A DNA stretch of 64,000 nt from Monosporascus cannonballus (lineage: Eukaryota > Ascomycota > Sordariomycetes > Xylariales): positions 1 through 64,000 of the forward strand of contig QJNS01000129.1 in the NCBI GenBank assembly GCA_004154925.1, written 5' to 3'. The notes under the pieces were generated by a model. The model was not told where the DNA came from. It saw only the letters and a program-made list of their open reading frames with translations, and ran no database searches. Positions within the stretch are counted from its first letter, which is position 1, and each line of letters opens with the position of its first letter. Shown here one piece after another: positions 1-64,000 of the stretch. A program made the position numbers and the translations under genes.

Positions 1-963
1 AGTAATTCTGCATTGTTTACAGATGTTTATTATTTATTTATGATTGAAAATATCATCCGTGGGTAGTGATGGGTACCCATTTGGGTACCCATTGCAAACC
101 CTATTTGATATTGCTTAACAAAAGGCGGAGCCTCTCCTCCTTTTAGACGAGCATCACTTAAAAAAGAAACGGGTGCAGGATGGAAGTCCTTGAATTCAGC
201 AAACGATGAATCTATGGACACATGATGTGGGCTTTCCATTCTTAACAGTACAAATGTGCTGATTCCGGCCAGACGTTTGAAGACCACACAAAGGGGAATT
301 TCTGCGAACATAGCGCCCAATGAACAATGCCCATCTCCGAGCATATTCTTTGTGACTATAGAACTTCGTACGTGCCATAATACCAGCTGTCTCCCTGGTA
401 AATTTCCGCAACAAGCTGTTCCCGGGCGAATGCAACTTCGCAGTATGACCCGGACCCATTACTTTGAGCTACAGCGCTTCTGCCTGACGTAGCTCAGCAA
501 AAAGAACCAGGATCTGCCAGCCAGTTAAATGATAAATTGTCAATTATAGGTTTAAAACGCTCAAGACTCCATAGGAAGTGACCAGCCAGCAAGCCTTCGA
601 GCTGGGGGAGTATGCACTGTGCATACAGAAAGTGTGGGGCCGTCTAGTTACCCGTATTCTAACCCCTATTCCACGACGGAGTACCAGGTCGTGGACGCCG
701 TAACACGTGGATACAGAAACCGAAACCACTTTCCACTGATTGTATGATATGTGTAAAGCACCATCATGTTTATATCTTATGTTTAGCTCCATCAGAACAA
801 GTTGTCCCGGACACTAAATCTGGGTCAGCGTAGCATATTGGATAGTTTTACAGTAAAGATCCATCGGGTTTGTGAAAGCGCGTTGACGATTTACGCTTAG
901 TTGATCCCCGGACTTAGCGAGTACAATGGCATGACTACTTAGTGCATACCATTAAGTATGGTA
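1..963. other. No recognisable gene
   Basis: Short open frames occur on both strands but none shows a domain I recognise, and they are interrupted within about 100 codons. A minus-strand frame near 310-480 contains residues reading WYYGTYEVL, which could be a scrap of a decayed gene, but I cannot name the family. A 12-bp direct repeat (gggtacccattt-like) sits near 60-92. Confidence 0.4.
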
Positions 964-1932
964 TTAACGATGAAAGACGAGTAATGGCACCGAGAATAGT
1001 CCTACCAGCCAAAGGAACCACAATTTCTTCCAAGCAAGATCATCCCCCTGGCGGCTCTTATTCCAAAACACATTCGTAACGAGTATAATCGCTGCGAGCC
1101 AAACAGGGAGTCCCTCCCTGCAGCCCGTTTTCCAAAGCCAACATGCTATGCTGCTAGATGCCCCCACCCCGATAGCAGCCAGCACACGAGCATTCATATC
1201 ACCCATGGAAATCGGAATTGTCCTCCGACCTGCCGCTCTGTCCCCTTCAGTATCCCTAAGATCTTGAATATGGCTTGTAACCGTTATGGCGGCGGCAATG
1301 ATGAACATCCAAGCAGCTGATTTTCCCTGCCTGGAAAATATCGAGTGGCCAGTAGCAACCTCCAGGGGTCCAACCAGGAAACAGGGGATGCCTACCCCAT
1401 TGAGGAGGCTTTTGAGGAAAGGATTCCCGCTTCCACCCCACTCGTTGTACCACAGACAAAAGACCGATTCAAACAGGCATGGCACTAGTCCCCCGAATCT
1501 GATAGCAATAGCCCATGTAACCGGATACATACAATAGGTGACGAATGTAGCTTGTTCTGAGGTAAGCCGTCCGGACGGCAGAGGTCGCCAGGGCTTGTTC
1601 AAGACATCCTCTGCCATACCTCGCCGCTGATTATGGAGGTTGAAAAGGAATAGATTGCTCCACGACCAAAGCACCATCGATGGAACAGATGCGAGGATTT
1701 GCACAAAGGAAGGCGCAGATCCCATGGAGAGAATCGGAGCAAGATAGGCGTGTAGAGCGGCGAACAAGACTCCCACGGTAGTAACGTTCTTGATATCGTT
1801 GCAGACAAAAAGCCATCCCGTGTGGACGTGGTAGAAAAGTGAGCCGAGATACGCAGACAAGACTCGCCGAAAGAGAATGAGAGATTCAAAGATATGCCCG
1901 GGCCCGGTGAGGGCCGTCTTGGTAAGGGCCAT
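964..1932 (-). CDS. UbiA-superfamily membrane prenyltransferase / terpene cyclase (Fma-TC-like)
   Basis: Single-exon frame of 322 residues from the ATG at 1932; upstream in-frame codons start only with TTG. The protein is almost entirely hydrophobic with about seven to eight membrane segments. Two Asp-rich motifs mark the UbiA fold: NLHNQRRGMAED at residues 98-109, followed by NKPWRPLPSGRLT, and QDLRDTEGDRAAGRRTIP at 223-240. These bind Mg2+ and a prenyl diphosphate. The first motif has the N-x-x-x-Q...ED form seen in fungal UbiA terpene cyclases such as fumagillin Fma-TC, rather than the NDxxDxxxD of ubiquinone prenyltransferases. So it may cyclise farnesyl diphosphate rather than prenylate an aromatic ring; this is inference. 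It probably sits in the ER membrane. The neighbouring membrane cyclase-like gene and hydrolase remnant fit a small terpenoid cluster. Confidence 0.8.
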   Translation of the reverse strand: MALTKTALTGPGHIFESLILFRRVLSAYLGSLFYHVHTGWLFVCNDIKNVTTVGVLFAALHAYLAPILSMGSAPSFVQILASVPSMVLWSWSNLFLFNLHNQRRGMAEDVLNKPWRPLPSGRLTSEQATFVTYCMYPVTWAIAIRFGGLVPCLFESVFCLWYNEWGGSGNPFLKSLLNGVGIPCFLVGPLEVATGHSIFSRQGKSAAWMFIIAAAITVTSHIQDLRDTEGDRAAGRRTIPISMGDMNARVLAAIGVGASSSIACWLWKTGCREGLPVWLAAIILVTNVFWNKSRQGDDLAWKKLWFLWLVGLFSVPLLVFHR

Positions 1933-3224
1933 GAGGGAGGCTAGGGGATAATGGAATGGGAGCAAGTAGAACGGGGTACGAGATTCCGAATAGGAGGCTA
2001 GTGGTATTCATTTACCTTTATACTCGGGAATGAAGATCAGCGAACTGCCTGGAGGCCTCGCCACTCGTCACCATTCTCCATCGTATCTGTGCCTCAGGCT
2101 AACCAACCGATGCCCCCATACAACTCCCAGGGGAATTTGCATGGAATATACATTGGCTCTGCGGCCAAGATCGATCTTCGTAACTTCGCAATAGCGGCAA
2201 GCACAGGCAAAACCATCAGAGTATCTATACTCCCATACAAGCTTGTGTGAGATTCTACCAGATCTTACGGTAGACCCGGTGGAGGTATCCAACAAAGAAT
2301 AGCCTGGGAGTTGTACGGCTTTTTTCTTCACGGCTGATGAGGCTTCTTCCTACCAAGATTGCTACTTGGTCTCGTGGCGAAAGAGCACGCTTACGAAAAT
2401 GCAGCATAATACTAAATCGTGAGCTCGACTTCATGCCACCGGCGCCGCTCTGCATCTTACCTTGGATGAAATGCACACATATGCGTCCTGCAGTTCCCAA
2501 TCTCGCTTCACACCGCAATTAGAAAACCCTGCCACAGTCGTTTAGGTTATCCACACTACCACGATGCATTCGGCTCACGTTATCACCGCTGACTCATATC
2601 CAGCTGCCATATTAGTACCCCAAGTAAGACGGGTCCACTCCGACTGACACTCTACACTCTTGGCGAGAAATATTAAGAAGCGGTTTTAAGCCGCGTTCTC
2701 TTGACTTCGGAAAATGCTGTCACGGTGTCCCGCTCAATGGGATCAGTATATAGGCAAATATTTTGGAATACCTGAAAAAAAAAGGAAAGAATCAGGGAGC
2801 GCCATAAGGGATTTCTGTCGAATACTCTTGCTGGATGCCCCCTTATATAGGGATCGGGTGGACATAATGAACCCTGGCCCCTTATCGACTAGCTAACAGG
2901 GACTCTCCACAGGGACATAAGGTTGCTAGGTCGGAGGATCCAGGGCCATATCGTCGCTCGACAATCACCCGCATGGTTTGACTAGACGTCCGAAAGGAGT
3001 TCGCGGCATCCATGCATCTTCAACAAAAACCTCCCCGATCTGATAGCCCCAATCCCCTCTGGGGCCTCACGGCACTTTGTCCTGGGTTGATTATCTCCTG
3101 CGAGGCGATAGCAACATATTACTGTAATTGCTAATTTCAGCTGGATTATAGATAACGGATGTTTCCGATGCTACATTTCATCCAATGTTAATATAGATCC
3201 TGCTTTTGAGTAAGCAGTATTCCC

Positions 3225-3281
3225 GTCAGATCTGAAAACGCAGGGCCCCACTACTATAGCTGGACACTATCAGATCTTACA
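3225..3281. repeat. ~57-bp repeat with inverted ends, copy 1
   Basis: Begins gtCAGATCTGAaaacg and ends ctaTCAGATCTtac, so its two ends are inverted copies of each other. Its core, gggccccactactatag, recurs at 3580-3637. The structure resembles a tiny miniature inverted-repeat element or the two ends of a larger one. Confidence 0.5.
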
Positions 3282-3579
3282 CACCCCCCCAGCTAAAAGA
3301 TACTTCAAGCTGAAAAGTGCTTTATATTGCCGATAATTATCCGTAACCTAATAAGCATTTTGACATTTTCTGTAAAAGGCGGCAGTAGGACATAAGGGTA
3401 CTGCGGGAGCAACGTTTAAGGTAGCCTATATGCTGGTCGAATTCGGAATCGAACGCCTTACTGCCAGTTTTAATCTGGCTCTAGGGCTTAGCGAATAATG
3501 AAAGTTAATGCGTGGAATACTTGGTAACAGCGGAATGTAGCTTTTGATACCGTAACCACTGCAGGAAGGGCTCATAGTT

Positions 3580-3637
3580 GTCAGATCTGAAAAAACGTGG
3601 GGCCCCACTATTATAGCGGGACATTATCAGATCTCAT
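3580..3637. repeat. ~58-bp repeat with inverted ends, copy 2
   Basis: Same orientation as the copy at 3225-3281. It reads gtCAGATCTGAaaaaacg ... ggggccccactattatagcg ... ttaTCAGATCTcat. It differs from copy 1 at a handful of positions, including C/T and A/G changes. About 300 bp of unrecognised sequence separates the two copies. Confidence 0.5.
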
Positions 3638-3870
3638 AGTTCCAGTTGATTTAAGTGCTAAAGAATAATTACAGTAGTTGAATGTACTTCGAACCTTGTC
3701 GGTTTCAAGCCAGCATCGCATTTTTCCATCACAATTGCACATTGACTTCGTCCATCAAGCTGCTACTAGATTTTCTACCACACCTATTCCCTTGGCCTCT
3801 ACAGGCAGAGCTACCCATTTCTGGATCATGTCTTCATCAGTATTGTGGATAGGATTTCGATGAAAACGCT

Positions 3871-5182
3871 TCATCTATTCCAGTTCCCGTCTAATCCTCT
3901 CGATCGCAATTCCCATTCTTGCAGCTCCTCCACTTCCTGGTCTCTGGTTGAACGGGTTGCTCGAGACTTTGATTCCATCGTGATATCATGCTGGACATTA
4001 ATTCTATTCCATCCATGATGACTGCCGCTCAATGGTCCCGTATCCTTAGTAGATGATAAGGTTCCAAGAGCCTTTTCAATAAGTGGCCGGTATGTGATGG
4101 AGCAGCATGCGACAATTCCGGTGCACATCTCGAGGCCCGAAAGGATTCCGGCCATGACGTTGTCCCCTGCATAGTCAATAAGAGCCCAGGTCCTCAGGAA
4201 TAAAAGTGCAGCAACAGCAGAGGTCATATGAGGTGGGCATAAAGAGACATAAACGAGTGACATACAACTTGGGTCAAAAGTTACCACAACATCTCTCGCA
4301 TAGAACAGGCGAGCTATACTAACAATACAAGCGCTTTACTCCGGCGTAAAGCTTAGCATATATCGTTTGCAAACGCTCATTCGGGATACACTTACATACT
4401 ACCAGCGGCAAACGCGCCCGACAGGAGAGTCTTTCGTCGTGTGGACATCTGGAGCTTCCAAAGGAGAGGCATCGGTGTGGCGAGTAGGAGAAAGTCGACT
4501 AGGATGTTGAACACGCCGATAATCAAGGTGACTTTCCCGTAGTCAATGCATTTCCCCTGGATATCATGGTCCCAAGCGATTTGGATGGGGTAGCAGTTGA
4601 AGACGCTAGGGAAAAACGCCGCCAAAGCCCAAGATGTGACAATAGTACCGATAGCGAGTAGAACATTCCGGAAGCGCTTGCTAGGAAAGATGCGATGGTA
4701 GAGGAACAAGATAGAGTATTTGATGCAAGATATTCCCCATACGTAAAAGCTCATGTCAAGTATGTTATTCTAGACGCGTGTCAGTTTCGCCCTGGGTGCA
4801 AACACCGCGTCTTCTGAGAAACTGACTATGGTGAAAGCCCTGGGGTCTGTTACGAGAAGCACGTGTCGCCCTTGCCCATAACGCGTACTGAAGCTGAACG
4901 AAACAACGTACAGCACGTACATTACCTACATATGCCAAACTAATCGTTAGCTGCATCAGTTGCTATGTAGCAATGAAGACGGAGACATACGTAACCAAGA
5001 AAGAGACAATAGTCATCCTTCCCCAGACCAAAACCACCTGTACGTCTTGCGACAAACCTCAAAATGACAAATATCGATGCTGCTCCGACACAGATCCCAT
5101 TGGAGATATGGATGCTGTGAACCCGCGTTTCGTGGATATGCTCCTGCATATACTGAATTTGTTCAACAGTGGGCACCGCCAT
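3871..5182 (-). CDS. Pth11-like / fungal rhodopsin-domain integral membrane protein
   Basis: Multi-exon gene of roughly 340-370 residues. Exon 1 (5182-4991) starts MAVPTVEQIQ and carries a first membrane helix followed by RFVARRTGGFGLGKDDY, the family hallmark. Later exons supply YGQGRHVLL, then SFYVWGISCIKYSILFLYHR (the K-x-S-I-L-x-x-Y-x-R-I-F loop), and after an intron near 4400-4320, IIARLFYARDVVVTFDPS. A further intron ending gactatgcag near 4180 joins to WDNVMAGILSGLEMCTGIV, matching the T-W-D-N...E signature of the last helices. The Ser/Arg-rich cytoplasmic tail ends at 3871. The exon boundaries between residues 65 and 80 are uncertain. The family includes Magnaporthe Pth11-type surface receptors, but most members have no known ligand. 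Only tandem membership beside the terpenoid-type genes hints at context. Confidence 0.8.
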
Positions 5183-5956
5183 AACATCGAGAATTTAGTT
5201 CTGGGCAAGATGGATGGCAACCAAGACGTTGACCATCACGTATAGGTGCAATTTCAATTGCAGAGGAAGTGGCGGGAGTATTTAAATGCTTACTCAGCGC
5301 CGCTTACTTGCTGAGCCGCAACAGCCGCCAGGGGCCGTTTTATAACAATGTAACGATTCGTCTAAATCCTCGCTATATCCTGCCCTTCTTGTAATTTCCC
5401 TCCCTACCGTTACATTGCATGTGTTGAATGTAACTGTAAATGAGGTGAATCGGGAGGCAACTGCCTAGCCATACTTTGGACCGCCCAGAAAGGTCCTGGG
5501 CTCGGAAGAGTTCTGCGGGTCGTGTATTCAGGGTATGATTCAACGTCTCTTAATTGCTAATCTTGGTTGTTATCCCACCAGCAGCTCAGCCTATCTTCCA
5601 TACTTACCTAGTATGTAAGGAAGCTAATCATGGCTGATTGATTGCGCCAAGCCCAGTTATACCAACATCACATATGACGGTACAAGCACCAATCCTACAT
5701 AAGTAGGTAGGTATGCACACCCCCTGTCAACCAACGAAGTCCTACGTAACGTGGACTTGGCACCCTCGACGGCTGTGGCCCGCAAGTGTAGCCTGCTGGC
5801 GTCTAAATGGCGCACGTCGAAATGTAACTATTATTTCCGGGTAGTACTTAAATAACACCTGATTCCTCATGTATCTATCCCATTTCCCGCTGCCCCCAAC
5901 ATACCCTCAAACCCTCGGATTCTCTGGATTACTCTACCATCACAACACCTACCACC
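5183..5956. other. Divergent promoter region, no gene seen
   Basis: Lies between the minus-strand Pth11-like gene and the plus-strand membrane cyclase-like gene, so it likely holds both promoters. It has several CTACCTAGGTA-like short palindromic stretches common in ascomycete intergenic DNA and a CT-rich leader (ctctaccatcacaacacctaccacc) just before the ATG at 5957. Confidence 0.5.
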
Positions 5957-7082
5957 ATGGCCTCCGGTAAAGTCAAAATTCGGCGCGCCATCATGTCAGT
6001 GCCATTTCTTCTCATCGCAGCCTGGTGCTTCAACACAATGGACATTGAGAAGCTTGTGGTAAATCAACAGCCATTCGCTGACTCGGGGGTGATTAAATGG
6101 AACTCTGGTGAAATCTCAATACTAGATCATTTCCACGGCGTTGACATCCTAGACCAAATATGGCGTGGCACAACGGCAACATTCTCACCTTCCACGCTTG
6201 GCTACGATAGCGTCGGATCGTGGCAGATGTTCTCATTTTTGATTGATCTCGGCCCGGTGTATGCGATATGGCTTCTAGAATCCTGTCGCCCTACGAGCAC
6301 CCGCACACCAGCATACTTGTAAGTCGGTTCCATGTGGGCTCATGCCAGTATCTAGACTGAGAACTTCCTCTTACAGCCCGACTTTATTCGGCCTTGCTGG
6401 TCAGCTCCTGGGTCTAGGGCCGGTAGCCCCTATTTTCTATTTCCTGTGCTTTTCGTTCGGTCCCACAGCATCAGACCTTATCCGATCATCTTTCGGGGAT
6501 CGCACTGTACGGCATGAAAACAGTTTAATCTTGCTTATGGTGGTTTTGCTTTTCCATACGTCAGAAGTCCTCGCCATGTTCCTTGCTCCCGATCTAACGA
6601 CGAGGCATTTCTGGACCTGGGCCTGGCAGCTGACCCCTTTCTGGATTGGTGTTAGCAATTTCTTGCTTAGTAAGGTCTTCAGGAGGCTATTCTTATTCCC
6701 TAAGAATGCCCCTTCTAGGTCACCCAAACTGCTGGTTTCCGTACTGGGCTTGATCTCAACCGGTGTTTGGGCTTATACGCTGCTGTACTCGCCTCATCCT
6801 ATATCGACCCTTTTCGTACCAGTGGCAGAAGTACAGTCCGAGTTCGTCGCGCATACGAGAAAGGCTCTCCAAGCTGACGAACTCGGCGTTCTTGGTAGTT
6901 CACTTCTGTGGCTGGCGTATTCATTTTTCGACCTTCACCTTGCCGGTATCCTGGGAAATGACTGGATGTATCATGTCGCACTGCTTCCTGTTATCACCGC
7001 GTGTGCAGGGCCTGGGGCCGCTTTCGTCTTTGGCTGGTACCAAAAAGAAAGAGTGTTATCATCAGCTGTCAACCGGAAGTAG
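5957..7082 (+). CDS. AscI/MacJ-like integral membrane terpene cyclase candidate
   Basis: Two exons (5957-6318 and 6377-7082) joined by a 58-nt intron with GTAAGT and TTACAG sites; the join gives 355 residues in frame (...TPAYF then PTLFGLAGQLLG...). About seven hydrophobic segments are visible. The stretch WQMFSFLIDLGPVYAIWLLES, then FGLAGQLLGLGPVAPIFYFL and WQLTPFWIGVSNFLL, resembles the membrane-bound AscI-type family that cyclises prenylated phenols in ascofuranone and macrophorin-type meroterpenoid pathways. That assignment is from memory of the family pattern and is moderate only. The ATG sits in a good context (CCACCATGG). Neighbours are a UbiA-type enzyme upstream and a broken alpha/beta hydrolase downstream, in keeping with a terpenoid cluster. 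Alternative: an unassigned polytopic protein. Confidence 0.55.
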
Positions 7083-7669
7083 TCCCCTTGTCATTGGAAG
7101 CTGATCTTGCCTAAATAAAATAAGACTGCTCTATTGCACGAGAAACACTATTCCGTTGCGACTGAGTTAATCCAATATAAGACTCTTGAAGTGACAGCGG
7201 AATTGATTATTATCTTTCATGTTACTCGACTTGAAAGATAAAGCTGTTTTCAGATATGGTGTCCCTAGCGATTTCTTCTTATTTTTCTCCCTCAAATATT
7301 GACGGTTTAAATGAATTATGCGGCGATGTGGAGTATTCCCAAACTGCATGTCAGATGCACTACCACCCCTCTTCATGCGGTAAGGGGGCAGTGCTCCGAC
7401 TTGGCATACTGCAGTCTGCCTGTCAAAACCCCCCAGCCCACCCCCCTGAGGGTCGTATACTAACGCAGGTCGACCGCCCTTGTCCAGGCATTAATCAAGC
7501 TGCGTACTTCACTGAGCAAGAACAAAGATCTTGATTCCTTACCTCTTTCCAAACTCGGGCACGTCTTTCACATGTCGGCTTCTGTCAATAGTCGGTTGAA
7601 AATCAAGCTTCATGCTTTTTCTGAAAATATCACATACGACGGTTTATTCAGTGTCAATACTGCCCCACG
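7083..7669. other. Intergenic, no gene seen
   Basis: Holds the 3' flank of the membrane cyclase-like gene and the 5' flank of the hydrolase pseudogene. No recognisable motif. Confidence 0.5.
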
Positions 7670-8268
7670 ATGACCCCAATATGGTCCAAGCAACTGTTCA
7701 AGACTATATGTACAGTATTTGTCCTTCTGAAGCTGCCATTGCTTGTGGTGCTACTGGTTATCCGCTACAGCTCAAAGCAATTCCGCCCTTTACCCGAATG
7801 GAATTTGGAGGTACGCTTTATAAATGCTCTGTGCCGAGAATTCTTACAATATTCAACTACGACTCGCTCCACATGGCTAGACACTGTTCGGTCAACCCAT
7901 GTAAAGGCCAAAGGGCGTTTTGTTCTGGCTGACCCGGCCGATCTGCAGAGCTATTCGGATATCTTGGCTCCAGGGATCATCAGACCGGCTCCGGTAGGAG
8001 GCATATGGTATCCAACCCCGATATCAATGGCAGCAACCGAGGATCTGAGCCATGAAAATGTCGTTCTTTATTTTCTTGGTTGCGCATTCGTCTTGGCCCT
8101 CACATATTATCACACTTACTAAGGAGCAGATGCACAGCTCTTGAGGTTATATTGACTTGTAGGAAGCTAGGAAGCATTCATCCCACTTGTTGTGGGTGAT
8201 CCACTGATATAGGGCTCTTGGGCTCCGATATTGCTGCCCAGCAGAAAAAGGGGGGGGGGGGGGGGGCG

Positions 8269-8302
<34 letters not shown>

Positions 8303-9171
8303 TTCCACGACACATATGACGGTGTGTAATAGAACGTTTCTAATGCATGATCGTACACATGAAGGCCACTAGGACTATTTTCGCTCAATACCGGAGAGGC
8401 CCCGTTTCCTGCTGCGCTTCAGGACTCACTTACTTGCTATTATTACATCCCCTCTCTGGGGATTGACCCCGAAGACCTTATCAGTGAGTAAACTTCGAGC
8501 TGTTCTCCCTTACCTATGTCGCTTTCTTACCTCCCGGAGAATTCGTCCTTTCCATGCCCACTTTGAGTGAAACCTGTCCGCTAGAACCTTGCCTATAGCA
8601 AGTTGCTCACAAAACACGACTCAATGTCCGAAACCTGTTTAGACTGAGCAACCGCTAACATACCAAATGGTGAAGTATCCGGAGAGTCTGTCGGAGGTAA
8701 CCTTGTGCTTGCTTCATTGCGCTATTTGGAAACAACTTCACAGCTCCCGATGCCGGGTGGAGTAATGACCCGGTCTCCATGGGTCCGCGTATCACTCAAT
8801 GCTGGAAAGGATTACCGAAATTGCCACAATTCACAAGGCGACGCCTTAGTCGGCTCACTTCTTCAATGGGGAGTTGATGCATACCTGCCAAGAGAAGAGG
8901 TCGAGAGGGAGGCTCCCTATGTCTCACCCCTGCATCATGCATTCAAGACTAGCATACCTCTTTTCCTTAATGCTGGAACGGGGGGAGCATTTTACGACTC
9001 GGTCAAGATGTTTGCACGAAAGATGGCCGCGATAAATGGGAAGCGGGTAAGATTCATTCAACGCATCTAGCACCCCACGGCCTTCTATAACGTCACGAAG
9101 CAATGGGAACGACACCTTAGCTAAAGGCTGCTGTGGACGATGCATGCAGATTCTTTGAACAGAATAAGTGA
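7670..9171 (+). pseudogene. Decayed alpha/beta hydrolase (HSL-type esterase)
   Basis: Pieces of one esterase lie in order but in different frames. The N-terminal part (7670-8122) has a membrane-anchor-like start and ends ENVVLYFLGCAFV, where intact relatives have the oxyanion-hole HGGAFV. It then runs into a stop. A middle scrap near 8515-8565 reads LSYLPENSSFPCPL followed by a stop. The C-terminal part resumes before 8705 with NIPNGEVSGESVGGNLVLASLR, containing the nucleophile-serine motif G-E-S-V-G. It continues through SPWVRVS and LLQWGVDAYLP to NGKRVRF near 9055. A one-base frame change then gives LAPHGLL, the usual catalytic-His neighbourhood, and finally KAAVDDACRFFEQNK and a stop at 9171. 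Several frameshifts, stops and a G/C homopolymer insertion make it non-functional. It may once have been a tailoring enzyme of the adjacent terpenoid-type genes. Confidence 0.8.
8250..8301. repeat. G17 / C30 homopolymer hairpin
   Basis: Seventeen G (8250-8266), then CGGTG, then thirty C (8272-8301). The two runs are complementary and could form a hairpin. It lies inside the hydrolase pseudogene. Long G and C runs are also typical places for sequencing or assembly error, so exact lengths should not be trusted. Confidence 0.85.
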
Positions 9172-9651
9172 GTAGGAAGCATCTTCTTTAGTTAATTGTA
9201 TGGCCGTCGTGGGGCGCAAACAGAAAGTTGGAAATTGGCGTGAGATGGATAATTGCTATTCAGTACATAATTACGGCTCTTCAGTTAGCGGAGCGGCGGG
9301 GAAAACACCAAGTCGTGCTGTATACATCAACGCAATGAGTTCTATGTGAGCGTTTGGTCTTGTTATGTCGATAGAATGGTATGTATCGGAATTCCTGATG
9401 ATGGATATAGTCACGGGTACCGTGTGAATTCCACGCCGACTCTATTCACACTATGTCCTTGGCATCCTTCAGCCGCATATTTACAACCGTGACTCATGAG
9501 ATTTGCGAGCATCTCCGGTTTGTATAATACCCATAACCTTTACGGAAACTAACCAGCTCTTTTATATCCAGGAGCAGAAGATATATCGCATATGCCTTCT
9601 CTACGTGCTTAGAAACCACCAGCACTTATCCTCGGCTACCCCGATCGAATC
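9172..9651. other. Intergenic, no gene seen
   Basis: Separates the hydrolase pseudogene from the YdeI-family gene and should hold the promoter of the latter. No specific sites recognised. Confidence 0.5.
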
Positions 9652-10392
9652 ATGCCAATCCGAGTGGAACTACCGGTGTTAACAATAGCAGACGCGGCCG
9701 CGTGGTTGAACTGGCTGAGTCGCAACGCCGAGGTTTCCAAAGGAGTATGGCTTACTCTGGCAAAGAAAGGCACCACGTCACCCACATCCTTGACATACGC
9801 GCAAGCTCTGGATGAAGCTCTCTGCTACGGCTGGATTGACGGGCAGACGCGGAAGCGAGACGAGGCCACCTATGCGCAGCGCTTCACGCCCCGGACTGCT
9901 AAGAGCTCATGGTCGCAGCGCAACGTGGCGCATGTAGCGCGCTTGGAGAGCGAGGGTAGCATGACGGCTTTGGGCCGCAAAGCTGTGGAGGCCGCGAAGG
10001 CAGATGGCCGTTGGGACAACGCATATGCGGGCTCGTCGACGGCACAACCGTCTCCCGAGTTCCTCGCGGCGGTCGCTCTGGTACCCGAGGCTCAGGCTAT
10101 GTGGGATGTCCTCACCAACCAGAACCGGTTTGCGATATACCATCGTCTGAACGGCCTAAAGACGCAAGCGGGGAAGGAAAAGCGTATCGTGGCATTCGTT
10201 GATATGTTGGCACGAGGCGAAGCGCCGTATCCACAGAAGCAGAAACCAACGAAACCGACGAAACCGACCCCCGCTGCCAACAGCACATTCCGAGTTTCCA
10301 AATCCAAGGCAGCAGAGTCGAGTAGTGCGCGTAAAGTTAGCTCCGCGAGGCGGTCCGCTCGTCTATTGAAGACTACTGGATCGTCAACTTGA
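9652..10392 (+). CDS. YdeI/OmpD-associated (bacteriocin-protection) family protein
   Basis: Uninterrupted single-exon frame of 246 residues starting at the only sensible ATG. The core is typical of the YdeI/OmdA family (PF13376-type): WLNWLSRNAEVSKGVWLTLAKKG near residue 20-42, then LTYAQALDEALCYGWIDGQT, RFTPRTAKSSWSQRNV and the C-terminal helix AMWDVLTNQNRFAIYHRLNG. In bacteria the family is linked to bacteriocin or antimicrobial tolerance by genetic association; the biochemical role in fungi is unknown. The last 50 residues are a basic Ser/Lys/Arg-rich tail beginning with KPTKPTKPTP, likely disordered and possibly a nuclear signal. The gene lies 290 bp from the left end of a large RIP-mutated block yet is itself intact and GC-balanced. 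Confident on family, not on function. Confidence 0.85.
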   Translation: MPIRVELPVLTIADAAAWLNWLSRNAEVSKGVWLTLAKKGTTSPTSLTYAQALDEALCYGWIDGQTRKRDEATYAQRFTPRTAKSSWSQRNVAHVARLESEGSMTALGRKAVEAAKADGRWDNAYAGSSTAQPSPEFLAAVALVPEAQAMWDVLTNQNRFAIYHRLNGLKTQAGKEKRIVAFVDMLARGEAPYPQKQKPTKPTKPTPAANSTFRVSKSKAAESSSARKVSSARRSARLLKTTGSST

Positions 10393-10930
10393 CTCTTCTC
10401 CATGGAATCGATAGCTAATAAGCTATGATTTGCCAGTAGCCGCCGGCACGGCCAATAATTCATAAGTACTAGCCTGGATCAATTCTGAGTTTACGAAGCC
10501 AGCTTCGACTCCCTGTTCAGAGTGTCGATGAGCGCTTTTGGGTATATTTTCTCTGTCGGGTTAACAGATTGTCAGATGAGAAATTTTGTTGCCAACTTAA
10601 TCCCATAGTGCCTACGACTAGATTGTCCCGAATTAGGCATTAGGTGTGGCTCGATGGTTGCAGAAACAAGCGGAACAATAAGATGACCCCCCCATCCGCG
10701 CTCCACCCCCTCAACGCGCCAGCGTTTTCCCATACAAAATCGCCAAAATCGCTATATTTTCAACAACACTTTAAAATTCGAATAAAAGTCGTAAAAATAA
10801 GCTACCATAGGTATTATTATTAGCGTTAAGATCTTTACATAATAAATTCATTTAAAAATTTGCCGTATCCATATAATATTTTTTTTTAAAAAATTTTATA
10901 TTTTCGGTTAATTTATTTGCTATATATTTT

Positions 10931-11250
10931 TGTCATGACCCAACGAACTACGGTCTCCAGAAACGGTCTGCCATGACCCAACCACAATTGCGTGGTGGGG
11001 CAAGTAGTCACGTGACGGATCACCAACTCACTGGTGGTGAGCCAGTGAGCCAGATCAAGATATATACGCTCATTATTTCCATAGTCTAGATAGCTTCAGC
11101 TTGCAATAACAATTCGTTACCTAAGGCACCCTTGGTATTACGAGACGTGACACGTTACTGTATCCATTGCTCAGAATCCCACGATACTCCTGCCAATATA
11201 AACCCGTACGACTAAGGTTTAATAGTTGGTTAAACCCCCTAGCCGTCACA
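10931..11250 (+). mobile_element. Solo LTR of gypsy family A, 320 bp, with perfect target duplication
   Basis: Starts TGTCATGACCCA and ends GCCGTCACA, with TG...CA termini. It is flanked on both sides by ATTTT (10926-10930 and 11251-11255), a perfect 5-bp duplication. Its second half is nearly the same as the LTR at 18299-18684. It has a TATA-like tatatacgctcat stretch. It is GC-normal while its surroundings are RIP-mutated, so it arrived, or recombined to a solo form, after the host region was mutated. Confidence 0.85.
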
Positions 11251-11438
11251 ATTTTAGAGGCATATGTTTGAAAATTCATAACTTTTTTAACATATAAGAT
11301 ATAAAAAAGATGTTTTATATATAATTATTATATTTTAAAAGCTATCAAATACAAGTCCCAATTTAGTTATATCTTAATTAAATAAAAAGATATAACGTAA
11401 AAACAAAAAAATAAAGAAAAAATAAAGAGCATTATATA

Positions 11439-11822
11439 TATTACGACCTGACAAGCCACGGCCTCCAGGAACGGTCGCAACGGAAAAGGCCAAAAAAATT
11501 ATATGGATTAGGTCACGTAATAGATCACCAACTTACTGGTAATAAACCAGTAAGCCGGATTACCAGCTTACTGGTAATAAATTAGTAAACCGGATTACTA
11601 ACTTACTAGTAGTAATCTAATTAAAAAAAAGATATATATACTTATTAATTACATAATTTAGATAACTTTAATTTGTAATAATATTTCGTTATTTAAAATA
11701 TTTTTGATATTACGAAACGTAATACGTTATTATATTTATTACTTAAATTCCTATAATATTCTTATTAATATAAATTCGTTAATTTAAGGTTTAATAATTA
11801 ATTAAACCGTATAACCGTTATA
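11439..11822 (+). repeat. 5' LTR of the gypsy element (heavily RIP-mutated)
   Basis: Begins TATTACGACCTGACAAGCC (a mutated TGTCACGACC) and ends near aaccgttata. It aligns along its length with the LTR at 18299-18684 but has many C-to-T and G-to-A changes. It contains three copies of a ~38-bp palindromic unit (accaacttactggtaataaaccagtaa and variants) between 11527 and 11622. Confidence 0.75.
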
Positions 11823-14560
11823 CGTTATAAATTTTTATTTAATAATACCGTTAAATTTTAAGTAATACTTAATATTATTAAAATATTAATCAATATTTAA
11901 AAAATCTTTATTTAACAGTTTTAAATTTAAATTCGGAAATTGGAAAAAAAAGTTCGATAATTTAGGGTTACGTTATTTATTTAACTTTTTTTCGTTTATA
12001 TAAAGCCAAAAAATTAGAATCTTACGATAAAAAAAGTAATTTTTAAATTTTTTTAATTTAGGTATAAATTTATTTTCATTTTTTAAACCTTAATAATTTA
12101 ACGAATATAATTTAAATAATAAAAATATATTTAATAAAAAATGTGGTTAATTAATTTAAACTTATTATAAAAAATGTTTTGGAAATAAAAAAATAAATAA
12201 ATAAAATTTTATTAATAAATTTTTTTTAATTTATATTAATTTCGAAAATAAATTATGCGATAATTTTGGTAATCTGGATAAAAAACGATTAACAGCTTAA
12301 TAACTTTTATAATTCCGATAAAAAAAATTAATATCCAAATACGCCGTAACTTTTAAAAGTTTTACGATTAAGGCAAGATAAAAAAATAACGAAACCAATA
12401 TTTTTATCGATATATTTTATAAAAAGCTAAAAAATAATATAAAAAATAAAATTATTCGGATTAAATAATTAATTATTTTAAATTAATATATCGTAAAAGT
12501 AATTAAAATTAATAATTAATAATTTAAAAAACGGTAAGAAAAAAAATAATATGTTTTACGTTCGGAATATAAGTTTAATTAAGAGAAAAAACAAAATATA
12601 CTTTTTACTTTTTATAAAACGGCGCCAAAATTTATGGAATTCGGCATTATTTACAGATAAAATTAAAGCCAGATTAAATATTTTAATTATGGCAAAATAA
12701 GATATAAAATTTATAAATATAAAAAGCTCAAAAAGTTATGATAAAATAATTAAATTTTTGTACCGGAAAAATAATCCAGAAATAATTAAGGAAATAATAA
12801 TAAATCTATTAATATAATTTAAGCTAAGTATATATTAGGCCTTAAGTAAAAAGTTTAATAAGGATTATTACGATAAAAAATTTAACGAAAAATATAAAAA
12901 ATTAAAAAGCTGGTTTAATAAATAACGCGAATATAATAAAAGGCATTATAAAGATAATTATGCAAATATTAAGATTAAATAAAAAATCTGTTCCGAAACG
13001 TTTAATTAATACAGCAAAATATATGCTATATATTATCGATGACGAAAATATCCCGATTACGAAAAATAAAAATAATATATTTACGTACGAATTATCCGTA
13101 TATATTATAAAGGATTTAATTTTCCAAATCGTACCGGATATAATAAAAACGATAAATAATAATATTAATAATTTCGAATTATAGCCCTAAAAAATATTTA
13201 ATAATTAGCCGAAATAAAAAATTAGCCCGAAAAAAAGTAATATCCGTAAAAAAAATCTTTTTTGTTATTATAAATAATATAATTATTAAATCGAAAAAGA
13301 ATTAATTTAACGTACGGTAAAAAATTATTATTAAAAAATTATTATGAACCTTTATTTTTAATTAGTATTTATTATAAATACTTACGAAAAAAAGTTATTA
13401 AGGAAAAAATACGTTAATTTACGGAAAAATTTTAAAATAATAATCAAAATAATATATAATAAGATATAATTGTAAACATAAAAAAATAATTTACTTAATA
13501 AGGAAAAAAAATAATAAAAAAACCAGGAATAATTAATATGGTTCGAAAAAATAATATGTCGGCAATAACGATAAATATAATAATTTAATGCGTTAAACGA
13601 AAAAATATAAGCAAAGTTCGACAAATTCGAATAGGAATTAAAAGAAAAAAGTTATTTATAAAAAAGCTGCAAAATAACGAAACCCAGAAAAATCGAAAGA
13701 AATTTCCAAAAAAGGCTTTAAGCGTAACGATAAGAAATATTAATAATTTTACTATTTTAAAAATACGAATCGGAACGTATTAATATACCGTAATGGTAAA
13801 TTACGGAGCTTTAAGTTGAAATTATATTATATCAAATATAATTAATAAATTTAAATTATTATGAAAATATAAGTTGGAACTTTATATAATAATAAATACT
13901 GAAAGTTAGAAATTTATTTACGATAACGGAAAAATTATACGCAAAATTAATTATTTCGAAAGTTTTATTTAAAAATGATATTAAACGGTTAATTTTAATA
14001 TTGTTTTATTTAGGAATTACGATATGATTTTAAAATTATTATAAATACGCCAATACGGAATTTTGATTAATAGCGGAACTGGTTAAATAAAGTTCGTTTT
14101 ATTTTTTATTAATAAATAAAAAAGGAAAAATTAAAATCTTAATATTTAATCGATAATAATAATAAATATAAGCATAAAAATGCGACAAATACCTTATTAC
14201 TTAAAGGAATAAAATATAAAAAAGAATAAATATTAAAGAAAAATATAACGTATTATTGTTATTATCCGAACGAAATTAAAATAACTAAATAACGATGTAA
14301 AAAAAATAATTTAAAAATTTAAAAAGTTTAATTAATATATTATTATAATACCACAGATACGAATAGCTTTTTAGGAAGGAATTTGATACAAAGTTATTAA
14401 AATATAACGAATAAAATTATGAAATAATTTTTAAAAAAAGATTTTTGACAAAGTTTTACCTTATTTACAATTTTAATAGAAATAAATTACGTATTTTTAG
14501 AAAATACTTAAAAAATTGGCTACAAAAAAGATGGATTCGATTTTCGAAGTTACCGGTAAA

Positions 14561-14693
14561 TGTTACGGTTTGGGGGTACCGTACAAGCTCCAGTATATAT
14601 ATAGCTGTAAGCACCAGGATGATTGCCACAATTGCGATCATTCCACCAATCTTTTGAGCCCCGGTGGTGTAACGGTATGGTGCAGCCGTAACA
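14561..14693 (+). mobile_element. 133-bp mini-LTR-like element with 5-bp target duplication
   Basis: Begins TGTTACGGTTTGGGGGTACC and ends GCAGCCGTAACA; the outer eight bases are perfect inverted repeats with TG...CA ends. GTAAA flanks both sides (14556-14560 and 14694-14698). The element is GC-normal within AT-rich RIP sequence, so it is a later insertion into the dead retrotransposon. Size and ends fit a very short solo LTR, as in TRIM/SMART-type miniature retrotransposons. It does not resemble the other LTRs in the window. Confidence 0.75.
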
Positions 14694-15410
14694 GTAAAAT
14701 ACTTTTTTTTTGTATCTAAAAAAAATAGGAAATTGCGATTTATAGTTAATTATCGATAATTAAACGATATTATTATTAAAAATTAAATATTATTATCCTT
14801 GATTACGGAAATAAAAGACCGATTTTACGGCATTAAATAATTTATAATATTCGATTTTAAAAATAAATATAACTTTATTAAAATTAAAGAAAAATACGAA
14901 TAAAAAATAATTTTTAAAACAAAATACGAATTATTTAAGTATTTTATTATATTAATAAATCTTATAAACGTATTAATAACTTTTTAACAAATAATTAATT
15001 ACGTATTACAAAAATACCTTAATATTTTTGTCATTTATTATCTCGATAATATTTTTATTTTTTCGAAAATAAAAAAAGTATATGCAAAATACGTTTATAA
15101 GGTTTTTTAAGTTTTACAAAACGCAAAATTATTTATTAACGTAAAAAAAAATTAATTCCATATATAAAAAATAAAATATCTGGGATATATTATTACCTTA
15201 AGATATATCAAAATAAACCTTAAAAAATCGTTGTAATTATAAAATAATAAACGTTAATAATAATTAAAAAAAATATAAAATTTTTGGAATTTATGAATTA
15301 TTATAAGAAATTTATTCGAAATTTTAGCAAAATAATTATATTTTTAATAAAAATTATAAAAAAAATTTTAAATAAACGCCAATTACGAAAAAAATATTTT
15401 AAAATATTAA

Positions 15411-15843
15411 TGTTACAGGAACAGGGGTTCCTGCCTCGAGGAGACCAACCTTTAAGGTTTAGCGTGAACCCGTTACGGCTAAACTCCGGATAGGGAAGCT
15501 TGGCTTTTAAGGTGATTTAGTTAATCTAGGTGATTTAAGTGATCTGGACTAGATTACGTAGATCACATAGATTACATAGATCCACGACACACTTACTTTA
15601 GGAATTGGGATATATAATGAACTAATCTCTTATGTAAATAGCACCTATTTTCGCTTTTTAGCTATTAATCTAAGCTCTTAGTTCAGAGGCAACTGTACCG
15701 TTTTCTAATTGAGGGAAGAGTTTTTAAATCTTTTTAACGAATAGACTACTGAATCATTCCTCGCCTTATTATTACCTGCAAATCAAGACCCCATTTCGGA
15801 TACTGCTTATACCTCCAGGTGGATGTATGACAGGTTCGTTACA
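15411..15843 (+). mobile_element. Solo LTR of family B (433 bp), copy 1
   Basis: Starts TGTTACAGGAACAGGGG and ends CAGGTTCGTTACA, with ATTAA on both sides (15406-15410 and 15844-15848), a perfect 5-bp target duplication. It interrupts the pol region of the gypsy element exactly between the post-RT segment and RNase H. It matches the minus-strand copy at 18971-19394 along its whole length. It shows modest C-to-T change compared with that copy but is far less mutated than the surrounding element. Confidence 0.9.
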
Positions 15844-18298
15844 ATTAAAAATGCAATTATTAATAAATCAATATTAATTATGTACGATTTAAACCGCCCC
15901 GTTAAGCTAAAAACCGATATTTCGAATTACGTATTAAATATAATAATCGGATAACAAAATAATTAAAACAAATTATATTTTATTATATTTTTTTTCGTAT
16001 AAATTAAAAAAAGCAGAATTTAATTACGGCATTCCAAATAAAGAATTTATAATTATTATTATAGTATTTCGGGAATTTAAGTATTTCCTAAAGGGAAATT
16101 TGCATTAAGTTAAGGTTTATATAAATTATTAAAATTGTACCTAATTTATTATAACCAAAAAACTTATAAAACGATAATTTCGTTACGTAGAAAAATTGGC
16201 AAATTTTAATTTCGTTATTATCCAAAAAAAAATTAAAAATTAACAAAATAAACATTTTAAATAAGTAATTAAACTTCGAAAAAAAATTGGTTAAGGTTAA
16301 CTATATAATTTTTAATACTATTACGGAAAAACATTTACGTTTATAATAAATTGCAACGATTTGGGCGATACCGTTTGATATATATTAGGATATTTAATAA
16401 TATAATGACAGTTTCCTAAAAAATTAAAAAATAAATAAAATATAAGTTTTAAAAAAATACTAAAAATTTAATACGAAAAATATACGAACATTAATTACAT
16501 AAATATTTAAGGATTTATAAAACCTTAAAGCAATTTTAACGCATATATTTCTTTTTTAAAATAAAATTAACGGTATAAAAAATTATACGGTAATATAATA
16601 TTTATATTAAAGCAAAGGTTTAACGATATAAGTTATATAAAAAATTATAGCTATTATTAATCGCAAAATAATTATAATATTTAATTATATTCGATTTTAT
16701 TATTAAATTTTTTATATCAAAAAATTTAATTATAAAAATATATTATAACAGTATTTTCGTAATCGTTAACCGATTCACAAAATTTTTTTATTTTTTATTA
16801 TATTATAAGGATATAAACGCCAAATAATTAGCATATTTTTTTAAAAACATTTTTAATATATATAAATTATTAATAAAAAATTATATTAAATAAAGGATTA
16901 ATATTTATATTAAAATTTTACCAAAGTTTTATGGCATAAATCGGTTTAAATCATAAATTATTTAATATATTTAAACCTTAAACGGATAAATAAATAAAAT
17001 AAATAAACCAAATTTTAAAAATTTATTTACGATATTATATTAATTACGAATAAAATAATTAAGTTAAAAAGTCATTAATTATTTAATTAATTTATAATAC
17101 CAGTTATTACGAAAATATTAAGATAATATTTTTAAACACAAATTTTGGTTTTATTTTAAAAGTTTATAAACAAACGCGTAATAACGGTTTAATTAATATC
17201 AAAATAATCCTTACGTTAAAATAATTATAATAATTATATTAAAAAATAAAAATAAAATTAAAATTGGTATAAAATTAAATAAATAAATATTATAATTAAA
17301 AAAAGTTAAAAGAATTAACTTTTAAAAAAAGGAAAATAATTTTTCTTATTATAAAAAATATTTAAATAAAACGATTTAGTAAAAAATTCGATTTTAAATA
17401 TATCGGTTTATACAAAATCGCCAAAAAAATTTCAGAAAATAATTATTAATTAAAATATTTATTAAAAATTAAATTCCATTTAATTTTTTATATTTTCTTA
17501 TTTAAATTAATAACGGATATAATTAAAATATATATAGTATAAGATAACGTAAAAATAAAAAACAAATAAATATACGAAATGGAAAAAATATTTAATATAC
17601 GAAAAAAAATAGATTTACTTAGTACCTAATTAAATAAAAAAATACCTAAATTTCGAAAATATTTAAAAATCCGCTAAAATTTTTATTAATAACGGTAGAA
17701 TTACCCGAAATAATAATATCTCAATTTACGAAATTTACAGAAAAAAGTTTTTGGTTTATTATATTCTAATTAATAACGTTTATTTTTTTAAAAATTTAAA
17801 TCTTAATTACGGATTCCGATTTTAATTACGTAAAATTATTAAAATTATTTAAGAATTAAAAGGTACGATTAATAAATTTTGTATTTTGAAACTGATAGTA
17901 TTAACGTTAATAACGTATACGAAAAAAATGCGTAAAAACTTTGGATAAAAATTTTTCGGCCATTAATTTTTTTTTTTAATTTTTTCGATTTTGCGATATA
18001 GTAATTAATTATAAAAATAGGAATTTTTATCCCGTTATACGAATAACTTTAATGGACATATTTTTTATAACGAAAAACCTTATTTATTATTTAGTAATTA
18101 AGTTGCCAAACGGAATAGAAAAAATAAGGTATTACGTTAAAACTTTCGAATTTAATTAAATTAACCAAAGTAAGTCGCTGTTCGGATTTACGAAAACGAC
18201 GTTTGGATATACCGGAAAACATATTAAAGGTATATGGAAAAAAAACTTACCAGGAGAAAAGAAATCTTAAGGGTAAGATTTTGGGAGAGGGGAGATCG

Positions 18299-18684
18299 TA
18301 TTACGACCTGACAAGCTACGGCCTCCAGGAACGGTCGTAACGGAGAAGGCTAAGAAAACTATGTGGATTAGGTCACATAACGGATCACCAACTCACTGGT
18401 GGTGAGCCAGTGAGCCGGATTACCAACTCATTAGTGGTGAGCCAGTGAGCCGGATCACCAACTTACGGGTAGTAATCCAGCTAAAGGAGAAGGATATATA
18501 CGCTTATTAATTCCATAGTTTAGATAGCTTTAGCTTGTAATAACACTTCGTTACCCAAGGCACCCTTGGTATTACGAGACGTAACACGTTACTGTATCTA
18601 TTGCTCAGATTCCCACGATACTCCTGCCAACATAAACCCGTCGACTTAAGGTTTAATAGTTGGTTAAACCGCCTAGCCGTCACA
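18299..18684 (+). repeat. 3' LTR of the gypsy element (nearly un-mutated)
   Basis: Begins TATTACGACCTGACAAGC after a polypurine tract and ends GCCGTCACA. It holds three tandem copies of a ~36-bp unit built around CTCACTGGTGGTGAGCCAGTGAG, itself an inverted repeat; the solo LTR at 10931-11250 has only one. It is GC-normal, unlike the 5' LTR of the same element. Confidence 0.8.
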
Positions 18685-18731
18685 AAATGGCGGCGCGTTG
18701 GGGGGGTGGAGCGCGGATGGGGGGGTCATCT

Positions 18732-18970
18732 TAGCCCATATTATTCTAGAACCTAGGCTCCTCCAATTTCACCCCAGGAACCTCGACATAAGCTGCATGA
18801 CTATCACCCCTAAATACGCATGTTATTTCCGCGCCGGCTTCTCGTAACTGTTATTTCTCCCTTTTCCATGTGTCTTGTGCGTGTATACTAGCAAAAAGGA
18901 CCGTTACGTAGTCAGGAGAGAGACGTTCACTATAACATCCTGAGCAGTACACCCGGACGCAGAAGGTACA
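18732..18970. other. Short flank between two mobile elements
   Basis: Unique, GC-normal sequence between the right end of the composite element and the family B solo LTR. No gene recognised. Confidence 0.5.
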
Positions 18971-19394
18971 TGTAACGAACCTGTCATACATCCACCTGGA
19001 GGTATGAGCAGTATCCGAAATGGGGTCTTGATTTGCAGGTAACAATAGGGCGAGGAATGATTCACTGGGGGTCTGTTCGTTAAAGAGATTTAAAGACTCT
19101 TCCCTCAATTAGAGAACGGTGCAATTGCCTCTAGATTCAGAGCTTAGATTGATAGCTAAAGAGCGAAAAACTAAGTAGGTGCTATCTACATAGGAAACTG
19201 ATTCATTATATATCCCAATTCCTAAAGTGAGTGTGTCGTGGATCTATGTGATCTATGTGATCTGATCAATCCATTAGATCACCTAGATCACCTTGTCTGG
19301 GCCAAGAACTCCCTTCCGGAGTTAAGCCGTAGCCGTTCCACGCTAGGCCTTAAAGGTTGGCCTCCTCAAGACAGGAACCCCTGTTCCTGTAATA
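18971..19394 (-). mobile_element. Solo LTR of family B (424 bp), copy 2
   Basis: Reads in reverse: plus strand starts TGTAACGAACCTGTC and ends CTGTTCCTGTAATA. GTACA flanks both sides (18966-18970 and 19395-19399), a perfect 5-bp target duplication. It is the reverse complement of the copy at 15411-15843, including the shared agatcacatagattacatagat repeat tract. No internal retroelement sequence is nearby, so both copies are solo LTRs. The short open frames here are not genes. Confidence 0.9.
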
Positions 19395-19470
19395 GTACAT
19401 ATGATTCACTAAAAGTACTCCAGAACCATTTAATCCCACTACCTTCCCGTTCTCAATCTTAGCCACATAC

Positions 19471-20364
19471 TCACCCATCGCGTTGCTCTTTCATGTAATA
19501 TCGGCGCCCACCGCGTGACACCTCTTCAGTAGGGCATCCGTCAGGCTTTATTGGGTAGACCTGGTTGCCGATCGCCTTGTACAACATATGGTATGGCGGG
19601 AACCCATGGTATTCATGTCTCGTCTCCACATTGTACAGTCTCCGTAACACCGGTGCCTGCAAGTCTGATCCCCCGCGCAGGAAGTAGCTGTAAATATCCT
19701 TCATAACGAAAAGCCTCAGCGCATCCTTGGTATCGATATTCCCGGCCTTCAAGGATTGCGCAGCCGGCTGCCTTGGGTGACTGCGTCGTCACGGCTAGCA
19801 AACCGGCCGCCAGGGAGCCTGCCACGAGACTCTGGGTTTAGCAGATCCATATTGGCGAAGAAGCAATCGAAGAGGTCGCTAGCACGGCCCCAGACACACT
19901 ACGCTCAGGAGATTACTGTACCTGCAGCTCAGCAGCGGCCCCTGTCGCGATGCTGCCGCCACTGTACCCCATGGCGGTTGTGATGTTGGCACACCGGCCA
20001 GCCGCGCCGGGCTGAGGACCGCACGCACGGAGTCGAGGATCGCATCACCAGCACGCCAATGAAAGCGGCACTAGGACCCCCACGATCCGGAATGCCTACG
20101 ATCCAGTCTTAACCGAGCATTTCGATAAGGAATGGTGTATTCGACTTAACGTCGAGGTCGTTATTGGGATGGGATTGCCCATGGTACAGATTGTAGTTGT
20201 ATGATGACTAGGGCCGCGATTGGCGGAGTTGTACCCGAACTAGCATGACCGCACCGCCGAACGTTCTCTCCCAGCAGTTGATCAGCATTGATAGTTGCTT
20301 GGTGAAAGACATTACGCAGAAAGCGCACACGCCTTGGGCCTTTAACACCTACTCCCCCACACAC
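19471..20364 (-). pseudogene. Decayed secretory lipase (LIP family)
   Basis: Reading the minus strand from about 20240 down, pieces of a LIP-family secretory lipase appear in order. First comes DWIVGIPDRGGPSAAF near 20110-20065. After a frame break, SVRAVLSPARLAGVP follows near 20030-19990, then TTAMGYSGGSIATGAAAELQVQ with the nucleophile motif G-Y-S-G-G, then a stop. The sequence continues AGSLAAGLLAVTTQSP and, after another frame break, NIDTKDALRLFVMKDIYSYFLRGG. It ends FPPYHMLYKAIGNQVYPIKPDG, equivalent to the family's YKAIGDxVxPI segment before the catalytic His. At least three stops or frame changes make it inactive. Intact relatives are secreted triacylglycerol lipases of about 400-450 residues. 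The N-terminal third upstream of 20240 is not clearly recognisable. Confidence 0.75.
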
Positions 20365-20576
20365 TACTGTTGGACAGCAGCCTTGTATAAGGGCATGTTC
20401 AATCCGGTAGTCAACGAAACTGTTGAACCTAGCTACGCCATGGCTTAGTTAGCTAACCGACTAGTGGAAATGGTTTCGGCCACTCCGGTATTCTTATCTC
20501 TTGGCTACCACTGTTTTTATCTGTATTTAAGGAGGGTTCACCACCTTTACCTTCTATAGAAGACCTTCTAGAGGTC

Positions 20577-21657
20577 ATGCAACCTTTAATACACCTTTTC
20601 TTCAGTTATATGCTTCTGTGTGTGATGCAGGGTCTCACAGAAACCCCAGTCCACTGCCCCAGCAGCGACTGTGAGTCGGATACTGTTCCCAATGTTGATA
20701 TATGCGGCGAATGCCATGATACTACCAAGGAGATGCCGGAGGTATGGATGAGCTGCCCAGGTGTTTTTTGCAGTTATACAATGTTCCATGATAAGCTTGA
20801 GTATCTGCCACCAAATAACACTATCATAAACGTCCCCGGCCGAGGGCAACCCTGTAATCTATTGTTAAACACTATACAGGATTCCAGTAAAGGTTGTCAC
20901 AAAGTACAGCATTCCCATTCTCAGCAGTGACTGAGCCCACCACATATGAGTCCTTCCCTGAGTACGGCAAGACACGATATTCGATGTCGCTTGGAGAATT
21001 CGATATCGCACACATACCTCCTCTGAATTCCCTACCGCAGATCTCAGGTAGTTTTCGTACCTACTGTTATAAAGTGTGGGTTCTGACTCTGCATATAGGC
21101 TCTTAAAGCTGGTATGAAAGCTGGCAAACGCAACCAATCGATAGCCCTTGGTGGCTTGCTTTGGTACAGGATGGATTGCTTTCAGGAATACTCAAAGATA
21201 TCAAAACCCTCAATATGCAGGGGCGGCATTTCTTAGCCAAGACACATTCACAAAAGAAAAAACTTTACGCTGATGAGCCCATAACCGTTGCTCCCAGAAA
21301 ACAATCATGCTCGTTCGACTTCACCCAGTCAGACAGGAATTGGGCGAAATCTGAAACACTCTCTCCTGTTTAAGATGTGGAATGATATGATGAATTATCA
21401 CAGTGCAAGCCCGCAGCAGATTACCAAAAGTTTAAGTAACGTGATTCGCTTGCAAAACCAACCCAGTCCCGAAGATGTCCACGCCGGAAGGGTATACGAT
21501 CAGCAGACTTATATACTGGTTTTCTCACCTTGGATACTTTACCCATCCTTCCTGCTCATTCCCAGTCATATGCTATTAGCCAGTACCATAGTTATAAGCT
21601 TTCTGTACAGACGAAGTGTCCCGGGAAATGGAGTGCTGGTATCGATATTCCGCTGAT
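20577..21657 (+). pseudogene. Decayed DUF3176-type membrane protein
   Basis: An opening piece reads HCPSSDCESDTVPNVDICGECHDTT, matching the Cys-rich extracellular pattern (CPTGNCTW...LAFCSxCxDxT) of fungal DUF3176 proteins. It keeps LPPNNTI further on. A C-terminal piece (21370-21650) reads ARVYDQQTYILVFSPWILYPS followed by a membrane helix, in line with the tail of that family (TYIxVxWxWLxxP, then a helix and a VWKSS motif). The two halves are in different frames with stops between. Function of the family is unknown. The N-terminal membrane helices expected before the Cys-rich region are not visible. Confidence 0.6.
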
Positions 21658-21774
21658 ATAAAGAAGCAGACACACGGGATACGCGTGGCAAAAGATGAGT
21701 TAAATAAGGTTGCGGGGGCGGTGACGGTTAATTGATATCAGGGTCGGAAAGATGGCTTTCGAAAAGGTGTAATA

Positions 21775-21860
21775 AGGAGTGCCCCTTTCTTAGGCCGCAT
21801 TCCACCCCCTTAACGCACCACAATTGTCCATATATGAAAAACAAAATCGCGGGTTCATCA
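21775..21860 (+). repeat. Left end of a transposon related to the composite TIR element
   Basis: Follows TA and reads AGGAGTGCCCCTTTCTTAGG, then CGCATTCCACCCCCTTAACGCACC and a caaaatcgcg motif. The left end at 10681 has the same layout (AGATGACCCC..., CGCGCTCCACCCCCTCAACGCGCC, caaaatcgcc). No matching right end was found to the right, so this is a truncated or diverged copy. Confidence 0.55.
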
Positions 21861-23747
21861 TTAACTAATATGTAGATACAAAAGAAGCTCAACGATAATG
21901 GGGATGCATTTAAGGTGCGACGCTGAGTCGGAGAGGCAGTGTGTAGTTAAATGGTATCGGAACGGCCTCGGCTAAAAGTCCGGGATAATAGCTCAAGATT
22001 CATTCTGTAGGTCTTAAGTAATTTCGCTAGTCCCCAAATCCAAACTACTACCTGTTCTACTCCCCAGGCGCTCCTACTGCGCCTTTAATTCGCATCTTTC
22101 GGCTCCGATGCAATAGCATAATGAGGACCCCGAAGCATCTTTAGACCCCGGTTACAGGGGCGCCATATTGGGCAGCCTGCACCTTCACAGCGCCATCTTG
22201 CGCGGGTCTCAGAGCCCATCGGCATTGCCGAAGACGGCATCTCAGTGCGGGAATGGCCGTCATGGGGTGGGCTCATAGTCCCCAAGAAGGTGAATACTCT
22301 AGACTTCGAGTTCCTAGCCTAACGCCTTCACCACTCATAAGCCGGGACGCCAAACAAAGAGACTGATGACAAGCTATGCCGACGACTTCGTGTTGGTGCA
22401 AGTGGTTCGACAGCCGCGAGAGGTGCGTTTTCGTGGCCAACGTCGCCGCCCTTGAAGAGCCGGAGATCCAGGCTGTAGAGGCCGGAAAAGAGCCAGCGCC
22501 CACAGGGATGGGGAGGAAATGGGTTAGCGTGGGGGTCCCGAGAAAGCTAGAGGGAGCGTTCTGGCTCGCCGAATACGACACAGGTGGATAGGCATGCAGG
22601 TGAAGCACAATCTTGTGTGGTCAGCAGTACGTAGACCATGGCTTCCTTCGAACAAGTGTGCTAAGAACTCCGAACTGTTGGCATCAAACTTCTGCTATGT
22701 CGGCTTAGATTTGATATTGGCGAGTTTCAGGAGAATTCAGGTAAATCCGTCACTACAAAAGCTAAGATCATAGAGATGTTCCTACTGATTCATGGTGATA
22801 AATCGACATGCATATGTAATACTCAGTTTGACGTAAAAAGTCCTTGAAGTTTGCGATACGCCTAGCGGTGGTTGCTGCAAGAGCCTCGGGGCTATCGCCC
22901 TTGAGGAAACGGTCCCGCTGGCCTTTGACCTCGCACCTGGATTCCAGGCACTTGCTGTCGATGAGGCTTGTGGGTGTTCGACCAGGGAGTCTTTCCGAAG
23001 GTGGGCTGATGTACTTTTAATGATAATTGAACGCGATTCTTAAGGCTCGTACAGTTAGTGTCAAGGAATCGCGTACCAACACCATAGCGCAACAAGCGTC
23101 AGTCTCGAGATCGGACCAAATATACCTCGTGTTGTTAGAGTCCTATGCCGAGGACGCAGGAACTATGGTCAGGCAGCAGTATAAATGTAGTGGGGCCAAC
23201 CGACAGTGTAGAATTGCCAGCTTAGAGGACATTTTAAAAAGAAGTTTTCAGCTCACATCGGATCCACTTGACCATTCTGTTTTCAGATGACTACGATGCT
23301 GCGTACGGACGGCCAGACCCATCAGCGGGGATCTGCGGCTCAGCCGTGCCATGGCATTCAGATCTACCCTGGACTCCTCGAGGTCATCGCAAGTGGGCTC
23401 TCTGTTCCTAAAAGAATCTTAAAGCTCGTATTATGCCTGCTTGCAATCCACGACTCTCCTCGTATGCCGTGCTGTTCACCTCTACTCTTTCGTTGTGCTG
23501 TTGCGACTTCGTGGAGCGATGCTGACGCCATTCCTCGTATCGACTGGCCCGCGCATACGGATTATCCTCAGAGAGAGCATCGTCATAGACAACGAAGGTA
23601 GCATGAGTAGTTCCTATAAAGACGTTAGGTTTCCCGTTGGGCTGCAGTGGCCATCATCACAATCATCACGCACTCGCAAAGAAGCAGTCCCATTCAGATA
23701 CATTTTACACATCTCCCACCCAGAGATATTCTCCTTAAGCGGTCACG
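21861..23747. other. No recognisable gene
   Basis: Only short frames with no domain I recognise. A plus-strand segment near 22376 reads SYADDFVL, superficially like a non-LTR reverse transcriptase, but has no supporting neighbours. The last few hundred bases should hold the promoter of the secreted protein at 23748. Confidence 0.4.
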
Positions 23748-24527
23748 ATGTTGAGCAAGACTTTGTCCCTCGCCCTCGCCGGTGCGGTCTCCGCCGTGCC
23801 TCTTTCTTCACGTCAAGTGCCGAACTACCCGATACCCTCCACCTCGCTTGGATTCAGGCTGGTGGCCAACGTCACCGACCCTGCCAAGGATCTGAAGCCT
23901 TCCGTGAACGGCCAGTACTTCAACGCCATCCACACTGGCGCCGGGAAAAACGATGCTGTCCTGGAGGCTGACGGCGGCAGAGTCTTCTATCTGAACGGTG
24001 CGCAAGATCGCCGATTTCGGTGTGCGGGTGCGAATAGAAACGAAAGCTAACTGCTCGTAGGCACCGCCTCCGAGATCCGCTACAATCAGGGCCACGTCCT
24101 GGCGGACGGCGGTCTCTACAGCTGGGGCATCTACGTCCAGAGCGAGGACGAGATTGGCCGGGAGGGCAAGCACGAGGTCACGGTCAACGTAGGCTCTGGC
24201 ACCCAGGGCGTCGGCCTCACCCGCCACCCGGAGCCCTATTCGTACCTGCTCTGGCCGGCGGCGGGCACCTTCGCGGCCTGCGACCAGTTCGAGCCGTACT
24301 ACCAGAAGAACTACACCACCATCCGCTTCGCCTACGACAAGTGGAACGACGAGACCGCCCTGCCCGAGCGCGACATCCCCGACGGCTGCGTCGCCATCCG
24401 CTTGATTCCGGAGTGCGCGACTCTGGAGGCACTCCCCGAGGGCAGCGAGGCCAGCCACGAATTTGCTCAACCGGCGAGGTGCTACGACGACGTGTCGGCT
24501 ATCGACTGGACTCAGTATGGCCCCTGA
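23748..24527 (+). CDS. Secreted DUF7907-like protein
   Basis: Two exons (23748-23997, 24061-24527) with a 63-nt intron (GTGCGC to GCTCGTAG, branch-like CTAAC just upstream) give 238 residues in frame. The N-terminus MLSKTLSLALAGAVSAVPLSSRQ is a classical signal peptide with a likely cleavage after SAVP or a Kex2-type SSR site. The mature start, YPIPSTSLGFRLVANVTDPAKD, is typical of a family of small secreted fungal proteins (DUF7907). It is followed by GIHxGAGKNDAVL-type and RVFYLNGTA segments. Four Cys residues, AACDQF, DGCVA, PECATL and ARCYDD, suggest two disulfides. No enzymatic motif is seen. Unusually GC-rich third positions compared with the flanks fit a live, constrained gene. Function unknown. 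Confidence 0.75.
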
Positions 24528-26997
24528 ATTCGGCAGATTCGTGCCCGCACTAGGGGATCCATGGTAAAGTTGAGGGTGGCCACGGCGGTAATAGACGGCC
24601 TCCTAAAGTAGTTGTTAATAATCTCTAATTCACTATGACTCTTTATGATCCCCTATGCTGCCGCCGGCTGTGTTTATGACTAGTGTGCCCAGCTTTCATT
24701 GTCCCTTGCCTATGAGTCTCTAGGCGAATAGTAAACACGACAAGCGGGCCAGTGAACCGCCCATCGTTTCAGCGCTGCCTCATTGTGACAAGCTGCGAAG
24801 ATGGGAGGACTGGGCATAAGCCTCACTCCATTCTCCCATGTATTGGCGATCCCCAAGTAAGAAAAGATAGTTAACAGGTTCTCCCGTGCCGCAGTATGCG
24901 CCTCAGCCTCATGAAGGTAGCCTTAGTCCTGCCCTGCTCAGGAGTCTAACTTAACTGTCACAGTTAGGCTGATCGCGAGAAAAGGTTGCATAGAGTATGA
25001 GAAGTGATAATTGTCTGACTAGAACTAAGCTCAAGGGAGCTGTAGCTAGGAAGCTCTCTATATCTGTGAGCGCGCCGGAACAAGGTTTTTCCGGGGTGCT
25101 GTGGAGCTTGATGACTAACACAGATACCCCTATTCCACGACATTAACAAAAGGCAAAAAGGGAGACACGCAATTTGGGATGGGTCCCAAACTACTGCTTG
25201 GGTTCTTATATCCGGAGAGGTATCGTAGTGAGGTAATACTCAATACTCAACGTACCTTTAGTAGTAAGTCTCAAATTACGGATTTCCGATATGGAACAGA
25301 GTGGAACACATGAAACCATCTCAACACGGACAGCTAAGCGGCGCTTAGAAAGCGAACCTGTATTCTTCGACATCCAACCATTACCGCTACCAGACTAGGC
25401 GTGGCGGTGTGGTGTGATTAAGATTGGTGGTTTTTTCTACTGCGACCAACAACCTGGGAGCGAATCCGCGGGAAAACACAATTACCGGTCCCCGTTTCGA
25501 TACCACACACCTAGGTACTTAAGAAGGAGACCCTACAAGCCTTCTTAATAACTGAAGTAGGCCTTGTTATAAGCATACTCGAACTGTCAATAAAATAAAG
25601 AATAAGAAAAACTAGAATCCGCGATACAAGAAACCAGTAAGCAGCTAGAAATGCATGCGTCATTAAGCCCCGGCGTTGGCGAATATGCAAAAGGGAGCTT
25701 TTTACGCTTTTCAGCTCTCTTGACAGTCTTGTGTACCTGGAATGCCTGTGTAAACCAAGGCAAGATATTCCTTCTGGAGCCGCCCGCAGATATGCCCGCT
25801 ATGTGTTAGCAGAGGAAATCCTCACGATGATCCCTTTTAAAGAGTCAAACAGAAAGCAGGTAGCGGGGTTGCGGGGTGAAGTGGGGAGCCGAGGCCCGGG
25901 AGAAAAGGGGGGGATGCGGAGGAATATATGTAAGAGTAAGGGGGCCCCGGAAAGAAGAAGCAAAATTGAATGCCTGATCCCGGATTAAAACCGGACTCAC
26001 TCCTTATGTGAGTGCATCCGGGCTTCTGCTAATCCTAGGGCCCAAGGCGCCTTGCATAGCATTTCTAAAGCATGCTACCACTACCAACTAGGCCTGTCTT
26101 TGTTGGAGTCCCGTGGCACTTAACGGGGACTATGGCCCTACCATCTGATACGGAACCCTAGGCCTTTTTGATGTCATAAGGTTATCATTGTGTATGTTAT
26201 CTCTCGAGTTCGCAAAATAAAATCGGGTTTCGTAGATTTACAGGTTCTTTAAGTTAAGCCTCTGACGTACAAAGTTGACGACTTTACGAATGACTTTCTG
26301 TATTGATGTGGCGGATTCGAGAGAACGGTACGGGCCAAATCAGGCCGCTTATAGCGTAAGAATGGGTGCCAATGCAATTTACGACGTCCAGTCAATGAGG
26401 CGTGAGTCCGCCGTAAGCCGCAGAATACAGACGTCCGGTCGGTCACCGAGGGATGCTCCGCTATGAGGAAGACTTATTTGGCCACCTCTACCTAGTCCGT
26501 GATAGCCTGGTTGATGGATATAGACAGAAGTCGAACCCTAAGAGCCTTTATGATGAGTGATAAGGTTTGGCACTAGCCGCCCCTGAGCTGAAATCTGACG
26601 AGGACACTCTCACTATGTGGCACCGGGGGGTTGGGTTAGGGGGATAAGACTAAAGTAACATAAGCCCAGTCCCAGGCGCCAGGCTCGGAACGTGGTTCTG
26701 CAAGGGGAAAGGCTGGTCTAACGGAACGAAACTACACCGTTGCGTGACGTTTCCAGTATAGCCCTCATATATTGTAGCACCCTTTCCCCAGTGTTAATGC
26801 AGAAAGTAGACCTTGGAAACTGATATAACACCCATTAATCCATACACCGTCGCCCCATTCCGAATATGCATATCATTGCCGGTCTGTGACAAGGGGCATA
26901 CGAGGATCCGGGAAAGGGCTGATATCCTCTATCCGGTATGAGCGATGCTTCCGGGAAGCGCCACGTCGAAAGATTCCAGATATAATAGGTCCCAGTT
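24528..26997. other. No recognisable gene
   Basis: About 2.5 kb of GC-balanced sequence. Frames are under 95 codons and lack motifs. A purine-rich tract (ggggaaaagggggggatgcgg) lies near 25880-25940. Nothing else stands out. Confidence 0.5.
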
Positions 26998-28986
26998 TCA
27001 GATATCCCTCGAAGCCGCCTGCGTGGCGGCGCCGCACAGGACTCCGGCGCCGAGGATCCCGCCGTCGTGGCAGGGGCTAAGGACAACCTTGACCGCCGGC
27101 GGCCCGCTGTCGCCGCCAAACTCGGCCTCGAGGATGGCGTCGAGAAAGCCCTGGCAGTCCCTCAGGTAGTCCTGGAAGTGGCTGATGCACCCGCCGGTAT
27201 ACCCCACGCTTAGAGTAATCATCGTCGCCTTCTTCTCCTTTTCCGGTTCCGGTTCCGTCGTCGCCACCGGCGATGCCGGTAGTTCCTTGGATAATACAGC
27301 CTGCGGGGGCTCGTTCTCGTCGCGGAGGAGCGGGATGTCCCCTGCACAGGCGAGCAGTCCGATCACGCCGGCCGCGACGAGGCCCGCCGCCCTCGTCTCG
27401 ATTGCCTTTGCGATGTCGTAGAGGACCAGCGCGATCTTTTCGGACCATCGGAAGGGCAACTTCGCCGTCGAAGATGGGAATTCGCTCTCGAGTTTCCGGA
27501 GCAGTGTCGGGGCTTCAGGGGGGCGGAAGTGGCTTAAGAAGGTCGTCGTCAGTCCGAATCTCTGTTGCAGCTGCGTGGGCAACATCGCATCGGTGTAGTC
27601 TAAATGAGATCGCAGGTAGTCGAGCAGAATGAGCCGTCCCAGCTCGCCTAGATATCTCCCGGCTGTCATATACTCCAGAGGCTATCACGATCTAGGTTAG
27701 CAAGGGCCAGATCTAGAATGTCTCAGTAGCACTTGTGGACTTTTGCGTGCCATTCCTCGAGGTTTTATAACCAATGAGGTAATCCAATTTGGTATTGGGG
27801 GTTACTGGAGCATGCTTTGAACAAGGATGAATGGTCCCAGATACTCACCTGAAATCCGGGCTTCTCGCCTTCGGAGTCAAGCTGGCGGTCCCACTTGCTG
27901 ACGAGACCGAATTTGTGCAACGCCGAGGCCGAGCCGTTGATGCTCCACTCCGTGTTCACCGCGATCCTCAGGTTTTCTACAGGTTCATCGGTTAAGCCTC
28001 TCACCTTCCCAGGCAGCTTATCCCGGTGGAGCATGCGCATCGGCAGAGATATCGTGGCATTGCTGCCCGTGCCGCAGATGAGACCCATCACCGCTTTGTG
28101 GGTCTCGTCCTCTCGAGATTGATAGATGAAAGATACCAGCGTTGCGACGGAATCGTTCAGGATAGCCGTAACCTTTATGGGCGGGAGACACGGAGTTCTC
28201 GCCTTTTCGTAGCCGTCTGCTAGATAGGTCCCGAGGTCTAAGTTAGAGGAGATCACGAAGCCTTTCCCCATCGGCATAAGGGTGGCTTCGGAGATAGTGT
28301 TCTGCTGCATCGGAAAGGAGAAGGCAACTCCCATGGGCAGCGGGACGTCCTTAGGTAGATGGAACTTCTCGCATCCTTCTCGGACCACTTCGGCAATGCA
28401 TTTGCCGATCCACGTGAATAGCTCGTCGGGGTGCCGACTCTTGAGATTCTCCAAAATGGGCCATGATTTCTCAAAGGCCTGGCGGAGAGGTGGTTCTCTG
28501 CTGTTGAGAGTCGGGCCCGGCTTAGGATCGTACTTCTCACCCCCAAGGAGCTCGATGAAGCCGACTCTTAAATTAGTTCCACCGCTGCGAGAAGTCAGTC
28601 GAGTTCCGTATCAGGAAAGCTCCCTTTCGTAAGGCGTACATGTCGATAGCAAGATAGCTGCAGCGGCATTAGCTTGAGCGAGACCATAGTGTATCTCGAT
28701 TTCTTCAAGGGCGGGTTCGGGACAAAGTCACCAGCATGTGCCTGGGGGGTGAAGTGGGTGGCGGGCACATTAAGGCCCTGGATACATACCGCCCCTTTTC
28801 CTGTCCGGCTTCTGGGCGTAGTATGGACTCAGCAATTGGAGTAGGAAGAAACTGATCGGTAGATTCAGCCGCCAACCGCTCAAATGTCAGGCGGAACTCT
28901 CTTGCTAAAGCTGTTGCTATCCCGACGTCCATGTGGAGAGGCCGAAGGAAGTTGCCCATATCGGACTCCTGAGATGTGGCATCCAT
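26998..28986 (-). CDS. Hexokinase-family protein (atypical, HxkC/XprF-like) with an 18-nt microexon
   Basis: Four exons (28986-28790, 28657-28640, 28584-27849, 27681-26998) join in frame to 544 residues. The 18-nt exon 2 supplies YLAID and restores the phosphate-binding loop: GQEKGR, YLAID, IGGTNLRV (residues 61-79). Other hexokinase landmarks are FSFP at 160-163, ILNDSVATLV with the catalytic Asp at 216, GLICGTGSNAT at 239-249, NTEW with Glu 284, and PLEYMTAGRYLGEL at 318-331. The C-terminal glycine motif reads DGGILGAGVLCGAA. It is longer than the ~490 residues of a normal hexokinase because of an acidic Glu/Pro/Lys insert (TTEPEPEKEKK) near the C-terminus. The pattern NTEWSI plus PGFQPLEYMTAGR recalls the atypical fungal hexokinases (Aspergillus HxkC, XprF), which act in regulation rather than glucose phosphorylation. 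That sub-assignment is inference. Introns are 132, 55 and 167 nt. Confidence 0.85.
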
Positions 28987-30249
28987 ATTAACTTGATGCG
29001 GAATGAAGGACAACGCTCAGTATGGTCTCCTAGTGGCTTAGCCCCAACAAATACCTCTCGATTGCGATGTTGCTTGACGTCGCTACCGACTCACATGTAC
29101 TCCCAGAATGAGCGTGTACGACTGCTGCAGGAACGCCACGATCTCATAAACCATTGGTCCTTGGAGTCGGTACCTGATTACCTAGCTGCATTAAAGTCAG
29201 CACTTGCATCAAAGTTATTTGACGTGGGGATCTCACAACTGCTCAGGCGAATACCATTTTCGACCGGAAGAACTACAAACACTACGATTGACCGTATCAG
29301 GCGAATTTAATAAACTTCAGACAAAGTCCACTATCCTGCTCCTTGCGCCCGAGTGAGTCATGAAGTACCCAGAGAAGATAATAGAGGGCCCCGTTGTGTT
29401 GTGACTTACGGATACGGCTAATGAAATGCCCAGTCGCATGTTTGCGAGTCCACCCAAACGAAATATTCCAATCCGCCAACGGATCTTGTTCGCAGTTGCG
29501 ACTGCCAGAGACGCCCTTGTTGTGGGGGGTTGTTGAACCTCTCTCTCCTATTTCGGCATGGGATGTAATTACGTAACGAGGTAGGCACATATGCATCGCG
29601 CCGAGAAGGGACGCTAGGTAATATCCGGAAAGTAGCTACCTAGGAAAGTACGCATGTTTTTAGGACGGCAACTTTAGTCTCGGATTTCAACTTGCTGCTG
29701 TTGAATTACCTCATGTGTGTACGAGGTATGCATAGCAAAATAGACATGAAAAGAAGGGGTTCTATGATCGCAGGTTCTTATTTCAAACTCAATCCTTTTC
29801 TTTAGCTTCCTCTTTCTTTCCTGAGAATACCCGTATGAACATCACAACAGGTCCTTCCGATAACCACGATATGGGTGGGGAATGTGCATAGGCGACGATA
29901 GGTTCCGAATATGGTTAGAGGGGCGGGAAAAGGCAACAGCTGATCTTTCGTTCTTCCTTCGTGCCAACCCTTCCAGGCTCCTTGTCTTACTGAGTATTAG
30001 CGCCTCCACATATGAAATGTAATTCTATCACTCACAATGCACGTACTGAAGTCTGAGGTGGGTCCGCTGGTCCCTTATCTTTCGGCATCTCTCTGGGCGA
30101 GTCTAGGTCCAGGTATACCTATACCTAACTTACCCTTCCTTACTCCTGCCACCATCTCCAGGGTCCAAACGGGAATAGCATCTAGTACTCCACCAACAGT
30201 TCTCACGATAGCCTTTGGAATTTGATTTATTATTTTGTTTACATCGCAC
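28987..30249. other. Divergent intergenic region, no gene seen
   Basis: Lies between the 5' ends of the minus-strand hexokinase-like gene and the plus-strand GILT gene, so it contains both promoters. No recognisable coding motif. Confidence 0.5.
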
Positions 30250-31251
30250 ATGGCTTACAAGAACAGCCTCCCCATCATGGATGAGAAACGGCCGATGCGC
30301 TACCGCGCCCGCCGTCGCCATCGCTGGGTGGCGGTCCTGTTCATCGTCACCATCCCCCTCTACATGCTGTTCAGCTCCCGCGCCGTCTCAAGCTACACCG
30401 GCCGCTTTCTACCGGTATCATCCTCGCAGGCACCGTCGTCCTCGTCGTTATCCGCCACCGCCGCCACCGCCGCCACCGCCGCCACCGCCGCCACCGCCGC
30501 CACCACCACGAGCGCCGAGAACCCGCCCGTGCCCCTCGAGATCCACATCATGAGCAAGTGCCCCGACGCCCGAGACTGCCTGAACGACCTGGTGCTGCCC
30601 GCCATGGTGCGAGTCAACGAGAAGGTCAACTTCACGCTCTCCTACATCGGCGCGCTGACCGAGAACGACGGCATCGAGTGCAAACATGGCCCCAAGGAGT
30701 GCATGGGCAACATCGTGCGTCTTTCCCGCCTCCCAATCGTCTAACTACGCGTCCCCCCGTTTTTTTTGGCGGTGAGAACATTACCCTAACGTTAATGCTG
30801 GTCTAGATCGAGCTGTGCGCCGTGCACCTCTACCCAGACGTCAAGGTCCACCTCGGCTTCACCCACTGCCTGACGCAGGATTATGAGGATATCCCGGATA
30901 GCGAGCTGGTGGAGGAGTGCGCGCTCGAGTACGGCATGAGCATTGGAGATTTAAACGATTGTGCCTCGAGGGACGATGGCGCCTTCGGCCTGTCGCTGCT
31001 GAGAGAGAGCGTTAAGAGGAGCGCTGACGTATGTTTTCCGGCCCAAAGACTTTAGGAGAGTCGCGACGCTTTTTTTTTTTTTTACTAATTATGGCTCGTA
31101 GGCTGGCGTTACCACGAGCTGCACTATCCGGGTGAACGAGGAGTTTTATTGCATACGGGACGGTGGGGAGTGGCATGATTGTCCGAAGGGAGCCGAGGTT
31201 GATACCCTGGTCGCTACGATAGACTACCTTTACCAGCATCCTCCCTCTTGA
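30250..31251 (+). CDS. GILT-family (gamma-interferon-inducible lysosomal thiol reductase-like) protein
   Basis: Three exons (30250-30714, 30807-31028, 31102-31251), all joined in phase 0, give 278 residues. The start is the ATG at 30250; an in-frame TTG upstream is not used. A basic stretch (RYRARRRHR) precedes a membrane anchor WVAVLFIVTIPLYMLF at residues 26-41. A Thr/Ala repeat follows, encoded by a GCCACC-type hexanucleotide tract at about 30452-30507. The GILT signature CKHGPKECMGN lies at 144-154, followed across the intron by IELC. The C-terminal exon reads VTTSCTIRVNEEFYCIRDGGEWHDC, also typical. The expected CxxC active site reads C-P-D-A with the next Cys at 110 (CPDARDC). It is predicted to be a type II secretory-pathway protein. 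The 3' end overlaps the DcpS gene on the other strand. Confidence 0.9.
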
Positions 31252-32348
31252 GAGGCTCGAATATACCTGTCCACAGTTCCGACGCCTCGCCCACCGTGTA
31301 ACTTAGCGAGACCGTGTCCATGCCCGTCTCGTCGTCCCCTGCCATTGCCTCCAGCTGCTCTATGACGCTGTCCAGTCCGACCGCCTTCCCGACCGATTGG
31401 GTCGAGGTCGCCTCCAGCATGACGTGAACGATGTGGATGTGGAGGTGGTAGTACGTGGGCTGGTAATGGAAGAACAGCTTCAGCTGGTCCGGTTCGATCC
31501 CCGGGTACTTGCTCACGGTGGCGTCGACGAGCCGGGTCCGCATGTGCCGCAGCCAGCACACATGCCGCTTGCGCAGGTCGCGCAGGGTCCAGAGGTCGCG
31601 CCGCTCGACGATGGCCAGCAGGTGCAGCGCCTCGACGGTGCGCCGGTCCCAGTGCAGGTTCGGCAGCATCAGGAAGCCCTCGTCGCCGTCACGGCCCAGC
31701 GGCGTCCGGTAGATGACGTCCTCGGCCTCGGCCCGGCCCTCGATGATGTTGTACACCCAGTTCAGCCGGCCCTCCCCCCGCCCCACCCGCTCGATCCACG
31801 GCCGCACCCGCTCACGGTAGACAACCGGCGTCTCCGTCACGTGCCGAAACCCCTGCCGGCTGTGCTTCTTGATGTGCTTGTCCGTGCACGGCCATATGAG
31901 CGACAGCTTGAGGTCGACCGTCTCGTCCTTCCGTAGTCCTAGCCCTGCTCCCGCTTCGCCGCCCGAGCCCAGGAACCACGAGTAGATGTCGTTGTTCCCG
32001 AGGTTCGTGAGGCCGCGCAGGTTACGGGGCAGCGCAGACAGGTATCCCGGCGCGTCGGGGAAGGGGGCGCGCTCGAGGATCAGAAGCGCCGGCTTGGCGT
32101 CGACTTGGCCGTAAAGCGTTATGCGGCGGCCTGCATCGTCTGTGTGCCTTCTGTCAGTCAGCAGCCCTAATCCTTAACGAAAAGAGCCCCCGTGTTCCGA
32201 GGCCGGGGTGAAGACGTAGGAGGAAATAGGGACTGAGACTGACAACGAGGGGCCCCCTTCACCCCGCCATACCTTGATTCAACACGCGTTCGAACTGGAA
32301 CTTCGGCACGAGGGCCTCGGCGCGCCTTTTGCCTTCGTCCTCTGCCAT
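31214..32348 (-). CDS. DcpS scavenger mRNA-decapping enzyme (HIT family)
   Basis: Two exons (32348-32273 and 32139-31214) with a 133-nt intron give 333 residues. The N-terminus MAEDEGKRRAEALVPKFQFERVLN is the domain-swapped start typical of DcpS. The middle carries LNWVYNIIEGRAEAEDVIYR and the cap-binding DGFLMLPNLHWD-like segment. The HIT triad is YHLHIHIVHV, with the likely nucleophile at the middle His 259. The enzyme hydrolyses the m7GpppN cap left after 3'-to-5' mRNA decay, releasing m7GMP, in cytoplasm and nucleus. Fungal orthologues are about 300-350 residues, so it is full length. Its last 38 bases (31214-31251) overlap the last codons of the GILT gene in the opposite direction. The final REDAGKGSLS lies past the usual conserved end (FEPL). 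Confidence 0.93.
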
Positions 32349-33937
32349 CGCGGGTTTATTTATTGATAAGTTGAATACTATATGAAAAAGAGAGAACGCA
32401 GAAGCCGCTTGAAATGCCAGAACATCAGCTACTTGGTGTGCAAATCAGCGGTGCATGCGAAAGGCGGTGATGCTTTACATACCGCCCAATATCTTGCTAT
32501 GTAGTTAGCTAGGAGCTCTTATCAGCTACATATCAACCCCTCCCAAGGTACCACCATCCTTGTCTATCCTTTTTGGTGGATATCGTTCGGTGTGACTCAA
32601 TTTACGTTCCCGCCCGCAGGGCACCCCACCCAGCAGTAGCCCCACGCCCGGCCTTCTGCCCACTGACCTTCCGGCCATCTACAAGTGACAGGGGTATTTT
32701 TTGTTAGTTACCTCTACTGGGCCACTACATGCCTTAAGGGGTCTAGGTATGCAGATGTGTATAGAAAATTGTAGGTATGCGACCTCATAGATATCGTTGA
32801 AGATAGGAAATTGGCAACCTACGACAGAGGTAAACACCGACAGAACCTTCTGCAATGTCTAGGATCATACAAATATGTGTGAGATTGGAGGTAACTATCT
32901 AAATATACCCTTGCGACTTGTAGGTAATCTCCAGGTATCACCTCGTAGGCAGTTCCGCGATGCGATGAGATAGGGTGCTGATTGATGGATGACGCTTTGC
33001 AAATCTCGGAAGCTTACCGCGAACAATCCTATTCCATTTCTAAGGTCCAACCTACATCGCCTAATTAGACCCTACTGGCCCCATCGTATGCCTCCTGTCA
33101 TAGTTGTAGTCAATGGCGGAAGGGTGGACTTGTGGAAGGTCAGGGGAGGGCTCCGTTTCTGCGCTCATCAGGTTCTTTCCGCGCTCCAAGGAGACAGTGA
33201 GCCGGTTTCGGACGAATCTGCGCGTCAGTGGAAGCCCGACCTATGAATGCTATGCAGCTGAAACTCCATCATCTAGTCGGCGCTCTCATTATTTGCAGTA
33301 ACGCCAGTCAGAACCACCAAATTCTCATTTACCAGCCGTTTTATGTATGATTACTTCGTAGTGAAAATCAAGTTCGGAAACGGGGAGCGTGTGGGAGCTC
33401 TTATGCTGTACTACCTACTCCCGAGCCATGGGAGGAGGCTGCGGAAGCTACTTCTTTCTACTTCTATCCATATGCAGGTACCACCTCCCTAGCCGAGGTA
33501 ACCCTTCTTAAGTGGTGACACACCTCCCAAAAGGTTATTCTCGGCCGCTTTGGGTCAAGCTTCCCACCCAGTTCTCTCGTTTCCCGTCAGTTTTAAAAGC
33601 TCACGAGAGCAGCGAGAACAGCACCGAAGCGTTCTTTACCTATCTACATACCTTGTACATATAACAGATGCGGGAACGATATTAGGTAGGAACTACCGGT
33701 CCTAGCGGCGGGCACCGGAACACGCTACACAGGCCGGGGATCCATAACGCGCACATGTCGCACGAACTCTTCCCCACAGATTCTCCCGTGTGATATGTGC
33801 GAAAAAATATCTGTGATCAAGGATCCCCGTCCGAACCGCCCGTAAAGCGGTCCGGGGTGATTTTTTCTGCAGCTCAGCAGCACCTGTCCCTGTCCCGTAC
33901 TTTATTCTGCAATAACAGCAGCGCCACCCATCAACAA
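32349..33937. other. Intergenic, no recognisable gene
   Basis: Contains the DcpS promoter at its left edge. Short frames without motifs. Several CTACCT/AGGTAG-like tetramer-rich stretches (near 32885-32945 and 33640-33700). Confidence 0.5.
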
Positions 33938-34067
33938 GCCCGGTTAGCTCAAGTAAGAACATCCCACGTCTGTATACTGGGGAAATCAAATCACTAACAT
34001 CAAAACTAGTCGGTAGAGCGTGAGACTCTTAATCTCAAGGTTGCGGGTTCGACCCCCGCATCGGGCT
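33938..34067 (+). tRNA. tRNA-Lys (anticodon CUU) interrupted in the D-loop
   Basis: The 5' part is 33938-33952 and the 3' part 34010-34067. Removing the 57 nt between them leaves 73 nt with a perfect cloverleaf. The acceptor stem is GCCCGGT/ATCGGGC with one G-T pair and discriminator T. The D-stem is GCTC/GAGC, with GG in the loop. The anticodon stem is TGAGA/TCTCA, with loop CTCTTAA (CUU anticodon). The variable loop is AGGTT and the T-stem GCGGG/CCCGC, with TTCGACC. Box B (GGTTCGACCCC) is intact; box A (TAGCTCA...) is split by the insert after its first eight bases. There is no insert at the normal intron site 37/38. A T-run terminator starts near 34110. Without removal of the insert the D-arm cannot form properly. 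It is either an unusual functional gene or a recently interrupted one; the flawless stems argue for function. Confidence 0.85.
33953..34009 (+). other. Spliceosomal-type intron inside the tRNA-Lys D-loop
   Basis: 57 nt, the usual size of introns in this window. It begins GTAAGAAC, has CTAAC at 33994-33998 (branch A twelve bases before the end) and ends AACTAG. These match the 5' splice site, branch site and 3' splice site of the introns in neighbouring protein genes. Strict GT-AG removal leaves GCTCAATCGG in the D-loop. Because of the local AG repeat, shifting the cut by one or two bases leaves GCTCAGTCGG. The A15 produced by GT-AG removal could pair with U48 of the variable loop (Levitt pair). 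Confidence 0.7.
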
Positions 34068-34106
34068 CAATTCCCGATGCACCTCTTCAACGAGGTACTT
34101 CGAATC

Positions 34107-34137
34107 TCCTTTTCTTTTTTTTAAAAAAAGAAAAGAG
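34107..34137 (+). terminator. Pol III T-run terminator within a perfect-type inverted repeat
   Basis: CTTTTCTTTTTTTT (34109-34122) about 42 bp after the tRNA end is a normal RNA polymerase III stop. It is followed immediately by AAAAAAAGAAAAG, its reverse complement, so the two form a ~13-bp stem. The second half belongs to no feature I recognise. Confidence 0.6.
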
Positions 34138-37100
34138 AAGAAAGTTTCTTTTTTCTTGTTTTTCAATCCGCTGTTTGTTGGGCTTTGAGGCAAATTTTGA
34201 TGGCATGTCTGCCCCCGCGCCTGATCCAGCATCCCGCTCCCATGACACCATACGGAAATCAATATACAAATCTTCCGAGGTGCATATGGAGTGAGGGACC
34301 CCAAGCTGATCTTCCCAAGGAGACCTATGGAGTAGCCTTCTTTCTGAGGCCGTCCGAGTGCTTGCCGAGGCTGTTCCCAGTCGAACTTCCGGGTGCCGTG
34401 GGTTTGAGCAGCCCAGGTTACAGATGGTGTCGACCAGTCTACCCCAGGCCGAGATTGCTGGAAGTGAGATTTTCATGAGGCACCTGATAACCACGCTCCG
34501 GGGCGTAGTGGATATTCTCATGGTACATCCCTCTTCGCTCTCTAGGTTCCCTGTCTGTAGCCACGTCTCTTACACATACATGTCCAGCGGTTGGCGGGCG
34601 TCCAGGAAATGATCTGAATAAGATTCAAGCGTGCACGCCTGAGTACTGACCAAGCATGATTTTCCGGCTCCAGTGGCTAAGGGGATTGGACTGAGACACA
34701 AGCCATAGGTATTAGACATGAAGTAAAGTAGTCCTCAAACCTCTACGATTTCGTAAGCATCTTCTACAACATAAAAACGAGAGAGGAATATCAGTCAGGC
34801 GCTACGATCCGTCTTAGGCATGAGCACTACGTGACGATATACCCTATGGTGTGCAGGACACTATCAGTCAACGGGATACTCGTATTCGGAGTTATAGCGC
34901 AATCGCCGGCGAGTACCAATACAACGTTGACACTCGGACGATATGATAGATCCGCCGTCTATTTGTCACGTAGAGCCTCAACTATGATGACTTCTAGATA
35001 TTGCCACGTGATAACGGGATCCAGTGGCAGAAAACACTGGGGACACACCGTTTATAAGGGTTCGGGGAAGAAAATTGGCCCCCTACCCCGTACCTAGAGG
35101 CATAACTCTTCTAGAAGATACACGTGTTCCTCTGAGCGAACTGGAGGAGGCATCGATTCATCTCAGCGCCGACTCCCGTACAATGGAAACGGGACTCCTG
35201 ACCGAGTTTCAGATAGACAACCAAGCGGAGAGAAACAGACACCGGGGAGATTATGACACGAAGGGGTGAATGACTATTCTGTCCGTGTCCTGACCTTGCT
35301 TTTGTTCGCGAACCGGCCGTAGAAGACGGACAGCATATCACAGGCCCCTCACTTTCGGTTGTTGTTTAGAGACCAGAGGGAGAACCCAAGGACGAATCTG
35401 CAGCCTTTGAATATTGTCCTCCACGGAGCGAATATCGAGATGAAGATACATCGCAGGAAAGCTATGGTCACCATGAGCAGCTGAGCTAAGGCGTCGAACC
35501 CATGAGACTTTCGTCTTTCGCCAGATTGATCGTATTGATCGACCCACGAGCTACCGTAATAGATCGGCAATTTTAGGCATCCAGCCACCACCGCCGAGCT
35601 TCCATCGACATCAGGTCAAAGGCACAATTTCTGGATAAGCCATCGGAACGAAGCGACGCCGACGATTCACGGCGAGGTAGAGAGCAGAATGAAATTCTCG
35701 GGTGTCCCGCATCTCCGGGCCTCAACGATTCCAAGTAGAACACGGCGGAAGAGCTCCCGAGGTCAGGAGACCCGGGCGAAGAAGAAGATCGCGCGGTCGC
35801 CTCGTGATATGCGGTCCCGGTTCGACCAGCACGATTACCACAGGATGCACAGACAGCAGACCTGAGGCTTGGAAAAAGGCAAGAGGATTAAGGATCCCCA
35901 GCCGCTGATTCAGGTGCCTCCCGGTGCACAGCCCGTTCTTCCGATGATCAATTGCCACTCGCGATTGCGAACCAGCCGTGGCATCCACTTCTACGAGAGG
36001 GCGGGGACGTCCTCCCCTGGGTCCTCTTTTTCGGACCCAGATTATCATTTGTATGGTTTCGGTGGAGGGAGCGCGGGCAACGGCGCTCTCCTTCGAATGA
36101 CAGATTCCTATGGGATGGAAACGTGTAGGAAAGACCGGGTGCGCCGGGCCGTCTAAAAGAGAGGAGGCGATTTCCAGTGTAAAGTTCAAGAGGTAAGGAT
36201 GCTAGGTATCCAAGCCTCGCAAGAATGTCGAGATAGCGGGACAGGGTTGTCAAGGCAGGCTCTCCAAGGTGAACGTTCGATTTCATCCCGTGTCTTACGG
36301 TCTAGATCCACCTTTGCGCATAGTCCCGCTCATATATCACGTCGCCTTTTGGTCACGCAGAGCGTCTAGATCCTCGAGTGTACGAAGAAAAAGCAAGGCC
36401 ACCTGGCAGAGGCGGCTAACACTGACAGGAAAGTCCCGATCCCCGAAAGCGATATTATACTGGACAATTCCGGACCTGGTAAATGATGGAAGATGTGTCG
36501 ATGCTGTCCACGAAATGGGATGTTCGATAGTGGCCACACGCCATGACCTACAGGTGCGGTTGATTACAGTGATTACCCAACATATGTTCCGCAGATTAAG
36601 GAGGCAAAGTTCAGATGATGACTTGGCGGACGCCTCCCGTCTACGTAGAGGACGTCATATGACCAGCGTGATATATATATGAGGATCGTGTGGGAACTTT
36701 CCCCAGCTCCGGATGCCCGTTCGTAGGCTGTCCGGCATTCCCAGCGGCGGAGATTTACGCCCAATGACATGCAGATGACCGCCAGTTCCAGAAGCCTCAA
36801 CCAGGGGGCATGCTTCATCGCCTCCTCCCAGCATGGAGTGGCCCTCTGGTTTATGAAAGGGGGTCGCCTCGAGAGCCAAGATTCATGCAATTTAGGAGAA
36901 CCAAGGCTCGCTTCGGTAGCTACCCAGTCGATGACCTCGCCCATTACTGACTGTATGATATGCGTGGCGTTCGGCGCTGCGACTCTGGCAGTCGAAACGA
37001 GGTCACATACATAGCGGACGCCTTGTGATGGAATGCCCGGCACCGCCAACGCTCTGTGGAGCCTGCAGTACTGGGGGTTCCCCCCCGCAGGGTTCAATCC

Positions 37101-40100
37101 GGAATGTAGTATTTCGAGAGAGCGAAGAACGCTCGATGGGTTCCCCGCCGTGGCGATTTTGGGCTCGTCGGAGGGTAGACGGCCATGAGTAGAAGAATGT
37201 CTGAAGGACCGCAGCCCGTGGTGTCGTTTCAGCGGAGATTTCTGCAACGTCCCACCCACGCACCCGCGGCGCACGCAGCAAAATGGTGGGAACCCCTGAG
37301 AAACAACCGGCAACTCCCATCCTTCCATTTCCCCTTTTAAGAGAAATTACTGATTGGTCCAAAACCCCCCCCCCCTCCTTCCTAACCCACCAAATAAAAA
37401 AAAACCCCTTCCACCCCCGGCTGCAACCCAAGATCGCGGGTTGCAGAGCAACGAGAGAAAGAAACGGTGCCGCCGGGCCTGCAACGTCCGATTCGGAGAG
37501 TTAGCCGTCGTTCCTGGGTGGTATTACCTCTTCGAGACTACTGCTCACCATGCTTACAGCGAAAAGAGCGAGAAGTAAATTTGAAAGACTTCGGTGGAGC
37601 AGCCATCTCGACGACGGGCAGGCATTACTTCTACGCTTCAGCCAATGAGCCTTGTCTCTCGAAACGTACCTGCTTAACGCAGCAGAGGGGGTCGTGTCCG
37701 CTACGAAAAATCTGGGGAACCTTGCAAGGGCGCATCAAAGACGTTAAAGTTCTCCATACATGTTCCCCATTCGGGGTTCTCTATTAAGTTAAGGTTTCTC
37801 CGTGAGCTGCCTTTTGGGCTCGGACAGCCCACAAGCGCGGCTGTCTGAAAATACTTGATAGCGGGGAGTTCCTCTCTTGGGGTCCTAGCAAATGCTTGGG
37901 TATGAGCGAGGCATACATTCATCACTTAAACAATGATGCCGAGTCGATGCTATAAACGACTTGTATTCAACTTGGCCAGCCGAGCTAATACGGCGAAGCA
38001 ACACAACTGCGTGACCTTGCTCCCAAGTAATTTCACTGAGGGTCGATTCGACCATAATTCATGTCTACTAGATGCGTATACTCTGCTATTCCGGCTCCTG
38101 AAATCTGTTTCGCTTCCATCCTTGAAAAGCGTCACCGGGCTAGATGATGTTATGTCTGTTTGTATGGCCATGTCGTTCCTGCCTATTAGAGACCAGGGCG
38201 AAATATCATTAAGCACGCCCTGGTAGGCGAAACTTAAGAGTGCCTTTGTCACATCCCTGCAACATAACTTGCCAGGGAGCTGCACGCCCCACCGTGCCAT
38301 GCGGGCAGAAGCGTTTTGCTGCAAGCAATGCGCCTGTGCCAGGGATCCGTAAGTTTGGGGTATATAAATGCTGCTATACCCACCCGCACCAATATATCCT
38401 CTTGATATAGCTCTGCGAAAATTGCGCTGCCTGGCTCGAAGCGCCAATACGGGCCGTTGACTCACGTGTGGAGGTCCCTGTGCTTGGGTTTCTCGCCAAC
38501 GACCATCCCAAACCGTCCTGGTGGCTTCCAAGCCGCTAGCCGCCGCTTAGCGACGAACCAAGGAATCTCTCGCCAAAGGAAGGGGTATTGACAGAGACCA
38601 ACCGAAGCTCTGCGAAGTCGTCGGAATGCATTGATAAATCGAGTGCGCCCTTCCTTACCAACTACCTCATCGCATGAATTTTGAGTGAGTCTATGTTCTC
38701 CTGAGCTCACCATCACATAACGAAGATTGGCCGGTTCGGCGAATTCGAACATTGTTGACATTGACACCGGCGGGTAGCAAGGGAGCTTGATCCAGTGTGA
38801 CGTGGCTCGGTCCAGCCAGCTTCATTCCCGTTCCAGCCCTGCAGTCGAGTGGGAAGTCGGTCCCCCTCTCCGTCAGGTGTTGCGGGGCTAGCCGTTGGAG
38901 TTTGGATGGTACCACGCTTTTCACGCAGTCGACAGAATGCGACCTTACTAACCGAGGTGACTGAATGGGATAAGGATTCAATTAGCAAAGCCTTACCGCC
39001 AGTGCGCACGACACCTCCGGCCTTCGGTAAACGAACCGGAGGAGTTGTTGCTGCTATCGAATCGCTTTGTGTATTGGTACTTCATCTGATCCAGAGCTCA
39101 ACATCCGCCCCGGATATGGCGACTCGTGAATGCCGATGCACGACAGGTGTTCTGTACCTGCATGAGCTCAGGCCAGCAGAGCTTTTCTATTGGCGGGACA
39201 AGCGTTCTCGCTACCTCCAATACGTCTCCGTAGCCGTCAGGTGCTTTGAGGCCGTAATGTTCAATAGTCTGCCTGGCGTTGTAATGTCGATGTCTAGGCG
39301 AGAATCTTTGAATTCCAAGTTGCTATGATGTCGTAGTTTCGTCGAGAGGGCTTGATCCTTTATGTGTTATAATAACTCGACTCTCGTCGCCGGGTCGGAA
39401 TCGTGTTCGATCTCGCGTTCCCCGCCGCTTATGCCGCTTATTCATGGCCAGTTCGAGATTTCATCATTTCGCTGCCGGTATCGCTAATCGGTTATTTGAA
39501 ATTGCTGCATAATTGTCCGCATCGAGATGCACTGTTTATTTGCATATCGAGGCGGTAGTCCTCGGGCGTTGAATGCGGTATTGGGCCGTTGGCGGCCTCT
39601 AGCGGGAGAACACAGTTGCCCTGCGGCACTACTTATCACACTCATTATTCGCCTCTACGTTCGCTGGATTCGAGACGACGCCAGTTGGGTTAAGGCACGA
39701 GGGTCAGTTTAGTGCGACACGTCGAAGTGAGGTTTGGTTGCGATCCGCTCACCCTTTGGGCACTCCGGGGTGATAACTTGCACGGGATTCATACTCATCA
39801 AGCTTGGTGAACTTTGCCCTACATATGGGCATTGGCCGCGGTGCCTTGACGTCGATTGGTTCGTGGATTTAAATGCAAGTGATGGGGCGAAAGGGTTATG
39901 GCAGGCCACCAATAGGATCGTCCAATGCACATATTCTTGCATTCATCAGGGGAGCACAGGGAATCTCGGTCCGATCCACCGCTAGCGGCGCGGCGCCACT
40001 ACCTACTGCAACATCACGCACGGCGTTTGGCCGAGCGCCTCCTCGGCCACTGGATTAGGTACCCTGAGTGGGCGCCAGAGCTAATGGTAGACTGATAATG

Positions 40101-43100
40101 ATACAACTCACCGAGGAGGAACTGCCGTTGGAAGGTCTGTCGAACCCGGAGATGACGAGCATATGTAAATATATGGGAGTTGCAAACATGGGCTTGCAGA
40201 GCGGGTACCGCCCAGTGGTCGGGGCGCGGAGTGTGATACCGTATGATGCAGATGGAATCTGGGGACGCTCTGAAATGAATAGATGCGCCGCTCCAGGCGA
40301 CACCGCCGTGCATTACACAAGCGCCGGATACAATGACCTAGAGCTTCTAGTCTGTATACGGAGTAGTTTTACATTTACGGAAGTTCCAACCCTGAGTAAA
40401 AGGGCATAGAGAGTAAACTTAGAGAGAGGATATCACAAGCCAGCAGCATCGAGATAGAGCGCACCGAGATATCGTCGAGCAGCCATCTCACCCAACGAAG
40501 CTTTTCAGCAGCGAACAAGAGGGAAGTATCGAGTACAATTTCCGACTAACAAAGTCCGTTAGAAACCATATAGACAATTCCCGATTCGATTCGGGGTTAT
40601 TGCGCGCTTTGTGCCACCTAGACGCACTTAGCAAGATGCGGATCGCTTCAGTAAGCATTCAGGTCGGCTATTTCGTGTAGCTCATTTAAGTAATCACGAT
40701 ATTCAACGCGCAGGGGTCTGATGCACCCAAGGGCTTCGTCCCTCCATGCGCCAAATTCGGACATATGATGCTTCGGCATTGTTGGATGATTTCCACGTAT
40801 CCTAGAAACTCGGGGTACATTTCTCCTTGTTGAGCCTCGGTTCCTAACAAGTAGCCGGCAGAGGATTATGATATCGACGGACCCACTTGATGTGCAGAAT
40901 CGGAGAATTCCCCCTGGTACGGAGGAGAGACCTAGAGTCATATAGCAGCATTCGAACTACGATGGTATCAGGCAAAATATTTATCACACTGTCAGGTAGC
41001 CGTGGGTTGCGCTAGTAGCCACACTACCCAAATTAGGTGTAGCTTTTACATGGGTGAACCGCAGGTACATGCGAATAATTGCAGCCTTTTTGCAACTCCT
41101 AATCCAAGGTAGGTTATTACTAAGTGGGTCTCCTAGCTAGAATACCTAATAGGTAATAAAAATTACCCACAACACCATAGTAGGTATTCACATATCTGAT
41201 AAGGAACTCATGCTCATGCGCGGCTTGAAAGGATCACTTGTTTAGCGCGAGTTCGCGCCTTCTACAATAGAATCCTTACTGTTAGTGCGGCCCACAGAAA
41301 ACGGCCCTTGGGAGGCTTCGTTTTCTAAGTGCTAGCCCACGTCACAATTACCATATCTGTACGGCGGAGAGAGATATAAGGGCTTTGGACAGACTGACTG
41401 GTATAGAATTTCTGATCAGATTTCTTGTCTGGGACAGCTTGCGCTATGCCGTCGTACAATAGGGGGTCGAAACGGCAAAGTATTCGGGCCAACGGAATAA
41501 GAGAGCGTACAAAGAATAAAACAGATTTATACTGTAATCTCTAGTTAGTAGGTTCCTTTACCGCACCGAAAATGAGACTGCAAGCTATGGCCTCCTCTTC
41601 TGATTCTGTTCGCTCCCTCTTTTCTTCCACTCTACATGGTTGAATTTCCGACTCCTGTAGCTAAAGTGTGCGTCATACGTAACCCGACCTTGGAGGCTCT
41701 GTCAGAAGCTGTATCTGTCAGTCCCTCCTTAAGCTTGCTTGGCATACAACTCGTCCGGACATATCATCATCAAAGTCAAGTCAGCTTATGGCCTCCAGCA
41801 TAAAGGCCTTCACGGAGAAAGACGGTTGGGAGGATTTGGACTACGAGCTTCTTAAGACGGGCACACAGCTTCTCGAAACCGAAAGCCCTGAGAGCTAAGA
41901 ACACGAGAAACAAAATGGACTTTTAGTCCTCAAGTCTCTGCCTCCCCAGTCAGTCATGATGGCTCTAATATATATAGATGCTGAGTAGCGTTAACCATAC
42001 CCAAGTAGGAATGTCCCTAATGAATCGACCTGTGGCATCGTCGATCTCTGCAAGGTTTGAACTGCAAGAGGCACAACAGGGCGGTGTCTCCAAACCGTAG
42101 GGCAGTAGAAGACCGTGACAAGCTACGGATTTTTGGGTTACTTCCGCTACGGACTATGGTTGAAACTGGAGAAGGTCGACATGCGTCTCTGGTCAGTTCA
42201 TGGGGTAAACATACTGCCAAGCTTTAACTCTGGGGACAGACCGGCCACAGATGGCTCAGTTCAGTTAGTCTACTCCACATCCACAACCGTAAGCGTGGTT
42301 CACTCTTGCGGCGGCACCACCTCTTCCATCCGATAGAGACTACGGCACCTCATCGCGAGACTTTTCGATCGGGAACTAATCTGGAGGTTTCTGTACGTCC
42401 ATGACAGAGGTAGCATCGCCACTCAAGACGTATACGGCCCTCATCCAGCGTATATCAGTGTATGCTCAATTAACAAAGGAGATGATAGAGGAAAAGAGGA
42501 AAGCATACAGGCATCTGCTCGGCCGAGGCTAGTCAATGGAGCATGATGTATACTGAGTATGCTGCGGCGATGCCATAGATGGGTGTCACCTGACCCGCCT
42601 CGTCAGTCATATACTCCGACGACCACGGCTCTCTTTGCTATCAACAGAGGCGACACTCTCTTCATTTGCCTTTGGGTGCTCTTTCGTATGGCCTGTGGAG
42701 CTCGTGATTTTTTAAATCTCCGCAGGCCCGATCATCGTGTTCCTTGAATCCGCCTAGGCCTGTCCTATCCCGATCCTCTCCAGACTCCACCAGTTGCCCC
42801 CATTCGGCCAACGCAACTCCCCCGGTCTGCATGTCGGCTCCATCCCTGCCCCTCTTCTTGCGACCCTTTCACCCATGCAATGCCACTCAAGCCAGCTCGA
42901 CGAGTGTCACATAGGTAACTTATTAGCTGGAGAGCTAATGGGAGACCCCTCTGGAACCGAACGCGGCCATTCTAACCACCAAATTTTCTTCTCCCACAGC
43001 ATATCCCTCTCCGCCTACATGCTCCCGTACCGCCGTTGTAAATTACGTCTTCAATCTACCAATACGCAACTCGGTATTACTCTAGAGAGGAGTGGGCAGT

Positions 43101-43862
43101 TCCTTCTCCAATCGAACCCATCCGGGGCATACCAAACCGCCTTCTACTACATGCACGCCAAGGCCGTTCATATTGTTCGTGCTGTCTGAGACGGAGAGTG
43201 AGCATTCGAGAGCTTCGATCAAGTACTACCTTGGTTAGGTCCAGCTTAGTTCTCTGCATCCTTTGGGCCCTTCTACCCCAGGATCTTCCGCCAGCCTCTG
43301 TTATAATACTGGTACTTATTGGCGCAGGCTTGCCTGAAGTCGTCAGCGATCCTCGTCGGGGGCCGGTGAGTAGAGAGCCTGGTAGATTTCGCACATTCCC
43401 CTTCAAGCATCCTGACACCCCCTTGTTCGACCCGTCCCCTTCTCGCTCCTGGCTCCCACAGCCCAAACTACCCTGCATTGCCACCCGTGCCACCTAGAGT
43501 CGTGCCGTCCCCAGAATGCCGTTGATCTCCCTATACCCTTTTTGGGTGCCAGTCATGCTGTCCAGCTGGACCTCATGCAGACATCTTTCCTCTCCGGCCA
43601 ACTGCCGTCCTCTGAACCACGGCGTATTGCCAAGCGTAGATTTCAGTTGCATGTTCGGCAACCATATAGCTTGGGATGACCCTGCACACCTCTATTCCCT
43701 CCCACGCATACATACACACTAGACGCACCCACACTTCAGCCAACTGCCTGCACTCGTTCGAAGTTCGTCATCTTCTATGATAATCTACGACAGTGTTGGC
43801 TAATTCGGTCTTGCAGTGCGCGCTGCTACTAGCAAGATCACGAGAGGAGGGCTGCTTTCACA
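34138..43862. other. 9.7-kb stretch with no recognisable gene
   Basis: GC-balanced, not RIP-like. It contains many short frames but none with a known domain. A minus-strand group at 36537-35338 (frames starting MATIEHPISWTAS, MKSNVHLGEP and a hydrophobic LLMVTIAFLRCIFISIFAPW near 35480-35400) could be a decayed gene of unknown family. A 251-codon minus frame at 37328-36573 and a 159-codon plus frame at 38849-39328 have no recognised motifs and irregular codon use. A run of C (13) with an A-run lies near 37365-37405. The last ~600 bp before 43863 is the likely promoter and long leader of the XlnR gene. Confidence 0.45.
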
Positions 43863-46800
43863 ATGCTGTCCAATCCACTTCAGCGGTTCTCGCCGTATCA
43901 TACGCTGCCCGCGACGACGTTTAATCATGTCTCGCAAAGCCATATTCACTCGGCTGGCATAGATACATTCGGCCACGGTTCTCAGTATACCCTCCAGCAT
44001 CTTCAACAGCACGTAGGAGTGCATGCGCCTCACCTGGCGCGGGCACCACAGCCGAAGCATCGCCAGCACCCCTATGCCGGCCCGACCACACGATCGACCA
44101 GCGCAGGTGGTCCCATCCGAAGAAGAATTAGCAGGGCTTGTGATCAGTGCAACCAGCTTAGGACGAAATGCGATGGACAGCATCCTTGTGCCCATTGCAT
44201 AGGTGGGTAACGGCGTAAACACGTCAACGCCGGCACAGGAAGAACTAACGATTATAGAATTCGGTCTTGGCTGCGAGTATATCCGCGAGAGGAAGAAGCG
44301 GGGGAAGGCATCACGCAAGGACTTGGCCCAGCAAGCAGCCGCACAAGCAGCAGCCTCAGCTACCTCTCAGGATGGCTCGAAATCCCCAAACCAGGCCGAA
44401 GAGGAGGCGGGCTCCTCGGATCCAAGGGCGGAAACTCCCTCCGCAGCTCAGACGGAACAACAACCAAGCTCCACGGAGAAGCTGCTAAACGACATCGGTG
44501 AAGATACCCTGCAGCGTAGCCGAAGGACTGGCAGCCTCGACACTCTAGCGGAGCTGAGCTCTCACCAATCCCATATTCCAACGCACGGCGGCGCCATAGA
44601 AAACGATCACCTCGACAGTCCAACATCGCTAGATCTTAACAGTTTTGGGAACGTCCAGAATCCTTATGAAAGGCAGGGCTTGGGAACACACATGATGGCG
44701 GGACCGGCGCATCCGACCTACGGCTCCGGTCAGGGCACTATATCCAGCTATCCCGAGATCCCCTATGCTCTGCAGACACAGAGCCCGAACAATTTCTCGA
44801 CGAACCCTCCGACGACGTTCCGCATCGGTACCAGTCCTATCAGCGCATATCCGATGGCTGCGGAAGCCGCCTCGCCCCCGTGGATGTCTATCTCATCGCC
44901 CCCGCCCCGATACCCGTCGCAAATTCCACAAAACAACTACCACCAGCAACTCCGTTATCCTGTGCTCAACCCCCTAATCCCGCACCTTGGAAATATAATC
45001 CCCCCGTCCCTAGCCTGTGATTTGATCGACCTCTATTTCGCAAGCTCCTCCTCGGCCCATGCGCATCCGATGTCACCCTATGTCCTGGGCTTCGTCTTCC
45101 GAAAAAGATCGTTCCTCCACCCCAGCAAGCCAAGACCATGCCAGCCCGCCCTGCTGGCCAGCATCCTGTGGGTAGCGGCACAGACCAGCGACGCCGCGTT
45201 CCTGACCGGCATTCCCTCGGCGAGGGGCAAGATCTGCCAGAAGTTGCTCGAGCTGACAGTTAACCTATTAAAACCGCTCATCCACACGCCTTCCGGAGAT
45301 GCCTCGCCGGCAACTACTCCGGTGGTCGACGGAGTCGCGCTGGGAGGACTCGGAGTCGCGATGTCGGGCTCCCTAGCCCCCGAAAGCTTCGCAGGCAGCA
45401 TCACGGGCGAATCCGGTGCTTTCGGGGCTGCGGGCACCCTGGACGACGTTATCACCTACATCCATCTCGCCACCGTAGTTTCCGCGAGCGAGTACAAGGG
45501 CGCCAGTCTCCGGTGGTGGAACGCGGCTTGGTCGCTAGCTAGGGAGCTGAAGCTCGGCCGCGAGCTTCCCACCGCCGCGCCCCCGAACGGAATCACCGAG
45601 GCCGACGCCGATGTCAACGTTGAGGACGAACTCAGCAACAAAGTGAACCCCGGCATGGTCACCGAGGAGGAGCGCGAGGAGAGACGACGGATATGGTGGC
45701 TCGCATACATCGTGGACCGTCATCTAGCCCTCTGCTATAACCGGCCGCTCTTCCTGCTCGACATCGAGTGCGAGGGGCTGTACCAGCCGATGGACGACAC
45801 GGACTGGCAAAACGGCAACTACGAGGCATACGCGACGGACCCTGCGCTCAGCGAGCAGGGCGAACCGAGTCATACGAGGGTACGGGGCCCGCACTTCGAG
45901 TGCAGCGGCCACAGCATATTCGGCTACTTCCTACCCCTGATGACCATCCTAGGCGAGATCGTCGACCTGCATCACGCGCGAAACCACCCCCGCTTCGGCG
46001 TCGGCTTCCGCTCAGCGAGGGAGTGGGACGACCAACAGGCCGAGATCGTCCGGCACCTCGAGACGTACGAGCAGAGCCTGAAGGCCTTCGAGCAGAAGCA
46101 CTTCCACGCCAACCCCGACGACGAGAACGACCAGTCGGCGACGCTGGAGATGCCGAGCGAGCTCGGCAACATCAGCTCGCCGTCGGGGCGGTCGGTGCAC
46201 ACGAGCTCCTCGCGCATGACCGAGTCGGACATCCAGACGCGCATCGTCATGGCCTACGGCACGCACGTCATGCACGTGCTGCACATCCTGCTCACGGGCA
46301 AGTGGGACCCCATCAACCTGCTCGACGACAACGACCTCTGGATCTCGTCGCAGGGCTTCATCACGGCCACGAGCCACGCCGTGTCGGCCGCCGAGTCCAT
46401 CAACAGCATCCTCGAGTACGACCCGGGCCTAGAGTTCATGCCCTTCTTCTTCGGCATCTACCTGCTGCAGGGCTCGTTCCTGCTGCTCCTCATCGCCGAC
46501 AAGCTGCAGCTCGAGGCCTCGGCCAGCGTCGCCCGCGCGTGCGAGACCATCATCCGCGCCCACGAGGCTTGCGTCGTCACCCTCAACACGGAATACCAGG
46601 TATGTGGCTTTCCGGGATGGCCATTCGAACTCTTATACTAACAAGCGCCCTCCCAGCGTAACTTCAGCAAGGTGATGCGCAGCGCCCTCGCCCAGGTCCG
46701 CGGCCGCGTGCCCGAGGACCTCGGCGAGCAGCATCAGCGCCGCCGCGAGGTCCTGGCGCTGTACCGCTGGACCGGGGATGGCACCGGCCTGGCCCTATGA
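43863..46800 (+). CDS. xlnR: XlnR/Xyr1 xylanolytic transcriptional activator
   Basis: Three exons (43863-44202, 44258-46599, 46657-46800) with 55- and 57-nt introns give 941 residues, the expected length for Xyr1/XlnR. The N-terminus [12 protein letters not shown] and [20 protein letters not shown] are characteristic. The Zn2Cys6 cluster uses C93, C96, C103, C109, C112 and C119, split by intron 1 between C112 and C119, then [18 protein letters not shown] Gln/Ala/Ser-rich linker follows, then the fungal transcription factor domain with [20 protein letters not shown] and [14 protein letters not shown]. The C-terminal segment reads [18 protein letters not shown], then [17 protein letters not shown]. 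It activates xylanase and cellulase genes in response to xylose and related inducers by binding GGCTAA-type sites in the nucleus. The gene is intact and markedly GC-rich in its second half compared with its flanks. Confidence 0.97.
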
Positions 46801-48171
46801 ATCAGGAAATGGCCCGCCGCGGCCTCGGCCTCTGTAATATTCATTTCCTTATTCTTCCTCTCAACGGAGGATCTGGCCGGCGTTTAGAAGGAACTCGAGA
46901 CGGGTTGATGGATCCTGGACCCACAAAAAGGGTAACGGGTGATGGGCACATTGAATTCAGTCTTGGGTGATGCGGGATCTGGCTACGACTCGAATAAGCC
47001 GGGTAAGGAGGAACGGTTCTGGAAACAAGGAGTTGGGACTGACAATTAGTTTGGTTTCGGGGGTGTTTGTTCTCCTCGGTTTTTGCGTGTTTTGTTCCCC
47101 GACACGATGTGACGAAGAACCGGTCCCTCGAGGCCAAATGTCGATACGGCCATCTTGTCTTTGTAGTGGGTATTTGCGCTGGACTTCTCTTCACTCCTTT
47201 CTTGCCTACCCCCTTCCATGTCAGAGCGGTTTAGCGGGTCCATGCGATGGAGCGGTGGTCTTTGGGGACTTGCTTGTTAAGTGTGATGTATATAGACAGA
47301 ATGGGTGAGATGAGACGCGTTGGTTGGGTTGTACATGAGCGAGCGTCGGTAGATGAACGAAATGATACCTATGGGCTAAAAAAGAAGCACTCAAATATTA
47401 AGTTGATATGGCTTTGATGAGACATCTGATGCCTCGTTAAAATAGGACTCGAGTCATTAGACTAGAGACCGTTTGCTGTTTGGGATCCATGGACAATGGC
47501 GCCTTGTGTCTCCAAGTAGCATATCAAAAACACAGTTAGATATACCCTCACAATACAACGAGACCCGACAAGCCTCTGCTCTGGCGGTACGGGGAGTCTC
47601 TGTGGGGTGGGGCAAGGAACCCGGTTGCTCTTGGCGGCTGATATGAATCTCTAGTACGGATATCTAGGGTCATTTGGCGAGTCCTCCCGAGCTGGCCGAA
47701 GCGTCTTGTCTTGCTCGGACCGGACGCCTTAATCCAAAGACAGCTGCTAGGTAACATTGTACGTATAAAGCCATCAACCGAAAACGTAATAGCTGGCTGC
47801 GACAGGAACGAGAGATTAACAACTCATGCACATCGTGAGTTCGCTTAAAAAGGAGGAAGAATGCGGTAGGAGAAAAACAGCCGGGTTGCAATCAACGACC
47901 TATCATGCTTGCGAGCCGAACTAGTACCACAAGAACCCCATGCTGAGTTCGGTAGTCGAGTCTCTGAAGTAGCCCACCAACGCCGTGTCCGAACGAAATG
48001 CCTCGGAAAACATACCACACAGTCGGTTTTTTTGATTACCATGCCAATGACAGAGCATACAAATCCCATGCTCAGTCAGACTGTAAATTTGAGACGCGCG
48101 CGGAAACAACGATGTATACCCATGGCCTTTGATCACTGGCATAACCTGTTGAATAAACCATCGCGAAAGGC
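46801..48171. other. Convergent 3' region between XlnR and La genes
   Basis: Should hold the 3' untranslated regions of both genes. No coding motif or repeat recognised. Confidence 0.6.
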
Positions 48172-49536
48172 CTATGCGGCCTCGGCGACGGCCTCCTTCT
48201 GGTCCACCTTCTTTGCCGGGGGTTCGCCTTTGGCGCCACCCTCCTCCTCTCGGGCACGCTTTCCGGCCGAACCATTCGCCTCCTCCAAGATCTTTGCACC
48301 TTCGCTGCTGGTGTGGATCTTGGGACGGCCAACATTACGATCGTCGACAAGCTCTTCTTTCACAGCTCGTCCGTTCTCACCACCACCACGATCACGACCC
48401 CGCCCGCCGCGGCCTCGACTACGGCCACGGCCGCGTTGATCCCTGCTACCATGCCGGTCGCCGAAGCCGTTCTTCTGATCTTCCTCGCGACGCTTCTTCC
48501 AGTCGTCGGGATCGCCGCGGAAGCTGCCTCTCCCGCGGCCTCTACCGCCGCGGCCGCCTCGCTGAGAATCCTTCGGGAATTTCCTGGAGCTGTTGGGATC
48601 CTTGTTGCCATTCCGAATCTCCTCGGACTTCTGGCGCATATACTCTTGCTTGGATAGGATCAACAATGGGTGATCTTTCCATTTAGGTGCCGGGTCGAGG
48701 GCCAAGAACTTATCAGCCGTGTCCTTGTCGGCCCACTCGACGAAGACAGAGCCCTTGAAGACCTTGTTGTCGGCACGACGGAGACGAACGGAGTTGAAAG
48801 GGCCATACTGCGCAAAGAAGGCCTCGATGTCGAACTGCGTGGAGGGCTCCTCCTTACCGAAACCCTTCGCGTAGATGCTGCGTTCTTCCACCTTCTGTCG
48901 CTTGCTTGCGTCGTACGGGTGCTTTCGACGGATGGTCTCGCTACCTTCCTCGCCCTCTACTACAAGGAATTTGCTGTCCTTGAGAGCAGCAACAACGGCA
49001 GAATAGGGCTTGAATCGGCGCATGCGCTTGAAGCTGCAGATTTCCGACAGAGGTACAGGCTTATTCTCTTCGCCGCCAACCTTGGTCCAGAGGTGGTTGT
49101 CGCTCGGCAGGTTGCTGTCTGAAAAGTAGAACTCGACCTGTCAAGACATGGTTAGGGACTTCAGCGTAGCACTGATGGTTATTTTGGGGTGCGATAATAC
49201 CTGGGTGCGAATCAATTGGGGATCATCCGTGTCAGGCAGTGTCGACGGATCGAATTTGTTGTTCTTCTTGGGATCTTCTTCGGCAGCGCGTCTTCCCTCG
49301 GTTCTGAGCATTCCCTTGGGTGGGTTCTTGATAGAAGGTCGAGCATCTTTGGCCTTTTCGCCATCTTCTTCCTTCACCGTGGCCTCTTTGGTAGTAGGGG
49401 CCTTCTCGTCGGACTTGACATCGGAAGCTTCAGACGTAGTCTCGGGTTTTGTAGGTGCACCGGTGTCAGACTCGGCGACCTTGACCTCGGTACCCTCGAC
49501 AGGAGCCTCGGCGGGCTTAGCCTCTTGCTCACTCAT
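48172..49536 (-). CDS. La protein homologue (Lhp1/Sla1-type RNA-binding protein)
   Basis: Two exons (49536-49201, 49137-48172), joined in phase 0 across a 63-nt intron, give 433 residues. An acidic, Lys/Thr-rich N-terminal region (about 85 residues) precedes the La motif. That motif runs through IRTQVEFYFSDSNLPSDNHL at about 110-128, which spans the intron, then FKRMRRFKPYSAVVAAL. An RRM follows at about 198-275 (SIYAKGFGKEE, AFFAQYGPFNSVRLRR, FKGSVFVEWADKDTADKFL). The C-terminal quarter is very rich in RGG/RGRGR repeats. A basic/acidic tail follows, with KRAREEEGG and PAKKVDQKE, likely nuclear signals. La binds the UUU-OH 3' ends of RNA polymerase III transcripts, protecting pre-tRNAs and aiding their processing in the nucleus. 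Confidence 0.95.
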
Positions 49537-52500
49537 GGCGGCGACGACGGCCAGCAGGGAACAGGTGACGAGAAGGGGGGGACGACTATATTAAGGACAG
49601 GATGTCGTGACACCTTCAACGTTGTAAGAAGGCGCTAGGTGTCAGCAAGAACGGTCAACAGTCATGCGGTCAACCGCAAGGCGTCAAGAATGTTTAGATG
49701 CAGGCTGTTTTGGAAGAAAAGATGACTCGGCGGGGCAGACGAGTGGAAGGCGAGGGGCCAGATTGAATGAATGACTTAGGCAGGGGAGAAAGTAAAAGTG
49801 CAATGAAAGTCGAACGCCTTACTCACCTATCGGTTTGGACGCGACAATCCTGACCAGAATTCGGGGGGGGGGGTGCAAAGGTTGCAGAAAAAAATTGAGG
49901 ATGAATAGAGTTGTAGCAGGAAAAAAACAAGGGCAGCTATTGTACAGAGCAAGCTTGATAAGGCTCTACGATTGAAAAGATGAAATTCAAGGGCCTCGCC
50001 CACTTCTGCGCGCCAATCGAGTCGATTTTTTTGGCTTTAGTGGATTTTTAGTGCTACAGCCGATTAGGTAGGTACCTAGGTACATAACTCCATAACTCTA
50101 GTACCCATACCTCTTACCTAGGTAGGAAGCAGAACCCCACCTGCACCCGCTAGACTTCCCGGATAGCGGAGAAAGTCCAGTTCCGTTGCACTTCGCTGCA
50201 GTGTCCAATATTTAAGACAAATACCTCGGATGATATTTCAATCATAAATAAGTAGCACCCTTGAAAAGGTCCGTAAACAATACGGAATTACTTTTATAAG
50301 AATTATCTATAGGTAACCGTAAGTAATAAGCTTTTTTGTCTAGTAATTTACGTTCTCGGCAGCGCATAGGTAGGTAACCACTAGTGCCCAACTGCAAACC
50401 CTAGTCTAGGTCCTTGTGAGGAGGGGGAAAATATCCGGGAGAAGGGTTAACTGCTCAGCCCTCAAACCGAACCTAAGTTCCCCCGGGAGGTCCTTAGGTT
50501 CGATTCCTGGAACGTATAGGAGATACGGGCTCCTCGGTACTAACAAGACCTCTCTTTTCCATTCAGTAGTGAGAACGTGGGATATTGCGCCAGACGGTTG
50601 GGCGGGAGGTGGGGCGGGGGGGGCGTGGGATGGAACGGGCAAGGGATGGAACGGGCAAGGGAATGGACTACGGGTCACGTTCCAATTGCGTTAAGGACAG
50701 CTGGGGCATCACTTTGCAATTACCCCTGCTTTACAAGCTGAACCAAAAGTCTACACTCTGCCTATACGGCGGCGCCGACACCCCCCTTATCATCGTTTAT
50801 AGATTCGCTGCGGGTGGTGGCGGTACAGTGTGGTATCTGGGTACCTGAGGCAGCTATGGTTAATTTGTTCCTTACTCTCTGGTGCTAGGTACTACCAATG
50901 ATGTTCTTCAATGGCGCGCCTTATTCATCCTGCTATCTTCTCTTTTCTGTGTGTACCTGTAGCTTTCGAAGTACTCTTGACTTTACCGCAGGAGATCTAT
51001 GCGCGATCCCATTCGTTTGATCGTATGCCAAACCCAGGTCGGTATCCTTTATAACTGCCCAGAAGTATTCTGGAAATGCGTACTTGAGTATTCGGCATGC
51101 TTCTCCACCGTACTGCTACAACACGTAATATATACGGCCGTCGGCTCAATTCTGGCATATCTTCCACCCTTGCCGCTACTGTCGACATCCGAGCTTATTG
51201 ATAGAATTTAACTGCTTCTCGGATAAAATTCTTCGGCAGTTGTAGTTAAAAAATATCTTTAAATATCTGGAATAGCATGCTCGCCGAATTTAGGTAGATT
51301 ACGTAGAATATATTAACAACCGACGGGATAGTCCGTCCATGGAGAGTTCTGCGGGTACGACAGAATGTCTTAAACCGGTAATGAATATAAGAAGGCTGAA
51401 CGTTAACATTCCGGATTGAAAGCCATAGCGAAGTGAATATTTATCGTAATACAGCGCTATATATCAAAGCCCTTTAAATGTTCGGACGGATTGTCGTGGA
51501 ATATTCATCGCCTGAGCCGCATTGCACCACATGCAGCCAAGCTTACCTTGCGGTGCTTGGATGTTATGTGTTAGGTAATAGGGAACAAGCTAATTGGACA
51601 ATGCAGTCAAATGAACCGTATGTGTAGGTTGATAAGGCTGCATCATCGACCCAAGCTTGTCTCATAGTTCGCAAATGGAACTTGAGGATGACTGGTAGTG
51701 ATGTTAATGGGCACGACACTTATACCTCTGTGTGCAACCCGCATCGAACCTTTGATAAGACTCGTAGACAAGTCTTGGATGGGCCGCTATCACTTGCATT
51801 TAGCAAATGGGTTTTCGTCGGCCCCTATCAGGGTTATCAAGTCGTTTACCCGTCAACCGGGTTCAAGGGTTTAGAAAGATGGGGGGGACGTGGGAGTCGC
51901 CGGGGAGTCGCAACAGGAAATCCTGCCAACCATACGTAAGGCGAGCTTGAAACAGGAGGAAAGATATCACCCTTGGCAAGCGAATGATTGCAAAGGCAAC
52001 CAGCCCGATGGGACGGCATATCGTAGGTGTACCATGGCTTTGGAGATCGAGACTTGCAGGAAGTTCCCAAGTCCTGGATCAACATTGAAGGTCAAAGGGC
52101 CGGACGGATGTGCTAATGTAGTGGCCGCCTAGTTGTAGGCGGCCTAGTGGGGCTGTTGGGATACTCATGGTAATCCTTCGGACCCAGCCGGTGGGGGTTC
52201 CTAGAGAAGCTTATCTCTCTTTGACATAATTAGCCGATCTCTAGGAGCAATCCCCCATTTCTTGCTTATCAATTCTCTGCTTTCCCTTCGCCCTTGGCAT
52301 GCATATGCAATTAGCCCTTCCGCCTGAGTGGCTCTGTGCGTGGGTTCTCACCAACGAAGATTGCTTTTTCTCTCTCTCCCAGTTTATGCAGCCACTTCCT
52401 AGATGAAGCACACGTGATGAAACGTCGACCAGTGTAAAGGAACTGCCCTTATACGTCTATTAATTAGATATCGGGTCGGGTCCGTGGCTTGCTTGTCTCT

Positions 52501-53149
52501 TATCATGTTGTCTCGTAGTCAATCTTCTTCCTGCGCTGCGCTCTGGTTCTGCTTGCTTCCCCTCACCGAACGGCATGTCCGCCCACCTCTCCCGCATGCA
52601 ATCGCACCAGGGCATATATCGGAGAGCACATTACCAGTCTATTCCCGGCTCGAGGCGTTGTAGAGTGGTATTAATCTGCGAGCCTTGAGAAAATTTTTCC
52701 CCGACCGTGACGAAGCGCTCGATTCACGGAAGTTGTTCTGGTACATCTACCTAATATATCCCCTGTCCCGTTAACGTCTCTTGGAGACAGCCCGACACTT
52801 GGCACGAGGTTGTTTTATACCGCTGCCTCGATATAGGAACTTATTGGACATAGCGCAAGCCACCAATACCTCTGCTCGCCTTAATAAAGCGGCCGGACCA
52901 TACGCTTTTGCCTGTCTTCCTTTAGAGCTTATTAGCTCCTTCATCGGACCCCAGACACGGCTAATCTTATAGTGGGTCGGGGTTCCCTGACTCCTGTTGC
53001 CGGGAAAACCCATTGCAGCCGACCAACCATCTGGTATATCTTCGAAATAGATCGTATTTTCTCACATATCTCGCCGTGCTAGCTGAGATATTGCCCGCGC
53101 ACCCGGATTCAACGCTCCTCAGAGCTCTTAGTCCGGCTGGATTTCCCCG
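49537..53149. other. Intergenic, no recognisable gene
   Basis: The left end holds the La promoter. A G10 run lies at 49863-49872. AGGTAGGTACCTAGGTA-like palindromic tracts occur at 50067-50130. A 9-bp perfect stem (GAACCTAAG/CTTAGGTTC) lies at 50469-50501 next to a box B-like GGTTCGATTCC, but no tRNA can be folded. Frames at 51682-52132 and 52771-53013 show no motif. Confidence 0.5.
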
Positions 53150-56016
53150 ATGGAAGCGCTGAATCTATCGGGGCTGCAGCCGCAGAACAGGTCGGATTCG
53201 GGAGATGTCTTATCTGATCCCGTTCCGCTCCCTACTCAAAAGAAGTCGAGACGAGGCGGAGATCCCGCCATGCAAAAACGAAGATGCGTTAGCACGTGAG
53301 TTCGACTCCCCTTTGGCATTACCCGTCCGGGTAATACAGGTCTCGGGGTCCTGTTCTGATGTAGCCTCTCGCCCGTATAGAGCCTGTATCGCTTGTCGGA
53401 AGAGGAAGAGCAAGTGTAATGGCGCCCTTCCCAGCTGTGCAGCATGCGCAAGTGTCTACGGAACCGAATGCGTCTACGACCCCAATTCAGATCACCGTCG
53501 AAAGGGAGTGTACCGGGAAAAGATCGATAGCATGAAGGCGCGCAACTCGACCCTTCAAATTCTGATCGAAGCTATACTGAACGCCGCCGAAGACGAAGTC
53601 TCAGACATTGTCAAGAAGATCCGAACCTGCGACAGCCTCGATGCCGTGGCCGAATCGATCCTCAAACAGGGATACGGAAACGAAGGTGCTGAAGACGAGT
53701 CGCGCCTGGATGACGATTACACTACTGACTTGCCTGTGGAGGGCGAGCGGGACCTTGCCCGCAAGATGGGAGAGTTGCGCCTAGAGAACGGCTCAGTGCG
53801 CTTCATCGGTGGAACCTCGCATTTAATACATATGGAAACGCCGATTGTGCAACCCGAGCACGAGGCCGAGGACTGGGCTACAGCCGGTGTGGACCCTATC
53901 ATAACCTGGTCCGACGTAACCGAAAATTCCGATGACATTATGCACCTACTCAATATGTACTGGAACTGGCATTACCCCTATTTCGTCACCTTGTCCCGGA
54001 ATTTATTCTTTAGAGATTTCCTCAAGGGGAAGCCGAGAGGCAACGTGTACAAGACCACGTACTGTTCGTCTCTGTTAGTGAACGCTATGCTCGCTCTTGG
54101 CTGCCATTTCACAGATGCCGACTGTGCTTACGCTACGCCGGGCGACAACTGGACCAAGGGGGATCACTTCTTTGCTGAAGCCAAGAGGTTGATCGTTGAG
54201 AACGATGAGTATGAAAAACCCCGCTTGACCACGGTGCAAGCACTCGCCTTGATGTCCGTAAGGGAGGCCGGCTGCGGACGAGAAGCCAAAGGGTGGGTTT
54301 ATAGTGGCATGAGTTTCAGAATGGCGCAAGACCTCGGATTGAATCTTGACCTCGGCGGTATCAGCACCGACAACGAGCACATGGACGAGCACGAGGTTGA
54401 TGCGCGAAGGGTTACTTTCTGGGGGTGTTTCCTGTTTGACAAGTGCTGGTCAAACTATCTTGGACGACTCCCCCAGCTCCCGAAGAATTCCTACAGCGTT
54501 CCCAAGTATGACGTCTTTCCCAACGAGGAAGCTGAGGACTGGTGTCCTTATACAAACTCAGGGTTCGACCAGTCACAGAAACAGCCAGCGCGGACTCGCA
54601 CCGTCGGTCTCCAGCTATCGAAGCTGTGCGAGATTAGCAGCGATCTCCTCTTGTTCTTCTATCATCCGAATCATATCGGAAGGTCGAACGGCAAGTCCGT
54701 CGAGCTGAAAAAGCTAAGCGAACTTCATCGCCGCCTAGAGGATTGGCGTAAGGAGCTACCCAAAGAGCTCGAACCGAAGGAGGGTCAACTACCTCCTGTC
54801 ATCCTGATGCAGTACGATGCCCCTGTTTATATCCCATCGTATTTTTGCAAGTATACTAACTTAGGGCAGCATGTTCTTCCACTTACAGTATATCCATCTG
54901 TTTAGGCCATTCTTGAAATATTCTCCCAGTTCATCGCCCCTACCGCCTCACGTATCCCCGAGGCGGATATGTACAGCAAATGCAGGCGCCATCTCGAAAC
55001 TAATGCGGCTTTACAAAAAGCTCTATAACCTGCGCCAGATCTGTAATATCGCTGTATATATGTTACATTCAGCCTGTACAATCCACCTCTTGAACCTACC
55101 AGAGAAAACGGCCAAGAGGGATATCATACACGGCGTCAAGCACCTCGAAGAGATCGCTGAGGATTGGCTCTGCGGAAGGCGGACGCTTAGCATTCTCAGC
55201 GTGCTTGCCCGCAAGTGGAACGTCCAGCTCCCGGAGGAAGCTTTCCATGTCCTACAACGAACAGACGAGAAGTGGGGTGGCTTCAATCCTTCTGACGTCC
55301 CGTCACCCAATTCAACTTTCACTGCTTCTCCGTCGCCATCGGCCTACGGAGCAACGTCACCAATCGCAAAATCAGAGCAGTACAGTCCAGCAAGCAATCA
55401 TGCCAACCCTAACTCTACGACACGCATCCAGGGTATCCCGGGGGCTTCCGGCTCTCCCGACATGATTAGCAGTCTGGCTGGCACTAACTTCCAACCCGTC
55501 GTACAAGGCCCACAACGAGCTATGAACAACCCAGCAATAATGGGCAACTCGGGACCGCTGAGTGTCGACGGATTAAACGGTACCAGCTGGAGGCAACCCC
55601 CCGCCAGGCGCTCCGTGCCGACCTACAACCAGTCGTATGCGCGCATGCCGAACAACAGTAGCATGGAGTCCAGCCAGGCCTCGTCGCGCACCAGCACGAC
55701 GGCCACGCCCAATTCTGTCTACGCGATGGACGGCCAGGAATGGTGCATCAAGGACAGCGTGAACTGGCAGTCCAGCTTCGACACCTGGAATATGGCGAAT
55801 CCGACGACCTCGGTGGCGGCGGCAGCGGCAGCGGCGGCGGCGGTGGAGGACAGCGGCTTGTCCGACCCCTCCGTGTTCCTTTTTGCACGGAACACCACCG
55901 CCGCCGCCGCCGCTAACGATTCCGGGCAGTCGCCGCCGACCGGCGACTTCAACTTCGACGCACTCGAAGGCCTCTCGGGAAACATAGGCAGCTGGGATCT
56001 GACTGGTTTGGACTAA
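53150..56016 (+). CDS. Zn2Cys6 transcription factor, NirA/Nit-4-like
   Basis: I place the start at 53150 (MEALNLSGLQPQ). Exons 53150-53295, 53381-54811 and 54870-56016 give 907 residues. Intron 1 (85 nt, GTGAGT to CCGTATAG) joins KRRCVST to ACIACRKRKSKC, the conserved entry into the zinc cluster (C51, C54, C61, C68, C71, C79). An unspliced reading that starts at 53205 would lose this. Intron 2 (58 nt) restores LMHMFFHLQYIHLFRPFLKY. After the cluster come VYDPNSDHRRKGVYREKID and a fungal transcription factor domain with VTFWGCFLFDKCWSNYLGR. The C-terminus has poly-Ala runs and a Gly/Asp-rich acidic end. The cluster and linker resemble factors annotated as nitrogen-assimilation regulators NirA/Nit-4, but many paralogues of unknown function share it, so target genes are not claimed. 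Confidence 0.85.
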
Positions 56017-56789
56017 GCGATAGATGACGACTAGGCAACGGCCACGTCGCCTGCTCAGCCCTGTTCTTGTGTGCTACTTGACTGTTCCTAGGCGTTCTGG
56101 TTCCGCCGGTAGTTCAGGAACGCAAAGGCAAAGTTGGACGGCGGCGAAATTGGGTAAATGGGTGGGATATGTCTTGATTTGAGCGTTCTTGTAGGGGTTC
56201 GAGGAGTCTCCACTATATGCATACATATATTTGCCGTATATCATGTACCTGGTTGGAATTGGTAGAGATTCGCTTGACGTCTATTCGGTCACGTTTTGGG
56301 GGGACGGGGTAGGCCGAGGTGGCTTTTCTCATACGGTCCGACTTGGTTGCGTCTATATAGATTACCGATTGATCTTCTTGGTGTCGGCGTACGTAACGCT
56401 CACAAGACAAGGCACGCTTTTATGAGGCACGCATGGGGAGACCTTTAATCCATCTATCTTTCTAACTATTTCGAACTTACAGGACACGGCCCATTGGGTC
56501 TGGGGTAGCGCAATTATGATGATCATAATGATTATGATATGCTTATCTCCTCAAGCCAAGTCACAGAGTCCCGGCGGCAGGGGAATATGTCCGTCCGCCC
56601 GTCGCGGCCAACAGCATGGCGGAGCTGAGGGTCCTCGCGAGGAAGATCAGATCACGAGCATCCGGGTTCGAGCTTCGAGAGGCGACGCCGAATGATCATA
56701 TCTGTCTGAATGTGGGTATCCAGCCGCCAGGAGCAGCGATCGTGCTACCTAATCCTCCTCCGCAAAGCCTCCTCGCCAGCCATACCGCC
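56017..56789. other. Intergenic, no gene seen
   Basis: Starts with the 3' flank of the C6 factor. A palindromic attatgatgatcataatgattat stretch lies near 56513-56535. No coding motif before the condensation-domain fragment. Confidence 0.5.
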
Positions 56790-57694
56790 AGAGCAGCGGC
56801 GGACTAGCCGGCGCCCCACGACGGCGATGCCGCTCAGTAAGTAGCGCCAGCCATCAGCGAGCGCCATGAAGCACATCGGACCGCCTTTGTTATACATTTG
56901 GGCCACAGAACGATGCAAGATGTTCTGCACAGCCCTGTGCTTCGTGTAGAGAAATAGACCATCTGGGGTGTATCTCAAGTCACGGAGGATTGCCTCTATT
57001 AGAGGCCACGTCTATGATACTGAGCGTGGTGAGACAATGAAGATTTTATTGCTCATCTTAAGATCCACCGATTCATCCCCCATGATAGGATATCATCATG
57101 TCCACATGGATGCCGCGAGTCTCAAGCTCTTTCTCCTAGACCTGGAAAAGGCATACATGGACAGGCCCCTCGCTGCACAACCCCTTACAGCACCCGACGT
57201 TCTCCGAACAACAACGCTTGGCAGTTGAAGATGACAAAATGAAGAGCGAGGTTGACTACTAGAGGAGCGAGCTAGCCAGGAACCATCAGGCTTTACTTCT
57301 CCTTGAACTCTCAATCTCCAGGGCTCGAAAGCTAGTTCTTAGGGACGAGCACAATGAGGCCAGCCGGCCCATAGACGCCAAACTAGCCAGACAGATAAAC
57401 GAAATGTGTCGTAAGCAGAAGGTCAACTTATTCCACTTCTACCTTGCTGTAATGGAGGCGACATTGCTCCGGCTGCTGGGCACTGAGGTTCTGTATATCG
57501 GCATGGCAGATGCTAATCGCTTCGGAGACTTTTCCGGAGGCATATATCTTAATCTGCTTCCCTTGCGCTTCCGCCTTAACCGTAGCCAGCAGTTCCAAAA
57601 AGCTTTAGCAGATATTTGGCGCAAGGTATATGGTATTATGGCGGATTCGGATCGGCCGTTCGATATACTGCTAAATAAGCTGTACGTTCCCTAA
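56790..57694 (+). pseudogene. Fragment of a PKS-NRPS/NRPS condensation domain
   Basis: Successive pieces of a condensation domain can be read. SERHEAHRTAFVIHLGHRTM comes near 56850-56910, equivalent to RHEALRTAFF, then QDVLHSPVLRVE and a stop. Next is HVYDTERGETMKILLL, then GYHHVHMDAASLKLFLLDLEKAY near 57088-57160 with the catalytic HHxxxD motif intact. After a frame change comes FSEQQRLAVEDDKMKSEVDY, a stop, and RSELARNHQ. It continues EMCRKQKVNLFHFYLAVMEA, GMADANRFGDFSGGIYLNLL, PLRFRLN and the end of the domain at LNKLYVP. The pattern (FHFYLAVM, IGMADANR, FFLNLLPLRF-like) is that of PKS-NRPS hybrid condensation domains. No ketosynthase, adenylation or carrier domain is present; the right side breaks into AT-rich transposon DNA. 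Confidence 0.8.
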
Positions 57695-58179
57695 TCGATT
57701 TTATATAACCCCTTATTTTAAATTTTTATTAATTATTAAACCGGTGTAACCGAAAAGCGTTATTTCGGCACCGTTAAATACGTTAGTAACGAATATTTAT
57801 TGATAAAATTTATGTACGATATTACGTTTAATATTTTTTAATAATATAAAATACAAAATTTGGATTATCGTTATTATTTTAAAATAAGTTTATTTAATCG
57901 ATAATATAACCGTTTTATTTCATAAGTATTTTAAACGTTTTAATTATTTTTTTCGTATGTTTTCAGTTTTATAAAAATATGGGTTTTTTTTTAAAACAGA
58001 TATAATTTTCGGATAAATGTATCGAATATGGTTTAAGTGTTTATATATATATATATATATCTTTTAGCATATAAGGGATATAGAAAAAAAAGCATTTCTA
58101 ATATTATACTATACCCTATTTCCGAGTTAAAAAGCCCAGAGACGGCTAACCACTAGATAGATATTAGTCAGCTAGCCAG

Positions 58180-58197
58180 GGTGTGCTATAGCACACC
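58180..58197. repeat. Perfect 18-bp palindrome 1
   Basis: GGTGTGCTATAGCACACC equals its own reverse complement. It lies 25 bp before a second perfect 18-bp palindrome. Confidence 0.9.
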
Positions 58198-58222
58198 AAA
58201 TACGGAAAGGTCACCTTCTGAG

Positions 58223-58240
58223 CGGAGTATATATACTCCG
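58223..58240. repeat. Perfect 18-bp palindrome 2
   Basis: CGGAGTATATATACTCCG equals its own reverse complement; its centre is a TATA-rich tract. Confidence 0.9.
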
Positions 58241-58374
58241 TTCCTAGGCTACACTAAAGTTGTACGCGTTGCGAGAGCGCACGCAATTAGCTGAATACAA
58301 CAACAACTGATATCCCCTATATCTGACAATATTATAGCCGGACGGTTTTTCGGCGCGATTGTCATAAATGACCG

Positions 58375-58551
58375 CTGGGCACTAAGGTTCTATATATCGG
58401 CATGGCAAATGCTAATCGCTTTAGAGACCTTTTCGGAAATATATATTTTAATCTGCTTTCGTTACGTTTTTGCCTTGATCTTAACTAGCAATTTTAAGAA
58501 ATTCTAGCAGATATTCGGCGTAAGACATATAATATTATGGCGGATTTAAGT
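58375..58551 (+). pseudogene. Second, RIP-mutated copy of part of the condensation-domain fragment
   Basis: Begins cgctgggcactaaggttctatatatcgg and follows 57473-57650 base for base apart from many C-to-T and G-to-A changes and a few small gaps (atggcagatgctaatcgc against atggcaaatgctaatcgc). It stops at the start of the gypsy LTR at 58554. It is a partial duplication separated from copy 1 by about 700 bp. Confidence 0.85.
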
Positions 58552-58553
58552 CG

Positions 58554-58946
58554 TATTATGACCCAATAGACTTAGCGGGCCTAAGAAACGGTCGGGACAA
58601 AAATAAGATTACACCTGACGCGGAATAGGTTACGTAGCGAGCTCAAAGCTCTGAGGGACCTTAGCGCCTTAAGCTTATTAAGCTATATAAAGAAATTAAA
58701 AAACTTAAAGAACTTAAAGAGTTAAACCTTTTAAATATTTTAAACTAAAAGTAACATGTTTATAATTATTATTTTCACAATTTAAATAATAACAATTTGC
58801 AATAAGATATCGTAATTTAAAATATTTTTAAAATTAGAAAACATAATAAATTTAATATATTGATTATTTAAATTATTACAATACTTTTATTAATATAAAT
58901 CCCCCCGATTTAAGTTTAATAATTAATTAACCGTTTAGTCCTTATA
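58554..58946 (+). repeat. 5' LTR of the second gypsy relic
   Basis: The boundaries are inferred by alignment with the 5' LTR at 11439-11822. The 3' halves match well; the 5' halves match only in the tattatgaccc start and scattered words. No 3' partner is in the window. Confidence 0.5.
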
Positions 58947-60106
58947 CATTATAAATTTTTATTTAATAATACAGTTAAATTTTAAAAAATATATTTAGTT
59001 AATATATAAATTAGCAAATAAAAAATTACTTTTTAATGGGAATTTAACTTTAATATAGAATCCGGAAATTAAAGGTTTAAATATAATAATTTACGATATG
59101 ACTAATACGAATAAATATATTAAAACTTAAGATTAAAAGGCACTAAACATTTGATAAAAGCCAATGTATAAAGTTTCTTTATTTAGGCAAAAATATACCT
59201 TCGGTTTTGATGATTCGAAAAACCGGTGAACAAAATTTTTGCCGTTACGGTCTTTTAATAAAAAACGTTTTGATTAATTTGAATTTATTATAAGAAATTA
59301 TTTGAAATATACAAAAGCCGACCAGAAAATATTTATTAAAATGTTTTTCGGCAATTATGCTAATTTCGAAAATAAATTAGAAGTTAATTATAAAAATCCC
59401 GATAAAAAAGTACGGCAATATAATAAATTTTTCTATTATATTAAAAAAACCGATTTTCGAAATATATAACAGGATTTAGGAAATTTATAGCTAAAATAAA
59501 ACAGAACGACGATAAAGAAAATGTTTATAGCGATATATTTTATAAAAATTTCAAGATAATATTAAAAATAAAATTATTAAATTTCTAAAATTTAGAACTT
59601 TAAATTAATATTTTACCAAAGCTGTTAAAATTAATAACAAATTATCCAAACGTTATATAAAAAGGCATAATATATTTTAAAATACAAATGTTATCTAGCG
59701 AATTATAAAAAAACGCGCTATACCATTTATATCCTATTATATAACGCCAAAACTTATAAAACTCGGAATAATCTAATGTAAAAACAGGAGCCAAATTAAG
59801 TGCTACAATTACGGTAAAATAAAATATTATTACAACATTTGCAAAAAAACTTAAAAAAGGGTAACAAAATAATGAGGTTCCTGTATCAGAAAAATAGCCT
59901 AGAGATAACTAAACGAATAACAACAAAGTTATTAATATAATTTAAATCCGGTACAAATAAGAGCTATTACGATAAAAAATTCGACGCAAAATGCGAAAAA
60001 CCAAAAAACTAATCTAAAAAGGGTTAAGAACATAATAATACGTCTTAAAATAATTAAAGACATACTAAAAATAATGTAAGAATACAGCCCTTATAAGGAT
60101 AAAACT

Positions 60107-60248
60107 GGTAGCCGACCAGCCACCGATCAGCCACCGACCCACTTATTAATATAAATCCACCATCTAGCAGCTAATGAGAAACGCTAAATAGAAATAACCT
60201 AATATATTTATTTTTTGGAATCTGCTTTATAACTGGTCGGAGATTACC
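60107..60248. repeat. Possible 142-bp miniature inverted-repeat element
   Basis: The left end GGTAGCCGACCAG and the right end CTGGTCGGAGATTACC are imperfect inverted copies. The left subterminal part repeats CCGACCAGCCACCGATCAGCCACCGACC. It is more GC-rich than its AT-rich surroundings, suggesting later insertion. No clear target duplication. Confidence 0.35.
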
Positions 60249-63200
60249 TTATTTAGCTTATAACTATTTATTATTTTATAAATTTTTTATTTATTATAAA
60301 AAGTAATGCGATAACCATTAAAAATAAACCTTACTAATTGCAAAACGAACTTAAATTATTAGTCGAAAAAATCGCCGATCGGAACCCAACCGACGAAGAA
60401 TCGATTACGGTACGGAAACAGGCAAAAAAACTTATAACGAAACTTTAACGGGCAAAGAACTATAATCCCCGAAATTCCGAATTACCTTATATATATAATG
60501 AAGATACGTTCCGATAACTATTAACTAAACGGTCGAAAAATATGTATAATATAATAAACGCGTCCCGGAATTTAAAGCAAAAAAAGATTAAACCTTTTAA
60601 TAATAACCAAATTTTAGAAATTATTCGTTAATAAAACGAATAATATTCGGAATCATTTCGATAATTAGCCGAATAATAAAAAATAATATAAATTAAAAAA
60701 GCAAAATTTTATAAATTAATTACGATATCGTCGCAAAGTTTTAAGGATAATAAATAAATATTACGTTATAATTATCTGAACTTTTTCGAACGCATATTAA
60801 TTAAAAAAAAGATTAAATAAAAATTCTTACGAAAGCTTACACCGAAAAACTAAACTAAAATATTTTTACTTATATTTAATAAGTTATAAGCCATATGGAT
60901 ATTTTTATTACAAATACGTAATAATTATATTGCGTTACGTTTAATTATTTTAATTATGAAAAAAATTAAAAATAGAAATTTTATAATTTTTTATTAAGAA
61001 AAATTACGTAAATCTTAATTTGTTCGATAAGGAATATAAGGAATAATTTATGAAATTGCGATAATAATCCGATTAATCGCCGTTAAATCTTTATATTAAA
61101 TAAATGTTTTTAATTTATAGAATAAACTTTACGGACCCCTTTAATCCGGAAAACGATTAAAATAATAAACTTTTTGCTTTTAATTATTTTTATAAATTAA
61201 TATTAAGATTACAAAATATTTTATTACGAAACAACGTTAAGTTAAAATAAATTAATAACGTAATAAAAAAGGTAAAATATTATTAGAACACCTTAAAAAA
61301 GCGAAAAAATTAATCATTTTCCGCCAAAAGTATTAATAAAACTAAATAATTTTATTTTAATATTTTCGGGAAACAAATCTTTAAAACAAATTAAAAGCGC
61401 CATATAAAAATAATAAAAATTACAAGTATTTTTATATTCGGAAAGCAAATAATCGCCGATTTAACTTTAATTAAAATAAATCCGTACGATTTAATAATTT
61501 GAATTTTTATAAAAGCTTATTTAAATGTTATAATTATAAAAAACTAAATTATAAAAACGTAAATTACAAATTAAAAAGGGATACGAAAACCTTATTATCC
61601 CGGCTATATAAAAACTAACTTTTATAAGCTGTATAAAACATTATAATATAACGATAAATTAAATTATTCCCCAGACGTAAACCCAAAAAAAAGCCGGAAT
61701 AAACGTATACGTCCAGTCTATTTCGGCTAATAACTGCAAAACGGTCGGAATAAAGCCGCCTTTTTAAAAAAAATATTTACTAAAAGAAATACGGGAGATA
61801 TAGCGATATAAATGGATATAAATACCGGAACATAAGTAAATATTATAAATAAAAGGTTAACGAAAAAAGTTAATTTCCAATTAATTTTTATAAATATTTT
61901 AGGCCTTATCGGCGTTAACGGCGCATATATCAAATATTATAAGGCTTACGAAATTCTTATTAATATAATAAATAATAACGGAAATAAACGAAAATTTAAA
62001 TAAATTTAGTATATGATATGCCGTAATCGAAAAATGCCCGATTTTTTATTATTTAAATCCGAAATAAGTAAATTAAAGATTTTGCTAAATATAATTGTAT
62101 ATTAATAATTATAGGGCGTGTTATAAAAGATTGATAAATAATAAATCGTAAATTTAACTTTTTTCAGTAAATAAATTTATATTATTAAATTAAGAAATTT
62201 AGCCAAAAAGTTAAATATCTCGAAAATTGAAAAACAACAAAAATAAAAATTAAGCGACTTCCTTAAATATTTAAAGAATTTCCGGCAAATATATTCCGAA
62301 AAAATAGCAAAAAAGATATTTTAATTACTAAAGGTAAAATATGCAATAAATTTGATCCCAGTGAAAACGCCTTTATTCGGCCCAATTTACTTTATTTTGG
62401 AAGTTTAAAAAAAGGTATTTGAAAATTATATTTAAAAAAACTTACAAGTAAACCAAATACGTTATTCGAAAACAGACATAAAAATATTAATATTATTTAT
62501 GCCTAAAAAGGATAGCGATTTCCGACTGTACGTCGATTATAACGGGTTAAATCGGCTAACGATAAAAAACTAATATTTTTTATCCTTAATTTCAGAAATA
62601 ATAAATCGCCTAAAATTAATTAAAGTATTTTCGAAACTTAATTTTAAGGATATTTATTACCGTATTAAAATTAAAAAAGATAATTAATAAAAAATTACCT
62701 TTCGAATATAATACGGATAATTTAAATATATAATTATATTATTTAGCTTTATTAATACGTTAATTATATTTTGAACTTATATATATAAAATATTAATTGG
62801 ATTAATTAATTATATATTCGTAATATATTTAAATCATATAATTATTTATTCGGATAATAAAAAAAAGCATACGAAATATCTTTAACTAATTTATGAATAA
62901 TTATTATAATATTAATTATGTGTTAAAATATTCAAATACGAAATTTTTAAATTTTATTTTAAGATTTATAATTAATATTAATGGTTTAAAGATAAACCGC
63001 CGATAAGTTAATAGTATCGAAACATAATTAAAATCAAAATTAATTTATTATATTTAAATACTTTTAAAATTTGCCAATTTTTATCGGAAATTTATCGCCT
63101 ATTATTCGTATATTACCGAAATTATTGTAAAGCTTTTAAAAAGGACATAAAGCAAAGAAAACTAACAAAATTCCGGTAACCCGAAAAAATTAAAAAGTGT

Positions 63201-63578
63201 TCCAAAACTTAAAAAATATTTTTTAATATTCAAATAATGCCAAAAATATTAAGGTTAAAATAAACGTTTCGATAAAAATTATATTAAGAATATTTTTATA
63301 AAAATACGGAAAATATTAACGCTTAATTATATATTGGTTATAAAAGTTAAGTCTAATTAAAAAACGATAAGTTATAAGGTAATAAAAATTATTAATAATT
63401 ATAAAAAACTTAAAATATTAGTAATAATATTTTAAAAATACGGATTTTTTTTAATATTTATCGATTATATAACGTTAAAAGATATAATAAAGGCGTCGAC
63501 GCGTAATTTTAAAAGGAGGTTAGTCTAATAAATTTACCGTTTTACGTAATTTGATTTTAAGATTTAATATCGACTGGG

Positions 63579-63956
63579 TATGACGGCTAGGCGGTTTAAC
63601 CAACTATTAAACCTTAAGTCGACGAGTTTATGTTAGTAGAAGTATCGTAGGAATCTAAGCAATAAATACAGTAACGTATTACGTCTTATAATACCAAGGG
63701 TACTTTGCATAATAATATTATATTGCAAGCCGAAATTATGTAAATTATAAAAATAATAAGCGTATATATTTTTTTTTCTTTTTTTAGTTTAATTATTCGT
63801 AATTACGCCGTTAATATTAATTATGATTATTTGGGATTACCTTTAATTACTAATAATTATTAGCTTAACAATAATTACCGTTACGTAACTCGGGAAATAA
63901 CCCGTATGCTCCCTGCCTGACCATCTCTTAAAACCGGAACTTATCGGGTTATAACA
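63579..63956 (-). repeat. 3' LTR of a gypsy family A element in reverse orientation
   Basis: Plus strand starts TATGACGGCTAGGCGGTTTAACC, the reverse complement of the family A LTR end (GGTTAAACCGCCTAGCCGTCACA), and ends ttataaca, the reverse of a TGTTATAA start. The polypurine tract, seen as cccccctcccc at 63964-63974, lies directly beyond it, so the element's body continues past the right edge of the window. Confidence 0.75.
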
Positions 63957-64000
63957 CAATTTCCCCCCTCCCCAAATTTTGTCTTCAAAATTTCTTTTTT

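Follow-up and report, generated by a model that had tools for sequence, protein, structure and literature searches.

The window (the whole stretch of DNA analysed, 64,000 nt, positions 1-64000 of contig C44 in a genome assembly of 88.8 Mb and 618 contigs) contains a tRNA-Lys(CUU) gene at positions 33938-34067 whose D-loop is interrupted by a GT-AG insert and whose 3′ end is followed by a structured trailer and by runs of T. The individual features are as follows.

33938..33952, + strand: exon 1 of tRNA-Lys(CUU), comprising the acceptor 5′ strand, bases 8-9, the D-stem 5′ strand, A14 and A15; the same in 5/5 intact copies
33945..33952, + strand: 5′ part of box A, as presumed from its usual position; in the sequence the intron separates it from the 3′ part (34010 onward)
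33953..34009, + strand: spliceosomal-type intron with GT-AG ends, 57 nt long, inserted into the D-loop at tRNA positions 15/16
33953..33958, + strand: 5′ splice site GTAAGA (GTAAG in 5/5 intact copies)
33994..33998, + strand: branch site CTAAC, whose branch A (33997) stands 12 nt from the end of the intron
34007..34009, + strand: 3′ splice site TAG, read from the sequence
34010..34067, + strand: exon 2 of tRNA-Lys(CUU), comprising the remaining D-arm, the anticodon arm (CTCTTAA), the T-arm, the acceptor 3′ strand and discriminator T73; the same in 5/5 intact copies
34046..34056, + strand: T-arm, with the sequence GGTTCGACCCC, presumably box B
34046..34106, + strand: predicted three-way junction, closed by GGTTCGA (34046-34052) with TCGAATC (34100-34106)
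34058..34080, + strand: predicted alternative hairpin of GCATCGGG (34058-34065) with CCCGATGC (34073-34080), which sequesters the acceptor 3′ strand
34068..34106, + strand: conserved structured 3′ trailer of 39 nt (39-41 nt across the five copies, mean identity 0.94)
34081..34096, + strand: trailer hairpin of ACCTC (34081-34085) with GAGGT (34092-34096), with one compensatory change in copy L012
34110..34122, + strand: T-runs (TTTT C TTTTTTTT), a probable polymerase III terminator judged from the sequence

When the insert is removed from the window ARAGORN reports a tRNA-Lys(ctt) with a full cloverleaf, and it reports no tRNA in the intact 64-kb window. The Rfam tRNA model matches 34004-34059 only, with a score that equals the gathering score exactly, and nothing but tRNA rises above threshold in an Rfam scan of the window. 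An earlier note on this DNA had described a complete tRNA-Lys cloverleaf after excision of 57 nt, an insert in the D-loop within box A rather than at 37/38, and the hallmarks of an mRNA intron (GTAAGA, CTAAC, AACTAG and the 57-nt length). All of this holds, as ARAGORN agrees for the window copy and the four other intact copies, the insert lies at 15/16 in all five intact genes, and the signals can be read directly, with the branch A 12 nt before the last intron base. Two junction registers had been proposed, both compatible with the sequence alone, and CTCAA|TCGG is the GT-AG cut among them. This junction leaves A15, which would make a fitting partner for U48 of the variable loop (AGGTT) in the R15:Y48 pair of tRNAs. 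The pair is named in PMC3978253.

A 21-base anticodon-arm pattern (≤3 mismatches) occurs at eight places genome-wide, namely five intact tRNA-Lys(CUU) genes on five contigs (C44, C154, C300, C596 and C605), two degenerate copies (C59 and C387) and one unrelated stretch (C449). A broader anticodon-to-T-arm pattern (≤3 mismatches) returns the five intact genes and one tRNA-Arg, and a DNA search using exon 2 plus the trailer as query returns the five intact genes and C59. None of these three genome-wide searches yielded an uninterrupted tRNA-Lys(CUU) gene. The same D-loop site is interrupted in 5/5 intact genes, by introns of 57, 52, 56, 53 and 51 nt, and the count of intact copies that the earlier note had called for thus stands at five, all interrupted. 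Their joined exons read as tRNA-Lys(CUU) with a full cloverleaf and CUU anticodon in ARAGORN (5/5 intact, 0/2 degenerate copies). An assembly error behind the insert is unlikely, as the five loci lie on five contigs with differing flanks.

Degenerate copies had been named in the earlier note as a point against its reading; two of these do exist, but five intact copies carry the intron and the claim stands. Both degenerate copies (L014 on C59 and L015 on C387) retain an intron-like sequence starting with GTAAG, and their joined sequence gives no tRNA. A decayed trailer is still present in C59. By eye, C387 shares its upstream sequence with C154 and looks like a duplicate of it.

Within five ORF stretches of the window AAG outnumbers AAA by 72 to 27, and on these window codon counts AAG must be decoded in this genome. 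The comparison of the copies suggests that the five tRNA-Lys(CUU) genes are real and needed. It is very unlikely that they form a non-functional or SINE-like tRNA-derived family, with the working tRNA-Lys(CUU) missing from the assembly or too divergent to be found. Such a family would account for the two degenerate copies, and another repeated tRNA-like family is present in the genome. A tRNA-Lys(UUU) gene was likewise not recognised genome-wide with three patterns, which suggests that tRNA genes may escape the search or be absent from the assembly (the missed gene may have a canonical intron, another sequence or lie in an assembly gap). However, the exons are 100% identical in the five copies while flanks and introns are unrelated, the anticodon-to-T-arm pattern yields no other Lys(CUU) gene at ≤3 mismatches, and AAG has to be read. 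Decayed pseudogenes are ruled out by the identical exons.

For the remaining tRNA genes, 42 genome matches to the tRNA model were obtained and 36 were read, of which 33 are on contigs other than the mitochondrial-like C93 and C392. Eight of these 33 are standard tRNAs and four of the eight have anticodon-loop introns, indicating that ordinary tRNA splicing operates in this genome. The other 25 (L033, L035 and L037-L059) all belong to a single repeated tRNA-like family. Its flanks are conserved, with AACAAA on the 5′ side and a hairpin such as CGGAGGTGCGTCGTAAA... on the 3′ side, and its members show numerous C-to-T and G-to-A differences; it is probably a tRNA-derived SINE hit by RIP. Searches for further D-loop insertions gave 65 TRGCYCARGTRNG sites genome-wide, three of them known Lys(CUU) copies and 62 read as loci, among which only the window and C154 produce a joined tRNA. 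Five of the 26 AGNNGGTAGAGCG sites are Lys(CUU) and ARAGORN finds no tRNA at the other 21. With 2 mismatches allowed, intact TTAGCTCAGTTGGTAGAGCG occurs once, in a tRNA-Phe-like stretch (L063 on C556). This stretch has an anticodon-loop insert and an odd T-arm, and ARAGORN does not accept it. D-loop-intron tRNAs beyond these D-arm types and intron sites may exist.

Each of the five intact introns retains GTAAG, a YTAAY whose A stands 11-13 nt from the intron end, and YAG. The 3′ splice site is TAG in three copies and CAG in two, and the branch site is ACTAAY in four and ATTAAC in one. No shuffled intron out of 200,000 contained all three signals, and a scan of both strands of the 64-kb window for GTAAGR..YTAAY..YAG at this spacing has a single match, the tRNA insert itself; a chance origin of the signals is ruled out, since five copies share the same ones. 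Mean pairwise identity across the five copies is 1.00 for the exons and 0.94 for the first 39 nt of the trailer. For comparison, and with the caveat that gapped alignment lifts the shuffled level, identity is 0.69 in the intron body (shuffled 0.69), 0.76 in the last 20 nt of the intron (0.71), 0.72 in the 60 nt upstream (0.71) and 0.69 downstream (0.71). Introns and flanks thus have no visible similarity, unlike the exons, the trailer and the splice signals. With the body at the shuffled level and GTAAG invariant, selection appears to act on the intron signals and not on the body. Gene conversion may explain why the exons are alike, but not the sparing of the signals alone inside the introns.

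For fungal U3 introns one survey gives GTRWGT donors in 88/136 canonical cases and YAG acceptors, as well as a fungal branch consensus of RCTRAY with 6-36 nt from branch to acceptor (PMC5832005). The tRNA-Lys(CUU) introns fit these published signals except at +6, which is A or G, and in the one ATTAAC. The base before the cut is A, and the commonest bases at +6 and before the cut would be T and G. Elsewhere in the window, an XlnR-type regulator gene lies at 43863-46797, apparently in three exons. Its ORF at 44203-46638 is 96% identical to a Monosporascus sp. MG133 protein (≤80% for other named Xylariales), and both of its introns, placed roughly, have CTAAC near YAG. On this protein match the source of the DNA is taken to be Monosporascus or a close relative within the Xylariales.

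If the insert were removed by the tRNA endonuclease its junctions should offer a bulge-helix-bulge. In the GT-AG register the strict central helix forms 0/4 pairs in 5/5 copies and relaxed scores are 5-6/8 (5.9 for shuffled introns), and in the other register the central helix reaches ≤3/4 pairs with an outer helix of 0. The earlier note, which saw no such structure, was therefore right on this point (strict 0/4 in 5/5, relaxed scores about those of shuffled introns), and an endonuclease-type bulge-helix-bulge intron is rejected, as the motif is not formed at the junctions and the insert also lies at 15/16, not 37/38. That the intron nonetheless belongs to the endonuclease pathway, its mRNA-like signals being incidental, is extremely improbable. 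C. merolae does have ectopic introns in tRNA D-loops (PMC3978253), and canonical tRNA introns occur in the genome studied here, but neither register offers a bulge-helix-bulge in any of the five copies, and this route does not explain why GTAAG, YTAAY and YAG are kept amid saturated bodies. A self-splicing group I or II intron is rejected as well, given a length of 51-57 nt and no Rfam match beyond tRNA above threshold in the window; the catalytic core of such introns normally takes hundreds of nucleotides.

Together this makes it well supported, from the genomic signals, that all tRNA-Lys(CUU) genes found have a D-loop intron of spliceosomal type (GT-AG), and most likely that it is the spliceosome that removes it, in line with the reading of the earlier note. 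Several points count against the account: the intron splits box A, exon 1 is just 15 nt plus the leader, polymerase III transcripts lack the usual cap, the donor departs from the commonest bases at +6 and before the cut, one of the five branch sites is ATTAAC, the tRNA-splicing pathway in this genome serves other tRNAs (4/8 nuclear tRNAs), and no further tRNA with such an intron turned up among the sites searched.

Box B is intact and box A is split by the insert, and three of the five copies read GTAAGG -> GG near the split box A. A run of at least four T starts 4-11 nt behind the trailer in 5/5 copies, and no copy (0/5) has TTTT in the stretch from exon 1 through the trailer, which is weak evidence given such short introns. 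TTTT does occur inside the intron of the degenerate C59 copy, and there is none in that of C387. Transcription by polymerase III is most likely, as it fits box B and the T-runs, without being proven by them. Polymerase II seems an improbable substitute. The split box A speaks for it, as does the normal coupling of spliceosomal splicing to polymerase II, whereas the placement of the T-runs 4-11 nt past the trailer with no internal TTTT (5/5) and the intact box B do not. There is also no common upstream element in the aligned 20 nt, with upstream identity over 60 nt about that of shuffled sequence, and introns of this kind occur in a gene normally read by polymerase III, namely U6.

The best U6 snRNA match of the genome (C61, L164:85-146) carries a 62-nt GT-AG insert, GTAAGTT...CACTAACATTCCTTGTAG, between ACAGAGAAGAT and TAGCATGG, with the branch site CACTAAC and a 3′ end of TAG. 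A box-B-like GCATTCGATTC lies inside this insert. A second match (C593, L165) has no insert, differs in the ACAGAGA region and looks altered, and a third (C467) falls below the family cut-off. As judged from its sequence, U6 would be a precedent in the same genome for an mRNA-type intron in an RNA normally made by polymerase III.

Each of the five genes has a conserved structured trailer of 39-41 nt before the T-run. RNAalifold predicts from the five copies a three-way junction of GGUUCGA/UCGAAUC, GCAUCGGG/CCCGAUGC and ACCUC/GAGGU, with two further weak pairs that not every copy can form. For the 20 main pairs, 100/100 cells are paired (27-54% when shifted by 1-3 columns), and the two hairpins alone have a folding z of -5.7 (0/200 shuffles as good). 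The compensatory change at one pair (L012) is equalled by 116/500 shuffles, so covariation adds little. In 5/5 copies the trailer is exactly complementary to the acceptor strand over 8 pairs and to GGTTCGA over 7 pairs.

Without a leader, predicted acceptor-stem pairing in the five copies is 0.68-0.85 for spliced RNA with the trailer, 0.09-0.43 for unspliced RNA with the trailer, and 0.80-0.91 for unspliced RNA with the trailer cut to 3 nt. With an 8-nt leader spliced acceptor pairing is 0.87, 0.79, 0.62, 0.08 and 0.01 (L009-L013), which is clean in 3/5. The leaders of L012 and L013 can pair with the tRNA start and both copies are low even when spliced; L013 with the 8-nt leader is also low (0.11) unspliced without the trailer. 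By eye, a small hairpin with tRNA bases 1-2 is possible in both (GCTGC TCTG GCAGC; GCAGC TTCG GCTGC). Shuffled trailers with the 8-nt leader give an acceptor pairing of 0.14-0.60 unspliced and 0.42-0.71 spliced, and the real trailer lies below the shuffled mean for unspliced RNA in 5/5 copies (0.00-0.36) and above it for spliced RNA in 3/5. Shuffled introns with the real trailer and the 8-nt leader give 0.62, 0.57, 0.25, 0.04 and 0.01 (L009-L013), indicating that the real introns shift the balance towards the alternative fold in L009-L011 and have no such effect in L012 and L013.

These predictions make a folding checkpoint a good hypothesis rather than a result, in which the trailer might delay end processing by RNase P and tRNase Z until splicing; we put this forward tentatively as the least certain part of the account. 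It is quite conceivable that the intron is spliceosomal but that the trailer is an extra promoter, a transcript stabiliser or a simple polymerase III 3′ end structure and not a processing timer. The trailer sequence TTCGAATC resembles the box B consensus, in L012 and L013 the fold switch varies with the length of the leader, and unspliced acceptor pairing is reduced by shuffled trailers too (means 0.14-0.60). Against such a role, the 8-pair and 7-pair complements are exact in 5/5 copies and unspliced acceptor pairing with the real trailer is below the shuffled mean in 5/5 (0.00-0.36). Moreover, the first run of at least four T lies within 9 nt in 6/8 other nuclear tRNA genes (at 40 in Arg-CCU and at 81 in Val-AAC), leaving no room for such a trailer in those six.

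Taken jointly, needed genes, polymerase III transcription, spliceosomal intron removal and a trailer that delays end processing are, with good probability, the best explanation of the locus. Polymerase III would transcribe each gene up to the T-run behind the trailer, and the trailer, by pairing with the acceptor strand and the T-arm, would probably keep the 3′ half in the alternative fold, which would keep RNase P and tRNase Z from acting first. The spliceosome would then excise the intron at CTCAA|TCGG, and the spliced RNA would fold as a normal cloverleaf and have its ends trimmed. A stricter version of this is more speculative. In it the three-way junction of the trailer would conceal the acceptor strand and the T-arm, and the cloverleaf could win only once the spliceosome had taken out the intron. 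Splicing would thereby license the tRNA, and both the supply of the tRNA that reads AAG and, through it, translation would be tied to spliceosome activity.

Splicing of tRNA and of mRNA are treated as separate pathways, and if this account is true tRNA-Lys(CUU) joins both, the cell would need the spliceosome for its supply of lysine tRNA, and mRNA-type introns in small structured RNAs would extend from U6 and U3 to tRNA. The genes would also be a natural system in which to ask how a short, folding and probably uncapped RNA is dealt with by the spliceosome. They would further show how splicing gets ordered ahead of end trimming, a question that the trailer makes directly testable. What appears new here is the extension of the mRNA-type intron in a small structured RNA to tRNA as a host class; the conserved structured trailer before the T-run of each gene is an observation of the present analysis, as are the other gene copies and the U6 intron, none of which the earlier note mentions. 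No spliceosomal intron in a tRNA gene is described among the literature matches listed, which lie mostly outside subscription journals and bioRxiv, and a printed report is possible. Exact patterns run against viral and bacterial/archaeal collections gave no fungal relative.

Like the canonical 37/38 nuclear tRNA introns (of yeast, and the four here), the D-loop intron makes splicing necessary for a tRNA gene, but it differs from them in its site, its signals and the lack of a bulge-helix-bulge. The ectopic and permuted tRNA genes of Cyanidioschyzon merolae also have a D-loop insert in a nuclear tRNA gene; those inserts are removed by the endonuclease via a bulge-helix-bulge, which does not form in tRNA-Lys(CUU) (PMC3978253). 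Fungal U3 snoRNA introns share canonical spliceosomal signals and an essential small RNA as host. According to a 2017 study (PMC5832005), frequent interruption of small structured RNAs is known for U3 and U6 alone, and introns of paralogous U3 genes nearly always resemble each other closely; the tRNA-Lys(CUU) introns are alike in their signals only. The U6 intron likewise places GT-AG and a CTAAC-type branch site in a short, structured RNA that polymerase III normally transcribes. The U6 intron is explained by reverse splicing near the catalytic bases of U6, an explanation inapplicable to tRNA-Lys(CUU), and it is reportedly treated by Tani and Ohshima 1989 and by Canzler et al. 2016. An mRNA-type intron in U6 is present in fission yeast and in scattered other fungi, according to PMC10484740. 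Unlike in U6, the host here is a tRNA, all five gene copies are interrupted and each carries a structured trailer.
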